Of a stretch of DNA of 64,000 nucleotides, positions 1 through 64,000 are shown piece after piece (positions within the stretch are counted from its first letter, which is position 1; every line of letters begins with the position of its first letter). The translations under genes and the position numbers were made by a program. Where the stretch lies: positions 1 through 64,000 of the forward strand of contig CAJYXJ010000068.1 in the NCBI GenBank assembly GCA_913778085.1. Reading direction: 5' to 3'. The notes under the pieces are model-generated. The model ran no database searches and had not been told where the DNA came from. It was given only the letters and a program-made list of their open reading frames with translations. Source of the DNA: an uncultured Chryseobacterium sp. Its GTDB lineage: Bacteria > Bacteroidota > Bacteroidia > Flavobacteriales > Weeksellaceae.

Positions 1-2
1 AT

Positions 3-131
3 GATGCCGTAATGAAATCAGTGTATCTCGCATTAAAAGAAGCTACTAAAAAATGGTCGATGCCTATTCAGAATTGGGGTATTGTTCTTAACCAGTTTAT
101 GCTTATTTTTGAAAAAAGGCTCAGATTATAA
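3..131 (+). CDS. IS256-family transposase, C-terminal fragment (cut by window start)
   Basis: Frame 3 reads from the window edge to a TAA at 129-131 and gives 42 residues. They contain [13 protein letters not shown] followed by a basic end, the typical C-terminus of IS256-family (mutator-type) DDE transposases, where a Trp-rich stretch precedes the last helix. The catalytic part lies left of the window. A likely terminal inverted repeat of the insertion sequence follows 23 bases later. I infer an IS copy inside or next to the integrative element to its right. Whether the full gene is intact cannot be seen. Confidence 0.8.
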
Positions 132-154
132 AATCCAAGCCCTAACTTTTTAAC

Positions 155-178
155 TTACACACTTCGTGGGATAGTGTC
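155..178 (+). repeat. Likely right terminal inverted repeat of the IS256-family element
   Basis: On the complementary strand this 24-bp stretch starts GACACTATCCCACG and ends in TGTGTAA. Ends of IS256-family elements commonly carry TGTGTAA at this distance from the tip. It lies 23 bp after the transposase stop, as expected. The partner end is outside the window, so the assignment rests on position and motif only. Confidence 0.5.
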
Positions 179-259
179 TTTTTTTCGTACAAATTACTCT
201 TAATATATAGTCCGATTTTGTCCTTTTTCACCTCCCCCCTAAACTTCCTAAACACAAAC

Positions 260-1159
260 CTATCTATCACCCCCTATCAAAGTTTGAAATTTAGCTACGA
301 GCAAATCCCGTAACTCTAATTTTATGGTATCAAGTTGGTACTTCTCTAGTAGCTTATTGTACCTTTGCCTTAGACCATAATAGTAAGTAGATGATTTACT
401 GTTTTTTATTTCCCGCCAATAATGGGGACTTTTGCCTAGCTCAATTACTGTTTTTTCTTCCCCGCGAATTTCCTGAGTGGCGAGACTGTCTATAATATTT
501 ACTTCGTCAAAGCACCCTAACAAGAAGTTAAACATTAATTCTAGCTTATTTTTATCGTAAATATCCCGAACCGTATGGATTCCAAACTTTTTTTTCAGTA
601 GTTTGCTGTCTGTAACCTTAATTTCCACACGCAACAGATTGTAATCTAGCTTATACTGCAATCCTTTGTCGTAAATTTTGACGTAATACTCACTACGGTT
701 GTACTGTTTGTACATTCCCTTACCCTTAAAAGTGTCTTTTTGGTTAAATTCATCAAAGTTGTACATCAGGATATTATTCTCCAACATATATTTAGGGCTT
801 AAAGAGGTCTGTATATTCAACCCGAACTCAAGATTAGTAACACTGTAATCTGAAATATCTTCGTCCAGGTCGGCTTGAAGCTGTTCAAAAGAGGTAATAA
901 TATCGGGGTAATAAAAATCTGTGTAATTATTATCACCAAACCCATTTTTTAGATTAAAGTATTTGTGGATAGAGTTTTTGACAAATCCTGAAACATTTGT
1001 AATTCTAACTTCAATATTTTCAAAATATCTCCTACACGGATATACTATTTCACCTGTACCAAAGTCAAGGTTACATATAGTCTCACTGTCTTCATAGCTT
1101 TTTATCTTATTTTCTAAACATTCTTTTGTTTTTGTATATGCTTTAATAAAGTCTATCAT
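260..1159 (-). CDS. Putative rolling-circle-type replication/mobilisation protein of the element
   Basis: This 299-residue protein has no signal peptide or membrane segment. The central stretch around residues 150-200 reads YVKIYDKGLQYK and then LLRVEIKVT. That recalls the 'K-x-YDK-x-x-E/Q ... R-x-E' core of phage and plasmid replication-initiation factors (Rep_trans/MobT-like). The resemblance is by eye and weak, and I cannot identify a catalytic tyrosine with certainty. The gene is last in the minus-strand run of the integrative element, 17 bp after the small HTH gene, so the two are probably co-transcribed. An autonomous or mobilisable element would be expected to carry such a pair. It could also be an unrelated element-specific protein. 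Confidence 0.4.
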   Translation of the reverse strand: MIDFIKAYTKTKECLENKIKSYEDSETICNLDFGTGEIVYPCRRYFENIEVRITNVSGFVKNSIHKYFNLKNGFGDNNYTDFYYPDIITSFEQLQADLDEDISDYSVTNLEFGLNIQTSLSPKYMLENNILMYNFDEFNQKDTFKGKGMYKQYNRSEYYVKIYDKGLQYKLDYNLLRVEIKVTDSKLLKKKFGIHTVRDIYDKNKLELMFNFLLGCFDEVNIIDSLATQEIRGEEKTVIELGKSPHYWREIKNSKSSTYYYGLRQRYNKLLEKYQLDTIKLELRDLLVAKFQTLIGGDR

Positions 1160-1176
1160 AATTTAAAGGATTAGGA

Positions 1177-1554
1177 TTAAACATATTTTCTATTATCAAA
1201 TCCAAGATTAACTTCAGCGTTAATCATTGAAATTGATTTATACTGAGTTCCTGAAGTAATTTCTTTAATTAATTCTTCCTTCACAATAAGAAACTTATTA
1301 GTAATCTTAGATTTATAAGCAGGAATTAACCCTGAATTAATCTTTTGAACTATTACTCGTTCATTCATGTCAAGAAGTTCTGCAACATCTTTGACTGTTA
1401 GAATAGCTTTCGAGTCAGCTATTTCAATCATTTTTTCTAATTCTGTTGTATAAGCAGAGAAATATTCACTTATTTGTCTCTGTACCAATTTTTCGATTAT
1501 AGAATCGAAATTTTCGTTATGGCTGGTTTTCGCCGTGATGATTTTATCTTTCAT
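1177..1554 (-). CDS. Small helix-turn-helix (excisionase-like) protein
   Basis: The 125-residue protein has a helical N-terminus (about 1-50) and then a MerR/excisionase-like HTH at about 52-95. There LTVKDVAELLDMNERVIVQK is followed by GLIPAYKS and FLIVKEEL, the 'helix-turn-helix plus wing' pattern of HTH_17 excisionases. Such proteins steer recombination direction or regulate element genes. It stands 17 bp upstream of the Rep-like gene. A 349-bp gap with a terminator separates it from the recombinase group, so it is probably a separate transcript. The exact role, excisionase or copy/transfer regulator, is open. Confidence 0.6.
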   Translation of the reverse strand: MKDKIITAKTSHNENFDSIIEKLVQRQISEYFSAYTTELEKMIEIADSKAILTVKDVAELLDMNERVIVQKINSGLIPAYKSKITNKFLIVKEELIKEITSGTQYKSISMINAEVNLGFDNRKYV

Positions 1555-1903
1555 GCAACGGTTACATCAATAACTTAGCGACTTTGCCAAAAACAAAAAA
1601 ACTCTCACTATACAGTAAGAGTTTTTATTTGTTGATTTTCAACAACTTGAATTATGTGTTAATCGAGAAATAATGCATTTATGCTATAAGATATAGGAAG
1701 AATAAAAAAAGTCTAAAAAATTTTTTAGGGGTGGAGTGTCGTTTTAAGTTTTGACAAAGTGACAATTCTAGTTGAGTTAAATTTTTAGATAAATTTATGT
1801 CTATTAAGCTAACGAATAATTTGAAGATTTTATATTTTGACCTATATTAATATGTCTTGTATTTATGTTGTTTTTAGTTATCAATTTCATACGATTATCA
1901 AGT
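1555..1903. other. AT-rich intergenic region inside the element
   Basis: This 349-bp region between the HTH gene and the unknown coupled gene has no convincing ORF. It holds a hairpin terminator near 1597-1626, and the rest is AT-rich. The promoter of the HTH-Rep pair should lie in its left part, but no clear TAnnTTTG box was found. Confidence 0.6.
1597..1626. terminator. Hairpin terminator, usable in both directions
   Basis: AAAAACTCT pairs with AGAGTTTTT around a 12-base loop, giving A-tracts on one side and T-tracts on the other. It lies between the end of the recombinase operon (minus strand, last stop at 1904) and the HTH gene start at 1554. Confidence 0.6.
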
Positions 1904-2974
1904 TTACGCAACAATCTTTTTCAAAAAACTAAAAGTATCTCTAAGTTCATTTACCATATTTAGGTTTGTCGACCTTTTCTTGCCTTTAAGTTCATCTTTT
2001 GTTATTTCAGAATCCTTTGTTAAAATGAAATAATCTGATAAAATTTTCCAGTGTTCCCCTTCTGAATCCTGTATAATTTTATCTTCTTCCATTACTTTGT
2101 AAAATGTATGTAAAGCTGTGACATTCTTCAGCCAAATGATTTTATGCAATTCTCTTCGCTTATTATTAAAAAGGTCATTAATTTGTTCATAGGTAGTCGT
2201 ATCTGAAATAAATCCATTGTCAATTAGACTCTTTTGAATAGATGAAATAATTAGAAATCTTGCATCCATATCCTTTAGATTCCTATAGTTATTCCTTGTT
2301 GCCAATTTAAATGATTGAACCTCTTTTTTGGACGGATATACAAGTTTTTTTAAAATCTCAAAATTTTTGTTTGATAAATAATCCGCAAAGTTTGCATAAA
2401 AATCCCTAAAAATTTGTAAATAAACTTCTTTTATAACAATTCCATACTTGGCAAAAACATTTTTCTCTTTTCTTATCGAATCATCTAAATCATAATAATC
2501 ATCTATCAACAACTGAGTGAGTTTATTCGTATAAGAATGTTTGTTTTTTAACAAGATATACTCATGCCTTAATAATATTTGACATCTATTTTTTTCCTCA
2601 ATCAAAGCATTGTATAAAGGTTCAAAAAAGGAAATTGTTTTTAAACTACCATTATCTTCAATTTTCATTCTTCCTTCAACTTTATACTCAAAACCATAAT
2701 CTTTAACGTGATTAAAATATTGATAAGCTATAAGGTAGAAATAATCTCCTCTTGTGAATATATTTTTGAACATATCGAATCTTTCAATCCGAGATTCATC
2801 TATTTGTAAAAATGCTGGCAATCTTTTTTTCTCCCAAAAGAAATATCTAAAACGAGAAAAGGGGTATTCTGTAAAGTTAACATCATTGTCACTATACATA
2901 TCCGCCGTAGAATAATGTACAAATAGTGGTGAAAAGTCAAAGTCATCATAAATAACAGGTAAAAAATTTATCAT
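1904..2974 (-). CDS. Unknown protein translationally coupled to the tyrosine recombinase
   Basis: I do not recognise this 356-residue protein. It is rich in aromatic and charged residues, has no signal peptide or membrane segment, and ends with a lysine-rich tail. Its ATG overlaps the stop of the recombinase by 4 bp (ATGA type), so both are made from one mRNA. It may be a recombination accessory factor or cargo such as a defence protein. Composition is AT-rich like the rest of the element and unlike the chromosome after 5009. A structure-based search would be needed to name it. Confidence 0.7.
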   Translation of the reverse strand: MINFLPVIYDDFDFSPLFVHYSTADMYSDNDVNFTEYPFSRFRYFFWEKKRLPAFLQIDESRIERFDMFKNIFTRGDYFYLIAYQYFNHVKDYGFEYKVEGRMKIEDNGSLKTISFFEPLYNALIEEKNRCQILLRHEYILLKNKHSYTNKLTQLLIDDYYDLDDSIRKEKNVFAKYGIVIKEVYLQIFRDFYANFADYLSNKNFEILKKLVYPSKKEVQSFKLATRNNYRNLKDMDARFLIISSIQKSLIDNGFISDTTTYEQINDLFNNKRRELHKIIWLKNVTALHTFYKVMEEDKIIQDSEGEHWKILSDYFILTKDSEITKDELKGKKRSTNLNMVNELRDTFSFLKKIVA

Positions 2975-4197
2975 AATCCTAAAATTATATTATTAATGGT
3001 ATTTGCTTTACGCTTGTCAACTATTCTTGCATAAATCTCTGTTGTTGTCACATTTTTATGTCCCAACATTTTTGAAATTAGATAAATATCTGCACCTGCT
3101 TCTAATTGTGCTACAGCATAGGAAGTTCTGAAATTGTGAAATGTTACTTTCTTCTCAATTTCTGCCTTTGAAAGCCATTTTCTTAGATTATCATTCAATG
3201 AGTGATACGCAATTCTATCAAAAACAAAATCTGTCTTGTCTTTTCTTTCTCCCATTAATCTGACAGCTTCTTCTGAAATTGGATGATACTGAAAGGCTGA
3301 AGTTTTCTTCATTCTGAAAAATATATAGTTAATTCCTTCCCGTTCGACTACATCACACCATTGTAAGCTATTAATATCACTGTATCTCAAGCCACTCAAA
3401 AGCGCGAAAATGCAATATTTCTTTAATGCTTCATCGGGAAAATCAGTAGTAAACAATATTTTACATTCTTCTAAGGTCAAGAAATTTTTCATTACCTCTT
3501 CCTCTTCAATCCATTCTATTCGCCCCTTAAAACTTTGAGAGAGATAGTTTTCATCATAAGCCATTTCTAAAACCTGTATAAACCTAATAAAATAACTTGC
3601 TGCTGAATTTCTGCTAATTTTATGTGTAGTACTTTTTAACTGATAAGCATTAAGTAATTTATTTCTAAAATCTTCAATTAAAGTCTTATTTATATCTTGA
3701 AACAAAATATTTCCATAAAATTTTACAAAATGTCCGTAGCTTCCACTCCATGCGCCCGCGGAACTGGTTGCATTTTGGGCTTTTTCCTTAAAGTAATCAG
3801 TAAAGATTTTGCTTTTATTTTCCGCTAATTGTAAAGACTTTAATTCTGTTTCTGTATAAATGTCAGGCTTTGTTATTTCTTTGAATCTTTTAGCTCTGTA
3901 TAACTCAACCATTTCCAAGACTTCTTTATTATGAAGTTTTTGAGCTGGAGTTAATATTAGTTTTTTAGGAAAACCTTTTTTATCTGTGACAATTTCAACT
4001 TTAGACTGCTTTTTGCCTTTTGAATCATTGTAATAAATAATCTCACTTTGAAAATCATTATATAAAAAGTAACTTGTTTTTTCATATCGGGTATATTTGC
4101 CAGTCTTCCTATTGAAAACAGGAGGATAAAAATTTAATGATAGATTACTCTTATTACCTTTTACAAGTTTTTTCAGTACAGTTACTTTTTTACTCAT
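2971..4197 (-). CDS. Tyrosine recombinase/integrase
   Basis: This 408-residue site-specific recombinase has three parts: an N-terminal arm-binding region (about 1-110), a SAM-like core-binding domain (about 120-225) and a catalytic domain (about 240-408). All catalytic residues are visible: Arg271 in LLSGLRYSD, Lys297/298 in MKKT, His354 and Arg357 in HNFR, His380 in LGH, and the nucleophile Tyr389 in TTEIYARI. The architecture matches Bacteroidota ICE/IME integrases. It overlaps the upstream HTH gene by 8 bp and the downstream gene by 4 bp, so the three form one operon. I infer that it integrated the element at the mnmE 3' end. Confidence 0.93.
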   Translation of the reverse strand: MSKKVTVLKKLVKGNKSNLSLNFYPPVFNRKTGKYTRYEKTSYFLYNDFQSEIIYYNDSKGKKQSKVEIVTDKKGFPKKLILTPAQKLHNKEVLEMVELYRAKRFKEITKPDIYTETELKSLQLAENKSKIFTDYFKEKAQNATSSAGAWSGSYGHFVKFYGNILFQDINKTLIEDFRNKLLNAYQLKSTTHKISRNSAASYFIRFIQVLEMAYDENYLSQSFKGRIEWIEEEEVMKNFLTLEECKILFTTDFPDEALKKYCIFALLSGLRYSDINSLQWCDVVEREGINYIFFRMKKTSAFQYHPISEEAVRLMGERKDKTDFVFDRIAYHSLNDNLRKWLSKAEIEKKVTFHNFRTSYAVAQLEAGADIYLISKMLGHKNVTTTEIYARIVDKRKANTINNIILGL

Positions 4198-4741
4198 TAT
4201 TGAAGATTGTATTTACTAAGTTTTTGGGAACATAAACATTTTTACCTTTGGGAATTTTTGGAATATTATGTTTTTTGCATAAATGATAAAATGAACCTGA
4301 ACTCACTTTAAATGCGTCTAAGACTTCATTAATCGTATAATAATTATCATCACAGAAATATGGCAAATTATATTGTTTTCTTTCATTATTTTCGGCTTTT
4401 TGCCTAAAGAGTATATCTAAGTCAACCTTCCTAATTCTAACCGACTTAAAGCCTTCTAATTTGATTAATCTACCATCTTTTAACATTCGATAAATTGATG
4501 TTCTACTAATATTAAGTAAAAGCACAACTTCTTTGATTGATAAGTAATCTTTCTTTTGAATTTCTTCAATATCATAACCTTTAATTTGCACTTCCAAATC
4601 CTTATCACTCGCTTGAATCTTTTCATCACGCTTTCTCTTTTTGTAGAATTTCTTAGCGCAGTCATCAGAGCAACATTGAGTAGTTGTTCTTTTGGCTACA
4701 AATCTATTTCCGCAGAATTGACAAATTTTATTGACTTCCAT
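4190..4741 (-). CDS. Zinc-finger protein with two HTH domains, first gene of the integrase operon
   Basis: The 183-residue protein begins with a small treble-clef-like zinc site (Cys7, Cys10, then Cys23/24 and Cys28) followed by a lysine/arginine-rich linker. A first excisionase/MerR-like HTH lies at about 65-110 (LSIKEVVLLLNISRTSIYRM). A second HTH-like unit lies at about 132-178 (YTINEVLDAFKVSSGSFYHL). Such proteins bind att or promoter DNA of the element and may act as recombination directionality factor. The start at 4741 sits just beside the tandem repeats at 4764-4803, a plausible binding site. It overlaps the recombinase by 8 bp. Confidence 0.75.
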   Translation of the reverse strand: MEVNKICQFCGNRFVAKRTTTQCCSDDCAKKFYKKRKRDEKIQASDKDLEVQIKGYDIEEIQKKDYLSIKEVVLLLNISRTSIYRMLKDGRLIKLEGFKSVRIRKVDLDILFRQKAENNERKQYNLPYFCDDNYYTINEVLDAFKVSSGSFYHLCKKHNIPKIPKGKNVYVPKNLVNTIFNNE

Positions 4742-4763
4742 AACAACTAAATTCTCCCTAAAA

Positions 4764-4803
4764 ATGTTTCACATTGTTTCTCCATGTTTCACACTGTTTC
4801 AAA
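4764..4803. repeat. Two tandem 20-bp repeats upstream of the integrase operon
   Basis: Each copy reads ATGTTTCACA(T/C)TGTTTC plus four less conserved bases. A third degenerate start (ATGTAACA) follows at 4804, and two GAAAC motifs in inverted orientation lie near 4858-4873. The position between the integrase operon and the mnmE end suits arm-type recombinase sites or operators for the zinc-finger/HTH protein. Confidence 0.65.
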
Positions 4804-4930
4804 ATGTAACATTTTTTAACGATAAAATTACAAATTTTATTCCAAATCAAATTCGTAGAAACAAAATAGAAACAAATTAAATGTATATGTTCTGCAATAT
4901 TAAATTTTAAAACAAAACAGAAAGCAAATA

Positions 4931-4967
4931 AAAAACCCCTCTAATGCTACATTCAAAGGGGTTTTTG
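4931..4967 (-). terminator. Terminator downstream of mnmE
   Basis: AAAAACCCCT and AGGGGTTTTT form a stem around a 16-base loop. It lies about 45-75 bp past the mnmE stop. With T-tracts on both strands it also insulates the element from mnmE. Confidence 0.75.
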
Positions 4968-5008
4968 TATTATTGTAGTTGCAATCTATATACAACCTAA
5001 AACGCTAC

Positions 5009-6394
5009 CTACTTTCCGATACAAAACTTAGAAAAAATATTCCCCAGCACTTCATCATTCGTCACTTCCCCTGAGATCTCACCGAGATGCTCCAATGCAT
5101 TGCGCAGTTCATAGGCCAGCAATTCGGTAGAAATCCGGAAGGTGATGGCTTCTTTGACTTTCTCTACGGCTTCAAGAGATTTTTGTAATGCTTCAAAGTG
5201 GCGTTGGTTGGTGATGACGATGTTGTTTTCTGAAGCTTTCAGCTGTTCAACGTAGGAAGACAGTTCGTTTTTGAGATCCTGGATATTTTGGTTCTCGACT
5301 GCAGAAATTTTGATGAAATCGAATTCGTGGGCAATGGCCTGCCGGAAAGTATCTTCTGCCCTTTCGTATTGGGTCGGGATCACTTCATCGATTTTTGTCG
5401 CGCAGATAATCAGCTTCAGATCTTCACGCAGCAAAGATTGAATCATCTCAATGTCTTCCGAAAAATCGGAAGTTCCGGCATCAGCCAGGTAAACGAGAAT
5501 ATTGGCGTTCGCGACTTTTTCCCGGGCTTTTTTCACGCCGATAGCTTCTATTTCATCCATCGTTTCGCGAAGTCCGGCCGTGTCGATCAGGCGGAAAGCA
5601 TGGCCTTTGATATGGAGCACTTCTTCGATGGTATCGCGCGTTGTTCCGGCAATATTGCTGACAATCGCACGCTCTTCTTTTAAAAGTGCATTCAGCAGCG
5701 TCGATTTTCCGGCATTGGGTTTTCCGATGATCGCCACAGCCGTTCCGTTTTTAATGGCGTTTCCGTACTGGAAGCTTTCGATCAGGGAATTTAATTTCAG
5801 GGTGATCTTATCCAGCAGCTGGTTCAGAGCACTGCGGTCTGCAAATTCCACATCTTCCTCTGCAAAATCCAGTTCCAGCTCAATCAGCGAAACAAAGTTC
5901 AGGAGGTCTGTTCTAAGGAACGAAATCTCATTGGTAATCCCTCCTTTCAGCTGGCTGATGGCGACCTTCCGCGAAGCTTCGTTTTCGGAAGCAATCACGT
6001 CGGCAATCGCTTCGGCTTGTGAAAGGTCGATCCGGCCGTTGATGAAGGCGCGCAGGGTAAATTCACCGGCTTTGGCCATTCTTGCGCCGTTATTAATCAG
6101 TGTTTCCAGAATACGTTTCCCGATATGCGGCGAACCGTGAAACGCAATTTCCACAGAGTTCTCGGTTGTAAAGCTTTTCGGTGCCAGGAAAATCGAAAGC
6201 ATCACCTCATCGATCGCTTCTTCCCCGTCCATAAAATAGCCGTAGTGGATCGTGTGGGACTTCTGTTTGGCCAGATTTTTTCCCGGAAAAGACCTCTGAA
6301 CCACAGCTAAAGCTTCATTTCCTGAAACGCGGATAATTCCCAGAGCTCCCACACCGTTGGCCGTAGCCAGCGCACAAATCGTATCGTTATTCAT
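5009..6394 (-). CDS. mnmE: tRNA uridine-5-carboxymethylaminomethyl(34) synthesis GTPase MnmE
   Basis: MnmE works with MnmG to modify the wobble uridine of several tRNAs. The 461 residues match the usual length. An N-terminal folate-binding domain (about 1-118) precedes a helical domain that encloses the G domain. G1 is GKPNAGKS at 224-231, then GTTRD at 250-254 and DTAGLRE. The G4 motif is varied (CATKID), and the C-terminus ends in FCIGK with the essential cysteine. A TAAATTTG box ends only 4 bases before the ATG, so the mRNA is probably leaderless. The integrative element to the left abuts the gene end but leaves it intact. Confidence 0.97.
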   Translation of the reverse strand: MNNDTICALATANGVGALGIIRVSGNEALAVVQRSFPGKNLAKQKSHTIHYGYFMDGEEAIDEVMLSIFLAPKSFTTENSVEIAFHGSPHIGKRILETLINNGARMAKAGEFTLRAFINGRIDLSQAEAIADVIASENEASRKVAISQLKGGITNEISFLRTDLLNFVSLIELELDFAEEDVEFADRSALNQLLDKITLKLNSLIESFQYGNAIKNGTAVAIIGKPNAGKSTLLNALLKEERAIVSNIAGTTRDTIEEVLHIKGHAFRLIDTAGLRETMDEIEAIGVKKAREKVANANILVYLADAGTSDFSEDIEMIQSLLREDLKLIICATKIDEVIPTQYERAEDTFRQAIAHEFDFIKISAVENQNIQDLKNELSSYVEQLKASENNIVITNQRHFEALQKSLEAVEKVKEAITFRISTELLAYELRNALEHLGEISGEVTNDEVLGNIFSKFCIGK

Positions 6395-6398
6395 GCTG

Positions 6399-6406
6399 CA
6401 AATTTA
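6399..6406 (-). promoter_or_regulatory. -7 promoter box of mnmE, leaderless arrangement
   Basis: TAAATTTG fits the Bacteroidota -7 consensus TAnnTTTG and is followed by CAGC and then the ATG. Initiation about 4 bases after the box would start the RNA at the start codon. Confidence 0.6.
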
Positions 6407-6483
6407 CGGATTTTAATCGCAAACCGCCATACCGTTTGTCTATGGTCGCCATTGGAAAGTAAAGAGAATATTTATTGATAAAT

Positions 6484-6565
6484 AGTAAATGGTGAATCCG
6501 CTTCGCTTGTCAATTTTTGCAGTACATCGATTGACCATTCACTTGCATAGCAAAATTCACCCTTC
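6484..6565. repeat. Dispersed intergenic repeat, GACCATTCAC family (copy 1)
   Basis: Contains ATGGTGAAT, CGCTTCGCTTGTCAATTTTT and ATTGACCATTCACTTGC, ending in GCAAAATTCACC. The same blocks recur at 6830-6915, 14617-14750, 14935-14990, 45226-45270 and 54100-54130, always between genes. Confidence 0.7.
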
Positions 6566-6609
6566 ACTTTAAACACAAACTTCGTCATTGACAAAACCGG
6601 TATTTTTCA

Positions 6610-6715
6610 GGAGCTTTTTCCGGCTATCCACTCATACTCCTCACACCTTTCCGGCCTGTGCTCAGGCCATCGCTTCCCTCTCCTTGCTGTGGGGTATCCG
6701 TTACTATCCGGGCTA
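6610..6715 (-). ncRNA. Structured RNA candidate resembling Flavo-1
   Basis: Read on the minus strand, the element starts TAGCCCGGATAG, continues AACGGATACCCC, has a GC-rich hairpin (GGCCTGAGCACAGGCC) and ends GGATAGCCGGAAAAAGCTCC. AGCCCGGAT paired with a final GGATAGCCGGA...AGCTCC is, as I recall, a recurrent intergenic motif of flavobacteria catalogued as the Flavo-1 RNA. GC content is clearly higher than in the flanks. The match is from memory, and function is unknown for the family. Confidence 0.5.
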
Positions 6716-6829
6716 GGCGGTCGTAAATAAAACAACCAATGCCCATGTCTGTCGGTTGATGACCACTTTAATCGGACATCGACCGGTACAGACAAAATTC
6801 ATCCTGTGTTAATGCACACCAATAGTGGA

Positions 6830-6922
6830 TCTTCGATACGCTTCGCTCGCCAATTTTTTTCGGTACATCAGATTGACCATTCACCTGCAAAGCAAAATTC
6901 TCCAGTGATTTATTCACTATTT
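6830..6922. repeat. Dispersed intergenic repeat, GACCATTCAC family (copy 2)
   Basis: Contains CGATACGCTTCGCTCGCCAA and, further on, GATTGACCATTCACCTGC and AAGCAAAATTC, closely following copy 1 at 6484. The two copies flank the Flavo-1-like element. Confidence 0.65.
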
Positions 6923-7017
6923 TAGACCGTCCCGTAAAAAATCATTTCACAATTCCAAACGACCTCCCAAGAACGTAGACTCAAAACCATTTGATTGATA
7001 AATATTTAAAAATAAAA

Positions 7018-7043
7018 AAATCACCTCAACAACTGAGATGATT
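7018..7043 (-). terminator. Hairpin with T-tract, minus strand
   Basis: TCACCTCA and TGAGATGA form an imperfect stem that is followed by a T-run on the minus strand. No gene ends directly before it, so it may be a relic or a second terminator for the aminopeptidase transcript. Confidence 0.4.
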
Positions 7044-7168
7044 TGCTTGCTTTGAATTTACTATTGAAGATATGAATGATGTTTTGTTGATACAAATATA
7101 AGATGGGTTGGTTCCGATATTTTCAGGGTAAACCCTAAAACGGCATCCGTAAAAATACGGTAACCCAT

Positions 7169-7200
7169 AAAAAAATCGTCCTGCAAAAATTGCAGGACGA
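7169..7200 (-). terminator. Terminator of the Xaa-Pro aminopeptidase gene
   Basis: TCGTCCTGCA and TGCAGGACGA pair perfectly around AAAAT, followed on the minus strand by a run of T. It lies 100 bp past the stop at 7301. Confidence 0.8.
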
Positions 7201-7300
7201 CTCATTCCTTTTAAGATTCTAAACTGTTCTGAATGCAGCGGATATAAAGAACCAAAAAACTTCCGGCATCCGGCTCTCCTATTTCAGCTCTTGTAGGCTT

Positions 7301-9070
7301 CTAGAGCGGATTTACCAATTCCAAGAACCATTCTTTTACTTCGCCTTCCAGGAATGGGCCTAATTTTTCTTCGCAGGCTTTATGATAAGTATTCAGCCAG
7401 GTGATTTCTTCTTCGGAAAGGATTTCCTTGACGATCGTATCCTTAAAGAACGGACAGAACGTCAGCGTTTCAAACTCGTAGAAAGTGCCATGAATGGTCG
7501 TTTCAGCTTCTTTTACCGCGATCAGGTTTTCGTGACGGATGCCGTATTCGCCTTCCAGGTAATAACCCGGCTCGTTGGAACACACCATTCCGACCATCAG
7601 TTCCTGAGGATTCATATCTTTACGGATGTTCTGAGGACCTTCGTGTACATTCATGAAGCTTCCTACGCCATGACCGGTACCGTGGTTATAGTCTTTGCCT
7701 TCCATCCACAACGGTAGTCTGGCAATCGCATCCAGTTGTACCCCTCTCGTCCCTTTCGGAAATTTCACCATCGAAAGACGGATTAATCCCTGTAAAACCA
7801 AAGTAGAATTTCTTTTGAATTCCTCAGATACGGCGCCTAAAGCCAAAGTTCTTGTAATATCGGTAGTTCCTTCCAGGTACTGGCCTCCGGAATCCACCAG
7901 TATGCTGGCGTCGTTCGTTACCTCTTTGCTGCCTTCTTTTTTCGCGGAGTAATGCATGATCGCTCCGTTATCTTTGTATCCGACAATACTTCCGAAGCTC
8001 TCCCCTACGAAGTTCTCCCCTTCCGCACGGAAACCTCTCAGCTTTTCGCCAATGGAATATTCGTTCATGGTTTCCTTTCCGGCATGGTGCGTCAGCCAGT
8101 ACAGGAATTTCACCATAGCCACGCCGTCGCGCACCATTACTTTTCTGAAACCTTCCAGCTCCGTCTCATTCTTCTGGGCTTTCATCAGGTTTCCCGGAAC
8201 GGCCGCTTTGATGAATTCATTATCCGATTTTAATGCTTCAAAAATCGACTGGTTGCTGTTCGGGGAAACCAGTACTTTTTCATTGCTGAATGCTTTCAGA
8301 CAATTGTAGAATTCTTCGTACGGCATCATTTTCACCCAGGCTTCATCCATCTGCCTTCTGGATTCCACATCCATCTTATCCAGATCGGTGAAAAGTTTCG
8401 CATCGTTTTTTGTAATTACCAGATACCCTAAAAACACGGGATTGCTTTCAACATCGCTGCCCCGGAGGTTTAAGGTCCAGGCCACATCATCCAGACTTGA
8501 AATGATGTGTACCGTTGCGCACTGCTCTTCCATTTTCTGGCGGATGGCAGCTATTTTATCAATTACCGATTTCCCGGCTCTTTCCACAGGATGTACGAAA
8601 ATAGGATTTTTAGAAGGTACTCCTCTGTCTTTCCAGATTTCTTTCAATAGAGGAAGATCGGCAAGGGTAATATTTTTAGCATTTAATTTTTCTGTAAGAA
8701 GTTCCCAGTTGGCATGGGAAGTCGCCTGAGCATTCACGGCTACTTTTCCGTTCTCGGGAATTTCGGAAATGATCCAGTCGATGTAGTTTGGCGTACCTTC
8801 CATCCCGTCCTTGAAAAGATCGATTCCTGATCCGGCCAGCTCAATAGGTGCCTGGGTAAAGTATCTTCCGTCCGTCCAGAGCCCGGCTTTGTCTTTGGTA
8901 ATTACAACAAAACCTGCGGAACCCAGGAATCCGGATAACCAAGCCCTTTCCTGCCATTCCTGAGGCAGATATTCGCTCATATGCGGGTCGGCGGAATATA
9001 CTATAAATGCATCAACATTATTTTTCTGCATCTCTTCACGAAGTGCAGCTACTTTTTCCTTTGAAGTCAT
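7301..9070 (-). CDS. Xaa-Pro aminopeptidase (M24B family)
   Basis: This cytosolic dimetal peptidase removes N-terminal residues preceding proline. The 589 residues show the long three-domain form (APP1-like): two creatinase N-terminal domains (about 1-300) and a C-terminal pita-bread catalytic domain. Metal ligands are visible in order: Asp in LVDSGGQY, Asp in TTDITRT, His in HGTGHGVGS, Glu in SNEPGYY and Glu in RHENL. No signal peptide is present. The gene is monocistronic, with its own terminator at 7169-7200. Confidence 0.95.
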   Translation of the reverse strand: MTSKEKVAALREEMQKNNVDAFIVYSADPHMSEYLPQEWQERAWLSGFLGSAGFVVITKDKAGLWTDGRYFTQAPIELAGSGIDLFKDGMEGTPNYIDWIISEIPENGKVAVNAQATSHANWELLTEKLNAKNITLADLPLLKEIWKDRGVPSKNPIFVHPVERAGKSVIDKIAAIRQKMEEQCATVHIISSLDDVAWTLNLRGSDVESNPVFLGYLVITKNDAKLFTDLDKMDVESRRQMDEAWVKMMPYEEFYNCLKAFSNEKVLVSPNSNQSIFEALKSDNEFIKAAVPGNLMKAQKNETELEGFRKVMVRDGVAMVKFLYWLTHHAGKETMNEYSIGEKLRGFRAEGENFVGESFGSIVGYKDNGAIMHYSAKKEGSKEVTNDASILVDSGGQYLEGTTDITRTLALGAVSEEFKRNSTLVLQGLIRLSMVKFPKGTRGVQLDAIARLPLWMEGKDYNHGTGHGVGSFMNVHEGPQNIRKDMNPQELMVGMVCSNEPGYYLEGEYGIRHENLIAVKEAETTIHGTFYEFETLTFCPFFKDTIVKEILSEEEITWLNTYHKACEEKLGPFLEGEVKEWFLELVNPL

Positions 9071-9212
9071 TTTTTTATAATTTTTAAAGAGGTGAAGTTA
9101 CGAATTTATAGGTTATCCGGCAGTGTTTGGTGATGTTTTATCGGAATTTATTGCGGCCTATTGCCTGGTAGGATTAGAGCGGCGCTAAATACCATCTTAT
9201 CCTATTGTCTTT

Positions 9213-9569
9213 TTACTTCCCAACGATTACTTTCCGGTGTTCAGTTCCCCAATCAGCCAGGGTATCGATAATTTTCTTTAAAGTAAGACCGTATTCTGTC
9301 AGCTGATACTGCACCGTTACGGGTTGGGTGTCGAGGACGATCCGCTTGACAAGCTGGTTCATCTCCAGATCTTTCAGTTCTTTGCTGAGCATTTTATTGG
9401 AAATTCCTTTTACGTCGTTCAAAATATCAGAGAAACGTCTTTTGTTGTAATAGCAGACCGATGAAATGATTGAGATTTTCCACTTGCCGTTTAAAACATC
9501 CATGGCATCATGAACAGCCCTGATCTGTTTTTTGTTGTCGTCGTTAGCCAAGCATTTTATTTCCTCCAT
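9213..9569 (-). CDS. HxlR-family winged-helix transcriptional regulator
   Basis: The 118-residue protein has the HxlR core: DVLNGKWKISIISSV, FSDILNDVKGISNKMLSKEL and a wing ending VQYQLTEYGLTL. A Cys at position 6 resembles the redox or aldehyde-sensing Cys of family members such as HypR, YodB and QorR. It is divergent from an SDR oxidoreductase at 9731, the usual regulator-target layout. Five GTTAC motifs lie directly upstream of its start and probably form the operator. I infer control of the SDR gene in response to reactive electrophiles or quinones; the ligand is unknown. Confidence 0.92.
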   Translation of the reverse strand: MEEIKCLANDDNKKQIRAVHDAMDVLNGKWKISIISSVCYYNKRRFSDILNDVKGISNKMLSKELKDLEMNQLVKRIVLDTQPVTVQYQLTEYGLTLKKIIDTLADWGTEHRKVIVGK

Positions 9570-9570
9570 A

Positions 9571-9620
9571 AGTTACCTTGTTACTCAAAAGCTACTGTTA
9601 CTTTTAGTTACAAAGTTACT
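9571..9620. promoter_or_regulatory. Clustered GTTACT motifs, candidate HxlR operator
   Basis: AGTTAC/GTTACT occurs at 9571, 9580, 9597, 9606 and 9615 within 50 bp just upstream of the HxlR gene. HxlR-type dimers bind repeated motifs of this size near their own promoters, and the divergent SDR gene starts about 110 bp away. Confidence 0.5.
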
Positions 9621-9730
9621 AAAATAAATTCATACCGCTTAAATTTGCCTTGTTAAAGAAATCGATTTCAAAAACAGATCATTTAAAAAGTCTCAGACAA
9701 AATTAATTTCATCATTTAAAATTTAAAAAA

Positions 9731-10465
9731 ATGAATTTCACAGATAAAAAAGTAATCATTACCGGCGGGAGTGCAGGAATCGGCTTAGCTACAGCAAAAA
9801 AATTTATTGCAAAAGGAGCAGGCGTTCTGGTAACGGGAAGAAATACAGCCACTCTGGATCAGGCATCAGCATCTATTAACAGCCCTGAATTCAAAACTTT
9901 AACCTCTGATATTTCCAAGCTTGAAGATATTGCAGTATTGGAAAAAGAAATTTCGGAAAGCGGAAAAAAAGTTGATGTATTGGTACTGAACGCAGGAATT
10001 GCAAAACAATTCTCAATAGAGGAAACCACAGAAGAAGTATTTGATGACCTTTTCAACATCAATGTGAAAGGACTGTTCTTCACTTTGCAGAAACTCATTC
10101 CTCATTTAGCGGAAGGAGCTTCCGTTATTCTTATTTCCTCCGGGGTTTCCGTGAGCGGATATGCGCAGATGGGCGCTTATGCCGCAACAAAAAGCGCAGT
10201 GGATGCCATCGCACGTACCGCAGCCATTGAACTGGCAGACCGGAAAATAAGAGTCAATACCGTGGCTCCCGGATTAACCGATACGCCGATGAACCACCAG
10301 ACGCCGGAAGATATCAAAAATGCCATTGCCGCTGCAGTTCCCCTGAAACGGATCGGGGAAGCTGAAGAAATCGCCAATGCCATCATATTCCTGGCTTCAG
10401 ACGAAGCTTCCTACATTTCAGGTTCCTACCTGCCGGTAGACGGAGGGGTAACCATCCGCAGATAA
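9731..10465 (+). CDS. SDR-family NAD(P)-dependent oxidoreductase
   Basis: The 244-residue classical short-chain dehydrogenase shows the cofactor motif TGGSAGIG at 11-18, NAG at 87-89, catalytic Ser137, and YAATK with Tyr150 and Lys154. The C-terminus has the usual PG motif region and ends with DGG. An arginine after the first strand region (TGRN) suggests NADP(H) preference. Substrate cannot be read from sequence. It faces an HxlR regulator and is probably its target. A long hairpin terminator follows. Confidence 0.93.
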   Translation: MNFTDKKVIITGGSAGIGLATAKKFIAKGAGVLVTGRNTATLDQASASINSPEFKTLTSDISKLEDIAVLEKEISESGKKVDVLVLNAGIAKQFSIEETTEEVFDDLFNINVKGLFFTLQKLIPHLAEGASVILISSGVSVSGYAQMGAYAATKSAVDAIARTAAIELADRKIRVNTVAPGLTDTPMNHQTPEDIKNAIAAAVPLKRIGEAEEIANAIIFLASDEASYISGSYLPVDGGVTIRR

Positions 10466-10490
10466 AATGTATTCATCCGCTTTTGCGCAC

Positions 10491-10532
10491 AGCGTCGTTA
10501 GGTTTCACATTCAGAAACCTGACGATGCTTTT
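10491..10532 (+). terminator. Terminator after the SDR gene
   Basis: AGCGTCGTTAGGTTTC pairs with GAAACCTGACGATGCT (one mismatch, one wobble) around a 7-base loop and is followed by TTTTTA. Confidence 0.8.
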
Positions 10533-10584
10533 TAAAATTTAAATTCATAGCTATGTGTTGCAAAAATTGATATTCAAGTTATTG

Positions 10585-11795
10585 TTAATTTCCATTACCT
10601 TCTGCAGACATTCTGAAATTTCTTGTTTTCACATAATTCCAGATCAGGTACAGCAGAAAGACAGCGAGCCATACACTCATGACAACGGTCACGAAAATAA
10701 TTCGGATGGCGGGATGAAGGTAATTGGGTTTATAGAATAGACGCTCGATGACTGTAAATCTTTCCTTTAATTTAGTCCTATCAAAAGTATTCCGGATTTC
10801 ATTGAGGGATTCACGGGGATGATCGCGGTAATAAAAGACATCATGATTCAGGTCCTCAGGAACGATCTGCGATTCTATATTGTATTTCTTAAGCAAAGCC
10901 GTGAAGTTTCGGAATGAATGAAGCAGCGAGTCCTGATCGTATTTATAAAGTAATTTGTATCTCGTTACCGCATTCTGGTACTGTTGTGCCGTTTGGGAAG
11001 CATGATGAACGGGACTGTACAAAATCTTATTTTCCAAGAAGATACAGACCTCTCCGCCATCTTCCGGATATACCTCAACGCCTTTGAATATAATTTCCGT
11101 ACGGTCTCCGACGGTTTTTTTTGAGATAATTCTTTTGGTAAACGTATCAGGTTCAATTCCCAGATCACCCATTCCTGAAATAATCTTAGAACTTACGTTT
11201 TTGTAATCGGTACTTAATACTTTCAAGGTATCTATACTGTAATAGTTTGTTTTAACGGAATAATATTCCGAATTACCGGGATCGTAAAAGGCAGTATCCC
11301 TTTCTGCAATCACCGGATAAGGTTCAGGATATAAAATATTCTCCGGATTGAATAATTCATCGGAACTGTAGGAAGTATAATTGTATAAAAAAGGATTTAA
11401 GACATTGAGCAAAGTTTTGTCTTTGTTAAAATCTTTTTCAGGAAGCTCCGTCCTCATTTTGGCATTCAACCCGAAACTGTAGCTGATAAAAAAAGTTAGT
11501 GAAAGAAAGGAAATAAGTAATAGGGAAGCCCCGATCTTCATCGTACCGGCCATGCCATATTTTTTCTTGGAATGGTTTCTCAATAACAAAACAAGAAAGC
11601 AGAACAGAAACAGGCCGGTAAAAAAAAATGAGAAATAGAAACATCATCATAAAATTTGAACCGGTAAAACTCCGTATAGATATCAATTTTGTGGATCCCT
11701 TCAAACTTAAAGTATCCATAGATGAAATAGGCCAGATGAATTAAGCTTAAAACAACTACGGATCTGATTAGAAATATTTTTAATTTTTTGTCCAT
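10585..11795 (-). pseudogene. Multi-pass membrane protein split by a frameshift in a T9 tract
   Basis: Two reading frames belong together. The upstream one starts at 11795 (MDKKLKIFLIRSVVVLSL) and runs to a stop near 11580 in a nonsense tail. The downstream one covers 10585-11589 without a good start. At 11620-11628 the coding strand has nine T. One extra T would continue the frame as HFFFTGLFLFCFLVLLL into the second frame, giving about 403 residues. The restored protein would have four hydrophobic segments: near residue 10, near 60, just after the join, and near the C-terminus. The function is unknown. The break may be a real mutation, slippage-based switching, or a homopolymer sequencing error. 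The gene precedes no obvious partner. Confidence 0.7.
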
Positions 11796-11833
11796 AATTG
11801 AACCGTTTATTTTTTAAAATATAGGATGTATAT

Positions 11834-12673
11834 TCATTCAAGTTCAATGGAATTGTTATTTTCCTTATAATATTCCTGGATTTTCCTGGTTCTCATTTTT
11901 TCATATTCCATATCTGAGTATGAAGTCCCGTCAGGCATAGTCGACGTTAAGCTGGCAATATTATACCTCTGCTTAAGTTCTCTCAGTCTGTTCATCGGAT
12001 CTTTTATATAATCTTCAAGGGCTTTTTTATACCGGCTTTCTGTCACCGGAATATAGGCAGATAAATTAAGTTTTACATCTCTGAACTTCTCAATTCCTTT
12101 CAGTTCCCAGGTGTGCTGTTTTTTGGTATCTTCGATCTTGACTATTAATCCCGGAAGTCCCGAAAATTTATAAGGGCCTTCGGAAACGGGAATTTCATTG
12201 GTAAACCATGCATTATACTTTCTTCCTTTATATTCTACCGTGGCCCGCTGACACTTTTTACCCTGTATCAGATCAGTTTCTGCTCCGATCTGCCAATCCA
12301 AGGTAATATGTTGAATGATTTTGAACCGGTCTGTGCTCACCGGAAGGTAAGATATTACTTCATTGGACCGCCAGTCTTTCCGAATGATGCCGCGGATTTT
12401 TCCCTGTGGAAAAATACTCGTTGAAACCGCCCTGTCCGAAGGAATCCCTTCCGGATCCAGTTTCTGTGTAATGGCGGAGTCTCTTTTTACTTTTGCCAGA
12501 CTGAAGTAAGTGGATCCGTTTTTATCAATAAACAGGCCCATCAGTTCGGTTTCGGTCTTTTCTAAATGTAAAGAATCGGGCTTGTAGGTATACGCATAAG
12601 TAAAGTTATATTTTTGACTAAAACAAAATACGGAGATTAAAAAACTAAGTATGAATATTCCTTTTCTGATCAT
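11834..12673 (-). CDS. GLPGLI family protein
   Basis: This 279-residue exported protein has a cleavable signal peptide at about 1-19 (ILSFLISVFCFSQ). The family signature GLPGLI lies in FSGLPGLIVKIED at about residue 169. Members of this family (TIGR01200) are Bacteroidota-specific and secreted or periplasmic; their function is not established. The start at 12673 is supported by the signal peptide directly after it. It lies 39 bp upstream of the frameshifted membrane protein on the same strand, so both may share a transcript. Confidence 0.9.
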   Translation of the reverse strand: MIRKGIFILSFLISVFCFSQKYNFTYAYTYKPDSLHLEKTETELMGLFIDKNGSTYFSLAKVKRDSAITQKLDPEGIPSDRAVSTSIFPQGKIRGIIRKDWRSNEVISYLPVSTDRFKIIQHITLDWQIGAETDLIQGKKCQRATVEYKGRKYNAWFTNEIPVSEGPYKFSGLPGLIVKIEDTKKQHTWELKGIEKFRDVKLNLSAYIPVTESRYKKALEDYIKDPMNRLRELKQRYNIASLTSTMPDGTSYSDMEYEKMRTRKIQEYYKENNNSIELE

Positions 12674-12868
12674 TTTGCAAAGACGTTAAATTAAGACGTT
12701 AATATAATCAAATATAACCACGTACAAGTGAATTAAATTTCAGATTTTATAATTAAATTATATCATATGTGATATTTAAGCCTTAAACTTACCATCTCTT
12801 CAGCTCAAAAATGATGTCCAGATCAGAAACTGAAAGATTTTGGAAAGGTTATTGCTTACTTACACAAT

Positions 12869-13306
12869 ATGGAAAGCCAGAATTATAAAAACCACAGGAA
12901 ATTTTATCCGCCGCATCACTTTATCTATCTTCCATTATTAATGGTACTGCAGATTTTCGGGATTTATAAAACTTTTAATGACGAATCGCATGAGCTGATC
13001 TGGATTTTATTTTCTGTTGTTGTTTTCTTGATTTTATACCTGGCCATCATGGTGCGGCAGCATTACGCGCTCGGACTGCAGAACCGGATGGTGAGACTGG
13101 AATTCAAACAACGGTATTTCGAGATTTTCCAGCTGAGATCGGATGAGGTGGAAAGTAAATTGACCTTCGACCAGATCGCCGCTTTGAGATTCGCTTACGA
13201 CGACGAATTTAAGACCTTTCTAGAAAAAGCGCTGAAAGAAAATATGAAAGGAAATGAGATCAAAAAATCCATCATCAAATGGAAAGCCGATCTCCATAGA
13301 GTTTGA
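12869..13306 (+). CDS. Small membrane protein (DUF6526-like)
   Basis: The 145 residues begin with a soluble stretch (QNYKNHRKFYPPHHF), followed by two membrane helices at about 17-35 and 44-64, and then a charged helical cytosolic domain with LRSDEVESKLTFDQIAALR. The layout matches a family of unknown function common in Bacteroidota, which I recall as DUF6526. It precedes a mini-lipoprotein and topoisomerase IB with short gaps on the same strand, so co-transcription is plausible. Confidence 0.75.
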   Translation: MESQNYKNHRKFYPPHHFIYLPLLMVLQIFGIYKTFNDESHELIWILFSVVVFLILYLAIMVRQHYALGLQNRMVRLEFKQRYFEIFQLRSDEVESKLTFDQIAALRFAYDDEFKTFLEKALKENMKGNEIKKSIIKWKADLHRV

Positions 13307-13333
13307 AAATAATAAACACCAAAATAAATTATC

Positions 13334-13501
13334 ATGAAAAAATTGAGCTTATACAGCATGACGGTATTATGTCTGCTGATGTTAACAAGCTGCGAAGCAG
13401 TAGAAACAATCTTTAAAGCAGGAATGTGGTGGGGCATCATCGTAGTGGTCGGCGTAATAGCCCTTATTTTGTGGCTGTTCTCAAGGGGTAGAAACTCTTA
13501 A
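13334..13501 (+). CDS. Small lipoprotein with one membrane helix
   Basis: A 55-residue ORF starts ATGAAAAAATTGAGC and stops at 13499-13501. It has a lipobox ending LMLTSC at Cys20 and then a tryptophan-containing hydrophobic helix (WWGIIVVVGVIALILWLF), followed by a short basic tail. Similar peptides occur in many flavobacteria and are often misnamed in databases. It lies 27 bp after the DUF6526-like gene and 10 bp before topoisomerase IB. No function is known. Confidence 0.75.
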   Translation: MKKLSLYSMTVLCLLMLTSCEAVETIFKAGMWWGIIVVVGVIALILWLFSRGRNS

Positions 13502-13511
13502 CCAAAGTCTT

Positions 13512-14615
13512 ATGGAAAATTCAGACCTAGAACTCATCACCCATCTGAAGCCTTCGAAGATTGTAAAAATTATGAAAGATCCGGTAGCTTCTGCAAAGGC
13601 GGTACATCTTATTTATACCTCCGATGCAGAAACAGCCGGAATTACCCGGAAAAAAACCGGTAAGAAATATTCGTATTACAGGGATGGCGAAAAAATAAAA
13701 GATAAAGAAGAAATTACCAGGATCAACAAGCTGGTAATCCCTCCTGCCTGGGAAAATGTCTGGATCTGTGCATTGGATAACGGTCATCTCCAGGCTACCG
13801 GAATAGATGTTAAGAAAAGAAAACAGTACCGGTATCACCCGCTTTGGAGTGCGTTGAGAAACCACACCAAATTTTACAGGATGCTCCAGTTCGGTTATGC
13901 TTTGCCTGATATCAGGCTGCAGGTGGAAAAAGATCTTGCTTTGCGGAATTTTGAAAAGAGAAAAATCCTTGCCCTGATCGTAAGTCTCATGCAGAAGACC
14001 AATATCCGTATCGGAAATAATGCTTATGAAAAGCTTTACGGCTCTTTTGGACTGACCACTTTAAAAGGCAAACACGTTAAAATTCAAGGGCAGAAAATTA
14101 CGTTTCATTTCAAGGGTAAAAAAGGAGTAATGCATGACATCGACCTCAAGAGCCGGAGACTTTCAAAATTGATCCAGAAATGCAAGGATATTCCGGGAAG
14201 AGAGCTATTCCAATATATCGATGATGAGGGCAACCGCCATACCGTAGATTCAGGAATGGTGAATGAGTACATCAAGGAAATCAGTGGTGAAGATTTTACG
14301 GCCAAAGACTTCAGGACATGGTCCGGAACGGTAAGTGCACTTATTGCATTTAAAGAAATCGGATACGCGGAAACCCATACCGAATACAAGAAAAAAGTTA
14401 AAGAAGCCCTTGAAATGGTAGCTTCCCACTTAGGCAATACCAGCACGGTCTGCCGTAAATATTATGTCCATCCTCTGGTAATCAACCTGTACGAAAACAA
14501 TACGATCAAAAAATACCTTGATGAGCTTGAACAGATTGAAGAAAATGACGGGAAAGCTGGCCTGACCCATGAGGAAAAGCTTGTGCTGAAAATCCTGGAA
14601 AACGAAAAGATTTAG
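13512..14615 (+). CDS. DNA topoisomerase IB
   Basis: The 367-residue enzyme relaxes supercoils through a 3'-phosphotyrosyl intermediate. It has an N-terminal beta domain (about 1-110) and a catalytic domain with the tyrosine-recombinase-like pentad. LMQKTNIRIGN carries the first Arg, FKGKKG the Lys, KDFRTWSG the second Arg, and CRKYYVHP the nucleophile (Tyr318, before VHP). The size matches the poxvirus/deinococcal small type IB group that is widespread in soil bacteria. It follows a mini-lipoprotein by 10 bp. Confidence 0.95.
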   Translation: MENSDLELITHLKPSKIVKIMKDPVASAKAVHLIYTSDAETAGITRKKTGKKYSYYRDGEKIKDKEEITRINKLVIPPAWENVWICALDNGHLQATGIDVKKRKQYRYHPLWSALRNHTKFYRMLQFGYALPDIRLQVEKDLALRNFEKRKILALIVSLMQKTNIRIGNNAYEKLYGSFGLTTLKGKHVKIQGQKITFHFKGKKGVMHDIDLKSRRLSKLIQKCKDIPGRELFQYIDDEGNRHTVDSGMVNEYIKEISGEDFTAKDFRTWSGTVSALIAFKEIGYAETHTEYKKKVKEALEMVASHLGNTSTVCRKYYVHPLVINLYENNTIKKYLDELEQIEENDGKAGLTHEEKLVLKILENEKI

Positions 14616-14934
14616 AAAGTAAATGGTGAATGGTCAATACGCTTTGCTGATGAATTTTAAAATATAATTTTACGAACGCCTTATTCATTTAAATTTGGTT
14701 ACAGCAGATCCTAGAATTGACCATTGACTATTGAGCATTCACTATAAAAGTAACCCCCCATCATTCACAAATTGACAAATGCAGCAAATTCACTATTCAC
14801 ATTATTCCCTGTTGTCATTTGCTGAGTGTAAAGTTTATACTGAGCCTGTCTGAGTGCCCTTACAGACGAGAAACAGGCGAAATCTTTTTATAGAAAACTT
14901 TATGAGTGTCTAAAGTATTTGACTCATAAAAACT

Positions 14935-15057
14935 GACTAGCGAATTCGCTATTCATTATTCTCCTACGCAGTAAAATTCACCATTCAAAAAACCACCCCG
15001 TCAAAAATTATTTCGTAATTTTCGCCACTCCTCCTCAGGAGTGGAATTTCGATTAAG
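14935..15057. repeat. Long dispersed repeat shared with 54100-54210
   Basis: AAAATTCACCATTC, then ACCACCCCGTCAAAAATTA, then a palindrome around TTCGTAATTTTCGCCAC, then a short inverted repeat and AATTTCGATTAAGG. The same order of blocks is found at about 54115-54210. It is noncoding and lies near gene ends in both places. Confidence 0.65.
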
Positions 15058-15282
15058 GTTCTGACGGTTGTCTTTTTTTACTACCTCCAATTTGATAACC
15101 CATTTTTTTTATTCAAGAAACTGACAAGCACGTAGTATCCGATGCTGTCATTTGCTGAACGAAGTCCCTCGCGAACTAAAAATACGTGAATCTTTACAAC
15201 AAAACTTTGCGAGCCCCGCGTCAAAAGAGGTCTAAGCCTGTAGAAATTAACAGGCGCAACGAATTCACCATTCACCTCGCTC

Positions 15283-15317
15283 TTTGCCGGAGACCTCAAA
15301 TAAATGTTGTAAATTTG
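15283..15317 (+). promoter_or_regulatory. Candidate promoter of pruA
   Basis: TTTG (15283-15286) and TAAATTTG (15310-15317), 23 bases apart, resemble the Bacteroidota -33 and -7 elements. Transcription would start near 15322, about 28 bases before the chosen ATG at 15350. Confidence 0.5.
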
Positions 15318-15349
15318 TATTCTCAGAAAATAAAAAATATACAACGAAT

Positions 15350-16975
15350 ATGGCAAAAGCAATTTCGCAAGTACCCTTCGCGGTAAACGAGCCGGTAAAT
15401 TCTTATGCACCGGGAACCCCGGAAGTAAAAAGCCTGATCGCCCAATATAAAAAAATGTGGGCGGAGAAAGTGGAAATCCCTATGATCATCAATGGTGAAG
15501 AAGTAAGGACAGGAGATCAAGTTCAGCTTCAGTCACCCCAGGATCATGCCCACGACTTCGGGTTCTATCACAGAGGGACGATGCAGCACGTAGACGATGC
15601 CATCAATGCGGCACTGGCTGCCAAGAAAGAATGGAACGAACTGGGCTGGGAACACCGGGCGGCGATTTTCTTGAAAGCAGCTGATTTATTAGCCGGACCT
15701 TACAGAGACGTGATTAATGCAGCAACCATGATCGGACAGTCTAAAAACGTTCATCAGGCTGAAATCGATGCGGCATGCGAATTCATTGACTTCTTAAGAT
15801 TCAACGTAGAATTTATGACGGAAATGTATTCCGAGCAGCCAGTTTCGGACGCCGGAATTTGGAACCGTGTAGAATACAGACCTTTGGAAGGATTCTGTTT
15901 TGCAGTTACCCCGTTCAACTTTACGGCAATTTCCGGAAACTTGCCGGCATGTATGGCGATGCTGGGGAACGTTGTGGTTTGGAAACCTTCCGATAAGCAG
16001 ATCTATTCTGCAAAAGTAATCATGGACGTTCTTACGGAAGCAGGTCTTCCGAAAGGGGTAATCAACATGATTTTTACCGACGGGAAAGAAACCGCTGAAA
16101 AAGTACTGGCGCACAGAGATTTTGCCGGACTTCACTTTACCGGTTCCACGAAAGTATTCCAGGGAATGTGGAAAATGATCGGTGATAACATCCATAATTA
16201 CAGAACCTACCCGAGAATCGTCGGGGAAACCGGAGGAAAAGATTTCGTGATCGCCCACCCTTCTGCCAACGCGGCGGCAGTAGCGACTGCTTTGGTAAGA
16301 GGTGCTTTTGAATACCAGGGACAGAAATGCTCGGCAGCTTCCAGAGCCTATATCCCACAGTCTCTTTGGGCTGAGGTGAAAAAAGTAATGGAAACGCAGG
16401 TTGCGTCCATCAAAATCGGTTCTCCTGAAGATCCGTCCAACTTTGTAAATGCGGTAATCGATAAAAACTCTTTCGAAAAATGCAAGGGATATATCGACAG
16501 AGCCAACGCATCGGGAGAGGCAGACGTAGTAATCGGCGGAAAAACCGATGATTCCAAAGGATGGTTTGTACATCCTACCGTGATCGAAACTACCAATCCA
16601 CAGTATGAAAGCATGGTTGAGGAAATTTTCGGCCCTATTCTATCGGTGTATGTATATGAAGATTCAAAGTGGGCGGAAACCCTTGAGCTGGTAGATTCTT
16701 CTTCTCCGTATTCATTAACCGGATCTGTTTTCGCACAGGACCGTTATGCCATCAACGAGGCATTTAAGGCATTGGAAAATGCATCCGGAAATTTCTATAT
16801 TAATGATAAACCGACAGGAGCCGTAGTCGGGCAGCAGCCTTTCGGAGGTGGAAGAGCTTCAGGAACGAATGACAAAGCCGGCTCCAAGATGAACCTTTTG
16901 AGATGGACTTCCGTAAGATCCATTAAAGAAACGTTTGTTTCCCCTAAAGATTATAAATATCCGTACCTTGGATAA
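15350..16975 (+). CDS. pruA: L-glutamate gamma-semialdehyde (1-pyrroline-5-carboxylate) dehydrogenase
   Basis: This enzyme oxidises the proline-degradation intermediate to glutamate with NAD+. It is an aldehyde dehydrogenase of the single-domain, eukaryote-like type, 541 residues. It shows FAVTPFNFTAISGN, VVWKPSD, the Glu in VGETGGKDF, the nucleophile Cys in EYQGQKCSAASR and PFGGGRASGTND. I start at ATG 15350 (MAKAISQVPFAV), where family similarity begins. An upstream in-frame ATG at 15284 lies at the promoter. No proline dehydrogenase gene is adjacent. A terminator follows at 17010. Confidence 0.96.
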   Translation: MAKAISQVPFAVNEPVNSYAPGTPEVKSLIAQYKKMWAEKVEIPMIINGEEVRTGDQVQLQSPQDHAHDFGFYHRGTMQHVDDAINAALAAKKEWNELGWEHRAAIFLKAADLLAGPYRDVINAATMIGQSKNVHQAEIDAACEFIDFLRFNVEFMTEMYSEQPVSDAGIWNRVEYRPLEGFCFAVTPFNFTAISGNLPACMAMLGNVVVWKPSDKQIYSAKVIMDVLTEAGLPKGVINMIFTDGKETAEKVLAHRDFAGLHFTGSTKVFQGMWKMIGDNIHNYRTYPRIVGETGGKDFVIAHPSANAAAVATALVRGAFEYQGQKCSAASRAYIPQSLWAEVKKVMETQVASIKIGSPEDPSNFVNAVIDKNSFEKCKGYIDRANASGEADVVIGGKTDDSKGWFVHPTVIETTNPQYESMVEEIFGPILSVYVYEDSKWAETLELVDSSSPYSLTGSVFAQDRYAINEAFKALENASGNFYINDKPTGAVVGQQPFGGGRASGTNDKAGSKMNLLRWTSVRSIKETFVSPKDYKYPYLG

Positions 16976-17405
16976 TGAAAGATGAATATAATCATTGATG
17001 AATGATTATAAGCCCTGGAATTTCGGTTCCGGGGCTTTTAATTATGATCGATACCGGCTTCATAAGCCCGTTTAAACGAATCATAAATTTAACCACAGAT
17101 TAAACCCGAAAACCACAAAATTCACCCATTAAAGATGTTAAAAAGTTTTGTATTCTTTATAGCCAAATGTTTAGTAAATATGATCTTCTGTGTCTTTCTG
17201 ACTACACCCGACCTTTGGTTTGCTGCTATATAAAGAATCTAAACAAATTTGAATCCCGGAATATTCCAATTAAAATTCACCGGGTTTCGGCAGATGATCT
17301 ATAGTTCGCCAACAATTTTATTTTAATTTACTGATAATTAAGAGCAAGCTGAATTTTCGGAACAGTTATTGAACTGATGGAAGCACACAACCAAAACAAA
17401 ATATT
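16976..17405. other. Intergenic region between pruA and the mini-lipoprotein gene
   Basis: 430 bp with the pruA terminator at 17010-17039. Beyond that I see no ORF, repeat or conserved element. The promoter of the lipoprotein gene at 17406 must be in the right part, but no clear box stands out. Confidence 0.6.
17010..17039 (+). terminator. Terminator of pruA
   Basis: AAGCCCTGGAA and TTCCGGGGCTT form a stem around a 6-base loop and end in TTTTA. Confidence 0.8.
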
Positions 17406-17618
17406 ATGAAAAAATTAGTTTTAATAGCAGCTGTCGGAATATTTGCGATCAGCTGCGGGACGAAGGAATCTTCGATGTCCACAAGCAATTCGGATTCCGC
17501 CACAGTAGATAATACCGCTACAATGGCCCCGGCTGCCACAGATACCATGACAACGGCACCTACCGGCAATCCGGACAGCATCAAAATGAAAATGGATACT
17601 GCCGCTACTGCGAGATAG
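17406..17618 (+). CDS. Small Ser/Thr/Ala-rich lipoprotein
   Basis: The 70-residue product has a lipoprotein signal (MKKLVLIAAVGIFAISC, Cys17) and then a disordered Ser/Thr/Asp/Ala-rich tail ending in DSIKMKMDTAATAR. The tail end resembles that of the lipoprotein encoded at 17831 (DSTKMKSDTAK), so the two are probably diverged duplicates. No enzymatic domain fits. Such peptides are common in flavobacteria and are probably tethered to a membrane. A strong terminator follows 20 bp after the stop. Confidence 0.8.
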   Translation: MKKLVLIAAVGIFAISCGTKESSMSTSNSDSATVDNTATMAPAATDTMTTAPTGNPDSIKMKMDTAATAR

Positions 17619-17637
17619 TATTAAATTTACCCCCCTC

Positions 17638-17669
17638 AATCCTCGGACGAAAATCCGGGGATTTTTTGT
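17638..17669 (+). terminator. Terminator after the first mini-lipoprotein gene
   Basis: AATCCTCGGA and TCCGGGGATT form a 10-bp stem around CGAAAA, followed by TTTTTGTTTT. Confidence 0.8.
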
Positions 17670-17725
17670 TTTACAGTATTTCAGCACCGTTTGCGATTCA
17701 TATTGTTCTGAAATTTAATAAAGTT

Positions 17726-17787
17726 ACTTTTTACTTTTTACTTTTTACTTTTTACTTTTTACTTTTTACTTTTTACTTTTTACTTTT
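17726..17787. repeat. Heptanucleotide tandem repeat (ACTTTTT), nearly nine copies
   Basis: Eight perfect copies span 17726-17781 and a partial ACTTTT runs to 17787. The run ends 6 bp before the TATATTTG promoter box of the next gene, so it covers the -33 region. Confidence 0.95.
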
Positions 17788-17793
17788 AATTAC

Positions 17794-17801
17794 TATATTT
17801 G
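17794..17801 (+). promoter_or_regulatory. -7 box of the second mini-lipoprotein gene
   Basis: TATATTTG matches TAnnTTTG and lies 29 bases before the ATG at 17831. The -33 position falls within the adjacent (ACTTTTT)n tract. Confidence 0.55.
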
Positions 17802-17830
17802 ATATACGACTAAACATTAAAGAATTTACT

Positions 17831-18028
17831 ATGAAAAAATTATGGATAGGTACTGTTTTGGGCTTGTTATTTTTAAGCAGCTGTGCCGACAAAAAAGAAA
17901 ACAGGGAAGAATTCAAGGAAGAACATAATAAAGAATATATGAGAAACAGCCTGGGCGATTCGGCCAGTGCCCATTCTGAACCGTCGGCTTCCGACAGCAC
18001 CAAAATGAAATCGGATACCGCAAAATAA
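17831..18028 (+). CDS. Small charged lipoprotein
   Basis: The start at ATG 17831 gives 65 residues with a lipoprotein signal (MKKLWIGTVLGLLFLSSC, Cys18). A longer in-frame reading from 17666 would translate the heptanucleotide repeat and is not credible. After Cys18 the chain is lysine/glutamate-rich (KKENREEFKEEHNKEYM) and then Ser/Asp-rich. Its end DSTKMKSDTAK resembles the end of the neighbour at 17406. The function is unknown. A convergent terminator follows. Confidence 0.8.
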   Translation: MKKLWIGTVLGLLFLSSCADKKENREEFKEEHNKEYMRNSLGDSASAHSEPSASDSTKMKSDTAK

Positions 18029-18030
18029 AA

Positions 18031-18060
18031 CAAAACCGCAGGACACTACCTGCGGTTTTG
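18031..18060. terminator. Terminator between convergent genes
   Basis: CAAAACCGCAGG and CCTGCGGTTTTG pair perfectly around ACACTA, with T-tracts usable on the plus strand. It lies 3 bp after the mini-lipoprotein stop and about 65 bp from the end of the minus-strand surface-protein gene. Confidence 0.85.
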
Positions 18061-18125
18061 CATTGATAGACCTACTTAACCGGCCAATCGCTTCCGGCTC
18101 TGTTTATAAAATTTAATGAATTCTT

Positions 18126-19046
18126 TTATTCCCCCAAATAAATAAACGTATTTACGACCATATAAGCCGATCGGTTATCCATTGATTTTCCGATTCCTCC
18201 GGTAGGAATTGTTGCCGTTCCGGTAACGGTATGAATATGAGCTCCTGCCGCCGCGGTACTCGACAGCATTCCGATGCCGCCCCAGGCTGTAGCATTGGGA
18301 TCGGGCTGATAGCCGCCTGCTCCGTTATTCACCATCGTACCGCCCAGTAAGAATCCGCCGTCCGGTGATCCGTGGGTGTGGGATCCCGCAGTCTGGGCAA
18401 TTCCCTGTATAGGTCCGGAAAGGCTAATATTGGGCAGATTGAGCTGGGAAATCCATAAATAATTATCTCCTCCGGTGGTTCCCGGCACTTCTCCATTAGC
18501 TTTGGTTTTCAGAACGCGGTCCTTTGCATCGGGAATATTGGCAGAAAACCCAAGAAGCTGGGCTGTAGATTTAGCTCCATCCGGAAGTGTCGAAACAGCT
18601 CTTCCATCCAATATATACCAACCTGCATGATCCACGTTCAGCAAGGAATTTTTAACGTCCCCGGCAGATGCCGTCAGAAAATTCCGGCTGTCGCCCTGCA
18701 TCATCTTGATCCATACATTTCCGTCGAAAACATACATCCCGACAGATGTCATGTTGGCGGTTTTGGCACTGGCCGTATTTACCGGTGCAGTTATGTATAC
18801 AATGACCCCTGCATGCTGCGCAGAATACCGGCTGTCTGCCGCTTTGATCTGCTCTCCTGTGAGCCTCGGCGGCAAAATACCTTCCGCAGAAGATCCGTCG
18901 TTTGTTCTGGCAACGACATCCAAGCTCGTTAGCGGGGTAACTGTATTAATACCAACCTGGGAAAAGGCAGAATTGGAAAATACGGCAGCCACAACGACTG
19001 TAAAAATTGTTCTCATCCGTTTAAATTCTTTACTGTTAACGTTCAT
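18126..19046 (-). CDS. Exported protein with phage tail-collar-like C-terminal domain
   Basis: The 306-residue protein has a signal peptide (MRTIFTVVVAAVFSNSAFSQ). The second Met, at residue 11, is the more natural start. Next comes QVGINTVTP, typical of flavobacterial surface proteins that begin with a beta-strand repeat. From about residue 140 the pattern AGWYILDGR, IPDAKDRVLK, LNLPNISLSG, a His-containing AGSHTHGS, HIHTVTG and RSAYMVVNTFIYLG resembles the phage tail-collar/microcystin-dependent protein domain. I infer an extracellular adhesive or fibre-tip role. It stands alone, with no other phage genes nearby. Confidence 0.75.
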   Translation of the reverse strand: MNVNSKEFKRMRTIFTVVVAAVFSNSAFSQVGINTVTPLTSLDVVARTNDGSSAEGILPPRLTGEQIKAADSRYSAQHAGVIVYITAPVNTASAKTANMTSVGMYVFDGNVWIKMMQGDSRNFLTASAGDVKNSLLNVDHAGWYILDGRAVSTLPDGAKSTAQLLGFSANIPDAKDRVLKTKANGEVPGTTGGDNYLWISQLNLPNISLSGPIQGIAQTAGSHTHGSPDGGFLLGGTMVNNGAGGYQPDPNATAWGGIGMLSSTAAAGAHIHTVTGTATIPTGGIGKSMDNRSAYMVVNTFIYLGE

Positions 19047-19266
19047 AAATTGATGTAAAATATCGGTTATAGATTTTACAATATGAAGCCGGCAGCTTTT
19101 TTAGTTCTAGTGTTTAGGTAAGGTTTTACGCTTTTGGTAAAGTGGTTACAATAAGATGGTTAGTCCCGTAAAACGAGGGCAAATATATAAACCCCGCTTC
19201 TCACGGAAAAGCAAACGGATGTCCGTTTTCATGAAAATGAAGAGCACTTCTGTCTAACGGACAATT

Positions 19267-20169
19267 TTACACGCTCATTTCTTCTGCAAAAAAGCCTTTT
19301 ACGTCAGGATGGTCTCCGGAATCCAATAGCTTTATATACGCTGACGGGGAATAATCCGTCATTGCTTTAAAAACGGCAGCAAACTTGCTGTGGGAAGAAA
19401 AACCGCATTCATCCGCCAGAATGCTGATCTTATACTGGCGATACTTTTCGTCTTCCGAAAGCTTTTCAACAATATACCCGATCCTAAGGCGGTTGATGTA
19501 GGTTTTAAAATCTGTGCGTTTATGACGGTTAATAAGAAAAGAAAGATATTTGGTATTGGTATTGAGTTCTACGGCGAGAAAAGGCAGCGACATGTTTTTG
19601 CTGTTGTACAGGGTTCCGCTTTCAAAATCATCAAGAAGTTCAAGCAGTTTATTTTCAGTTTCGGACGTCATTAAGGATTCGGTTTTCGGCCTGTTCAGCT
19701 CGCTGTCGTCACCGCAGTTTTCTTCAATGGAAATATTGGGAAATCCGTCTCCGTCTTTTCCGGCAGCAACGATGGTTTCTTCTCCTGACCTGTACCGACT
19801 CCTGAGAATCTGCCTGAGTTTGGAACGCTGCTTCTTACGGATTTTTCTGAATCTGAAAAAAGATGCGATCATCACACTGCCTAATATCACAATGGTAATA
19901 TCTTTTACGAGACTGAACCTGTCGCTTCTCTTTTTCAAAACAAATTTTGATAGTATCGCTGAATCTCCGGAAAGACCGGTGCCGGGTTCAGCTGAAAGGG
20001 TATGTGAAAGTTCTGATAAATGAGCCGTTTTCATCGCGGTTTGCTTATGTTCACTAAAGCCGGTAAGCAAATTTTTCCCGAAAAAGCCAGGAAATCCGTT
20101 TTTTCCTTGAACGGCAAGAGGTATCGAAATAATAAAGAAAAACAAAAGTTGCTGAAAACTTTTAGACAT
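19267..20169 (-). CDS. Membrane-anchored AraC-type transcriptional regulator
   Basis: The 300-residue protein has a signal-like hydrophobic N-terminus (FFFIISIPLAVQG), a short extracytoplasmic part, a second membrane helix at about 88-106 (ITIVILGSVMIASFFRF) and a basic linker. The C-terminal AraC double HTH starts near 195: LPFLAVELNTNTKYLSFLIN, then ISILADECGFSSHSKFAAVF and YSPSAYIKLL. This layout is shared by Bacteroidota regulators that often carry TPR sensor domains; here the sensor part is very short. Its target is unknown. It is divergent from the thioredoxin gene at 20439, with about 270 bp between. Confidence 0.85.
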   Translation of the reverse strand: MSKSFQQLLFFFIISIPLAVQGKNGFPGFFGKNLLTGFSEHKQTAMKTAHLSELSHTLSAEPGTGLSGDSAILSKFVLKKRSDRFSLVKDITIVILGSVMIASFFRFRKIRKKQRSKLRQILRSRYRSGEETIVAAGKDGDGFPNISIEENCGDDSELNRPKTESLMTSETENKLLELLDDFESGTLYNSKNMSLPFLAVELNTNTKYLSFLINRHKRTDFKTYINRLRIGYIVEKLSEDEKYRQYKISILADECGFSSHSKFAAVFKAMTDYSPSAYIKLLDSGDHPDVKGFFAEEMSV

Positions 20170-20412
20170 AAATCAATAAATTATCATGGTTATTACAATA
20201 ATTCATCATGTTCCGGTTGTGCCTTTTAGTTTTCACAAAATTAAGAATAATTTATATTTTAATAAAATTTAATGCATACAATTAATTCTATAGGAGAATT
20301 TAAATCTTTACAGCCAAATGATGAAATTAATTTAACTAATGTGGTAAAAAATAATCAAAATACGGCTGTAACTATTTTAGTTTTATGAAGACTGATTTGT
20401 CTACATAATTAT

Positions 20413-20420
20413 TACATTTG
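20413..20420 (+). promoter_or_regulatory. -7 box of the thioredoxin-domain gene
   Basis: TACATTTG lies 18 bases before the ATG at 20439. It overlaps an upstream TTG that could be mistaken for a start. Confidence 0.5.
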
Positions 20421-20438
20421 CAACCAATAAAAAGTATT

Positions 20439-21608
20439 ATGAAAAAATTAGCAATATTCTCTTCCCTGTTTATCGGAGCTTTAGCTTTTGCACAGGGAAT
20501 TAAATTTGAGGAATCCAACTTCGCTACGGTTCTGGCCAAAGCCAAAAAAGAAAACAAGCTGGTCTTTATCGATGCCTATACTACATGGTGCGGGCCTTGT
20601 AAGCTGATGGCCAAAAACGTATTTCCGCAGAAAACCGTAGGCGATTATTATAACGCCAATTTCATTAATGCCAAGATCGACATGGAAAAAGGCGAAGGTA
20701 TTGACATTGCTAAAAAATACAATGTAAAAGCCTTTCCTACCTATCTGTTCGTAGATGGAAACGGAGAACTGGTACACAGAACTTTAGGCTACGTGGAAGA
20801 AAATGATTTCATACAGTTTGCCAAAGACGCCGGAGATCCGAGTAAAAGATTAACCGCCCTGAAACAGAAATTTGAAAACGGCGAGAAAGATCCTGAATTC
20901 CTGAAAAACCTGGCAGGCCTTACGATGTACAGTGATCCTGAGTTTTCAGGAAAAGTAATGGAGCGTTATTTCAGCAGCAAAACGGAACTGGACAGAAACG
21001 ATATCCAGATGCTTCTATCGGTAACGCAGACTTCGGACAGTCCGATGTATAAAATATTCCAGTCTAAAAAGACAGAGATTTCCAACATGATGACTCCTGA
21101 AAAATATGATGCTATTGATAAAAGCATGAAAATCGGCGGGATTTTAAAAAAATCGTACAATGCCGATACCAAATCATGGAACGACAATTATTTTCTGACG
21201 GAAGCCCAGAAATTCATGTCAAAGGAAGAAGCTGAAAAAACGCTGAAAAAGGCACAGGCCAACAGAGCATTACGAAATAAGGATATTGCAACTTACGAAA
21301 AACTGGCTTTGGAACTCAACAAAGATACTTCTGCCATGAGCTCCGAAGAGCTGAATTCCCTGGCCTGGAATTTCTTTGAGAATGTTACCAATAAAGCATC
21401 CTTGGAAAAAGCGGTAGCATGGGCACAGGAATCCGTAAAGAAAAATGAGAACTACGCCAATACCGATACTTTGGCGAATCTTTACAACAAAGTAGGCGAC
21501 AAGAAAAATGCAAAGCTTTGGGCAGAAAAGTCCATTGAATTGGCGAAAAAATCCGGTGAAGATTCGGGAGACACTGAAAAGCTGCTGAAAAGCTTAACGA
21601 TACAGTAA
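20439..21608 (+). CDS. Exported thioredoxin-family protein
   Basis: The 389-residue protein has a signal peptide cleaved near residue 19 (GALAFAQG) and a thioredoxin domain at about 22-135 with the active site WCGPCK (Cys51, Cys54) and the cis-proline motif AFPTYLFVDG. The remaining 250 residues are helical and repeat-like (TPR-like, for example LAWNFFENVTNKASLEKAVA) and may bind a partner. I infer a periplasmic disulfide reductase or chaperone. The start is chosen at ATG 20439 because the signal peptide begins there and the promoter box overlaps the alternative. A strong terminator follows. Confidence 0.88.
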   Translation: MKKLAIFSSLFIGALAFAQGIKFEESNFATVLAKAKKENKLVFIDAYTTWCGPCKLMAKNVFPQKTVGDYYNANFINAKIDMEKGEGIDIAKKYNVKAFPTYLFVDGNGELVHRTLGYVEENDFIQFAKDAGDPSKRLTALKQKFENGEKDPEFLKNLAGLTMYSDPEFSGKVMERYFSSKTELDRNDIQMLLSVTQTSDSPMYKIFQSKKTEISNMMTPEKYDAIDKSMKIGGILKKSYNADTKSWNDNYFLTEAQKFMSKEEAEKTLKKAQANRALRNKDIATYEKLALELNKDTSAMSSEELNSLAWNFFENVTNKASLEKAVAWAQESVKKNENYANTDTLANLYNKVGDKKNAKLWAEKSIELAKKSGEDSGDTEKLLKSLTIQ

Positions 21609-21615
21609 CATAAAG

Positions 21616-21655
21616 AAAGAGGCTGTCCAAACTTTTGGACAGCCTCTTTTTATTT
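21616..21655. terminator. Terminator between convergent thioredoxin and fabH genes
   Basis: AAAGAGGCTGTCCAA pairs with TTGGACAGCCTCTTT around a 4-base loop and is followed by TTTATTT. With A-tracts on the other side it can serve both genes. Confidence 0.9.
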
Positions 21656-21669
21656 CAAAAAGTTTTTAT

Positions 21670-22692
21670 TTAATATTCAAAAAGCACGCTTCCCCACGTA
21701 AAGCCGCTTCCGAAGGCCGAAAGCAAAACCAGGTCTCCCCTTCTGATCTTCCCCTGTTCTATGGCTTCGCTTAAAGCAATCGGGATGGAGGCTGCGGTCG
21801 TATTTCCGTATTTCTGGATGTTGTTGAAGATCTTTTCGTCCGGCAGACCGAATTTCTGCTGTACATACTGGGCAATCCTCAAGTTCGCCTGGTGTGGGAT
21901 GAACATATCGACGTCATCGATTGTTTTTCCAGCTTTGTCTAAGGCTTCTTTCATCGTCTCCGGAAATCTCGTTACGGCATGCTTGAAAACAAAATTTCCG
22001 TTCATGATCGGATAGACCTCCTTATCGGTTACGTTTTCAGGTTCCTTCCTCATCCGGTCGCTCCAGCCGTATTTGGAACCCGGAAACTGGGTACACAGTT
22101 CGTCGGCATATTTCCCTTCGGAATGCATATTAACCGCCAGTACATCTCCCGCATCATCATTGATGGTAGCAGAAAGGACAATGGCTCCTGCTCCATCCCC
22201 GAAAATAACGGAAACTCCCCGTCCCTCATCGGAAAAATCCAGCCCGAAAGAATGGACTTCTGCTCCTACCACCAGAATATTCTTATACGTTCCAGATTTA
22301 ATAAAAGCGTTCGCGACACTCATCGCATAAACAAACCCCGAACACTGGTTCCTCACATCCAGTGCCCCGATAGTGCCACAGCCCAGCATATCCTGCAGCA
22401 GAACGCCGCATCCTGGGAAATAATAATCCGGTGAAAGGGTAGCAAAAATAATATAATCGATATCTTTTGATGTTAATCCGGCGTTCGCAATGGCTTTTTC
22501 GGAAGCTTTAAAGCCCAGATAAGCGGTGGTTTCCTGTGCATCGTTGCGGTTTTCCCGGTGTCTTCTTTCTTTGATGCCGGTACGCTCCGTAATCCATTCG
22601 TCATTGGTAGTCATTAATTTGGCTAAATCATCATTCGTAACAACGTGATCCGGAACATGGAATCCGATCCCTTTTATTGTACTTTTAATCAT
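21670..22692 (-). CDS. 3-oxoacyl-ACP synthase III (FabH-type)
   Basis: FabH condenses acyl-CoA primers with malonyl-ACP to start fatty acid synthesis. The 340 residues carry the Cys-His-Asn triad: Cys117 in RNQCSGF, His267 in IPHQANLRI and Asn297 in GNTTAASIP. The family's GERTGI-like N-terminal motif is present as TERTGIKERR. It is not within a plsX/rpmF cluster, so it may be a second FabH paralogue for branched or special primers; I therefore leave the symbol open. It is divergent from the CorA gene, with about 70 bp between starts. Confidence 0.9.
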   Translation of the reverse strand: MIKSTIKGIGFHVPDHVVTNDDLAKLMTTNDEWITERTGIKERRHRENRNDAQETTAYLGFKASEKAIANAGLTSKDIDYIIFATLSPDYYFPGCGVLLQDMLGCGTIGALDVRNQCSGFVYAMSVANAFIKSGTYKNILVVGAEVHSFGLDFSDEGRGVSVIFGDGAGAIVLSATINDDAGDVLAVNMHSEGKYADELCTQFPGSKYGWSDRMRKEPENVTDKEVYPIMNGNFVFKHAVTRFPETMKEALDKAGKTIDDVDMFIPHQANLRIAQYVQQKFGLPDEKIFNNIQKYGNTTAASIPIALSEAIEQGKIRRGDLVLLSAFGSGFTWGSVLFEY

Positions 22693-22753
22693 ATAGTTTG
22701 TTTAATTTTGGTAAAGATAAACTTATTTGACACATAGTTTTTCAAAATATTAT

Positions 22754-22761
22754 TATTTTTA
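22754..22761 (+). promoter_or_regulatory. Near-consensus -7 box directly before the corA start
   Basis: TATTTTTA differs from TAnnTTTG in the last base and is followed by CGAT and the ATG at 22766. The same 4-base gap occurs at mnmE and both methyltransferase genes. Confidence 0.4.
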
Positions 22762-22765
22762 CGAT

Positions 22766-23665
22766 ATGGCAATTGTTACCATTTACCGGGACTCCCAATG
22801 CGAATGGGTGGATGTGGAGGCTCCTACGGCGGAAGACCTTACGTTTTTACATGAAAGATACGCAATCAACAATCTTCTCCTGGAAGATACCCTGGACCCG
22901 AACCACCTCCCGAAATATGAGGAGGACGGCGACGTGAAATTTTTCCTGCTGCGGGAAAGCACCGAACTGGAACGGAAAAACCTCAACTCCATCAGCGACA
23001 TCAGCACCAAAATCGGGATCTTTCTTCTGGATAAAACCATCATTACCATCCACCGGATGAAAACGAAGAGCTTAACAGAAACCAAAAAGCAGCTGTCCTG
23101 CCTGACAACGGAAACTACAGTTAAAAGTATCGCCCTTCGGATCGCCCTGCTGATCATGAAAAGTTTCGACGACGAATCGGTAAGCCTGCTGGAAACCATG
23201 GACAATATCGAAAATGAGATTTTCCTTAAAAATACCAACCACACCAACCAGATCAGGCGGCTGTACAAGCTGAAGAGAAAGTCGGGGCTGAACTCCAGGG
23301 TGCTTACGGTTTCTACCGATGCCATCGATAAGTTCAGGCTGCTGGGACTTCAGGATTCCGAAGTCTCCGATTTAAAGGACAAGCATAAAGATGTGGTTGC
23401 GGATTTCGACCACCTGAACATCCAGGTGACCAATCTGATTGGAATGTTCCTGGCTCTTTCGGACCAAAAGGCGAACCAGGTGATGAAAGTACTGGCTATC
23501 TACTCCGTCTATTTTTTACCGATTACCTTTATCGCCGGAGTTTATGGGATGAATTTCGACAATATGCCGGAGCTGCATCATAAAAACGGATATTTTTACA
23601 CCCTTGGATTTATGGCGCTGGTGGTCATCTGCACCTTTATTTACGCAAGAAGGAAGCAGTGGTAA
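22766..23665 (+). CDS. CorA-family magnesium/divalent cation transporter
   Basis: Starting at ATG 22766 the protein has 299 residues. An alternative TTG at 22727 lies in the promoter region. A large cytosolic alpha/beta domain and long coiled helices fill about 1-235, followed by two membrane helices near the C-terminus. The signature YGMNFDNMPEL (GMN motif) stands in the loop between them, and the basic ARRKQW end faces the cytosol. These are hallmarks of the pentameric CorA channel. Cobalt or zinc transport by related members cannot be excluded. Confidence 0.93.
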   Translation: MAIVTIYRDSQCEWVDVEAPTAEDLTFLHERYAINNLLLEDTLDPNHLPKYEEDGDVKFFLLRESTELERKNLNSISDISTKIGIFLLDKTIITIHRMKTKSLTETKKQLSCLTTETTVKSIALRIALLIMKSFDDESVSLLETMDNIENEIFLKNTNHTNQIRRLYKLKRKSGLNSRVLTVSTDAIDKFRLLGLQDSEVSDLKDKHKDVVADFDHLNIQVTNLIGMFLALSDQKANQVMKVLAIYSVYFLPITFIAGVYGMNFDNMPELHHKNGYFYTLGFMALVVICTFIYARRKQW

Positions 23666-23793
23666 TGTTGAATTGATTGGCTGTCCTATAATGATAACAG
23701 CTGCAAAGATTGAAAAAATTCTTGTCGGGGTATTTTATTGAGGTCAGAATTAAATATCTTCGTTAAACCTAAATAATGTAACCACCAATCACC

Positions 23794-25380
23794 ATGAAAA
23801 CCGAATCGCTGCAAAAAATCCTTGAAGACAACACCCTTTCCAAAGCATCCAAAGAAAAACTTTCCGCACTGCACGATCTTATTTCGGCAAAGGAATTTTC
23901 GGATCTTCTGGATGAAGACGGAAACCAGTATGTGGAATTTGTACAGGAAGGCGGCGGGGTATGGGGAAGCGCGCTCGTAGGGTATCTCTACGCCCTGGAA
24001 ATTTTTGGCATCCGGTTCCTGAAAGTAGCCGGAACCAGTGCAGGAGCCATCAACACCATGCTGATCGCAGCCTGTAAAACAAAAGAAGAAGCCAAGAGCG
24101 AAACCATCAGGGATATCCTGTTCAACTGGAACTTTGCCGATTTTATGGATGGAAAACCGTATGTGAAAACCACCATCCATTCGATGCTGAACAATAAGAA
24201 TTTTATCCGGAACAATATCATTATTGCCGCGATCATCATGCTTATTCTTGTGATCATGCCGTTTGCCATTTCTTCGGAAACGACCTTGCACGCTAAACTG
24301 CTGTTCCTGGTTCCCATCATCCCGATCCTCATTGTCATGCTGTGCCTGCTGAAGCTTTACAACGATCTTAAAAAAGCAAATTCCGGGCTGAATCCGGGAA
24401 ATGAATTCCTGAACCAGATGGAATCGGTACTGGACGGTTTCGGCATTAAAACCGTTGCCGAGCTGAACGAAAAGTTTGTAAAAAAAGGGAAAAACCTCAA
24501 CCTGAACTACCGCTACGGAAACGAGGCCCAGTACTACGACATGGCCCTGGAAAGTATTGGAGAAATCTACACTAATAATAAAGAACACATCGACGAAATA
24601 CGTTACCGGATCTTTTACGAAGGTACGGTAAATAACGATTATTATAAGAAAGATCCTTTTTACCTGTTACAGTCGGAATATATTGTGGTAACGACGGACA
24701 TTAACGCCAAAATCAAGGTGGAGCTGCCGACCATGGCGAATTTGTACTGGTCTGAAGAAGAGCTCAAGCACATCAGTCCGGCGGAATTCGTGCGCGCCTC
24801 CATGTCGGTTCCTTTCTTTTTCGAGCCGTTCCAGAAACAGATCAACCGGAATGACGATTCGGTAAAGTATGCGTGGAGATTCTGGATGAATACAAAGCCT
24901 GAGGACATTAATCCGGTCGGGGTATTTATCGACGGCGGCAGCATTTCCAATTTCCCGATCGACCTCTTCCATTCTGCTGATATTTTTTACCCGAGAACTC
25001 CGCTTTTCGGGGTACAGCTTACCAGCGATTCCGACCTTCTTTCGGAAAAAGGAAAAACCAGTGCGGAGATTTTAAAGTCGCCTTTTTCTTTTGCCGGTAA
25101 CATTCTCAGTACCCTGAAAGGTTTTAATGATAAAACATTCCTCACCAAGCATACATTTTACCATCTTTACAGCATCCAGACCGTAAACTGCGGAACCAGC
25201 AGCTGGCTGAATTTCTTCATGAAAAGAAACGAAAAGGAAGAACTCTTCAACCGCGGTTTTTCTGCCGCCCTCGATTTTCTCCATCAATTCGACTGGCAGA
25301 AATACAAGTGCGAACGGATGATGCTTTCGATGAAGGAGAAAAAGATTTTGAAGGAAGAAGATACAAAGACGGTAGGATAA
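23794..25380 (+). CDS. Patatin-like phospholipase with central membrane segment
   Basis: The 528-residue patatin-type acyl hydrolase shows the oxyanion-hole motif GGGVWG at 53-58, the nucleophile elbow GTSAG with Ser82, and DGG with Asp380. An insertion at about 145-190 forms two hydrophobic helices (NIIIAAIIMLILVIM and LLFLVPIIPILIVML), so the enzyme is probably membrane-bound. The family hydrolyses phospholipids or other lipids. It lies 47 bp upstream of the accessory cluster of small proteins, on the same strand. Whether they are functionally linked is not shown. Confidence 0.9.
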   Translation: MKTESLQKILEDNTLSKASKEKLSALHDLISAKEFSDLLDEDGNQYVEFVQEGGGVWGSALVGYLYALEIFGIRFLKVAGTSAGAINTMLIAACKTKEEAKSETIRDILFNWNFADFMDGKPYVKTTIHSMLNNKNFIRNNIIIAAIIMLILVIMPFAISSETTLHAKLLFLVPIIPILIVMLCLLKLYNDLKKANSGLNPGNEFLNQMESVLDGFGIKTVAELNEKFVKKGKNLNLNYRYGNEAQYYDMALESIGEIYTNNKEHIDEIRYRIFYEGTVNNDYYKKDPFYLLQSEYIVVTTDINAKIKVELPTMANLYWSEEELKHISPAEFVRASMSVPFFFEPFQKQINRNDDSVKYAWRFWMNTKPEDINPVGVFIDGGSISNFPIDLFHSADIFYPRTPLFGVQLTSDSDLLSEKGKTSAEILKSPFSFAGNILSTLKGFNDKTFLTKHTFYHLYSIQTVNCGTSSWLNFFMKRNEKEELFNRGFSAALDFLHQFDWQKYKCERMMLSMKEKKILKEEDTKTVG

Positions 25381-25427
25381 AGAATTTTGAGTATTTTTAA
25401 CCTTTTTAATTTATAAATTGATACAAG

Positions 25428-25841
25428 ATGCGGGATTATCTGCAGGGCATTTTGGATGCATATGCCGTTTTCGGGATGCCGGCTTCTGAACTAACTTATG
25501 ATTATAAACTTTTTGAGCTTGAGAAATCAGAAAAAGTTGAAGAGCTTTTACTGAAATCCGGTTTTACATTTTCTCATGCGGAAATAATTGAAGAATCCTA
25601 TTTTAAGGAGAAAGTACGCGGATGGCTGTTCAGTGGCTCATTTGGAAGAATGAATTTTGATCCCCGGCGGAAAGAAGCTGAATTTAATACCTTTTTCGAT
25701 GCTTTTATTTTACTGGCAAAACCTGATTCTTTTAACAGATGTATCTTAGTTCAAAACGGCTTTATCGGGGCGATGTATGATTTTTTCCTGATCGAAGGCA
25801 AAGAAAGGAATTATATTTTATATTTTATCAGTTCAGACTAG
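25428..25841 (+). CDS. Unknown small protein, family A member 1
   Basis: A cytosolic protein of 137 residues that I do not recognise. It shares a pattern with the products at 27628 and 28679: a start like 'DYLQGILDAYAVFGMP', an acidic stretch near 25-35, a central 'WLFSG/WLLDG/WLNSG' block, and an end like 'YDFFLIEGKERNYILYFI'. The three form a diverged paralogous set in one 3.7-kb cluster. Arrays of related small acidic proteins are typical of immunity genes for polymorphic toxins, but no toxin is visible here. It starts 4 bp before the next gene. Confidence 0.75.
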   Translation: MRDYLQGILDAYAVFGMPASELTYDYKLFELEKSEKVEELLLKSGFTFSHAEIIEESYFKEKVRGWLFSGSFGRMNFDPRRKEAEFNTFFDAFILLAKPDSFNRCILVQNGFIGAMYDFFLIEGKERNYILYFISSD

Positions 25842-25845
25842 TTTT

Positions 25846-26823
25846 ATGATGAACCCTTTTCACAATGATCCAACAGATTATATCGCCTACATCTTTCTCA
25901 TGGATAAGACCCATTACAGTCCGGATGCTTACGATCAGATGAAAATGGAGCTGATAAAGAGAAATTTCAATTTCGACAATCTGAACCAGGAATTCTATAT
26001 ACGCTTAGTTATAAAGAATCTGTTTCCCGGTTGGGAAAAACAGGTCAGAAAAATGTTTACCGCGCTTATCGCTCAAAGATGGACTTTTCAGCAGCCACTC
26101 GATTATAAAGAATCCTGGGGAAGGCTAATATTTCGGGGATTTCACACCGATGTTCCTCCAAAATTCGAACAGATCCTGAATCAATATATTAAAATATTCG
26201 AATCTACCTGCGGACATTGCGGAAGCAGAAAAAATGTAGAAAGCCACGATGACGACTATTGGTGCAAAAAATGTCATCTTAAACGTTTAAAGAAAATGAG
26301 AATCAGCAAAATAGACCGAAACGGATTTTCTTATTTCAGCAGAACAAAAAAACACCGTGTCTTATGGACGGAAATTGATAATATCGAATGGAAAACGGAC
26401 GGTTACGACAATTTTGCCATTACCCTGAACAGATTTTCACCGGAAGATGAGCTTGCAAAAGATTATGATGAAGAAGACTCCATCTTGCTTTCAAATGAAT
26501 CGTTTAATTTCTTCAAGCTGTTAAGAAACCTGCCGGCACATCTTCTTTCTGAATCGCAGGCAGATGAAATCAACAGTCTCTGCAACAGCCTTGAAGAATG
26601 CATCATCTGCAGAAGAAAATCGGTACTTAGTAAGATGATCAATAAAAAATGCCTGGTTTGCGGAACACTGACCGAAAAGTTAGAAAATCCAACGGAAACA
26701 AATCTTAAAAGATTTGGGAGCCGGCAGGGAATAATCGGTCATGAAAAGAAAATGTTCAGGCGGTCCTTACAGAATAATGCCATTTTCCGGTACCGTTATG
26801 AAACAGACTCTTCATTTAAATAA
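25846..26823 (+). CDS. Unknown protein with two zinc-ribbon-like sites
   Basis: The 325-residue protein has no signal or membrane segment. A first zinc site is formed by CGHC (about 124-127) and CKKC (about 143-146), a second by CIIC (about 252-255) and CLVC (about 269-272). The C-terminal part is basic. It may bind nucleic acid or protein, but no known domain is evident. The start at 25846 follows the family A gene by 4 bp, and the next gene begins 9 bp after it, so the cluster is probably one operon. Alternative Met at residue 2. Confidence 0.7.
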   Translation: MMNPFHNDPTDYIAYIFLMDKTHYSPDAYDQMKMELIKRNFNFDNLNQEFYIRLVIKNLFPGWEKQVRKMFTALIAQRWTFQQPLDYKESWGRLIFRGFHTDVPPKFEQILNQYIKIFESTCGHCGSRKNVESHDDDYWCKKCHLKRLKKMRISKIDRNGFSYFSRTKKHRVLWTEIDNIEWKTDGYDNFAITLNRFSPEDELAKDYDEEDSILLSNESFNFFKLLRNLPAHLLSESQADEINSLCNSLEECIICRRKSVLSKMINKKCLVCGTLTEKLENPTETNLKRFGSRQGIIGHEKKMFRRSLQNNAIFRYRYETDSSFK

Positions 26824-26832
26824 ACAAAAGAT

Positions 26833-27603
26833 ATGGGCGGCTACCTGGAAATATATAAACTGAATCCACTTAAAATAAAAGAAAATCTTTATCCGAAACT
26901 TGTTAATGCAGAACTAGACGCAATATATATTCCGGAAACCCGAAGATGGATCGACCATTTCAAAAGGTTTTTTGAGGTCAATAAAAGCAGTTACCGGAAT
27001 ACCTCTTCTGAAACGGTTATCCAGAAACTGGAAAGTGCGGAAGCTTTTATTTTTGATTATGATGAATTTTCATTAATAATCGATTGGCTTACCTGGTATT
27101 ACAGGAATGAAATAGATACTGATGACCTTTTCCTTGACGAAAACGGATTGATCAGTATAGGCAGCCTCAACAGCAAGTTTGAGATGACCGCTTTATTCGG
27201 ATTAGGATGTGAAGGTATTGAAAAGTATTTCTTTCCGTTGATACAGCCCGGGTTTACCTGGAACTCAGGAAGCTTTCCGCTGAGCCAGCGTGAGCTTGTT
27301 CTGATGACTGAATACATGCTGGTATTTTGTATTGCCGTCGCTGGATTTTTAGAAGACCCTTCTGCCGGGGAGATGATAGAAGATATCCAGCCAAATGCAT
27401 TTGCTGATATCGAAGCACTCAAAAAAAGTACTGAAAAACATTTGCAGCAGTATTTATCTGGAAACGAAAACTTATCCTACAGGCAGGAACTGAATCTTTT
27501 GGTTAATGAAAAATATTATGAGCATTATTCCTTTATTCTGCTGGATATAAAGAAAAACCTGACCGGTTATACTGGATTCATTTATACTGATGAATGTTTT
27601 TAA
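26833..27603 (+). CDS. Unknown cytosolic protein (256 residues)
   Basis: I do not recognise this protein. It begins MGGYLEIYKLNP, has an acidic, aromatic-rich middle with no membrane segment (FGLGCEGIEKYFFPLIQPG), and ends EHYSFILLDIKKNL...YTDECF. The beginning and length recall small SUKH- or DUF1877-type immunity and regulatory proteins, but I see no decisive motif. It lies between a zinc-ribbon protein (9 bp) and family A member 2 (24 bp), suggesting co-transcription. Confidence 0.65.
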   Translation: MGGYLEIYKLNPLKIKENLYPKLVNAELDAIYIPETRRWIDHFKRFFEVNKSSYRNTSSETVIQKLESAEAFIFDYDEFSLIIDWLTWYYRNEIDTDDLFLDENGLISIGSLNSKFEMTALFGLGCEGIEKYFFPLIQPGFTWNSGSFPLSQRELVLMTEYMLVFCIAVAGFLEDPSAGEMIEDIQPNAFADIEALKKSTEKHLQQYLSGNENLSYRQELNLLVNEKYYEHYSFILLDIKKNLTGYTGFIYTDECF

Positions 27604-27627
27604 AACGATAACTAAAACCTATCAATT

Positions 27628-28065
27628 ATGATCTCACTGGAATATGCAAAAGGATTTATCAGGACCTTCGGGTATCTGAGCGGGCCGGGTACCGATATTA
27701 CCTTCGATTTCGATATTATGGAAATCGACAAAAATTCAGACGTCGGCAGGGCTATTGCTTCAAAATTCGGGACAGACGAAAACTGTATAGCGTACATTAA
27801 TGAGATTAACGAAGGATCTCTTTTCACCGATGTCCGTCAATGGCTTCTGGACGGCGAACTTATTAACAGAAAATTAAGCGATTACCGTTTAGACTCTGAA
27901 GCACAGGGTATTTCAGGAGTTTTATTACAGATGTCCAGAAAAAAAAATTCCTTAAAAGTAATCATATTCAATGATGAAGCTTATGAAAAAATCGGAAGGC
28001 GTTTTGACTTCTTTATTATTGAAGGCTCCGATAAAGATTATATTGCACATTTCATCAGAAAATAA
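27628..28065 (+). CDS. Unknown small protein, family A member 2
   Basis: 145 residues. It shares with members 1 and 3 the opening 'LEYAKGFIRTFGYLSGPG', a following 'FDFDIMEIDK', a 'RQWLLDGELINRKLSDYRLD' block and the ending 'FDFFIIEGSDKDYIAHFI'. It is closest to member 3 (28679), which has WLNSGELMKRNMTDRRLD at the same place. Duplication followed by divergence within the cluster is the simplest reading. The decayed zinc-ribbon sequence follows directly after the stop and in the same frame. Confidence 0.75.
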   Translation: MISLEYAKGFIRTFGYLSGPGTDITFDFDIMEIDKNSDVGRAIASKFGTDENCIAYINEINEGSLFTDVRQWLLDGELINRKLSDYRLDSEAQGISGVLLQMSRKKNSLKVIIFNDEAYEKIGRRFDFFIIEGSDKDYIAHFIRK

Positions 28066-28257
28066 TGCATCTTGGAAATCCTATCTGTAATAAGTCAGGC
28101 ATTTTTATCTGTAATAAATGGAAAGAATCTTTATTTACCTTCAGCACCGGAAGAGATTTTTTTCAACAATTGCCCGCAGTGCGGAAAGCTGGCCAGGACT
28201 CCTTCTGCATAACAATGCAAGTATTGCGGGTTAAACTGGCATCAAAATAAATTTTAA
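28066..28257 (+). pseudogene. Remnant of a zinc-ribbon domain with internal stop
   Basis: In the frame of the preceding gene, the sequence reads SVINGKNLYLPSAPEEIFF and then NNCPQCGKLARTPSA up to a TAA at 28210-28212. After the stop it continues QCKYCGLNWHQNKF to a TAA at 28255. CPQCG...QCKYCG...WH is a typical C-terminal zinc ribbon whose Lys/Gln codon has become a stop. Only the end of a larger ancestral gene remains. A 61-residue ORF in another frame over the same bases is a shadow. Confidence 0.6.
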
Positions 28258-28274
28258 ATGTAAAACTTGTATTC

Positions 28275-28646
28275 ATGATTGATAAAACCGATTTGCGGGA
28301 AACATTGGATCTTCCCTTATTTGACTTCACCAGCGAAACAGAAATCTTCCAAAATCAGACCCTCCGTCCTGTTCTGAAATTGCAGAATGACGTGTATCTG
28401 ATGCTGTTCAAAGACTATGCGCTGCGCAAAACTTCAGATTTTGAGATGCTGAAAAAGGAAAAGAAAATAAATTTTATTGATCAGAGCCTGCAGAAAGATA
28501 ATGCCCTCCGCAATATCTTTATCGGAATGACCATCGGCATGCTGACTTCTGAGGAAATGAAAATATACCTTTCCGATGTCAAGTCATTTAATAAAAGAAT
28601 CATTACCATGCTTACGGAAAGGATTAAAAGCCATATTAAAGAATAA
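28275..28646 (+). CDS. Conserved flavobacterial protein of unknown function
   Basis: The 123-residue protein is helical and cytosolic. Its pattern (IFQNQTLRPVLKLQNDVYL, FIDQSLQKDNALRNIFIGM, then TSEEMKIYLSD and KRIITMLTERIKS) belongs, as I recall, to a conserved family in flavobacteria that databases often label glyoxalase without support. No glyoxalase metal ligands are visible. In other genomes such genes occur as single housekeeping-like genes, so it may not belong functionally to the surrounding cluster. Confidence 0.75.
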   Translation: MIDKTDLRETLDLPLFDFTSETEIFQNQTLRPVLKLQNDVYLMLFKDYALRKTSDFEMLKKEKKINFIDQSLQKDNALRNIFIGMTIGMLTSEEMKIYLSDVKSFNKRIITMLTERIKSHIKE

Positions 28647-28678
28647 GAAATAAGATCCCTTAATTTAAAAATAGAATA

Positions 28679-29116
28679 ATGAATTCATTGGATTACCTCA
28701 GAGGGCTTCTTCATGCCTTCGGATTTCTAAATATGCCTGAAGCTAATTTATGGTGTGAATTTGATATTATTGATTTTGAAAAAGATAAAGATCCTAAAAA
28801 AGCTCTGGCCTCAGCTTTTGAAACTGAAGAGAATTATATTACGGGTATTAAAAAAATCACTGAAGAGAATTTTATTAAAGAACTGCATAAATGGCTGAAC
28901 AGCGGAGAACTTATGAAAAGGAACATGACAGATCGCCGGCTGGATATCGAGACAAAGATTATTTTTGATATTTTAAAAAAGATAACCCAACCAGAATCTT
29001 ACGGCTTACTAGTATTTAATGATAATACTCCTTCGTACATAGGCATTTATTTCGACTGTTATTTAATAAAAGGGGCAGAAAAAGATTATATTCTGCATTT
29101 TATTTATAACGGCTGA
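28679..29116 (+). CDS. Unknown small protein, family A member 3
   Basis: 145 residues, with the family pattern 'LDYLRGLLHAFGFLNMPEAN', 'CEFDIIDFEKDK', 'KWLNSGELMKRNMTDRRLD' and the ending 'FDCYLIKGAEKDYILHFI'. It is acidic, with no signal peptide or membrane segment. It is the last gene of the cluster before the convergent glycosylase gene, whose stop is 8 bp away. There is no terminator between them, so the two transcripts may overlap. Confidence 0.75.
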   Translation: MNSLDYLRGLLHAFGFLNMPEANLWCEFDIIDFEKDKDPKKALASAFETEENYITGIKKITEENFIKELHKWLNSGELMKRNMTDRRLDIETKIIFDILKKITQPESYGLLVFNDNTPSYIGIYFDCYLIKGAEKDYILHFIYNG

Positions 29117-29124
29117 GTATTCCA

Positions 29125-29676
29125 TCATCCTTCCAGCCACTTCGGCTTCTGCTCCAATACTTTATGATAGACCGGACAGCTTTCCGAATGGCAGCCTTTG
29201 AGATAGCCCGTGCTCATCAGGAATTCGTTGACGATTTCCCCACCGGTGAATTTGAAAGTCTTCTTAAAAAGTTTCATCCATTCCGGCAGCTTTTTCGGAT
29301 GGTGATGGTCCAGCCATTTCTCGAATGAACCGAATTCCTTTTGTAACCCGATAATGGTTTTTGCATTTTCGATGGCTGCATTGATCTTTAATCTATTCCT
29401 GATAATTCCGGCATTAGCAAGCAGCCTTTCACGGTCGGCTTCAGTATACGATGCAACTTTTTCGATCTCAAAATTGTCGTACGCTTTTCTGAACCCTTCT
29501 TCCTTTTTCAGAATGGTTTCCCAGCTCAGGCCTGCCTGGTTGATCTCCATTACCAGTCTCCCAAACAATTCGTTATCGTCGTGAATCGGAAAACCGTAAT
29601 GGTAGTCGTGGTAATTTTGATGAAGTGCCCTTCTGCTTTCGGGCTGCAGGGTTTCAATAACGGTGCAATAACTCAT
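29125..29676 (-). CDS. tag: DNA-3-methyladenine glycosylase I
   Basis: Tag excises 3-methyladenine from alkylated DNA. The 183 residues match the family. The zinc-binding elements are present as Cys4 near the N-terminus and the C-terminal GYLKGCHSESCPVYH. The helix-hairpin region shows LSWETILKKEEGFRKAYDNF and the start of the base-flipping part NAGIIRNRLKINAA. It is convergent with the accessory cluster and monocistronic. A TATCTTTG box lies about 22 bases before the ATG. Confidence 0.93.
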   Translation of the reverse strand: MSYCTVIETLQPESRRALHQNYHDYHYGFPIHDDNELFGRLVMEINQAGLSWETILKKEEGFRKAYDNFEIEKVASYTEADRERLLANAGIIRNRLKINAAIENAKTIIGLQKEFGSFEKWLDHHHPKKLPEWMKLFKKTFKFTGGEIVNEFLMSTGYLKGCHSESCPVYHKVLEQKPKWLEG

Positions 29677-29859
29677 GGTGGATGCTTTTAAGCACCAAAG
29701 ATAAGACGGATGTTTGACAAGTGCATGGCAGGAGGAAATAAAAAATATGTGACTTACTAATTTTTTGCTCCTATTATGTACATATCCAGATAATATTTTG
29801 TCTATCGTCCCATCGGGAATACCATAACCATTGGAACACAGTCCGCTCCCACCGGCGAA

Positions 29860-30318
29860 TCACAAAACAATCGCCGTTGTATTCTTTACTTCCGAGATCA
29901 TAAATGAACTATGCGTACTTGCAATATGCTGCAACGTCGTAAGTTTTGAAAGCATAAAATTCCGGTAATCTTCCATATCTTTTACTCCTATCTTTAAAAT
30001 GTAATCATAGTCGCCGCTTACGTGAAAGCATTCGGTGACCTCCTGAAGATTCATGACTTCCCTTTCAAACTGGAGGACATATTCTTTTTTGTGCTGGGTT
30101 AATTTAATATGGCAAAGCACGATAAAATTCCGGCTGATTTTCTGCCGGTCCAAAAGGGCTACATATTTGGAAATTACACCTGTATTTTCCATTTTACGGA
30201 TACGTTCGTACACTGCGGTAACAGACAAACCGAGTTTATGGGACAGTTCTTTGGTGGTTTGCTTGGAGTCTTCCTGTAAAAAAAGCAGCAGTTTTTTATC
30301 CGTTTCATCGAAATTCAT
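29860..30318 (-). CDS. Lrp/AsnC-family transcriptional regulator
   Basis: The 152-residue protein has an N-terminal winged HTH (DKKLLLFLQEDSKQTTKELS, then GLSVTAVYERIRKMENTGVI) and a C-terminal RAM ligand-binding domain (ECFHVSGDYDYILKIGVKDM). It is divergent from a methionine gamma-lyase-like gene at 30463, which it probably regulates in response to an amino acid such as methionine. The 145-bp divergent region is very AT-rich and contains TAGA-N7-TCTA palindromes. Confidence 0.94.
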   Translation of the reverse strand: MNFDETDKKLLLFLQEDSKQTTKELSHKLGLSVTAVYERIRKMENTGVISKYVALLDRQKISRNFIVLCHIKLTQHKKEYVLQFEREVMNLQEVTECFHVSGDYDYILKIGVKDMEDYRNFMLSKLTTLQHIASTHSSFMISEVKNTTAIVL

Positions 30319-30387
30319 AGATAATTTTTTGTTAAAATTTTACTTAATCCAAATATAATAAACTTTTTTTCTATTTATTTAAAATTT

Positions 30388-30422
30388 AATAGATTTATAT
30401 TCTAATAAATTAAAATTCTATT
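30388..30422. promoter_or_regulatory. Candidate Lrp-type operator
   Basis: TAGA (30390) and TCTA (30401) form a 15-bp palindrome. AATAGA at 30388 also pairs with TCTATT at 30417. Lrp/AsnC proteins bind 15-bp AT-rich palindromes of this kind between divergent genes. Confidence 0.4.
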
Positions 30423-30462
30423 GTAATAATTCTTAAGGTTGATCATATTTACAGCATAAAAC

Positions 30463-31698
30463 ATGTACGATATGAAAGACTTTAATGCAGCCAATGAAAT
30501 TCAGGATTTGCAGTATTTTGGAGAATTCGGAGGAGTAAATCCTTCAATTTCAGACAGCTCTACTTACACTTTCCTGTCTGCCAAAACAATGTTCGATACT
30601 TTTGAAGGCAATGCGGAAGGATGTTACCTTTATTCCCGCCATTCCTCTCCGATGAACCTGTATCTGTCACAAGCTCTGGCGAAGCTTGAAGACACTGAAG
30701 CCGCCAACGTAACAGCTTCAGGAATGGGAGCAATTACCTCCGTACTGATGCAGGTCTGCAAAAGCGGCGACCATATCATCTCAAGCCGGACGATCTATGG
30801 AGGAACCTATGCTTTTCTGAAGAATTTTCTTCCCTCTTTTAATATCAGCACGACCTTCGTAGATATCAGCAATTTCGAGTCAATCGAAAATGCCGTTACC
30901 GAAAAGACAAAAATTATCTATTGCGAAAGCGTAAGCAATCCGCTTTTGGAAGTGGCCGACCTTAGAAAATTGGCCGAAATCTGTAAAAAATATAATCTGA
31001 AGTTGATCGTCGACAATACGTTTTCTCCCCTTTCCATTTCTCCCAAATTGCTTGGTGCAGACATCGTCATCCATTCCCTGACGAAATTCATCAACGGAAG
31101 CAGCGATACGGTAGGCGGTGTGTATTGCGGAACTCAGGAATTCATCAATGATACCAAAAATGTAAACTCCGGAGCCTGCATGCTGCTGGGCCCGACTATG
31201 GACAGTTTACGCTCGGCAAGTATTTTAAAAAATCTCAGAACACTTCATATCCGGATGAAACAGCACAGCCATAACGCCATGTATCTGGCCCGGAAATTTG
31301 AAGAGGACGGCTTAAGGGTTGTTTATCCCGGTTTAAAATCCCATAAAAACCACGAACTGATGAAAAGCATGATGCACAAAGAATACGGATTCGGCGGCTT
31401 GCTCACTTTAGATGCCGGAACTACCGATAAGGCCAACGAGCTGATGGAACTGATGCAGCAGGAAAACCTCGGCTACCTTGCCGTTAGCTTAGGCTTTTAC
31501 AAAACTCTATTCTCATGTTCAGGAAGCTCCACTTCCTCCGAAATCCCGGAAGAGGAACGCACTGCAATGGGAATTTCCGACGGACTGATCCGTTTCTCAA
31601 TCGGACTGGATCATGACATCGAACGAACTTACGAAAAGATGAGAGAATGCATGCTGAAAACAGGTGTTCTCAACCATGAAACCATCTCCATATCCTAA
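30463..31698 (+). CDS. PLP-dependent methionine gamma-lyase-like enzyme (Cys/Met metabolism family)
   Basis: The 411-residue fold-type I enzyme shows YSRHSSPM (phosphate/partner-subunit loop), SGMGAITSVL, Asp184 in LIVDNTF, the PLP Lys208 in IHSLTKFINGSSD and the C-terminal substrate Arg in GLIRFSIGLD. These features define the cystathionine/methionine lyase family. Reaction choice between gamma-lyase, cystathionine lyase and synthase is not certain; the divergent Lrp regulator fits catabolism of methionine. A second Met at codon 4 is an alternative start. A hairpin terminator follows. Confidence 0.88.
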   Translation: MYDMKDFNAANEIQDLQYFGEFGGVNPSISDSSTYTFLSAKTMFDTFEGNAEGCYLYSRHSSPMNLYLSQALAKLEDTEAANVTASGMGAITSVLMQVCKSGDHIISSRTIYGGTYAFLKNFLPSFNISTTFVDISNFESIENAVTEKTKIIYCESVSNPLLEVADLRKLAEICKKYNLKLIVDNTFSPLSISPKLLGADIVIHSLTKFINGSSDTVGGVYCGTQEFINDTKNVNSGACMLLGPTMDSLRSASILKNLRTLHIRMKQHSHNAMYLARKFEEDGLRVVYPGLKSHKNHELMKSMMHKEYGFGGLLTLDAGTTDKANELMELMQQENLGYLAVSLGFYKTLFSCSGSSTSSEIPEEERTAMGISDGLIRFSIGLDHDIERTYEKMRECMLKTGVLNHETISIS

Positions 31699-31707
31699 TT
31701 ATTGTAG

Positions 31708-31739
31708 AAAGCTGTTGTTGATTCGACAGCTTTTTTACT
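31708..31739 (+). terminator. Terminator after the methionine gamma-lyase-like gene
   Basis: AAAGCTGT and ACAGCTTT form a stem around a 10-base loop, followed by TTTTACTTTT. Confidence 0.75.
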
Positions 31740-31851
31740 TTTAAACATGAAGAGCATTAAGTTTTTTCAAGTAGTGATTGTTTTAGGCTTACAAATCCGT
31801 TTAATTTACAGAAGCCTATTTTAAAATAGCCAAAACATTGAAAATAAACGA

Positions 31852-32856
31852 TCAGCTTTTATGAAAATGGTCCGGGAAAGCTTCTTCAGGTTTCATCCTG
31901 AAAATATTTAACAAAACCCAGGATTTTAAAAATCCGTATCCATAGGAAAACATCTGAATGTAAGTTGCAATGACGGCCATTCCGGTAATGCTGATGTTTT
32001 TGGTAACCCACAAGGCATGGAACAGCACCATAAATGTATACAGCCCGTAAAAGGCCAGAATGATTCCTTTTCCGAGAATAAAATACTCCAGAAAGCCCAT
32101 GATGTAGCCCATCAGGAACAAAGTAGGAAAAGCGAATGAAATTTTTACGTAATCCGGATGCCGCTGGTTGAGGATCGGACGGGCACAGCCGAACTGGTAT
32201 ACCTGTTTTGAAAACTTTCCGAAGTCTACCCTGCGTTTGTGATATACCGCAATATTATCGAAAAATGCAGTCTTAAAACCATTTTCCCACAGGGTCATCG
32301 ACAAATCAGGATCTTCGCCGATGCGCATTTCGGAAAAGCCTCCCACTTTTTCAAACACTTCTTTCTTAACACCCATATTAAAGCTTCTAGGCTGAAATTT
32401 TGAAACCGCTTTTTTACTTCCACGGATTCCGCCGGTGGTAAAAACCGAGGTCATGGAATAGGAAATGGCTTTCTGCATGAGGTTAAATCCTTTATGCGCC
32501 TTATCTGCACCGCCGAAAGCATCGCACGGAATTTCAAGAATATCCTTTTTGATATTTTCGATATAGTCCTTTTCGACAATCACGTCGCTGTCTACAAAAA
32601 CCAGCCATTCGTTTTCAGCCCTCCGTGCACCGTAATTTCTTGATAAACCGGGTCCGGAATTATCTTTACGGAAATATTTAATCTTCAAAAATTCGGTAAA
32701 CTTTTCAATAGTAGGTTTCAGATCGATCAGGGAGCCGTCATCTACAATAATGACCTCAAATGCTCTGTCCGTCTGTGCAGTAAGAGAATTCAGGAGCTCA
32801 AAAAGTTCGTCTCGACGGTTAAAAATGGCAACAATGATGGAAATGGTAGGCTTCAA
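31852..32856 (-). CDS. Family 2 glycosyltransferase with membrane C-terminus
   Basis: The 334-residue GT-A fold enzyme has the N-terminal strand ISIIVAIFNRRDEL, VIIVDDGS, the metal/nucleotide motif VFVDSDVIVE (DxD-like), and GEDPDLSMTLWENG as the acceptor-site ED motif. At least two hydrophobic helices near 230-295 anchor it to the membrane. It probably transfers a sugar to a cell-envelope glycan or lipid. It is a single gene with no polysaccharide cluster nearby. The large repeat region begins upstream of its start. Confidence 0.88.
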   Translation of the reverse strand: MKPTISIIVAIFNRRDELFELLNSLTAQTDRAFEVIIVDDGSLIDLKPTIEKFTEFLKIKYFRKDNSGPGLSRNYGARRAENEWLVFVDSDVIVEKDYIENIKKDILEIPCDAFGGADKAHKGFNLMQKAISYSMTSVFTTGGIRGSKKAVSKFQPRSFNMGVKKEVFEKVGGFSEMRIGEDPDLSMTLWENGFKTAFFDNIAVYHKRRVDFGKFSKQVYQFGCARPILNQRHPDYVKISFAFPTLFLMGYIMGFLEYFILGKGIILAFYGLYTFMVLFHALWVTKNISITGMAVIATYIQMFSYGYGFLKSWVLLNIFRMKPEEAFPDHFHKS

Positions 32857-33085
32857 ATCTGAAAATTTTTCAAAATTACTTATTAAAGGAGAATGCGCAA
32901 AGTATTTATGATATTTTATAAACAGGAAATTTCTTCAGATCGTATTCAATGGATGAAGTATTAGAAATTAATTGGTTTTGCGTTTTGAATAACCATCAAC
33001 CTCAGCTTAATAACTATACATATTATCAAGCTGAAAGTCTTGAAACCACAGGAATTATTATTTAATGATACCGGCTACGTATGAA
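32857..33085. other. Upstream region of the glycosyltransferase with a degenerate R2 copy
   Basis: No gene is supported. Around 33028-33048 TCAAGCTGAAAGTCTTGAAACC looks like a decayed R2 repeat. The GATACCGGCTACGTATGAAAA stretch that follows recurs with small changes near 34272 and 34458, flanking the array on the other side. Confidence 0.55.
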
Positions 33086-33759
33086 AATCTTTCGAGAACC
33101 TCAGGATGACACAACGCTAATACTAACCTGAATTATGTTCCGTAAAAATATACAGCCATTTAATACTGCATATACGCACTGTCAGGCTGAGGCTCTCGAA
33201 GCCACCACTAAAGCTGTGCGAAAATCCTTCGATAGCCTCAGGATGACACAACGCTAATACTAACCGGGATTATGTTCCGTAAAAATATACACCATTTTAA
33301 TTCAAACCAAACTGCATGTACGCACTGTTAGGCTGAGGCTCTCGAAGCCACCACTAAAGCTGTGCGAAAATCCTTCGAGAGCCTCAGGATGACACAACGC
33401 TAATACTAACCGGGATTATGTTCCGTAAAAATATACAGCCATTTAATACTGCATGTACGCACTGTCAGGCTGAGGCTCTCGAAGCCACCACTAAAGGTGT
33501 GCGAAAATCCTTCGATAGCCTCAGGATGACACAACGCTAATACTAACCTGAATTATGTTCCGTAAAAATATACAGCCATTTAATACTGCATATACGCACT
33601 GTCAGGCTGAGGCTCTCGAAGCCACCACTAAAGGTGTGCGAAAATCCTTCGAGAGCCTCAGGATGACACAACGCTAATACTACCTGAATTATGTTTCATA
33701 AAAATATACTGCCATTTAATACTGCATGTACGCACTGTCAGGCTGAGGCTCTCGAAGCC
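33086..33759 (+). repeat. Tandem array of five R1-R2 inverted-repeat units
   Basis: R1 (ATCCTTCGAGAGCCTCAGG plus ATGAC) ends at 33110, 33247, 33393, 33530 and 33667. R2 (GTCAGGCTGAGGCTCTCG plus AAGCC) begins at 33181, 33327, 33464, 33601 and 33737. R1 and R2 are imperfect inverted repeats of each other, so every unit can fold as a long hairpin. The period is 137, 146, 137 and 137 bp. Linkers between R2 and the next R1 read CACCACTAAAG(C/G)TGTGCG. The last R2 ends 38 bp before the GIY-YIG gene. Confidence 0.95.
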
Positions 33760-33797
33760 TTTCCGCAAATATTTATATCTTTAATTAAAAATACAAT

Positions 33798-34094
33798 ATG
33801 AAAAGATACTACGTTTACATTCTCAAATGTTCTGATAATTCATATTATACCGGTGTTACAAATGATATTGAAAAGAGAATACAATACCATACAGAAGGTA
33901 TCAATCCTGATTCATACACTTACTCAAGAAGACCTGTCGAATTGGTTTTTCACACAGAATTTAATGACGTGAACCAAGCCATTGCCTTTGAAAAGCAGGT
34001 AAAAGGATGGAGCAGAAAAAAGAAAGAAGCGATCATTAATGATGAATGGGAAAAACTTCCCAACTTATCAAAAAGAAGAAAACCAAATACATAA
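33798..34094 (+). CDS. GIY-YIG nuclease, copy 1, inside R1/R2 repeats
   Basis: The 98-residue single-domain protein has YYVYILKCSDNSYYTGVTND (GIY and YIG elements), the catalytic Arg in EKRIQYH and the metal-binding Glu in IAFEKQVKGWSRKKK, plus a basic C-terminus. It belongs to the URI/YhbQ group of small GIY-YIG enzymes, which cut DNA. A second copy at 50087-50383 differs at five residues only. Both are preceded by R2 at 37-38 bp and followed by R1 then R2 in the same orientation. I infer that enzyme and repeats form one selfish or mobile unit, like RAYT and REPINs. Confidence 0.9.
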   Translation: MKRYYVYILKCSDNSYYTGVTNDIEKRIQYHTEGINPDSYTYSRRPVELVFHTEFNDVNQAIAFEKQVKGWSRKKKEAIINDEWEKLPNLSKRRKPNT

Positions 34095-34113
34095 TAGTTG
34101 GCAGTATCTGAAA

Positions 34114-34415
34114 AATCCTTTGAGAGCCTCAGGATGACACAACGCTAATACTAACCGGGATTATGTTCCATTTAAATAAACAACCATTTAATTCAAACCA
34201 AACTACATGTACGCACTGTCAGGCTGAGACTCCAAGCCACCTTACTACAATAAAGAAATCATGATCAATGATACTGGTGACGTATGAAAATCCTTCAAGA
34301 ACCTCAGGATGACACAACGCTAATACTAACCGGAATTATATTCCATTTAAATAAACAACCATTTAATTCAAACCAAACTGCATGTACGCACTGTCAGGCT
34401 GAGGCTCTCGAAGCC
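34114..34415 (+). repeat. Two further R1-R2 units after GIY-YIG copy 1
   Basis: R1 ends at 34138 and 34313. R2 lies at 34218-34238 (slightly shortened) and 34393-34415. The spacer between R1 and R2 keeps ACAACGCTAATACTAACCGG. The unit here is 175 bp because the linkers are longer (ATCATGATCAATGATACTGG type). Confidence 0.9.
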
Positions 34416-34472
34416 ACCTTACTACAAAGCACTGCATAAAGAAATCATGATCAATGATACTTGTGACGTATG

Positions 34473-34498
34473 AAAACCTTCCGCAATGCGAAAGGTTT
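34473..34498 (-). terminator. Terminator of the THUMP methyltransferase gene
   Basis: AAACCTT...GCG...AAAGGTTT forms a hairpin followed on the minus strand by T-rich sequence, 8 bp past the stop at 34506. Confidence 0.6.
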
Positions 34499-34505
34499 AT
34501 CATTA

Positions 34506-35666
34506 TTAATTTTCCAATTTATGTACTTTTTTCGTGCCCTCGTACATTTCATACTGCAGAAAACGGGTTTCCAGTTTCCCATTGAAAAGCTTGATCTTTC
34601 TCGACGGGCGGAGACCGATTTTCTTCACCGCTTCCAGGTCGGATGAGATCAGCCAGGCCAATGTATTTGGGTAATGGGTTTTAAAGGTATCCCCTATTTT
34701 TTTGTAGAAATCATCATCATTAATGGAGATTCTCTCATCGTATGGCGGATTGAATACCATCAGCAACGGGAAAAGTTCTTTTTTGGAATCGAAGAAATTC
34801 TGCTTTTTCACTTCGATCACGTCTTCCATTTCCGCAGCTTCGATATTTATTCTTGCGGCATTCAGCATTCGGGCATCAATGTCGTAGCCGATGATTTTTC
34901 CGGTAAATTCCTTCACCCGGTTGATACGGAATTCCTTGATTTTCTTAAATAGGTCGGCATCATAATTTTTCCAGTTCTGGAAGGCAAATCCTCTTCTGAA
35001 AATCTGTGCCGGCAGGTCCAGGGCAATCATGGCCGCTTCGATAAGAAGAGTTCCGGAACCGCACATCGGATCGAGGAAATTCCCTTTTCCGTCCCATCCC
35101 GCCAATTGCAGCATTCCGCTTGCCAGTACTTCGTTGATCGGTGCTTCCCCCTGCTCTCTTCGGTATCCCCTTTTAAACAAAGGATCGCCAGAGGAATCCA
35201 GAGAAATGGTAATCAGTTCACGGTCGATATGAAGGTGGAACTTAATATCCGGGTTCCGGGTTTCCACATTCGGGCGTCTTTTGAATTTATCCTGAAAATA
35301 GTCTACGATCGCATCCTTCATCTTTAAGGTGACAAACTGCGAGTGCTTGAACGTTTCGGAATTTACCGTCGAATCAATGGCAAACGATTGATCCACATCC
35401 ATAAAATCTTCCCAGTTGAATTTGAATAGACGATCGTAAAACTGGTGCTGGTTGAAAGCTTTAAATTCATGGATGGGAACCAAGATTTTCAGCGCCGTTC
35501 TGGCAGAGTAATTAATCTTATATAAAAAACCCAAATCACCTTCACAGTTCACGGCACGGTTTTTTACTTCAACCTTCCGTCCGCCCAGCTTTTTAAGCTC
35601 TTCCGCAAGAATCTGCTCCAATCCGAAGAATGTTTTTATCTGGATCTGTATATTTTCTGTATTCAT
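34506..35666 (-). CDS. THUMP-domain class I SAM-dependent RNA methyltransferase (RlmL-like)
   Basis: The 386-residue protein has an N-terminal THUMP RNA-binding domain (about 40-165) and a Rossmann methyltransferase domain. The SAM motif FLDPMCGSGTLLIEAA lies at about 205-220, and the catalytic NPPY appears in VFNPPYDER. This arrangement fits N2-guanine rRNA methyltransferases of the RlmL N-terminal half; the RlmK half is missing, as usual in Bacteroidota. A TATTTTTG box stands 4 bases before the ATG, suggesting a leaderless mRNA. Confidence 0.93.
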   Translation of the reverse strand: MNTENIQIQIKTFFGLEQILAEELKKLGGRKVEVKNRAVNCEGDLGFLYKINYSARTALKILVPIHEFKAFNQHQFYDRLFKFNWEDFMDVDQSFAIDSTVNSETFKHSQFVTLKMKDAIVDYFQDKFKRRPNVETRNPDIKFHLHIDRELITISLDSSGDPLFKRGYRREQGEAPINEVLASGMLQLAGWDGKGNFLDPMCGSGTLLIEAAMIALDLPAQIFRRGFAFQNWKNYDADLFKKIKEFRINRVKEFTGKIIGYDIDARMLNAARINIEAAEMEDVIEVKKQNFFDSKKELFPLLMVFNPPYDERISINDDDFYKKIGDTFKTHYPNTLAWLISSDLEAVKKIGLRPSRKIKLFNGKLETRFLQYEMYEGTKKVHKLEN

Positions 35667-35670
35667 AATG

Positions 35671-35678
35671 CAAAAATA
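35671..35678 (-). promoter_or_regulatory. -7 box of the THUMP methyltransferase gene, leaderless arrangement
   Basis: TATTTTTG on the minus strand is followed by CATT and the ATG at 35666. The gap of four bases would put the RNA start at the start codon. Confidence 0.55.
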
Positions 35679-35776
35679 CGATTTTAGTTGTTGGTTATCA
35701 GCTTACCGGTAAGAGAAATCGCTGCAAGCTGTAAAAACCATGGGTTAACCGCTGTGGACGGTAGGCCAAAAAACAC

Positions 35777-35784
35777 TATTTTTG
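35777..35784 (+). promoter_or_regulatory. -7 box of the methyltransferase gene at 35789, leaderless arrangement
   Basis: TATTTTTG followed by CAGC and ATG, as at mnmE. No ribosome-binding site can fit between. Confidence 0.6.
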
Positions 35785-35788
35785 CAGC

Positions 35789-36517
35789 ATGGAATGGTTT
35801 GAATCTTGGTTTGATACCCCTTATTATCATCTTCTGTACAGTAACAGAGACTATACGGAAGCAGAAAACTTCATCATAAAACTTACGGAAGACCTACAGC
35901 TGCCTAAAAATTCCAGGATTATTGATCTGGCATGCGGTAAAGGACGGCATTCGGTTTTCCTGAATAAGCTTGGCTATGACGTTTTGGGACTTGATCTTTC
36001 CAGACAAAGCATTGAATTCGATAAGCAGTTTGAAAACCAGACTTTGCTGTTCGACGTTCACGATATGCGGAACCCGATCGATGCCGATCCGATGGACGCG
36101 GTTTTCAACCTTTTCACCAGCTTCGGCTATTTCGATGATGAGAACGACGATAAAAAGGTTTTCCAGTCGGTATACAATGTTCTGAAGCCCGGCGGTTATT
36201 TTGTTCTTGATTATCTGAATGAAGAATTCGTAAGAAAAAGCATCGTTCCGGAATCTATCGTAACAAGAGGAAATATCGAATTTAAGATCTTAAAAAAAAT
36301 CCAGGGACGGCATATTGTAAAAGATATCAGCTTCGAGACAGACGGAAAGCATTTTCATTTTTTTGAAAAAGTAAAACTCCACACACTGGAAGCCATCAAT
36401 TCTTATGCTGCGGAATGCGGCTTTGAAAGAATAAAAATCTGGGGCGACTATCAGCTCAACGAATTTAATAAAGAGACATCCACTCGTTGCATTAATTTAT
36501 TCAGAAAAAAATCATGA
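35789..36517 (+). CDS. Class I SAM-dependent methyltransferase
   Basis: The 242-residue protein shows SAM motif I as IIDLACGKGRHSVFL (about 42-56), motif II LGLDLS, and FNLFTSFGYFD in place of a substrate-pocket motif. The opening EWFESWFDTPYYHLLY is conserved in this family and supports the start at 35789. The substrate is unknown; related proteins are annotated as small-molecule methyltransferases. It overlaps the ZIP transporter gene by 4 bp, so translation is coupled. Confidence 0.88.
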   Translation: MEWFESWFDTPYYHLLYSNRDYTEAENFIIKLTEDLQLPKNSRIIDLACGKGRHSVFLNKLGYDVLGLDLSRQSIEFDKQFENQTLLFDVHDMRNPIDADPMDAVFNLFTSFGYFDDENDDKKVFQSVYNVLKPGGYFVLDYLNEEFVRKSIVPESIVTRGNIEFKILKKIQGRHIVKDISFETDGKHFHFFEKVKLHTLEAINSYAAECGFERIKIWGDYQLNEFNKETSTRCINLFRKKS

Positions 36518-37245
36518 TTACGGTAATTTTACTGATCGCTAGTGTAATGGCTGGGGTATTTCTGGGAAAGCATTTCGGTAAAAAAGAAAAACTGGCAAAA
36601 AATTTACTCATCCTCAGCGCCGGATTTCTGATTACGGTATGCCTTAACGAAGTCTTTCCTCAGGTCTACACTGCAGAAACAGGAAGCAGCCTCGGGATTT
36701 TCGTGATCGGCGGGGTTTTGTTACAGATGATTCTTGAAGCGCTGACCAAAGGTTTTGAGCATGGTCATTTCCACCACCACAGCGAACATAACATCCTTCC
36801 TGTGGCACTGATGGTCGGACTCTTCATCCATGCTTTTATAGAAGGCATTCCTCTGGCCAATGAAGAATATGATTTTTCACCTTATCTCTTAGGGATCGTG
36901 TTTCATAATCTGCCGATCTCATTTATCCTGGGGGCATTTTTATTCAACAGAACCCATGAATCAAAATCGGCTCCTTCATACCCTTCTCTGCTGATTGTTG
37001 CTTTATTCGCCTTAGCATCACCCATGGGAATGCTGTTGGGAAACTATTTCAATCCCGATCTACAGCCTTATTTCCTTGCGATTGTCGGGGGGATCTTCCT
37101 GCATATTTCATCCGTTATTATTTTTGAAAGCAATAAAAACCACAACATCGACTGGATGAAAATCGGACTGGTTATTTTAGGCGTTTCCCTGGCGTTGGTA
37201 ATGCATCTTTTTCACAATCATTCTCCTTTGGGACACCAACATTAG
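36514..37245 (+). CDS. ZIP-family metal transporter
   Basis: The 243-residue protein has seven to eight hydrophobic helices. A His-rich loop lies at about 86-98 (HGHFHHHSEH). The metal-site helices read LFIHAFIEGIPLANE and VFHNLPISFILGA, which match the conserved H-x-x-x-E/HN-x-P motifs of ZIP transporters moving zinc or iron into the cytosol. It overlaps the upstream methyltransferase by 4 bp. Confidence 0.92.
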   Translation: MITVILLIASVMAGVFLGKHFGKKEKLAKNLLILSAGFLITVCLNEVFPQVYTAETGSSLGIFVIGGVLLQMILEALTKGFEHGHFHHHSEHNILPVALMVGLFIHAFIEGIPLANEEYDFSPYLLGIVFHNLPISFILGAFLFNRTHESKSAPSYPSLLIVALFALASPMGMLLGNYFNPDLQPYFLAIVGGIFLHISSVIIFESNKNHNIDWMKIGLVILGVSLALVMHLFHNHSPLGHQH

Positions 37246-37624
37246 TTTAAAGCGGGCTCTAAAAAGGCTGGAATAGAGAACCCGGATGCGGTATTTTTCT
37301 GCTGTTAACACCTGTTATTAAGAATCTCTCTTATCAAATCGCTTTATTTATTCTTTGACAAATAATTATAATCAAACTTAAATTTGACTGTATTTAATTT
37401 GTTTTTAACCGTTTATTGAAATAAAAAACTGAAGTTCAGTTTGGTAAATCGGCAGTTTAAATACAGTTCCTATAAGTAACAGATGATCTAATTCATACCT
37501 TTGATCGGAATGTTAAAAGGAGAAAATTTCAGTACCCAGCCCATTGATTCGGTTTCTAATTCGAGTTCAAGTGAGTCTAAAAACATTTCTCATATACCAG
37601 GTTTACGCCTTGCTAACTTAACGT

Positions 37625-37690
37625 GAACTCGAAGAAGAACCGGAGTTAACAGGCTGGAAGAGGGATGCCGGATGCCGGAAGTCTTTCTTG
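37625..37690 (-). repeat. Dispersed repeat, CCGGCATCC family
   Basis: Minus-strand order: CTTCCGGCATCCGGCATCCC, TCTTCCAGCCTGTTAACTCC, GGTTC. The copy at about 60528-60580 has the same order (CCCGGCATCCAGCATCCCTC, TTCCAGCC, CTCCGGGTTC). A shorter copy is at about 7258-7290. Confidence 0.6.
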
Positions 37691-37892
37691 TCAAAAATAG
37701 ATCCGGAGGTCTTGATAATCAAACAAATATTTTGTTGTTCTATCAGAGAAAATTCTTATTTAATGCTGAATTAAATAGCCTTACACCAAGGTCTGATTTA
37801 TATGTGATATTGATATGGCCGAATTCACGTTAACTTAACTCACTAAAAATAATTTGTACATCGTAAAATGCTTATTAATTGACTATAAACAT

Positions 37893-37930
37893 AAAAAAGG
37901 CCCTGAATACATTAACTCAGGGTCTTTTTA
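37893..37930 (-). terminator. Terminator of the porin gene
   Basis: AAAAGGCCCTGA pairs with TCAGGGTCTTTT across a short loop. On the minus strand a T-run follows, 25 bp past the stop at 37955. Confidence 0.75.
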
Positions 37931-37954
37931 TTTTATTTTTTAATTCCGTTCAGA

Positions 37955-39358
37955 TTAGAATTTCCATCCGAAAGTAAGGAAAAAATTATTTCTGATATTT
38001 TTTACGTCCGATACCGCGTAAGCATCACTTGAAATCAGACGGTTTGGAGAATAGTATCCTGCTTCGTAATTACTGTCTACCACTCCATACAAAAACGGGT
38101 TGCTGTATTTTGAGAAAATGTTCTGAAATGACGCATCAATATAGAAAGATCTGAAATCATATCCCAGACCAAATGACAAAGCATTGCGGTCGTTTAAGAT
38201 CAGGTTGCTGTAAGACTGGTTATCGGTAACGCTTCCGTCATTATTATATTTGCTTATGGTAAGTGCATCGATAGGACTTGAAGCATAGGAATATCCTCCT
38301 CTAAGTCTGAACTGCTTGATTCTGTACTCTGCACCAATCTTTAACTCAGATAAGTTTTTGTAATTATCTTTAAAGAAATCATTCAGCTCGGTTTCGGCGT
38401 CTCCGTACACTTTGTATTTAGGCTTTGTCAGACCCCGAGTATAGTCGACATTTAAAGCAAAGCTTTTGCTGGCGATAAATGCGGCACTCACCGTAGCCTT
38501 CATTGGAGTGGTCAGCCTTCTGTTTTCACTGGCAAAATCGTCACCTGTAATAGGATCGTTGTAATAATTATACCCTCGGTCCATATTCCAGAAAGTCGGT
38601 GTTTCCAGAGCAGCTCCCAATCTGAAGTTCGGGCCCAGTTTCCCGATAACCCCTAACGAAGCGGAGAAACCGTTTGCCTTTTCTGTAAACGGCGTATTCT
38701 GCTTGCTGAAATATTCAGCATTTCCGTTGGACAAAGAATTAAAAATTGCCGTATCCGACTGGTCAATCGATGTATTAAGAAAATTCAATCCGGCTCCCAG
38801 GTACAAGCTATTGTTATAATTCGCTCCTACGCCAAAACTCGTTTTTGATAAATATCCGTATCGGTCATAAGCATGTCTTCCGAATGAAGAACTGGTTGCA
38901 TCGGGAAAATCATAAACCAGATTATTATTTCCCGGAGTCTCAATATAATTTTCAATAGACTGGTTGGAATAGTTTACCCCGATATTAATGAATTTCCATG
39001 CGCTTTCCGTCATGAGTTGAAAAGTCATCACTGCGCCTAGGCTCCCCAAATCTCCCTTATTGATGCTGTATCCGTAAGAAGAACCTGCATAGGAGGACGT
39101 ATTCTTATTATTGGTAACGGATAATGTTCCTGAAATTTCTCCTGAAATCGCTACCCCAAGACCTGCCGGGTTGGTAAGCAGCGAGTTCGCATCTCCTCCT
39201 AATGCGCCGTTGGAACCGCCCATTGCATTAAACTTAGCAGAACCTACATTCGGTGCATTAGAATAAACATCTACGGTATTTCTAATCACAGAAACATCTT
39301 GAGCCTGCGCAAAAAATGCTGCAGAAATACTCATTATTGCTAAAGATTTTTTTAACAT
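37955..39358 (-). CDS. OmpP1/FadL-like outer-membrane protein
   Basis: The 467-residue protein has a signal peptide (AAFFAQAQ, cleavage near 19) and FadL/TodX-type N-terminal features: AKFNAMGGSNGALGGDANSL and TNPAGLG. The rest is amphipathic beta-strand and ends in an aromatic residue (FFLTFGWKF), the usual barrel-insertion signal. Members transport hydrophobic molecules and are often labelled hemin receptor in flavobacteria without proof. It probably shares a transcript with the Gly/Trp-rich lipoprotein gene 28 bp upstream. Confidence 0.85.
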   Translation of the reverse strand: MLKKSLAIMSISAAFFAQAQDVSVIRNTVDVYSNAPNVGSAKFNAMGGSNGALGGDANSLLTNPAGLGVAISGEISGTLSVTNNKNTSSYAGSSYGYSINKGDLGSLGAVMTFQLMTESAWKFINIGVNYSNQSIENYIETPGNNNLVYDFPDATSSSFGRHAYDRYGYLSKTSFGVGANYNNSLYLGAGLNFLNTSIDQSDTAIFNSLSNGNAEYFSKQNTPFTEKANGFSASLGVIGKLGPNFRLGAALETPTFWNMDRGYNYYNDPITGDDFASENRRLTTPMKATVSAAFIASKSFALNVDYTRGLTKPKYKVYGDAETELNDFFKDNYKNLSELKIGAEYRIKQFRLRGGYSYASSPIDALTISKYNNDGSVTDNQSYSNLILNDRNALSFGLGYDFRSFYIDASFQNIFSKYSNPFLYGVVDSNYEAGYYSPNRLISSDAYAVSDVKNIRNNFFLTFGWKF

Positions 39359-39386
39359 TATTTTTTTGAATAGTTATTATGTTTAA

Positions 39387-40451
39387 TTATCTGCCTCCAC
39401 GGAAGCCTCCGCCTCCGCCGCCACCGGATCTGAAGCCTCCACCTCCGCTTCCGCCTCCGAAGCCTCCGCCTCCTGAACGGAAACCACCACCGCTGGAATT
39501 ATTGAATCCGCCGCTGTTGTTTCTGAAACCGCCATCATATCTTGGCTGCTGTGATGGCTGCTGATAGTTATAATTCGGTCTTGGCTGACCCTGATTACGG
39601 AAACCGCCTTGAGGTCTTACCCCATTCTGGCCGCTTCGGAATCCGCCGCTGGTATTTCCTTGTCTGAAACCACCGCTGTTTCCTCTGAAGCCTCCGTAAT
39701 TTGTATTGGAACCTGAGTTTCTGAAACCTCCTGTATTGGTATTGCTTCTTCTCATTCCGCCGGATGTTACACCATATTTATTGGCAAAACTTCCGTTATA
39801 AGTATTAAATCCTCTGCCATTGGCGCCACTTCTTCTGTATGGAGCATAATAGCCGCCGCCCCAGTATCCTCCGCCATAACCCCAACCGTAAGGGTAACCC
39901 CATCCCCAATATGGATTATAGGCACCGTACCAGCCGCCCCAAGGATAACCCCAGCCGGCATTCCAGCCGCCCCAGCCCCAGGAAAGTCCGAGACCCCAGC
40001 CGTAACCGCCGTAGCCGCCATAGCCCCAATATGGGTTATAGCCGCCGTACATACCACCCCAACCCCAAGGGCCTCCCCAGCCCCAGGAATTATCGTAGTA
40101 ATTCGTCTGGCTGCCGGCATAGCTGCCCCAGTCTGAATCCGTCGCGGTATTATTCCAAGAGTAATTATTCCAGGAATCATATTTTCCCTCCCTGGAATTC
40201 ATTTCCGCATTCTGAACAACGTTTGAATCATCCTGATAATAATTATAATCTTCTCCTACCCTGTTTCCTCTTTCATTGATAATTACGCCTTCGGGAAGTG
40301 TATCTTTATTCGGGTCGTAGTACACGCCGTCGGTCTCGCTGTAGCCACCCATCTGGGCTCCGCATGACATTAGGATCAATCCGCCTGCAATGGTAAGAAT
40401 CCCTTTGGATTTTAGCACACCAAGCAAATTTTTATGTATATTTTTTTTCAT
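39387..40451 (-). CDS. Gly/Trp/Tyr-rich low-complexity lipoprotein
   Basis: The 354-residue protein has a lipoprotein signal with Cys at about residue 30 (GGLILMSC). An acidic, Tyr/Asn-rich part (about 35-115) contains YDPNKDTLPEGVIINERGNR. A Gly/Trp/Tyr/Pro-rich core (about 120-215) is built from GGYNPYWGYGG-like units. The last 130 residues are Gly/Phe/Arg/Asn-rich (SGGFRSG, GGGFRGGR). Such composition suggests a disordered, sticky surface or envelope protein. I know no defined function. It precedes the FadL-like gene by 28 bp. Confidence 0.8.
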   Translation of the reverse strand: MKKNIHKNLLGVLKSKGILTIAGGLILMSCGAQMGGYSETDGVYYDPNKDTLPEGVIINERGNRVGEDYNYYQDDSNVVQNAEMNSREGKYDSWNNYSWNNTATDSDWGSYAGSQTNYYDNSWGWGGPWGWGGMYGGYNPYWGYGGYGGYGWGLGLSWGWGGWNAGWGYPWGGWYGAYNPYWGWGYPYGWGYGGGYWGGGYYAPYRRSGANGRGFNTYNGSFANKYGVTSGGMRRSNTNTGGFRNSGSNTNYGGFRGNSGGFRQGNTSGGFRSGQNGVRPQGGFRNQGQPRPNYNYQQPSQQPRYDGGFRNNSGGFNNSSGGGFRSGGGGFGGGSGGGGFRSGGGGGGGFRGGR

Positions 40452-40478
40452 GATAACGTAAAAATTTTTTATTTAAAT

Positions 40479-40486
40479 TATATTTG
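40479..40486 (+). promoter_or_regulatory. Possible -7 box upstream of proS
   Basis: TATATTTG lies 112 bases before the proS ATG. No clear -33 box accompanies it, and the divergent lipoprotein gene starts 28 bases away. Confidence 0.3.
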
Positions 40487-40598
40487 CAATCTGTACCAAA
40501 AATGTACCATGAGCACCGGTACAAAAATCTATCAAAAATAGATTTTTATTTTTAGATAACAATAATTGGAATAAGTTAAAAATATTAAAAAAAAATTA

Positions 40599-42074
40599 AT
40601 GGCAAAATTAACCTCAAGAAGCGAAGATTACAGCAAATGGTATAATGAGTTGGTGGTGAAAGCCGACTTAGCTGAAAACTCAGGAGTGCGGGGTTGTATG
40701 GTGATAAAACCGTATGGCTATGCGATCTGGGAGAAAATGCGTGATGAAATGGACAGGAAGTTCAAAGAAACAGGTCACGTAAATGCTTATTTCCCGCTGT
40801 TTGTGCCCAAAAGCTTGTTTGAGGCTGAAGAGAAAAATGCAGAAGGTTTTGCTAAAGAATGTGCTGTAGTTACCCACTACCGTTTAAAAACGGATCCGGA
40901 GAACCCATCCAAACTGATTGTGGACCCGGATGCCAAACTGGAAGAAGAACTGATCGTACGTCCGACTTCTGAAGCCATTATCTGGAACACATATAAAAAC
41001 TGGATCCAATCTTACAGGGATTTGCCTATATTAATTAACCAGTGGGCAAACGTAGTCCGTTGGGAAATGCGGACACGTCTTTTCCTAAGAACGGCAGAAT
41101 TTCTATGGCAGGAAGGGCATACGGCACACGCTACGAAAGATGAAGCGGTAGAAGAGGCAGAGAAAATGAATCAGGTGTATGCCGATTTTGCAGAAAACTT
41201 CATGGCAATTCCGGTAATCCAGGGATTGAAAACCCCTTCGGAAAGATTTGCAGGAGCAGACGAAACCTATTGTATCGAAGCTTTAATGCAGGACGGGAAA
41301 GCCCTACAGGCCGGAACTTCCCACTTCCTCGGACAAAATTTTGCAAAGGCATTCGACGTTAAATTCACCAATAAGGAAGGAAAAATCGAATATGCATGGG
41401 CTACTTCATGGGGAACCTCGACACGTCTGATGGGTGCTTTGATTATGACCCACTCTGATGACTTCGGATTGGTGCTTCCTCCTACCCTTGCTCCTATCCA
41501 GGTGGTAATTGTCCCTATTTTCAAAGGAGAAGAACAGCTGGCACAGATCAGCGAAGTTGCCCTGGATATCCAGGCTAAGCTCAGGGCAAAAGGTATTTCC
41601 GTAAAATTCGATAACGACACCCAGAACAAGCCGGGATGGAAATTTGCCGAATATGAACTGAAAGGAGTTCCGGTGAGGATTGCCATGGGCCCAAGAGACC
41701 TGGAAAACAATTCGGTGGAAATCGCCAGAAGGGATAATTTAACGAAAGAAGTACGCGCAATTGAAGGTATTGATTCCTATATTGAAGAGTTGCTTCAAAC
41801 CATTCAAAAAGATATTTATACCAAAGCTTTTGAATTCAGAAAAAACAACATCACGAAAGTGGATACGTACGAAGAGTTCAAGAAAGTGCTGGAAGAAAAA
41901 GGAGGTTTCATTTATGCCCATTGGGACGGAACTGCCGAAGAAGAAGAACAGATTAAAGAAGAAACTAAAGCAACGATCAGATGCATTCCTCTGGATGATG
42001 ACGTGGAAGAAGGCGTTTCGCTGATTTCCGGTAAACCTTCCCAGAGAAGGGTTTTATTTGCCAAAGCCTACTAG
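40599..42074 (+). CDS. proS: Prolyl-tRNA synthetase, short eukaryote/archaeon type
   Basis: ProS charges tRNA(Pro). The 491-residue enzyme lacks the bacterial editing insertion and has the C-terminal extension of the eukaryote-like (type 3) form. Class II motifs are visible: [28 protein letters not shown]-like sequence (written here as [11 protein letters not shown]), and motif 3 in [16 protein letters not shown]. The anticodon-binding domain starts near 300 (IQVVIVPI). It ends VLFAKAY. This form is usual in Bacteroidota. A perfect terminator follows. Confidence 0.96.
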
Positions 42075-42150
42075 GTATAATTGATGATTGATTGATGTTA
42101 TTGTAATTCAATGATATTGGGTGCTAAGGAATCAATTGTTTAAAATAATG

Positions 42151-42190
42151 AATCTGCAAAAATTCCGGGAATTTTTGCAGATTTTTTTTG
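42151..42190 (+). terminator. Terminator of proS
   Basis: AATCTGCAAAAATTCC pairs perfectly with GGAATTTTTGCAGATT around a single-base loop and is followed by TTTTTTG. Confidence 0.9.
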
Positions 42191-42195
42191 CGGAA

Positions 42196-42203
42196 TATAT
42201 TTG
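42196..42203 (+). promoter_or_regulatory. -7 box of the DUF937/OmpA gene
   Basis: TATATTTG lies 51 bases before the chosen ATG (42255). A TTTTTG 18 bases upstream could be the -33 box, but it is part of the proS terminator stem. Confidence 0.45.
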
Positions 42204-42254
42204 GACTATTTTTTGTTACTTTTCATTCCAACATTAATCTCAAAATATTTTATT

Positions 42255-43580
42255 ATGTCATTACACGTCATTGATCTAATTAAAGGACAATTAGGTCCTG
42301 CGCTGGTATCTCAGACAGCTTCCCAACTTGGAGAAAGTGAAAGTTCAGTCTCTAAAGCCATACAAGGCCTTTTACCGGCTGTGGTGGGTGGACTGGCCAA
42401 CAATGCCGACAATCCTGAAGTCTTGGATACGATTTCAAATCCTTCGTCCAGCGGCATCTTGGGAAACCTGCCCGGAGGTTCATCCAATGATTCAGGTATT
42501 TCCCGTTTGTTATCCGTTCTTTTTGGCGACAGGCTGAATGGGCTGATCGAAACGATTGCAGGATATGCAGGGATCAGTAATAATTCTTCAAGTTCCTTAC
42601 TGAATATGGTGACGGGAGCCACAGTAGGTTCGTTGGGAAAATATGCAGGTGAAAATAATCTGGATCATGCAGGAATTTCAAAACTGTTGGATGAGCAAAA
42701 AGGAATTGTTTCGACCTTACTGCCGGCCGGACTTTCTTTAGCCGCCCTGAATGAAAGCGGCGACTGGGATGCACGCTATAAATTTGATAACGACCGGGAT
42801 GCCATAAAAATGCCAACTGAAGAAAAGACGGTAACAGAAGAACCGAAAATTGAAGTAACCAGAAGTGTAGCTCCTGAAGGAACCTTCCCGGACAGACCTA
42901 CTTCCAATGACAGCGGTTCCATCTGGAAATGGCTTCTTCCCCTACTCCTTTTATTAGCAGCAGGATTCTTTGTATGGAAGCAGTGCGATAAAAGAGAAAC
43001 CACAACAACGACTACGGTAAGCGATTCCGGAAAGGTTGTAACTGATACCACTACTACAACTTCACGAATGACAACCGACACGGCAGGAACGGCAGCAACA
43101 TCTAAAGTGGATGAAGATATCGATCTTAACGGTACTGCACTGAAAGGCTATAAAGGCGGAATGGAAGATCAAATGATTACTTTCCTAAAGTCAGGAGGCT
43201 ATAAGAATGCTGCAGATGATAATGCTCTGAAAAACAAATGGTATAATTTCGACCATGTAAATTTTAAAGTAGGAAGCGCTACCGATCTGGAAGCCGGCTC
43301 CGAAGGGCAGTTGCAGAACCTGGCATCCATTCTGAAAGCTTACCCTGAAGCAAAAATAAAAATCGGTGGATATACCGATAAAACCGGTAACGAAGCCGCA
43401 AATTTAAAATTATCTGCTGAAAGGGCTAATTATATTAAATCTTGGCTTGAAAAACAGGGAGTAGGTTCACAGGTAACCGGAGCAGACGGATATGGAAGTG
43501 AATTTGCTACCGTTGATGCCAAAGCTTCGGATGCTGAAAGAGCGATTGACCGAAGAATGGCAGTTAGATTTTCAAAATAA
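42255..43580 (+). CDS. DUF937 domain protein with C-terminal OmpA domain
   Basis: I start at ATG 42255 (MSLHVIDLIKGQLG). The longer frame from 42201 begins inside the promoter box. The 441 residues comprise a DUF937 domain at about 1-150 (VSKAIQGLLPAVVGGLANNA), a membrane helix at about 228-243 (WLLPLLLLLAAGFFVW), a Thr-rich linker and an OmpA-like peptidoglycan-binding domain from about 325 (IKIGGYTDKTGNEAANLKLS and RRMAVRFSK). The topology suggests an inner-membrane protein reaching the cell wall. Its function is unknown. It is monocistronic, with a terminator. Confidence 0.85.
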   Translation: MSLHVIDLIKGQLGPALVSQTASQLGESESSVSKAIQGLLPAVVGGLANNADNPEVLDTISNPSSSGILGNLPGGSSNDSGISRLLSVLFGDRLNGLIETIAGYAGISNNSSSSLLNMVTGATVGSLGKYAGENNLDHAGISKLLDEQKGIVSTLLPAGLSLAALNESGDWDARYKFDNDRDAIKMPTEEKTVTEEPKIEVTRSVAPEGTFPDRPTSNDSGSIWKWLLPLLLLLAAGFFVWKQCDKRETTTTTTVSDSGKVVTDTTTTTSRMTTDTAGTAATSKVDEDIDLNGTALKGYKGGMEDQMITFLKSGGYKNAADDNALKNKWYNFDHVNFKVGSATDLEAGSEGQLQNLASILKAYPEAKIKIGGYTDKTGNEAANLKLSAERANYIKSWLEKQGVGSQVTGADGYGSEFATVDAKASDAERAIDRRMAVRFSK

Positions 43581-43600
43581 CCTAATTTCCAATATACTAT

Positions 43601-43634
43601 AAAATCCCGGAACTACTTCGGGATTTTCTTTTGT
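43601..43634 (+). terminator. Terminator of the DUF937/OmpA gene
   Basis: AAAATCCCG and CGGGATTTT form a stem around GAACTACTT, followed by CTTTTG. Confidence 0.8.
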
Positions 43635-43639
43635 CCCCC

Positions 43640-43669
43640 TTGTCCTTTTCATTAATTTAATTATATTTG
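43640..43669 (+). promoter_or_regulatory. Promoter of the Nramp transporter gene
   Basis: TTG (43640-43642) and TATATTTG (43662-43669) are 19 bases apart, the best -33/-7 pair in the window. The RNA would start near 43674, about 17 bases before the ATG at 43691. Confidence 0.65.
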
Positions 43670-43690
43670 TTAGTCATTTCTAACATTTTT

Positions 43691-45031
43691 ATGAATCCGA
43701 ATTTAAAAAACGCCTGGCGAAAAGATAAAACATCCAACTCCTTGTCCGAAGCCTATTCTTCGGTAAAGATTCCTAAAAACGGAAGTTTCTGGAGAAAGTA
43801 TCTGGCTTTTGCCGGACCCGGGCTTATGGTCGCCGTAGGGTATATGGATCCCGGAAACTGGGCAACGGATATTGCCGGAGGGGCGCAGTTCGGCTATACC
43901 CTGCTTTCGGTGATTCTGATCTCCAATATTTTTGCAATGGTATTGCAGCATTTATCTGTAAAATTAGGCGTTGTAGCGGAGAGGGATCTGGCACAGGCCT
44001 GTAGGGACCATTTCAGTCCGACCACGAACTTTATCCTCTGGGTATTTTGTGAGATTGCCATCGCCGCCTGTGATCTTGCCGAGGTCATCGGTTCCGCTAT
44101 TGCCTTGAATTTACTTTTTCATATTCCGCTGACCTGGGGAATTGTGATTACTACCGTTGATGTACTGTTTATTCTTCTTCTTCAGTCAAAAGGTTTCCGT
44201 TGGATCGAAAGTATTGTCGGCGGATTGATCTTTATTATTCTTGCCTGTTTCATCTACGAGCTGGTCATTTCAAAACCGGCGATTAATGAACTGTTAGGAG
44301 GCCTTATTCCACAAAAGGAAATTATTCAGAATCCTTCTATGCTGTATATTGCCATCGGGATTCTTGGGGCTACCGTAATGCCGCATAATTTATACCTTCA
44401 CAGCAGCATTGTGCAGACCAGGGACTATTCCCGGGATACGGCAGGAAAAAAAGAAGCGATTAAATTCGCAACTTTAGACAGTACGGTCTCCCTAATGCTG
44501 GCTTTCTTCATCAACGGCGCAATTTTAATTTTAGCAGCAGCTACCTTTCATATTTCGGGTAATAAGGACGTGGCCGATATTCACGATGCCTATAAAATGC
44601 TGACCCCGATTTTGGGAGCTTCCATGGCGAGCATTGTATTTGCCGTTGCCTTATTGGCTTCCGGACAGAATTCCACCCTCACCGGAACTCTTGCCGGACA
44701 GATCGTTATGGAAGGATTTTTAAATATCAAATTAAAACCGTGGCTCAGACGTCTGATCACACGATTAATTGCGGTGATTCCGGCACTGATTGTTTCCATT
44801 CTGTACGGCGAAAGCGGCACGACGGAACTTTTGGTTTTAAGCCAGGTTATTTTATCGATGCAGCTGAGCTTCGCCGTGGTTCCCCTGGTGATGTTTACCA
44901 ATGACAAAGCCAAAATGGGTGAATTTGTGAACAAGCCTTTTTTAAAAGTCTGTATATGGATTATTTCATTTATTATCATCATTTTAAACCTTTATCTTTT
45001 GTATCAGACGTTCTTTGGAGAAGGCATTTAA
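43691..45031 (+). CDS. mntH: Nramp-family divalent metal transporter
   Basis: MntH imports Mn2+ or Fe2+ with protons. The protein of 446 residues has about eleven hydrophobic helices. It shows the family's metal-site motifs DPGNWATD (53-60) and GATVMPHNLYLHSSIVQTR. The start is at ATG 43691; the upstream TTG at 43667 lies in the -7 box. No Fur- or MntR-type operator was recognised. The gene is single and has no clear terminator; a repeat-rich gap follows. Confidence 0.93.
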   Translation: MNPNLKNAWRKDKTSNSLSEAYSSVKIPKNGSFWRKYLAFAGPGLMVAVGYMDPGNWATDIAGGAQFGYTLLSVILISNIFAMVLQHLSVKLGVVAERDLAQACRDHFSPTTNFILWVFCEIAIAACDLAEVIGSAIALNLLFHIPLTWGIVITTVDVLFILLLQSKGFRWIESIVGGLIFIILACFIYELVISKPAINELLGGLIPQKEIIQNPSMLYIAIGILGATVMPHNLYLHSSIVQTRDYSRDTAGKKEAIKFATLDSTVSLMLAFFINGAILILAAATFHISGNKDVADIHDAYKMLTPILGASMASIVFAVALLASGQNSTLTGTLAGQIVMEGFLNIKLKPWLRRLITRLIAVIPALIVSILYGESGTTELLVLSQVILSMQLSFAVVPLVMFTNDKAKMGEFVNKPFLKVCIWIISFIIIILNLYLLYQTFFGEGI

Positions 45032-45360
45032 TGAATGATGAGTTATAGGTGATGTATGATAAATGCTTATTTTTATTAATATTGTAGATGTTTATGCTCT
45101 TTTGCCATTTTCGGATGAGGTTGAAATACACAAGAATTGCAGAAAAAATAATGTTTCAAGACGCAAAGAATTCGGCAAAGTCAAAATTTAATACTTTGCG
45201 TTTTTCCACTAACACTTACCTTGTAAATTCACGATTGACCATTCACTTGCGAAGCAAAATTCACCATTCTCTATTCATACCTACCCATAATCTGACGAAA
45301 TGTCACGCTTTTTTCTTTGGCAGAATGTTTGCGAATAAAAAGGAAAATAAAGATTGAATT
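45032..45360. other. Intergenic region with dispersed repeats before grpE
   Basis: 329 bp. TTTCAAGACGCAAAGAATTC and ACTTTGCGTTTTTCC near 45153-45210 belong to the CGCAAAG repeat type also seen at 53890-54060. CACGATTGACCATTCACTTG at about 45228 with GCGAAGCAAAATTCACC is a GACCATTCAC-family copy. An ORF at 45088 only reads through these repeats. Confidence 0.65.
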
Positions 45361-45897
45361 ATGGAAAACCAGGATATTAACGAAGAAAGCATCAACAATC
45401 AGGAAGATACGAATATTCAGAATGAAGCGGCAATTGAGGAAAATGTGACAGCAAAACCGACGGCAGAGGAACTTTTGGCAGAAGAAAAAGACCGTTATAT
45501 CAGATTGTACGCTGAATTCGAAAACTATAAAAAGAGAACCTCCAAAGAAAAAATGGAGTTTTTCCAATATGCCAACCAGGATATGATGATCTCCATGCTG
45601 GGAGTTCTGGACGATTTTGAAAGAGCAATTAAAGAGATTGCCAAAAACGGAAATGCGGCAGACCTTCAGGGCGTAGAATTAATTTATAATAAATTCAAAA
45701 ATAAACTTACTGAAAAGGGACTGAAAGCCATGGAAGTAAAAGCCGGGGACAGCTTCAATGTGGATTTCCATGAAGCGATTACGCAGATCCCTGCGCCGTC
45801 TGAAGACCTGAAAGGTAAAATCGTAGATGTAATTGAAACAGGATATACACTGGGTGAAAAGGTGATCCGTTTCGCAAAAGTAGTAACCGGAAATTAA
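45361..45897 (+). CDS. grpE: Nucleotide exchange factor GrpE
   Basis: GrpE releases ADP from DnaK. The 178 residues comprise an acidic, disordered N-terminus (about 1-40), the long dimerising helix with ELLAEEKDRYIRLYAEFENY and KKRTSKEKMEFFQYANQDMM, and the C-terminal beta wing with DFHEAITQIPAPSEDLKGKI and GYTLGEKVIRFAKVVT. It is followed by dnaJ 76 bp downstream, the usual order in Bacteroidota. dnaK is not in the window. Confidence 0.97.
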   Translation: MENQDINEESINNQEDTNIQNEAAIEENVTAKPTAEELLAEEKDRYIRLYAEFENYKKRTSKEKMEFFQYANQDMMISMLGVLDDFERAIKEIAKNGNAADLQGVELIYNKFKNKLTEKGLKAMEVKAGDSFNVDFHEAITQIPAPSEDLKGKIVDVIETGYTLGEKVIRFAKVVTGN

Positions 45898-45973
45898 AAC
45901 ATAAGCAATAAGTAATGGGTAATAAGCAATTGGATATTACTCATTATTCATTACTAATTACTCATATATAAAG
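45898..45973 (+). repeat. AATAAGTAATG/CATTACT inverted repeat between grpE and dnaJ
   Basis: AGCAATAAGTAATGGGTAAT is followed by ATTACTCATTATTCATTACT. The two halves can pair to a long AT-rich hairpin in the mRNA between the two genes. There is no T-run, so it is not a terminator. Confidence 0.55.
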
Positions 45974-47089
45974 ATGTCAAAAAGAGATTATTACGAAGTT
46001 CTGGAGATCAGCAAATCTGCCTCAGCCGACGAAATAAAAAAAGCATACCGTAAAATGGCGATCAAGTATCACCCGGATAAGAACCCGGGCGATAAAGATG
46101 CTGAAGATAAATTTAAAGAAGCTGCAGAAGCGTATGAAGTGCTGAGTGACGAGCAGAAAAGAGCCAGATACGACCAGTTCGGCCACGCAGGAATGGGTGG
46201 AAACGGAGGTTTTGGCGGCGGCTTCGGTGGAGGCATGAACATGGAAGATATTTTCAGTCAGTTCGGCGATATTTTCGGCGGCGGTTTCGGCGGATTCGGC
46301 GGCGGTGGTGGCGGCCGTCAGCAGGTAAAAGGCTCCAACCTTAGAATCAGAATCAGGCTGAACCTCGATGAAATGGTAAATGGAACCCAGAAAACCATTA
46401 AAGTAAAAAAAATGAAGCTGGCTGAAGGAGCCACTTCAAAAACGTGCCCGACCTGTAACGGTTCAGGTGTTCAGTTAAAGGTAATGAACACCATGTTCGG
46501 CCAGATGCAGACACAGACTACCTGCGGAACCTGCCAGGGAATCGGTAAGGTAGCCGATAAAATTCCTGCAGGAGCCAATGCACAGGGACTTATAAAAGAT
46601 GAAGAAGAAGTAACCATCAATATTCCGGCCGGAGCCAGAGACGGCATTCAGCTGAATGTAAGAGGAAAAGGAAATGACGCTCCTTTCGGCGGAATTCCGG
46701 GAGACTTACTGGTGATTATTGAAGAGGAAGTCGATAAAGTGATCAAAAGAGAAGGCGACAACCTTCATCAGGAACTCTACATTTCCTTTGCAGAAGCGGC
46801 ACTGGGAACGAAAAAAGAGGTCCCGACCGTAGGCGGAAAAGTAAAAATAACGATTGATGCAGGAACCCAATCGGGAAAAATCCTGAGGTTAGCCGGAAAA
46901 GGCCTGCCGAGTATCGACAGCTACGGAAAAGGGGATATGTTTATCCACATCAACGTCTGGACACCGCAGAAACTTACGAAGGATCAAAAAGATTTCTTTG
47001 AAAAGCAGATGAGCAGCGGGGAAATGGTGGCTGAACCTTCCGGTAAAGAAAAAACGTTTTTCGATAAAGTAAAAGATTTATTCAATTAA
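45974..47089 (+). CDS. dnaJ: Chaperone DnaJ with a single zinc centre
   Basis: DnaJ delivers clients to DnaK and stimulates its ATPase. The 371 residues comprise a J domain (1-70) with HPD at 33-35, a Gly/Phe-rich linker (about 72-115) and C-terminal substrate domains. The zinc region has only two of the four usual CxxCxGxG motifs, CPTCNGSG and CGTCQGIG. The first and fourth are replaced by [12 protein letters not shown] and [11 protein letters not shown] recall the same shortened form in other flavobacteria, so it is probably a lineage trait. It forms an operon with grpE. Confidence 0.96.
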
Positions 47090-47209
47090 AAATATTTGAA
47101 AGAGGCTTATTTTTTGTAGGTCTCTTTTTTCACATTAACTGCTGACTAACAATTAGACCCAATCATTAAATTAAAAATATCTGCGTTTATACGCTAATGC
47201 AAATTTCAC

Positions 47210-47560
47210 ATGAATTACAAGCTTCAACTCCGTACACCAGACTCTACCCCAAATCTTGTTTTTAACACGATTTTTTTCGACGCATTTAAAATAAATATCG
47301 TAGAGCGATATTTCGGCCGTGTTCCGAAATCATGTGAGGTTTTATTTAAAGTAAGAACCTTGGATGATGTACTTGTTCAGAGAAAAGACGGGAATACCAG
47401 AGTAAAAATTAAAGATGCCGATCTTGAAACGTATATGAGACTGATTAAAGTATTAGGATCATACGAATACCGCAATCATCTGATCAACCGAAATGAAGCA
47501 GAGCAGGATCTGGTTCACTTTATTCTGAGACTGGTGATTATAAATTATGATTTAAACTGA
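47210..47560 (+). CDS. Conserved small protein of unknown function
   Basis: I do not recognise this 116-residue soluble protein. It has mixed alpha/beta character, with VFNTIFFDAFKINIVERYFG, EVLFKVRTLDDVLVQRKDG and a C-terminal helix DLVHFILRLVIINYDLN. There is no signal peptide, membrane segment or zinc site. It follows dnaJ by 120 bp and has its own strong terminator. The neighbouring chaperone genes do not by themselves suggest a role. Confidence 0.65.
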   Translation: MNYKLQLRTPDSTPNLVFNTIFFDAFKINIVERYFGRVPKSCEVLFKVRTLDDVLVQRKDGNTRVKIKDADLETYMRLIKVLGSYEYRNHLINRNEAEQDLVHFILRLVIINYDLN

Positions 47561-47584
47561 TCATAACTTGAGAACCGCATAAAC

Positions 47585-47616
47585 AGACCGTCCGATATTT
47601 CCGGACGGTCTCTTTT
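47585..47616 (+). terminator. Terminator after the gene at 47210
   Basis: AGACCGTCCG pairs with CGGACGGTCT around ATATTTC, followed by CTTTTATTTT. Confidence 0.85.
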
Positions 47617-47805
47617 ATTTTGTTGTAATATGATGTTAATCGGCTGTAAAACTCAAGCCGGATCCGTGAATTTTTTGAGAGAAGATTACTTAAAATTCAG
47701 ATTGCCCGCTACCTTCTTTACTTTATTCTCCCGCTTAAATATAACCGAATTGCAATCTCTTTAATAAAACTCTTCTTCATTTTACAGATCCTTTTTTCCA
47801 ATGAT

Positions 47806-48729
47806 CTACAGTACATATTTCAGCTTCCGGTTCAGAAATACCAGAATGAGACTTGAAGCCACTAAAACGACAGTAAAAATAATATCCTTAAAAGAACTGA
47901 AGTAACCGGATTTGTACACGAGTTCCATACAAAAAGGATGAATGAGATAAATTGCCGTTGAAATGCTGGCAAGGATCTTTGAATCTGTTTTTACAGTGAT
48001 GTTTTTACAGTAAAGAAACAAAAGCGGACAGGCAATCCACAGAGAGAACAGAAGATCGATACTTTCTTTTTTCTGCAGATGAAGGATTTTTTCATTCAGG
48101 AATGCTTCTGCAATCACTGCTCCTGCGGAAAGCAAAACCATCCCGAGTGCAGGCTTCCGTTTTATATCGATTCCTGATTTTTTAATTAAAAAGCCAATCC
48201 CGAGAAACGGAAAGCAGACAAACAGGAAATTCCGGTAGGTGGGAAAAAGATTCAACACCGTATCCGTTTCACCATTAAAATAATGCGAGTTCCCAAGATA
48301 CTGAATGCTGTAACCGACAAGAAAGCATGCAATTAAAATCAAAAACAATCTTTTAGCAGGTATATTTTTCAATGCATACAACAGGAGTCCGGCAAAGAAA
48401 GTTCCGATCAGGTACCATAAATGATGGTACCCGAAAAGGATATTCATTACATAATTATCATTTTCTTTCCAGAGAGGAATATAAATAACCGACCAGATTG
48501 CATACAGCAGAAATATCCGGAAAGACCATTTTTTCAGCCTTGAAAGATCATTTACATAAAAAAAGAAATAGCCTGATATGATCAGAAACACCGGAACCCC
48601 CATTCTGAAAAGCCCATTGACCAACGCGTAACTCAAGGAAGGAAAAGCATCACGGAATAGATGCAGGTGCAGGCACACGACGAAAGCCGCCATCACAATT
48701 TTTAAAATATCGATCGATAAACTTCTCAT
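47806..48729 (-). CDS. Membrane acyltransferase (acyltransferase 3 / OafA type)
   Basis: The 307-residue protein has about nine to ten hydrophobic helices. The N-terminal motif region reads SIDILKIVMAAFVVCLHLHLF (an R/H-containing first helix) and RMGVPVFLIISGYFFF, matching the acyltransferase 3 family, which acylates sugars of surface polysaccharides or is used in other membrane acylations. The substrate is unknown. It lies downstream of the DUF808 gene on the same strand, but a hairpin separates them. Confidence 0.85.
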   Translation of the reverse strand: MRSLSIDILKIVMAAFVVCLHLHLFRDAFPSLSYALVNGLFRMGVPVFLIISGYFFFYVNDLSRLKKWSFRIFLLYAIWSVIYIPLWKENDNYVMNILFGYHHLWYLIGTFFAGLLLYALKNIPAKRLFLILIACFLVGYSIQYLGNSHYFNGETDTVLNLFPTYRNFLFVCFPFLGIGFLIKKSGIDIKRKPALGMVLLSAGAVIAEAFLNEKILHLQKKESIDLLFSLWIACPLLFLYCKNITVKTDSKILASISTAIYLIHPFCMELVYKSGYFSSFKDIIFTVVLVASSLILVFLNRKLKYVL

Positions 48730-48737
48730 GGATGATC

Positions 48738-48768
48738 AAAAAAAGCTTACGATTTACTCATAAGCTTT
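48738..48768 (-). terminator. Terminator of the DUF808 gene
   Basis: AAAGCTTA and TAAGCTTT form a stem around a 11-base loop, followed on the minus strand by a run of T. It lies 25 bp past the stop at 48793 and just before the acyltransferase start. Confidence 0.7.
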
Positions 48769-48792
48769 CTATATTTCAAAGGTAAGATTAAA

Positions 48793-49695
48793 TTATTTAC
48801 TTTTCACTAAAGAAACAGCTCCTTTCCCTAAAGTGAACAGAATCACACCCAGAATACCACCCGCAAGTCCCAGAAGGATTTCTTTTACTTTGGTAAGGAT
48901 TTCGCTGGATGACCACTCCGGTAAAAGGTGGTGGAAATACTCGATCCGGTGGGCAAAGATTCCGCCGGCAACCATTATCAGGGCAATGGTTCCAATGACA
49001 CCCAATGCTTTGATCACGATTGGCAGTGCCTTTACGAGCAAATGGCCGAGTTTTCCGAAGAATCCTTTATCATTGCTTTTTTTGATCAGTTTAAATCCGG
49101 CATCGTCCATTCTTACGATCAGGGCTACGATTCCGTATACTCCCACGGTAGCAATAAACGCTACAAGGGTAGTTACGAGAATCTGGGTAATAAAAGGATG
49201 GCTTTCTTCCAGCACGGTACCCAACGCAATAATTACAATTTCAATAGATAAGATAAAGTCGGTAGTAACAGCCGATTTTATCTTTGCTTTCTCTACTTCC
49301 TCCGGATTCTGTTCTTTCGTCTGTTCGATTTCCTCTTCCACTTCATGCCCTTCCTTATTACGGTGAAAAAGATACTCTATAATCTTCTCCACTCCTTCAA
49401 AAGCAAGATACAGGCCGCCCAGAATCAGGACATAATTAATGGCAGGAGCATACAGCCAGTTAAGCAGAAATACCACAGGCAGGATAATAAGCTTATTAAT
49501 AAAAGAACCTTTAGTGATTGCCCACAGCACGGGAAGTTCTCTTGACGATAGGAAACCCGTTGCTTTTTCAGCATTCACTGCAAGATCATCTCCCAGGATG
49601 CCCGCTGTTTTCTGAGTGGCCACTTTACTCGTCACCGCCACATCATCCATCAATGCCCCGATATCGTCCAGAATTGCAAAAAAACCAGATGCCAT
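48793..49695 (-). CDS. DUF808-family (YedI-like) membrane protein
   Basis: The 300-residue protein starts MASGFFAILDDIGALMDDVA and continues KTAGILGDDLAVNAEKATGF, the characteristic opening of the DUF808/YedI family. About six hydrophobic helices follow, separated by an acidic cytosolic loop near 115-140 (EVEEEIEQTKEQNPEEVEKA). Function is not established for the family. A TAATTTTG box lies about 37 bases before the start. Confidence 0.88.
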   Translation of the reverse strand: MASGFFAILDDIGALMDDVAVTSKVATQKTAGILGDDLAVNAEKATGFLSSRELPVLWAITKGSFINKLIILPVVFLLNWLYAPAINYVLILGGLYLAFEGVEKIIEYLFHRNKEGHEVEEEIEQTKEQNPEEVEKAKIKSAVTTDFILSIEIVIIALGTVLEESHPFITQILVTTLVAFIATVGVYGIVALIVRMDDAGFKLIKKSNDKGFFGKLGHLLVKALPIVIKALGVIGTIALIMVAGGIFAHRIEYFHHLLPEWSSSEILTKVKEILLGLAGGILGVILFTLGKGAVSLVKSK

Positions 49696-49899
49696 AGTAT
49701 TTTAATATTTTTTTAATAATTGTTAAAGCGCAAAATTAATTATTTAATTCGGTTTTCCGTATGGTCGGCATTAATTTCAGCATAATACTTAGCAAAGAAT
49801 ACACCGTTGATTAAATGGGCGGTGTTATTAAGAGTGGTTTGGAAGGGTTTGGATATTTTCATCCTGACAGCCTATAATCAGATTAATATCAGCATTATG

Positions 49900-50073
49900 T
49901 CATCCTGAGGCTCTCGAAGGATTTTTATACACCGTCAGTAAAGGCTTCGAGAACCTCAGCTTGACAGTACGCATATGCATTTTTGATTGAATTAAAATGC
50001 TTGTTCTGTTCAGTCAGCGGAACATATTTCAGGTTATAATTAGCGTTAGGTCATCCTGAGACTCTCGAAGGAT
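49900..50073 (-). repeat. R1-R2-R1 repeats at the second GIY-YIG locus (downstream side)
   Basis: In minus-strand order: R1 at 50073-50050, R2 at 49966-49944 and R1 at 49923-49900. The spacers keep AACGCTAATTATAACCTGAA and GTTCCG, as in the array at 33 kb. The rest of the gap from the DUF808 gene (49696-49899) shows no feature. Confidence 0.9.
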
Positions 50074-50086
50074 TACACCGCTATTG

Positions 50087-50383
50087 TCATCTATTTGGTT
50101 TCCTTCTTTTTGATAGGTTTGGCAGTTTTTCCCATTCATCATTAATAATAGCTTCTTTCTTTTTTCTGCTCCATCCTTTCACCTGCTTTTCAAATGCGAT
50201 AGCTTGATTTACATCATTGAATTCTGTATGAAAGACCAATTCAATAGGTCTTCTTGAATATGTATATGAATCAGGATTCATACCTGCTGTATGATATTGC
50301 ATTCTTTTTTCGATATCATTGGTAACACCGGTATAATAGGAATTATCAGAACATTTAAGAATGTAGACATAGTATCTTTTCAT
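50087..50383 (-). CDS. GIY-YIG nuclease, copy 2, inside R1/R2 repeats
   Basis: The 98-residue product is identical to that of copy 1 (33798-34094) except for five substitutions: Ile-Met twice, Glu-Ala, Val-Ile and a final Thr-Arg. All motifs are kept (YVYIL, YTGVTND, EKRMQYH, AFEKQVKGW). The upstream sequence is also conserved between copies over the R2 repeat and the next 37 bases (GCAAATATT(C/T)ATATCTTTAA). This supports movement or duplication of gene plus repeats as one unit. Confidence 0.9.
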   Translation of the reverse strand: MKRYYVYILKCSDNSYYTGVTNDIEKRMQYHTAGMNPDSYTYSRRPIELVFHTEFNDVNQAIAFEKQVKGWSRKKKEAIINDEWEKLPNLSKRRKPNR

Positions 50384-50420
50384 ATTGTATTTTAGTTAAA
50401 GATATGAATATTTGCAAAAA

Positions 50421-50551
50421 GGCTTCGAGAACCTCAGCCTGACAGTGCGCATATGCAGTTTTAATTGAATTAAAATGGGTGTTCTGTTCAGTCAAGGAAA
50501 CCTATTTCAAATTAGTATTAGCGTTAGGTCATCCTGAAGATTTCGAAAGAT
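50421..50551 (-). repeat. R1-R2 unit upstream of GIY-YIG copy 2
   Basis: In minus-strand order: a somewhat decayed R1 (50551-50528, TCTTTCGAAATCTTCAGGAT) and then R2 (50443-50421, GTCAGGCTGAGGTTCTCG and AAGCC), 37 bp before the ATG. The remaining 170 bp to the next gene are AT-rich without other features. Confidence 0.88.
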
Positions 50552-50722
50552 TTTACACCACCGGTAAAATAGCAAAAAATCCAACTGTAAGGAAAGTTAT
50601 CTCATCAGCATGAAATTTTGAATTAACAACAAAAAATGCAGATAAGAAATCATCCTAAACAAGCAGTAAAGAAAGCTCCAGCCAAAAGAGAATCTTCATT
50701 TAAATTTCCATATCTTTAATTT

Positions 50723-51595
50723 ATGAAAAAGCTGATTCTGAATTACCATTTCTTCGTTTTAGGATTGATAGGCTTGGTACTGAATTCATGCAATACACGG
50801 AAATTTAAAGTGTGGGTGGGAACGGATAACGAACAGAAGATTTACAACCTGAAATACGGCGAGCACGAAAGGCAGAAGATGGATGTTTTTCTTCCATCGG
50901 GATATCCTGTAAACAGCCCGGTAGTTTTGCTGATCCACGGTGGAGGCTGGACCATGGGAAAAAAGGAACACATGATCCAGATCCAGAAAATGCTTTTTAA
51001 GAATAATATCCCAAGCATCAATATGAATTACAGGTTGGTTTCCAAGGAGAAGAAAATTACCTACCGCGAACAGCTCGAGGATATTAATTCTGCTCTGATA
51101 AAGTTTAATTCTTTGGCCGACAAAGCCGAACTGCAGCCGGACAACTATATCCTCTTAGGTGAAAGTGCCGGCGGACATCTTGCTCTGCTGTATGGCTATC
51201 AGAATCCGGACCGGGTAAAAAAGATTATCTCTCTAAGCGGTCCGACCGATTTTTACTCCCCGGAATACCTGAATTCTTTTTATTCCAAATATTCATCGCC
51301 GACCATTCAGAAAGTAGTGGGTACGAAATTCAACCGTAAAAATTTATCTGAAGAATTCCGAAAGGCAAGCCCGATCGCCAATGTTTCTAACGTCCCTACC
51401 CTGCTCTTTCAGGGAAACCGGGATTTTCTGGTCAATCAGAAACAGGGGCTGGCACTGGATTCGGCACTCACGGCACAGAACATAGCCCATAAATTCATTT
51501 ATATGGAAAGAACCGGTCATGTGCCAAGGTTCTTCAATAAGCTGAAAAGAGACAGCATCATCTATCCGAATATCCTGGAATGGATCCGGGAATGA
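50723..51595 (+). CDS. Lipoprotein alpha/beta hydrolase (BD-FAE/esterase-like)
   Basis: The 290-residue protein has a lipoprotein signal (LVLNSC, Cys at about 23) and then the alpha/beta-hydrolase fold of the carboxylesterase type. The oxyanion motif LLIHGGGW lies at about 73-80, the nucleophile elbow LLGESAGGHLAL carries Ser149, the acid lies in FQGNRDFLV, and His in RTGHVPRFF. The family cleaves small esters, including acetyl or feruloyl groups on sugars. It is anchored in the envelope. It is monocistronic, as far as visible. Confidence 0.87.
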   Translation: MKKLILNYHFFVLGLIGLVLNSCNTRKFKVWVGTDNEQKIYNLKYGEHERQKMDVFLPSGYPVNSPVVLLIHGGGWTMGKKEHMIQIQKMLFKNNIPSINMNYRLVSKEKKITYREQLEDINSALIKFNSLADKAELQPDNYILLGESAGGHLALLYGYQNPDRVKKIISLSGPTDFYSPEYLNSFYSKYSSPTIQKVVGTKFNRKNLSEEFRKASPIANVSNVPTLLFQGNRDFLVNQKQGLALDSALTAQNIAHKFIYMERTGHVPRFFNKLKRDSIIYPNILEWIRE

Positions 51596-51747
51596 TTTAA
51601 TGCAACTTGAATTACAAACCAGATTAAAAGACTGAAGTTTAAGGGAAGATCTGATGAAGTTTTGATTTAACCCATCTTTTAATTTTCATTTTATCAATTA
51701 ATTAAAAAAGCGGAACGAAGTCCGCTGGGTTAATTACTTATTATTTT

Positions 51748-51837
51748 CTAATGGCCCAACTTCATCCATTTTGCTACGGTATTCGTGTTGAGCTTAAAGC
51801 AGGCGGCAAGCTGACTGTTCTGGATCTGCTGTTCTTT
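51748..51837 (-). pseudogene. Remnant of an IS481-like transposase HTH
   Basis: The minus strand reads KEQQIQNSQLAACFKLNTNT and then VAKWMKLGH before a TAG. The pattern 'IQNS ... LA..F.LNTNTVAKW' resembles the N-terminal HTH of IS481-family transposases. Stops lie on both sides, so it is a small fossil at best. Confidence 0.35.
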
Positions 51838-51876
51838 CTATTAAAAATCAGGAAAACGTTCTGTAATTGTCCCATT

Positions 51877-51905
51877 AAAAAACCCGCTCGAAAGCGGGCT
51901 GTAAA
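51877..51905. terminator. Terminator between convergent esterase and DedA genes
   Basis: AAACCCGCT and AGCGGGCT form a compact stem around CGAA, with an A-run on the left that becomes a T-run on the minus strand, 20 bp past the DedA gene stop. Confidence 0.75.
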
Positions 51906-51923
51906 ATATTTTAAAAGCAATTC

Positions 51924-52631
51924 CTACTTTTCTTCCTCGTCAAAATTATGGTTCTCATACTTTGAAAAATCCTGTTTTTTTCCGAACAGAAATTTAATAA
52001 TTACCGGTACAGTGGTTATCAGGACAATCACGATGATAATAAGTTCCAGTTTCTTCTTTAAATCGATTCCGAACTGGTCGATAAAAAGCTTATCCAGGTA
52101 GTGACCCGCAAAAATCAGCAGGAAAGACCAAAGCACCGCACCAATGACGTTATCCCTTAAAAAGTCTTTTTTATCCATCTTTACGATTCCGGCAACGATA
52201 GGAGCAAATGTACGTACGACCGGTAAAAATCTTGCCATAATGATCGCCAGGGCTCCGTTTTTCTCAAAAAAATCGTGTGCCTGATACAGGTACTTCTTTT
52301 TGAACAGCCAGTTATCCGGCTTTTTATATAGGGTGGAACCTGCTCTCCTTCCAAAATAATATCCCACCTCATTACCGATAATTGCCGCTACCGCTACTGC
52401 AGAAGCCAGAATGAAAGTATCGAAAAAATCGCTTCCCGTAGAACCGAAAGTCTCCCGGATGATGTCTATCGAATAAATTCCCGAAACGAAAAGCAGAGAA
52501 TCTCCCGGTAAAAAAAATCCTACGAAAAGACCGGTCTCGGCAAAAATAATAAAAAGAATCAGCCAGAACCCACCCAGTTTGATGTAGAACTCGGGATTTA
52601 ACAAATCTCTCCAGTTGTTGTAATCTTCCAT
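51924..52631 (-). CDS. DedA-family membrane protein
   Basis: The 235-residue protein has about five hydrophobic helices and the DedA/VTT signature: GLFVGFFLPGDSLLFVSG near 30-47, a GYYFGRRAGS motif, and ARFLPVVRTFAPIVAG with the conserved Arg residues at about 140-155. The family acts in lipid flipping and undecaprenyl phosphate or phospholipid recycling. A TATTTTTG promoter box lies about 19 bases before the ATG. The C-terminus is acidic (NFDEEEK). Confidence 0.92.
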   Translation of the reverse strand: MEDYNNWRDLLNPEFYIKLGGFWLILFIIFAETGLFVGFFLPGDSLLFVSGIYSIDIIRETFGSTGSDFFDTFILASAVAVAAIIGNEVGYYFGRRAGSTLYKKPDNWLFKKKYLYQAHDFFEKNGALAIIMARFLPVVRTFAPIVAGIVKMDKKDFLRDNVIGAVLWSFLLIFAGHYLDKLFIDQFGIDLKKKLELIIIVIVLITTVPVIIKFLFGKKQDFSKYENHNFDEEEK

Positions 52632-52716
52632 ACCTTTTGATAAGCAACAAAAATAGGATTAATAAACGTCAAACGGAAATATATTATAAGATTTTAACGA
52701 AATTTAAACATGATCT

Positions 52717-53829
52717 TTACAAGTCCATGTCATCGTCCGAAACGGCCGTCCCATCAGCCATCAGGAAGGCTTTCAGGAATGGTGTGAGGTTTCCGTTCAT
52801 TACGGAATCCACATCCGAAGTCTCGAAGCCGGAACGTACATCTTTCACCAGCTTATACGGATGCATGACGTAATTTCTGATCTGGCTTCCCCACTCGATT
52901 TTCATCTTGTTGGCTTCAATCTCGTTACGGGCTTTCAATCGTTCTTCCAATTCCATTTCATACAACCTTGAACGGAGCAACTGCATTGCTTTTTCTTTGT
53001 TCTGCAGCTGAGAACGGGATTCCGAGTTTTCAATAATAATTCCTGTCGGGGCGTGGCGAAGGCGGACTGCCGTTTCCACCTTGTTTACGTTCTGCCCTCC
53101 CGCTCCCGAAGACCTCATCGTCTCGAATGAAATATCGGCCGGATTGATGTTGATTTCAATAGTATCGTCCACCAAAGGGTACACATATACCGATACAAAG
53201 CTGGTATGACGCTTGGCATTGGAATCGAAAGGGGAAATCCTTACCAACCGGTGAACCCCGTTTTCTCCTCTCAGATAGCCGAAAGCAAATTCGCCCTCGA
53301 TTTCCAGGGTTACGGTTTTTACACCGGCTACATCTCCTTCCTGGAAGTTCAGCTCACGGATTTTATAGCCCTGCTTTTCCGCCCACATGGTGTACATCCT
53401 CATCAGCATTGAAGCCCAGTCGCAGCTCTCCGTTCCACCGGCTCCGGCTGTGATCTGAAGCACCGCCGAAAGCTCATCCCCTTCATTGGAAAGCATATTT
53501 TTAAATTCCAGGTCTTCAATTTTTTCCACGAGCTGCGGAAAAGTAGCATCCAGTTCCTTTTCTGAGTCCGGATCTTCCTTGGCAAACTCCACCAGCACCT
53601 GCAGATCTTCAAACTGGGTATTGATCTCGTCGTAGGCTTCCACCCATTTTTTCTTGGACCGGAGCTGCTTCAGGAAGGCTTCCGCTGTTTTGGGATTGTC
53701 CCAGAATTCCGGCGCAGCCGTTTTTTCGTCGTCATTGGCAATTTCAATCTTCTTCTTGTCGATCTGAAGATATTTATGGAGGTCGTCAATCCTTGATTGG
53801 ATTTCTTTTATCTGGTCGTTGTTGATCAC
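52717..53829 (-). CDS. prfB: Peptide chain release factor 2
   Basis: RF2 ends translation at UGA and UAA. The 370 residues include the stop-codon reading tripeptide SPF (VRISPFDSN) and the catalytic GGQ in [10 protein letters not shown]. The start is a GTG at 53829. A TATTTTTG box lies about 17 bases before it. The region that in many bacteria contains the +1 programmed frameshift is continuous here ([10 protein letters not shown]), so no autoregulatory frameshift is needed. Confidence 0.95.
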
Positions 53830-54460
53830 GATTTTTTATTTCCTGCAAAAATAAGAAATTTTTATTCCGTTATGGCCGGATTATACAAAGGCACAAGAAA
53901 TCTGATGATGGCAACGCAAAAAGGCGCAAAGAATCTAACACTGTCAAATTTTTATGCCGTTGATAATATTGTTGCTAAACTGGAATCAAAGAAGCGGTAT
54001 TCCACTTTGTCAGGCATAAATTCCCTGCGATTTAAAACGTTCTGTATAGTAAGAAGATTCGTCTCTCTGCATTTTCTCAACATCATTGCAGTTAAAAATC
54101 AGCATTCACTCACGAAGCAGAATTCACCTCCCAAACCACCCCCGTCAAAAATTATTTCATAATTTTTCGCCACCCCTTAGACTTTCGGAGGGGAAATTGC
54201 GGTTAAGGGTATTTCTTCAGCCTTTCGATTGGGTTGGAATTCGCAAGGACGCAAGATAATTGGACCATTATACCGCTGAAAGGCGCAAGAATTTGACGCC
54301 GTCAAATTTTGATACCGCAAATCCCAACCTTTGAATTTTTATGCTTTACAAAATCCACGGTATACAGTTTTATCAGAGATAAATCCTGGCGATCTAAAAA
54401 AGCCTTTTTTAAAAGATTTGTGTCCTTGCATTTCATTAGAATCCTTTCAAAACAATGGCT
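53830..54460. other. Repeat-rich intergenic region
   Basis: 631 bp without a credible gene. Two related blocks, about 53885-54070 and 54240-54440, each contain CGCAA(A)GG, AAGGCGCAA(A)GAAT, a GTCAAATTTT stretch and a later TTTAAAA/CTGC region. They look like diverged copies of one repeat. Between them, at about 54100-54210, lies a copy of the long repeat found at 14935-15057. Three ORFs in the region only translate repeat sequence. Confidence 0.6.
54100..54210. repeat. Long dispersed repeat shared with 14935-15057
   Basis: ATTCACTCACGAAGCAGAATTC, then CCACCCCCGTCAAAAATTAT, TTCATAATTTTTCGCCACCC, and GGAAATTGCGGTTAAGGG follow the block order of the copy at 14935-15057. Confidence 0.6.
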
Positions 54461-54949
54461 TCATTTTTCAGAGACTATTTTCGCATCCAGCAATTTTTCA
54501 AAAAAGCTCCTTGACTTTTTAGTTTCCGCCCTGAAACTCAGGATGGCTGTAAGATAGGTAGCCAGTAACATCCCGATCGGAATAAGAATACCCGGATAGC
54601 TACAATCAGCACTTATGACATTAACGATCAGGAAGATGAAAACTGCAAAGCACCATAATGCCGAAAAACCCAATATAAAAGTACCCAGCTGCATTTTCAC
54701 TTCGATTCTTGTTCCGGTATTTTGCTGCCGAACTGTCCCGTTAATTTGAGGTTGAAAAGCATTTCTTTTAAAAATAATCCTGCTGATATTAAAATGATTA
54801 CCTTCAATTAAACCTCTGTATTCCTTCGTAGAACCGCTTCCGAAAACATACACTTTTTGCCACTCAACGGAATTGGAAAGCTTAGCCATCACTTCTTCCT
54901 GAGAAAGAGGCGATTCATAAATAATATGCTCAAAAGGCAGATATTTCAT
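54461..54949 (-). CDS. Small protein with two membrane helices
   Basis: I do not recognise this 162-residue protein. The N-terminal half is soluble (about 1-85) with IIYESPLSQEEVMAKLSN and EYRGLIEGNHFNISRIIFKR. Two membrane helices follow at about 90-112 and 118-138, and then a basic tail (RAETKKSRSFFEKLL). The pattern resembles proteins of unknown function found singly in Bacteroidota. It lies 62 bp downstream of the AAA gene on the same strand, so both may be co-transcribed. Confidence 0.7.
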   Translation of the reverse strand: MKYLPFEHIIYESPLSQEEVMAKLSNSVEWQKVYVFGSGSTKEYRGLIEGNHFNISRIIFKRNAFQPQINGTVRQQNTGTRIEVKMQLGTFILGFSALWCFAVFIFLIVNVISADCSYPGILIPIGMLLATYLTAILSFRAETKKSRSFFEKLLDAKIVSEK

Positions 54950-55011
54950 TTATACGATATTTACTTAAAATCAAAATTCTCTATTCACTATTTACCATTC
55001 ACTTCCAACAA

Positions 55012-56370
55012 CTAACCCTGGCTTCCGCCACCTTCTTCATTGTGATGGAAACCGATAATCCGGCGCGGTTCTTCCACTGCCCTGTAGGTATCCACTTCCT
55101 TTTTCAGTTCTTTGATGCGGGATTGAAACTGGTCGAAATTGTTGATGGTAACGTCCTTTAAAAAAACGGCTATCTGATCGAGGTATTCACCCGTCAGTTT
55201 TCCGGCAGCATCCCGCAAAGCTCCGTTAAGAAGATTCTGGTCGATTTTCAGATTTTCGTTGCGGGTTTTCTGGTAAAGGTTCTTGATCCTCTTTTTCAGA
55301 CTTTGGGTAAAATCGATCAGCATGGTGTTGCTGAAGACTTTCATTTTTGCTGAAACGCTACTCCAGAAAGGAATTTTATCGGCTTTATTGTTTTTAAGGA
55401 TTTTAAACAAAAGCGAGTCTTTTTCCAGATTTTTAGTCATGGCATACAGGATGATTTCCGCCCGCTCCGCCGCATTGGGAGGGAAAACGGGAACCATCAC
55501 ATCAAATCTTCCCGGAGCAGTAATTTCTTCATCGATATCCGAAACGGATTTTGCCGAACCTATCATCAGAAGCTCTTCCTGTTCAAATCTTGAGATATGA
55601 TGAAGAATGATTTCCTGGGTTTCAAGATTGCAGGCAGCAACGTTGTTTTCAACCTTTCTTGCCATCATGATCTCATCGAAATCATCCATAAACAACAATA
55701 CCCTGTCTTCTTTCATCATCGTTACCAGAAAATCGTTGAAATTGGTGCGGTTGCCGTCGACATAGGAGGTTCCGAGGTAATGCTTTTTCACTTCTTTAAA
55801 CGCATAGCCGATAATTTCCGCAATTTTATTCGCCCAGAAGATCTTGCCGCTTCCCGGAGGACCGTACAGGATAATCCCGGCCGGCTTGTTGATGCCCCAG
55901 TCTTTAATTTGCTGCGGATTTAAAAAAGGTTCCAGAATACCTGAAATGTAAAAAAACAAGTCCCGGTAACCGATAAAATCTCTTTTCTGAAGACTGGTTT
56001 TATGCCCGAAATAGTTGTAAACAAACTGATAATTGCCGCCTAACTGGTTATCGATTCCATAGCTGGAAACGGAAGACTTGAAAAATCCGTTATCGAAAAT
56101 ATTGGGATCTTTTTCTTTGATCGCCTTTTCTACTTTATCTTTCGGCTGTTTGATGGTTTCCGCAATCTGCTCAAGGGTTTTGGTTTTATCAAGGTCTTTT
56201 TCATAAATCCTTAAAAATTCAGCATTTTCGCGGGCAAATTTTTCAAAATCCTTTTTTACTTCAAAATTCGTATGGATACAATCCGTAAGTTCAAGATCAA
56301 AATCCTGAATGAACTGCTTTATGGCTTCGGAGGAAACATTAAGTTCCTTAGCCAGTTCGATTAACTTCAT
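55012..56370 (-). CDS. IF2-N-like domain fused to an AAA ATPase with altered motifs
   Basis: The 452-residue protein begins with a module like the N-terminal domain of initiation factor IF2 (MKLIELAKELNVSSEAIKQF), then a helical linker, and an AAA module from about 155. Walker A is GPPGSGKI: Lys176 is kept, but the usual Thr/Ser is Ile177. The Walker B is LLFMDDFDE (second Asp at 220 where Glu is usual), and the sensor-1 segment reads LMIGSAK without Asn. The arginine-rich APGRFD block is present. It may bind ATP without normal turnover. Its function is unknown. It is divergent from an ABC exporter. Confidence 0.8.
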   Translation of the reverse strand: MKLIELAKELNVSSEAIKQFIQDFDLELTDCIHTNFEVKKDFEKFARENAEFLRIYEKDLDKTKTLEQIAETIKQPKDKVEKAIKEKDPNIFDNGFFKSSVSSYGIDNQLGGNYQFVYNYFGHKTSLQKRDFIGYRDLFFYISGILEPFLNPQQIKDWGINKPAGIILYGPPGSGKIFWANKIAEIIGYAFKEVKKHYLGTSYVDGNRTNFNDFLVTMMKEDRVLLFMDDFDEIMMARKVENNVAACNLETQEIILHHISRFEQEELLMIGSAKSVSDIDEEITAPGRFDVMVPVFPPNAAERAEIILYAMTKNLEKDSLLFKILKNNKADKIPFWSSVSAKMKVFSNTMLIDFTQSLKKRIKNLYQKTRNENLKIDQNLLNGALRDAAGKLTGEYLDQIAVFLKDVTINNFDQFQSRIKELKKEVDTYRAVEEPRRIIGFHHNEEGGGSQG

Positions 56371-56487
56371 AATTCCCGATTAATTCTATCAAATTTAAGA
56401 TTTTTAAAAATTAAATTTTACTGATCTTCACTATTATTTGTAACAAAAATTAAATTATATAGACTACTACTATGTAAAACAAATTAC

Positions 56488-57390
56488 ATGGAAAAAATTT
56501 TATCCGTAAAGAATCTGACGAAAAAATTCAAAAGAACGGTAGTGAACAATATTTCCTTCGATGTGGAAAGAGGAAATGTTTACGGACTGCTTGGACCGAA
56601 CGGAAGCGGAAAATCCACAACCTTCGGGATGCTGCTTTCAACGATCAACCCTACCAGCGGCGAATGGTACTGGTTCGGGAAGAAAGGCACCGATCCCGAC
56701 ACATTGAAGAAAATCGGGGCCATTATCGAACAGCCAAATTTTTATCCGTACCTGAATGCGGAAACCAACCTGAAAATCGTAGCAGAGATCAAGGGAACAC
56801 CTTATTCGAGAATTGATGAGGTTTTAAAAACCGTTAACCTCCTGGAAAGGAAGAAAGACTTGTTCCGAACATATTCCCTGGGCATGAAACAACGTCTGGC
56901 CATTGCTTCTGCCATGCTGAACAATCCCGAAGTGATGATCCTTGACGAGCCGACGAACGGTCTTGATCCCGAAGGAATCATCCAGATCCGTGAGATCATC
57001 AGCAATATTGCCAAACAGGGCATTACAATTATTATTGCCAGCCATTTGCTGGATGAAATCGAAAAGATCTGCAGCCACGTGATTGTTCTGAAAGAAGGAA
57101 CTTCGCTATACTGCGGAAGGGTGGATGAAATGACTGCGAACAACGGCTATTTTGAGCTAAAGGCAGACAACAATACATTGCTTCTGAATGCACTGAATGA
57201 ACTTCAGTGGTTTACGGCCATTAACCATGACGGCGACCTGCTGAAAGCCCAGATCCGGGATGATGCCTCGGTTTCCGCTTCAGCATTGAATCAGAAGCTG
57301 TCTGAAAAAGGAATTTTCCTTTCGCACCTGACGAAGAAAAAGCTTTCTCTTGAGTCCCAATTCCTTGAACTTGTAAAAAACACAAAATAA
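56488..57390 (+). CDS. ABC transporter ATP-binding protein (exporter type)
   Basis: The 300-residue ATPase shows Walker A GPNGSGKST (36-44), the Q-loop region in IIEQPNFYP, the signature YSLGMKQRLAIA, Walker B VMILDEPTNGLDPEG and the switch His in IIIASHLLDEIEK. These features and a permease gene beginning 2 bp after its stop indicate a two-gene exporter of the bacitracin/lantibiotic (BcrA-like) or multidrug type. The substrate is unknown. Confidence 0.93.
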   Translation: MEKILSVKNLTKKFKRTVVNNISFDVERGNVYGLLGPNGSGKSTTFGMLLSTINPTSGEWYWFGKKGTDPDTLKKIGAIIEQPNFYPYLNAETNLKIVAEIKGTPYSRIDEVLKTVNLLERKKDLFRTYSLGMKQRLAIASAMLNNPEVMILDEPTNGLDPEGIIQIREIISNIAKQGITIIIASHLLDEIEKICSHVIVLKEGTSLYCGRVDEMTANNGYFELKADNNTLLLNALNELQWFTAINHDGDLLKAQIRDDASVSASALNQKLSEKGIFLSHLTKKKLSLESQFLELVKNTK

Positions 57391-57392
57391 TC

Positions 57393-58238
57393 ATGCTTAA
57401 ATTATTAAAACTAGAATACTACAAAAACCTGAACTACCGGCCGTTTAAGGTTTTTACGATCTTATATTTCGCCATTCTTATTGCGTTGCTATTTGTAGGA
57501 CTGGTGGATTTTGATCTATTCGGCGGAACGGTCAATCTGAAGGAACAGGGAATCTACAACTTTCCGGAAATCTGGAACTTTACGACCTGGATCGTAGCCC
57601 TGCTGAAAATTTTTCTCGGACTGATCATTGTATTTTCCATCTCACAGGAATTTAGCAACCGGATGTTCAAGCAGAACACGATTGACGGATTGAGCAGAAA
57701 AGAATTCATCACCTCAAAACTTTTAACGATAAGTGTTTTCACCACCGTTTCCACCGTTCTTGTGTTTGCGATCACCATGTTCCTGGGCTATCGGTATTCC
57801 AATACAACAGAATCGGCCAAAGTATTCCAGGAAATATTTTTTATCGGCAATTACTTTGTAAAGTTGTTTACTTTTTTCTGCTTCCTGATGTTCCTTTCGG
57901 TAATGCTGCGGAAATCGGTGTTTGTTTTCCTGGCACTCTTTGTATTTTGGGCAGTTGAGCGTATCTTATCAGGCGTAGAAGTTTTTACGAAAGTAAGAGG
58001 ATTGCAGGGCGAACAGAGAAACCAGATCCTGCAGAACGACTTTTTCGCTACAAATCTCCTGCCGCTGGAAAGCATGTCGAGCCTTATTCCGAACCCGATA
58101 ATGCGGCTGAACATGGCCAAAATGATGGGCATGAAATACGAATTCCATTATCCTACGGAAAGCCTGGTGGCCTGTTTAGCATGGTGTGCCATTTTCATCT
58201 TTGGATCGTATTGGATTCTCAGAAAGAGAGATTGGTAA
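57393..58238 (+). CDS. ABC-2 type transporter permease
   Basis: The 281-residue membrane protein has about six hydrophobic helices with a soluble loop after the first (about 35-70). It contains ISQEFSNRMFKQNTIDGLSR, a stretch typical of ABC-2 permeases that contacts the ATPase. It starts 2 bp after the ATPase gene, so the two subunits are made together. With the ATPase it probably forms a dimeric exporter. Confidence 0.9.
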   Translation: MLKLLKLEYYKNLNYRPFKVFTILYFAILIALLFVGLVDFDLFGGTVNLKEQGIYNFPEIWNFTTWIVALLKIFLGLIIVFSISQEFSNRMFKQNTIDGLSRKEFITSKLLTISVFTTVSTVLVFAITMFLGYRYSNTTESAKVFQEIFFIGNYFVKLFTFFCFLMFLSVMLRKSVFVFLALFVFWAVERILSGVEVFTKVRGLQGEQRNQILQNDFFATNLLPLESMSSLIPNPIMRLNMAKMMGMKYEFHYPTESLVACLAWCAIFIFGSYWILRKRDW

Positions 58239-58358
58239 TTTATTAGAAACATTCAACACAATATATTCAGATTATTTTTGTAAGTGACTCATTTCGGGTC
58301 ACTTTTTTTTGTTTCTTTGGCTTAGAATTTTCATTCGATTTTTGCAAAATTAAATGCC

Positions 58359-59015
58359 ATGAAAAAAATTTATTATTTCCCGGGATTGATCAGTGCTTTG
58401 ATCGTGCCTGTTTTATTTTGGCATTACATCAATCCGTATATTAATAAAACGAAATATAATGTAGTTGACATCGGGCTTCCTGCAAAGCTTACCAAAGAAA
58501 ACTATCAATACTCATTTGAACCTTACAGGAACTGGAAATATAAAAAGATTGTTGTACAGCCTAATACCGCCTTACAAAATCAGCCCCACTATGTTTCTGA
58601 ATTAAAAAAACTTCAGGCAAAAAACGAAAAGGAAACCGGGATTGAGTTTATTCTGGAAAATAATACCTATGGCGATTTTGTTTCCTTATTGAATGATATG
58701 GCCATTGCAAAACAGGAGACCTATGCTTTAGATCTGGAAAATACAGGACATTTATTTGCTGTTGTTAACTATATTGATCCAACAGCGAAGGAGCCTGAAT
58801 ACAAATGTCTTTTGTGTGATGATGTGATTGATTCTTACGAGTCATATTCGCCTGACATTTCTTTTAGATTCCAGCTCTACTGTCAATCGCTTTTTACAGA
58901 TTTGCCCAAGCTTCCTGAAGGCGCCTATTATATTCTTTTCGGATTTTTATTGTTCTTAAATATTTCGATGTTGAGCATCAAAGAAAATTTTCAGATTAAA
59001 AGAAATACAATATAG
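58359..59015 (+). CDS. Unknown envelope protein with two membrane segments
   Basis: The 218-residue protein has one hydrophobic N-terminal helix (about 5-24; FPGLISALIVPVLFW), a soluble domain and a C-terminal helix (about 186-206; YYILFGFLLFLNISML). The middle contains ETGIEFILENNTYGDFVSLL, a fold element that recalls ExbD-like periplasmic domains, but the similarity is weak. It has a Cys pair (CLLC) near 152-155. It lies 120 bp after the ABC permease gene. A hairpin terminator follows. Confidence 0.65.
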   Translation: MKKIYYFPGLISALIVPVLFWHYINPYINKTKYNVVDIGLPAKLTKENYQYSFEPYRNWKYKKIVVQPNTALQNQPHYVSELKKLQAKNEKETGIEFILENNTYGDFVSLLNDMAIAKQETYALDLENTGHLFAVVNYIDPTAKEPEYKCLLCDDVIDSYESYSPDISFRFQLYCQSLFTDLPKLPEGAYYILFGFLLFLNISMLSIKENFQIKRNTI

Positions 59016-59070
59016 CTGTTTATCAAACCTTTAAGGTTTAAATTATTATATATAATAGCTTTAAAACAAA

Positions 59071-59098
59071 AAGGACTGCCTTTCGGCAGCCCCCTTAC
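59071..59098. terminator. Terminator between convergent genes at 59 kb
   Basis: AAAGGACTGCC and GGCAGCCCCCTT form a stem around TTTC. T-tracts are weak on the plus strand, but the A-rich left side gives a T-tract for the minus strand. It lies between the gene ending at 59015 and the msr gene. Confidence 0.5.
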
Positions 59099-59122
59099 AA
59101 TCACTTCTTCACTTTAAAACAC

Positions 59123-60247
59123 TTATTTTTTATCTTTATCCAGCAAGGCTATATATTCTCCGTAGCCTTTCGCTTTCATTTCCGCTTTCGGAATAAATTT
59201 CAGCGAGGCACTGTTGATGCAATAACGAAGTCCTCCTTTATCGGCCGGTCCGTCGTTGAAGACGTGTCCCAAATGTGCATCTCCGGTTTTACTTCTTACT
59301 TCTACCCTGGTCATTCCGTGGGAACGGTCCAGTTTTTCTTCTACCAGTTTTTTGGTAATTGGCTTGGAGAAGCTCGGCCATCCGCAGCCGGACTCAAATT
59401 TATCCGTAGAGATAAATAACGGCTCCCCAGTGGTGATATCCACATATATTCCTTCTCTGGTTTCATCCCAGTATTCATTCTGAAAGGCCATTTCGGTTCC
59501 ATTTTCCTGGGTTACATTGTACTGCTCGGCAGTCAGTTTTTCTTTTAAGACTTTTTTATCCTGCTTCTGATATTTGGTTTCCTTACCTTCTTTTTTTGGC
59601 GGATTGGCGTTCCTTGCCATTTCAAACAATCCCGGTTCGATGTGGCAATAGCCTCCCGGATTTTTATCCAGGTAATCCTGATGGTAGTCTTCAGCTCTGT
59701 AGAAATTCTTTAAAGGAATCGTTTCTACTACAACCGGTTTGCTGTAATTTTTAGCCAGTTTTGCCACTTCAGCTTTTACTGCGGTTTCCGTCTCTTTATC
59801 GGTGGTATAAATTCCCGTTCTGTACTGGTTCCCTCTGTCATTTCCCTGCTGGTCGATACTTGTGGGATCAATGGTTTTAAAATACAAATCGATCAGCAGA
59901 TTCAGATCTACAACTTCAGGATCGTATTTTACCTTTACTGTTTCTGCAAAACCTGTGGTATGGCTTACCACTTCTTCATACGTCGGATTTTTTTTGTTTC
60001 CGTTGGCATATCCTACTTCCGTACCTACAACGCCTCTGATCTGCTGGAAAAAATGTTCGGTTCCCCAAAAACATCCGCCGGCAAAATAGATTTCCTTTAC
60101 ATTTTTATTGTCCATAATGGTCTCATTTTCTTTCTTTACCTCCGTGGATTTGGTTTTGGCATCTCCACAACTTGTCGCAAAAACCGCAATACCCAGAACG
60201 ACGCTGAGCAATATTAATATGTTCTTCATTTTTATTTTTATATCCAT
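59123..60247 (-). CDS. msrAB: Lipoprotein MsrA-MsrB fusion (methionine sulfoxide reductase)
   Basis: Both stereoisomers of methionine sulfoxide are reduced by one chain. The 374 residues have a lipoprotein signal (AVFATSC, Cys27), an MsrA domain at about 50-205 with the catalytic Cys59 in AGGCFWG, and an MsrB domain from about 232 with the catalytic Cys343 in [12 protein letters not shown]. The zinc-binding CxxC pairs of many MsrB enzymes are missing, so it is a zinc-free form. The lipid anchor places it in the envelope, where it can repair oxidised surface proteins. A second Met at residue 7 (60229) is an equally good start. Confidence 0.93.
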
Positions 60248-60527
60248 TTCAAATCTTTACTTTTCTTCATTAAAACCTGCCTATCCAAATTGCAAATTTC
60301 GGACTAATTTTCCGGTTGTTTCAAAGATAATCTCTATCTCGATGATAGCAGGTCCGCAGGATTTCCTTACACTATTATTTACGAAAAATATAGGGAAATG
60401 GATTTGACAAAAGAAAGATTTACCTCTTCATCCGGAATAAGTTTACCTGATTTTCAAAATGCAGACCTGGCTTTTTATAATTGGAAATAAATATTTTGTC
60501 AATTGGCCACTAATTGTACAAAAAAAC

Positions 60528-60580
60528 TCCCGGCATCCAGCATCCCTCTTCCAGCCTTTTAATATCACTCCGGGTTCACC
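60528..60580 (+). repeat. Dispersed repeat, CCGGCATCC family
   Basis: CCCGGCATCCAGCATCCCTC, TTCCAGCC, then CACTCCGGGTTCACC, in the same order as in the copy at 37625-37690. Confidence 0.6.
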
Positions 60581-60599
60581 TTAAATTTACGGCTTCCCG

Positions 60600-60631
60600 T
60601 TTACGGTTTTCAGTAAAAAACAGTAGATTTG
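60600..60631 (+). promoter_or_regulatory. Candidate promoter of alaS
   Basis: TTTA (60600-60603) and TAGATTTG (60624-60631), 20 bases apart, resemble the -33/-7 pair. The leader would be about 35 bases. Confidence 0.5.
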
Positions 60632-60670
60632 CATCTTATCAAAATTGTAAAAAAGCAAAGCATATAGATC

Positions 60671-63274
60671 ATGACATCACAAGAGATCCGTCAGAAATTT
60701 TTAGATTATTTTCAAAGTAAAGGCCACCTGATCGTTCCCTCCGCACCTATCGTGCTGAAAGACGACCCTACCCTTATGTTTTCCAACTCCGGGATGACGC
60801 AGTTCAAAGATTATTTTTTAGGTTACAAAGAGCCTAAAGCTTCCAGAATTGCCGATACGCAGAAGTGTCTTAGGGTTTCCGGGAAACATAATGACCTGGA
60901 TGATGTGGGCAGGGATACCTATCACCACACCATGTTTGAAATGTTGGGAAACTGGTCTTTCGGTGACTATTTTAAAAAAGAGGCTATTGCTTTTGCCTGG
61001 GAACTGCTGACGGAAGTCTATGGAATTCCTAAAGAAAATCTTTACGTAACCATTTTCGAGGGCGATGCTTCCGAAAACCTGGAAAGGGACCATGATGCCT
61101 ATGATTTCTGGAAGTCCCATATTTCCGAAGACCGCATCATCAACGGGAATAAGAAAGACAACTTCTGGGAAATGGGAGCCAGCGGACCGTGCGGGCCGTG
61201 TTCCGAAATCCACGTTGATTTGAGAAGCGAAGAAGAAAAAGCAAAAGTTTCAGGACTTGAGCTGGTAAATAACGATCATCCGCAGGTTGTGGAGATCTGG
61301 AATCTGGTATTCATGCAGTACAACAGAAAAGCAGACGGCTCTCTGGAAAATCTTCCTGCAAAACACATTGATACCGGAATGGGCTTTGAGCGTCTGTGCA
61401 TGGCGCTTCAGGGGAAATCTTCCAACTATGACACCGATGTTTTCACACCATTGATCGCTAAGGTGGAAGAACTTTCAGGAAAAAAATATACCGCAGTTTT
61501 AGCAGACGAAAAAGACATTGCCATCCGGGTGGTTGTAGACCATATACGCGCTGTTGCCTTTGCGATTGCCGATGGGCAGCTGCCTTCCAACGGAGGAGCC
61601 GGCTATGTGATCCGGAGAATTTTAAGAAGGGGAATTTCATATTCTTACCGGTTCCTGGAGATGAAAGAACCTTTCCTTTACAGATTGGTGGCGGTTCTGC
61701 AGCAGCAAATGGGGACTTTTTTCCCGGAACTTGAGAAACAGGGAACTTTGGTCACCGAAGTCATCAAAAGTGAAGAGGAATCTTTCCTTAAAACCATTGA
61801 GAACGGATTGATCAGGGTTGAAAAGCTCATTCAGCAGACCATTGCCGATAATCAAAAGGTATTGTCTACACAAGAGGTCTTTGAATTATATGACACCTAT
61901 GGCTTCCCGGATGATTTGACCAGAATTATTGCTGAAGAGAAAGGGCTAACCATTGATGAAGACGGCTTTACAGCAAAGAAAAAAGAACAACAGGAACGAT
62001 CCAGGGGTGATTCTGCACAGAAAGTTTATGATTGGGTAACGCTGGAAGAAAAACCTGAAAACTTCGTAGGTTACGACAAATTTGAATCTGAAACCTACAT
62101 TACCAGATACAGGAAGGTAGAAAACAAAGACGGGGAATTTTACCAGGTCGTTTTAAGCGAATCTCCTTTCTATCCGGAAGGCGGTGGCCAGGTCGGCGAT
62201 AAAGGAATCCTGGAAAATGCTGCGGAAAGTTTTGACGTGTTGGAAACGAAAAAGGAAAACGGCCTGATCGTTTCTCTGATCAACGGTCTTCCGAAAGATG
62301 CAGGTGCTCTTTTTTATGCTAAGGTGAATAATTCAGACAGAAAAAACTCCCAGGCGAACCACTCGGTAACCCATTTACTGCACGAGGCTTTAAGAGAGGT
62401 ATTGGGAACCCACGTTGAGCAGAAGGGCTCTTATGTGGGCCCGGACTACCTCCGTTTCGACTTCTCCCATTTCAATAAAATGACGGAAGAAGAACTGGAA
62501 TTGGTGGAAACCAAAGTGAATGCAAAAATTAAGGAGAGCATTGCTTTACAGGAATTCCGAAACATCCCGATTCAGAAAGCTTTGGATAAAGGAGCCATGG
62601 CCCTGTTCGGCGAAAAATACGGTGACAGCGTAAGAATGATCCAGTTTGGCAGTTCTAAGGAACTTTGCGGAGGAACCCATGTAAAAAACACCAGTGAAAT
62701 CGGTCATTTTAAAATCGTTTCCGAAAGCTCTGCAGCAGCCGGAATCAGAAGAATTGAGGCGATATCGGGTGACAAATCCGAAGAATATTTCAAAAATCTT
62801 GAAAAACAGATTACTGAGCTTTCACAGGTATTGAAATCCAAAGACCTTATCCGTTCGATAGAAAAATTAATGGAAGAAAACGCTTCTTTAAAATCGGAAG
62901 TGGAAGCATTCAAAAAAGAGAAAGCAAAAGGGGAAATCGGTGATTGGAAAGGAGCTTATGAGCAAAAAGGCGATAAATTGCTTCTGGTTAAAAAAACTTC
63001 CCTGGATGCAGGTTCTATAAAAGATATTGTCTTCCAGCTGAAGCGGGAAATCCCGACCTCCATCACGGTGATTCTCTCCGACGCAGACGGAAGGCCTATG
63101 ATTACCGTAGGTGTTTCAGATGATTTGGCAGGAATTTATCAGGCCGGAGCACTTATTAAAGAATTAGCTAAAGAAATCCAGGGCGGCGGAGGAGGAAATC
63201 CGGGCTTTGCCACAGCCGGAGGCAAAAACCTTGACGGGCTGGAAAATGCCTATCAGAAAGCATTGAATCTTTAA
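60671..63274 (+). CDS. alaS: Alanyl-tRNA synthetase
   Basis: AlaS charges tRNA(Ala). The 867-residue chain shows the class II core (about 1-250) with MFSNSGMTQFKDYFLG, RVSGKHNDLDDVG and the motif GGAGYVIRRILRRG. The editing domain has the metal ligands HSVTHLLHEALR and CGGTHV at about 560-670, and a C-terminal C-Ala domain ends GGGGGNPGFATAGGKN. Length is typical. A terminator follows. Confidence 0.98.
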   Translation: MTSQEIRQKFLDYFQSKGHLIVPSAPIVLKDDPTLMFSNSGMTQFKDYFLGYKEPKASRIADTQKCLRVSGKHNDLDDVGRDTYHHTMFEMLGNWSFGDYFKKEAIAFAWELLTEVYGIPKENLYVTIFEGDASENLERDHDAYDFWKSHISEDRIINGNKKDNFWEMGASGPCGPCSEIHVDLRSEEEKAKVSGLELVNNDHPQVVEIWNLVFMQYNRKADGSLENLPAKHIDTGMGFERLCMALQGKSSNYDTDVFTPLIAKVEELSGKKYTAVLADEKDIAIRVVVDHIRAVAFAIADGQLPSNGGAGYVIRRILRRGISYSYRFLEMKEPFLYRLVAVLQQQMGTFFPELEKQGTLVTEVIKSEEESFLKTIENGLIRVEKLIQQTIADNQKVLSTQEVFELYDTYGFPDDLTRIIAEEKGLTIDEDGFTAKKKEQQERSRGDSAQKVYDWVTLEEKPENFVGYDKFESETYITRYRKVENKDGEFYQVVLSESPFYPEGGGQVGDKGILENAAESFDVLETKKENGLIVSLINGLPKDAGALFYAKVNNSDRKNSQANHSVTHLLHEALREVLGTHVEQKGSYVGPDYLRFDFSHFNKMTEEELELVETKVNAKIKESIALQEFRNIPIQKALDKGAMALFGEKYGDSVRMIQFGSSKELCGGTHVKNTSEIGHFKIVSESSAAAGIRRIEAISGDKSEEYFKNLEKQITELSQVLKSKDLIRSIEKLMEENASLKSEVEAFKKEKAKGEIGDWKGAYEQKGDKLLLVKKTSLDAGSIKDIVFQLKREIPTSITVILSDADGRPMITVGVSDDLAGIYQAGALIKELAKEIQGGGGGNPGFATAGGKNLDGLENAYQKALNL

Positions 63275-63301
63275 TTTTTCAAATTAAATTCAAAATATAA
63301 T

Positions 63302-63334
63302 AAAGCAGTTGTTTTTTAAACAGCTGCTTTTCAT
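63302..63334 (+). terminator. Terminator of alaS
   Basis: AAAGCAGTTGTTT and AAACAGCTGCTTT pair (one mismatch) around a short T/A loop, followed by TCATTTT. Confidence 0.75.
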
Positions 63335-63381
63335 TTTAATGGGATATTTTATTTATCTTGGCATTTATCAGAATTAAAAGC

Positions 63382-64000
63382 ATGTCCAGGATTTTGATTC
63401 CATTATTTTTCCTGCTTCTGTTCTCATGCAAAAAAGCAGAATACCATGACGGCAAAAACCGTTATGCAACCGTTGCAACTATTAACTCAAAAGATAGCCT
63501 GCTCGCGTATTCTTATACGAAAGGCATTAATTACGAAATAAAACTGGAAGATTTACGAACCTATAAAACGATTTATTCAAAAAAAATCAGTAATAATTGT
63601 TTTACAGAACCCAGAACTCAAAATGGCAAATTGTATTTTCCCGAATCCGATCACTTATTTACCGGTGTTGATTATAAAACAGGCAAAATTTCCTGGAAAC
63701 TTCCAACCCCAGGACGAATAAGAGAATTTCAAATCGTAAATAATCATATTATTATCGCAAGTATCGATTTGTATGGGATAATGGCTATCCATGCCCATAC
63801 CGGGAAGATTCTTTATGAATTGCCACTGCATTCGGATAAAAGCTGCCAGGTAGATTTTGCGCCGCGTCCTATCGGGTTTGATGAAACCTATTTTTATGTG
63901 GCAAATTTCAATTGTTCATTAATCTCTGCTTATGAAATCTCTTCCGGCAAAAAAGTCTGGAGCAAAACAGAATCCGCATCTGCGCTATCCAATTTTACCG
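63382..64000 (+). CDS. Lipoprotein with PQQ-like beta-propeller repeats (cut by window end)
   Basis: The reading frame from ATG 63382 is open to the window end (206 residues). It begins with a lipoprotein signal (LIPLFFLLLFSC, Cys16). Repeated strands of the type 'FTGVDYKTGKISWKL', 'IMAIHAHTGKILYELPLH' and 'ISAYEISSGKKVWSK' match the outer-strand motif of PQQ-type beta-propellers (D/Y-x-x-T/S-G-K-x-x-W). Such lipoproteins often act as scaffolds or binding proteins in the envelope, like BamB-related folds. The rest of the gene is outside the window. Confidence 0.8.
   Translation, partial: MSRILIPLFFLLLFSCKKAEYHDGKNRYATVATINSKDSLLAYSYTKGINYEIKLEDLRTYKTIYSKKISNNCFTEPRTQNGKLYFPESDHLFTGVDYKTGKISWKLPTPGRIREFQIVNNHIIIASIDLYGIMAIHAHTGKILYELPLHSDKSCQVDFAPRPIGFDETYFYVANFNCSLISAYEISSGKKVWSKTESASALSNFT

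Follow-up and report, generated by a model that had tools for sequence, protein, structure and literature searches.

The window, that is, the whole stretch of 64,000 nucleotides analysed here from an uncultured Chryseobacterium sp., carries two copies of a gene coding for a 98-residue GIY-YIG nuclease, one on the forward strand at 33798-34094 (locus 1) and the other on the reverse strand at 50087-50383 (locus 2). As an earlier note on this DNA had claimed, the gene at locus 1 is enclosed by copies of two repeats, R1 and R2. Its ORF is intact, its product matches PF01541 with an E value of 2.1e-18, and an array of repeat pairs is found on both sides. The product of locus 2 matches the Pfam GIY-YIG family with an E value of 8.4e-18. 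The two proteins share 96% amino acid identity and the two genes differ at 11% of their bases, with a dN/dS of 0.026. With such a low ratio between the copies, the protein is kept by selection, and this selection is strongly purifying. Residues Y17, G19, R27, and E65 were among the invariant motif positions of 26 aligned sequences, both window copies included. The Pfam search returned only the GIY-YIG domain and no Y1 HUH tyrosine transposase domain. No NCBIfam model was matched by the window protein; the group I intron model of that collection was matched far below its cut-off by two relatives and not at all by the window protein. The best sequence match among solved structures was 1zg2 (UPF0213 protein BH0048, E value of 3.5e-15), which places the protein in the UPF0213/YazA sequence family. 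From the ORF descriptions and the comparison of flanks, rsmI was recognised in neither of the genes flanking the window nuclease.

A nuclease gene within hairpin repeats

R1 (CTTCGAGAGCCTCAGGATGAC) and R2 (GTCAGGCTGAGGCTCTCGAAG) are inverted copies of a single imperfect hairpin. REPs are widespread repeats of bacterial genomes, and here they are arranged head-to-head over a conserved spacer as REPINs, with nine such units of 117-132 bp each in the window. Each REP forms a strong stem, and for most units a single long stem is predicted. At locus 1, five R1-R2 units lie upstream of the gene (33086-33759) and two downstream (34115-34415), all on the forward strand. The upstream units occupy 33086-33203, 33223-33349, 33369-33486, 33506-33623, and 33643-33759, the R2 of the last being the 5' REP that adjoins the gene. 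Downstream are the units at 34115-34239, whose R1 is the 3' REP adjoining the gene, and 34289-34415. A degenerate R2 copy (33009-33047, forward strand, 62% match, repeat family D3) borders the array on its left. The locus 2 gene has a single unit upstream (50421-50552) and another downstream (49943-50074), both on the reverse strand, plus a lone R1-type REP past the downstream unit (49899-49922, forward strand, exact match). The order R1-R2-gene-R1-R2, previously described as identical at the two loci, does recur around the second copy on the reverse strand, with the qualification that locus 1 has five plus two units. Most REPs of the window begin with TGTC and some at locus 2 with GGTC, the general form of the tag being TGTC/GTCA. 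The window REPs thus carry, before the stem, a tag of the CGTC/TGTC/CCTC type known from the CGTC superfamily and not the GTAG tag of RAYT systems. Rfam gave nothing above the gathering score in the window, and its single sub-threshold match had an E value of 0.72. A separate AT-rich dispersed repeat (CGATTGACCATTCACTTGC..AGCAAAATTCACC; family D4, overlapped by D13) has copies at 6528-6568, 6870-6910, 14949-14989, 45232-45272, and 54095-54135 that are 63-90% alike to the reference copy.

In each REP, CTGAG stands opposite CGAAG, which leaves two G-A oppositions and hence an irregular stem. Both of these blocks were fixed by our search pattern. Two stem positions covary, both being paired in 265 of 323 REPs compared with a mean of 70.5 and a maximum of 91 after shuffling; in this Bacteroidota stem the first A is set by the pattern and it is the next two positions that covary. 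Once duplicate loci were removed, which weakened the head-to-head excess, adjacent REP pairs numbered 61 head-to-head, 49 tail-to-tail, and 38 same-strand in the fetched loci, most of which are gene loci and arrays. Gaps clustered at 27-37, 64-70, and 78-91 bp in head-to-head pairs and at 20-29 and 43 bp in tail-to-tail pairs. Just ahead of the tag, 29 of 148 REPs have a TATTAG box, compared with a mean of 2.4 and at most 9 after shuffling.

The assembly from which the window comes holds four matches to the window protein at E values up to 1, namely the two window copies and two further types at 35% identity, L003 (G000:C62:1085-1351, reverse strand) and L004 (G000:C71:11740-11991, forward strand, with a stop inside the frame). 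Each of the latter is surrounded by its own repeat family starting with GTCAT (GTCATTCCGCAGGAATC for L003, GTCATTGCGAGGAACGAAGCAATC for L004), and a pattern covering both families had 34 matches in the genome and none when reversed. In the window itself, positions 59310-59324 (GTCATTCCGTGGGAA) match the L003-type pattern, remote from both gene loci. Window-type REPs also stand very close to contig ends at L014 (G000:C16) and L024 (G000:C54). The window-type repeat has 14 exact matches in the genome, and as 10 of them are at the two gene loci, it is little dispersed in this draft assembly, which probably broke at repeats and so undercounts REPs.

Gene-repeat linkage and subtype matching in Bacteroidota

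A scan of public genomes yielded 174 relatives, of which the best 80 (67-93% identity) were fetched. The motif GTCA..CTGAG..TCGAAG was found within 1.5 kb of the gene in all 80 loci, with 422 matches near the gene (1.6 per kb) versus 15 far from it (0.03 per kb). REPs flanked the gene on both sides in 75 of the 80 loci; the nearest ones pointed heads-out in 43 of these 75 and were ordered otherwise in 32. In control loci around two other genes, a single match was seen in 3 of 45 and two matches in none, this control set excluding the window-clade loci L144-L150 and L174-L181 because those sites hold repeats. A test that uses no motif and asks for an inverted repeat between the two 400-bp flanks, with 16 or more of 18 bases matching, was positive at 65 of 80 gene loci versus 16 of 1556 control positions in the tested loci. 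The unit measured from tag to tag was compact (346-393 bp) in 24 loci and longer or with arrays in the rest. Among 197 genomes of the family, the repeat pattern matched in 115 and, read backwards, in 0. The repeat signal is therefore far above chance. The gene did not occur mostly without repeats in this clade, an outcome that the earlier note had considered; ten more distant loci without inverted repeats are described below.

Three loop classes can be told apart among the Bacteroidota repeats: 4G (the window type), 4C, and 5C. To compare them with the enzymes, we used a tree built from 105 small GIY-YIG proteins, which has few columns and leaves 53 of 100 inner branches open; because of short or misread frames, it excludes L070, L090, and the second window copy. 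The loop class of 78 rows required 4 changes on this gene tree versus a mean of 20.8 when shuffled, with 0 of 200 shuffles as low, bearing in mind that closely similar copies will group together whatever the tree. In several genomes two gene types coexist, each accompanied by the repeat class that belongs to it (L042/L099, L040/L114, L041/L047, and L039/L046).

Repeat abundance was then related to the gene in the 197 family genomes, 36 of which carry a close gene (E value up to 1e-35) and 33 a more distant one (1e-15 to 1e-35), whereas the remaining 128 gave no match at this limit. The median number of REPs, those at the gene included, was 20, 2, and 0, respectively, and thus the repeats are not equally abundant where the gene is missing. 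At least two REPs were present in 36 of 36 close, 17 of 33 distant, and 44 of 128 gene-less genomes, and at least ten in 31, 7, and 23. The difference in REP number between genomes with a close gene and those with none was at the floor of a genus-stratified permutation (p = 5e-5). In one relative, at G160:C1:1619754-1622037, four consecutive GIY-YIG matches lie within 2.3 kb.

REPs away from the gene also tended to be of the matching subtype; their number was obtained by subtracting from the total those within the fetched gene loci, which extend 1.0-1.5 kb to either side. Close genes were given a class by their best protein match and each class was counted separately. In 36 genomes, unlinked cognate REPs had a mean of 17.6 and a median of 11.5 (n = 44) versus 3.3 and 0 for non-cognate ones (n = 64), again at the permutation floor (p = 5e-5). 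The means were 18.0 versus 3.2 when G099 was left out and 19.2 versus 3.2 in 32 genomes when genes below 70% identity to a reference gene were left out. Within genera (141 genomes, seven genera), p was at the floor for each class, in a test that omitted the ambiguous G099 but kept G062 and one G074 gene of similar identity. Non-cognate unlinked repeats outnumber cognate ones in G138, G120, G062, and G099. The dispersed 5C repeats include at least 25 close pairs among the matches listed, all of them head-to-head when counted by eye. For RAYTs (TnpA-REP), Nunvar et al. (PMC2817692), in the part of the paper considered here, linked enzyme to repeat by the coevolution of the enzyme with its flanking REPs and by the correlation of gene presence with the abundance of cognate REPs. 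The lines of evidence are the same here, as loop class follows the gene tree and gene presence goes with cognate REP abundance with the above four exceptions in 36 genomes.

Gene and repeats might merely be inherited together, with the subtype match reflecting shared ancestry and the REPs perhaps serving as terminators around the gene. The strong stems of the REPs would fit this, as would the clustering of near copies on any tree, and our class and abundance tests still include relatedness within the genus. Nevertheless, we consider such passive linkage highly improbable, since unlinked repeats match too, also with genus held fixed, several genomes contain two gene types each with its own repeat type, and the pattern recurs in other phyla.

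Twelve of the 23 REP-rich gene-less genomes were checked for other GIY-YIG genes. Only UvrC-length GIY-YIG proteins were found in G078, G082, and G135, a UvrC-length one plus a weak partial match in G193, and a different small GIY-YIG in the other eight. With four of the 12 lacking a confirmed small GIY-YIG gene, the repeats can persist without it. This persistence agrees with another reading, in which a different enzyme (e.g., a RAYT) or host replication slippage spreads the REPs and the GIY-YIG protein is a passenger or a tamed processor or limiter of hairpins; strong purifying selection and stable sites are likewise what a host-serving gene would show. However, Di Nocera et al. (2013; PMC3733652) associated no transposase with CGTC repeats in the sections considered here, and a different enzyme would need to covary with the GIY-YIG subtype, given the match of the unlinked repeats. 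We regard this reading as rather improbable and favour a nuclease dedicated to the REPs.

History of the gene-bearing sites

To follow the two window sites in relatives, 30 regions per locus were fetched, out of 60 genomes matching one flanking gene, and the second flank was recognised in 12 of 30 regions for locus 1 and 23 of 30 for locus 2. At the locus 1 site, the window and G231 have an intact gene and G209 a broken one; REPs without the gene are present in G204, G157, and G224, and one region ends at a contig end. In the remaining regions, the class patterns picked up no REP when as many as 2 mismatches were allowed, and some weaker matches appeared at 3. At the locus 2 site, the gene is found in the window and G157, and only REPs in G231 and G151. 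By eye, G151 (L181) has a loop of about 20 bp in place of the gene. Between the window and G157, the locus 2 gene has a dS of 0.10 versus 0.775 for its left and 0.726 for its right neighbour, the genes compared being short. Near-identity extends, by eye, from about 50105 to 50451; one end is just past the upstream R2 and the other inside the 3' end of the gene, not at a REP. A recent transfer between species or a gene conversion at the same site seems the likeliest cause of this similarity, and one unit was probably exchanged between species.

For a third site, next to valS in Chryseobacterium, 109 genomes gave a match and 30 loci were fetched, 7 of which contain the gene. In the gene-free loci L208, L213, L218, and L220, we observed by eye a hairpin with outer arms like those of the gene-bearing loci, and L218 resembles the deletion scar of a gene-bearing unit. 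Loss of the gene with a hairpin left behind seems to fit this comparison better than a gain. In the region downstream of valS (L204-L233), several gene-free relatives also have a strong palindrome, CAGGCTG..CAGCCTG, which may be a terminator that arose from the REP arms or resembles them.

GIY-YIG homing endonucleases are known, and these sites invite the question of whether the window gene is one of them, nested in the loop of REP-like palindromes. Gene-free palindromes would then be cut and the gene copied in by recombination, the repeats being targets and not offspring. The short loop that the gene replaces at locus 2, the outer arms common to gene-bearing and some gene-free loci at valS, and the apparent same-site exchange between species of the gene at locus 2 are all in line with homing, and as with GIY-YIG homing endonucleases, the nuclease domain is shared and the gene can sit inside a palindromic site. 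On the other hand, the valS site fits loss equally, with L218 as the apparent scar, and we saw no intron, while a protein of 98 residues leaves no room for a separate DNA-binding domain. Homing alone would also leave many unlinked cognate repeats unexplained while the gene stays at 1-4 matches per genome. We thus judge homing unlikely, and a nuclease that acts on dispersed repeats is the reading we retain.

The 80 loci represent 20 contexts, the largest with 31 and 15 members. As most of them are in few stable contexts, frequent transposition of the gene was not seen, and the idea that the REP-gene-REP unit is an active insertion sequence was given up, since the 20 contexts include large ones common to many loci. 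Insertion sequences and MITEs have terminal inverted repeats, target-site duplications, and clean empty sites; here, inverted ends are present. The empty orthologous sites that the earlier note had proposed to look for did not appear, at least in clean form: locus 1, locus 2, the valS site, and the G196/G169 pair yielded neither a clean insertion site nor a duplicated target. Orthologous sites differ in REP content, yet the intergenic sequence is replaced too and no insertion is exact to the base; at one G196/G169 site a REP is degraded or missing inside an alignable stretch (L313/L315). The gene thus appears to be mostly inherited vertically, sometimes lost, and sometimes moved. RAYT genes are mostly inherited as well, sometimes lost or moved, and the history inferred here resembles theirs more than that of active insertion sequences.

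Related nucleases in other phyla and a putative mechanism

A tblastn search of plasmid records, some of them chromosome-sized, returned 32 records with an L003-type query and 26 with the window query. Twenty-five regions were fetched, 24 of them from phyla other than Bacteroidota, and 12 of the 25 loci passed the inverted-repeat test versus 6 of 150 control positions. Hairpins tagged with CGTC (e.g., CGTCATTCCCGCGCAGGCGGGAATCCA) flanked the gene on either side in Neisseria gonorrhoeae, Azospirillum, Shinella, Aeromonas, Sphingobium, Novosphingobium, and Neorhizobium and lay on one side only in Photobacterium (L270). Repeats of the proteobacterial loci also take the form CGTCATTCCC..GGGAATCCA; the CGTC tag was seen in L264, L265, L267, L269, L271, L272, and L288, and several proteobacterial loci have a stem of 8-9 bp starting A-T, T-A. 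By eye, related repeats also flank the gene on either side in Sinorhizobium, Planktothrix, Sphingomonas, and Methylobacterium, and are seen on a single side in Rhizobium tumorigenes (L268). L268, L270, and Spirosoma (L274) failed the strict inverted-repeat test and were scored as failures, repeats being visible nearby by eye. Among viral contigs, nine stretches fitted a pattern and none was a relative. Judged from these sequences, the pairing of GIY-YIG genes with REPs reaches beyond flavobacteria.

One of the two REP superfamilies sorted out in 2013, the CGTC-tagged repeats that include Neisseria dRS3 and Rickettsia RPE-4/6, was apparently without a dedicated transposase, a question left open in the part of the paper considered here (Di Nocera et al., 2013; PMC3733652). 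Its members have a CGTC, TGTC, or CCTC tag, a stem of 8-9 bp that begins with A-T, T-A, and mostly head-to-head dimers, tail-to-tail ones being rare (PMC3733652). The repeats described here are alike in their terminal tag and hairpin and include head-to-head dimers; they differ in that the Bacteroidota stem has two G-A oppositions and variable inner base pairs, and in that a GIY-YIG gene is associated with them, whereas those sections of PMC3733652 report no associated transposase. In the genomes compared, a given type of nuclease tends to be accompanied by dispersed repeats of the corresponding type, which suggests that it is the missing enzyme of a widespread repeat family. We hold the chances about even that the entire CGTC/GTCA-tagged superfamily, Neisseria dRS3 and flavobacterial REPINs alike, is mobilised by dedicated GIY-YIG nucleases. 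If so, the GIY-YIG partner would fill the enzyme gap of this superfamily.

The linkage, the bracketing, the subtype matching both in cis and among unlinked copies, the covariation of the hairpin, and the purifying selection make a functional coupling of the GIY-YIG nuclease with the REPs very likely. The gene probably codes for a trans-acting nuclease dedicated to REPs, analogous but unrelated to RAYT, and a role in the spread of REPs is likely too. The earlier proposal that the enzyme recognises and spreads the hairpins is strongly supported as regards the link itself (80 of 80 loci, subtype match, unlinked cognate REPs), whereas recognition and mobilisation we infer. The small stand-alone nuclease would recognise the folded, GTCA-tagged hairpin of its own subtype and cut at or near the tag, most likely on a single-stranded or cruciform repeat; host repair or template switching would then copy the repeat pair to a new place. 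GIY-YIG enzymes cleave hydrolytically with no covalent intermediate, and copying would therefore rest on host repair. Binding, cleavage, and copying of hairpins by this nuclease are thus putative steps. The gene, between inverted REPs, would remain at low copy, mostly vertical with occasional transfer, while the repeats multiply in trans. We know of no bacterial transposable element in which hydrolytic cleavage without a covalent intermediate is combined with spread by repair.

Such a system would work as a RAYT-REP system, or REPtron, with a non-homologous enzyme. Both have a low-copy gene bracketed by inverted REPs (PMC2817692, PMC8266576, in the parts considered), and they share enzyme/REP coevolution, the correlation between gene and repeat abundance, and dispersed repeat pairs. 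They differ in the enzyme, here a GIY-YIG protein recognised from its sequence and in RAYTs a Y1 HUH transposase, in the tag, GTC(A) versus GTAG, and in that no covalent DNA intermediate is expected from GIY-YIG chemistry. RAYT enzymes cut single-stranded REPs in vitro. The earlier note knew of no such system in flavobacteria, and our literature search agrees: by title, abstract start, or term counts, no GIY-YIG/REP link appeared among the matches listed, in a search with preprints and most subscription papers outside its scope, and "GIY" was absent from the portions of PMC12306157 and PMC6006769 considered. If the reading is true, this would be a second, independently evolved enzyme-driven REP system and a case of convergent evolution of REP systems on unrelated enzymes. 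It would also offer for study a very small hairpin nuclease, each subtype of which predicts its own substrate.

The UPF0213/YazA proteins (PDB 1zg2, 1ywl) share the domain and are of similar length. Ten small GIY-YIG loci of the YazA branch, including YazA-type genes in Bacilli, all failed the inverted-repeat test, and three of the four fetched Bacilli loci (L277, L278, and L285) show the trmN-yazA-rsmI neighbourhood. In the tree, a branch with a support of 99 sets these ten apart, with long branches, which makes them a useful negative group. By eye, most REP-linked proteins have K-x-W where YazA has K-x-L, the exceptions being L003 (K-S-F) and the unlinked L283 (K-Q-W).
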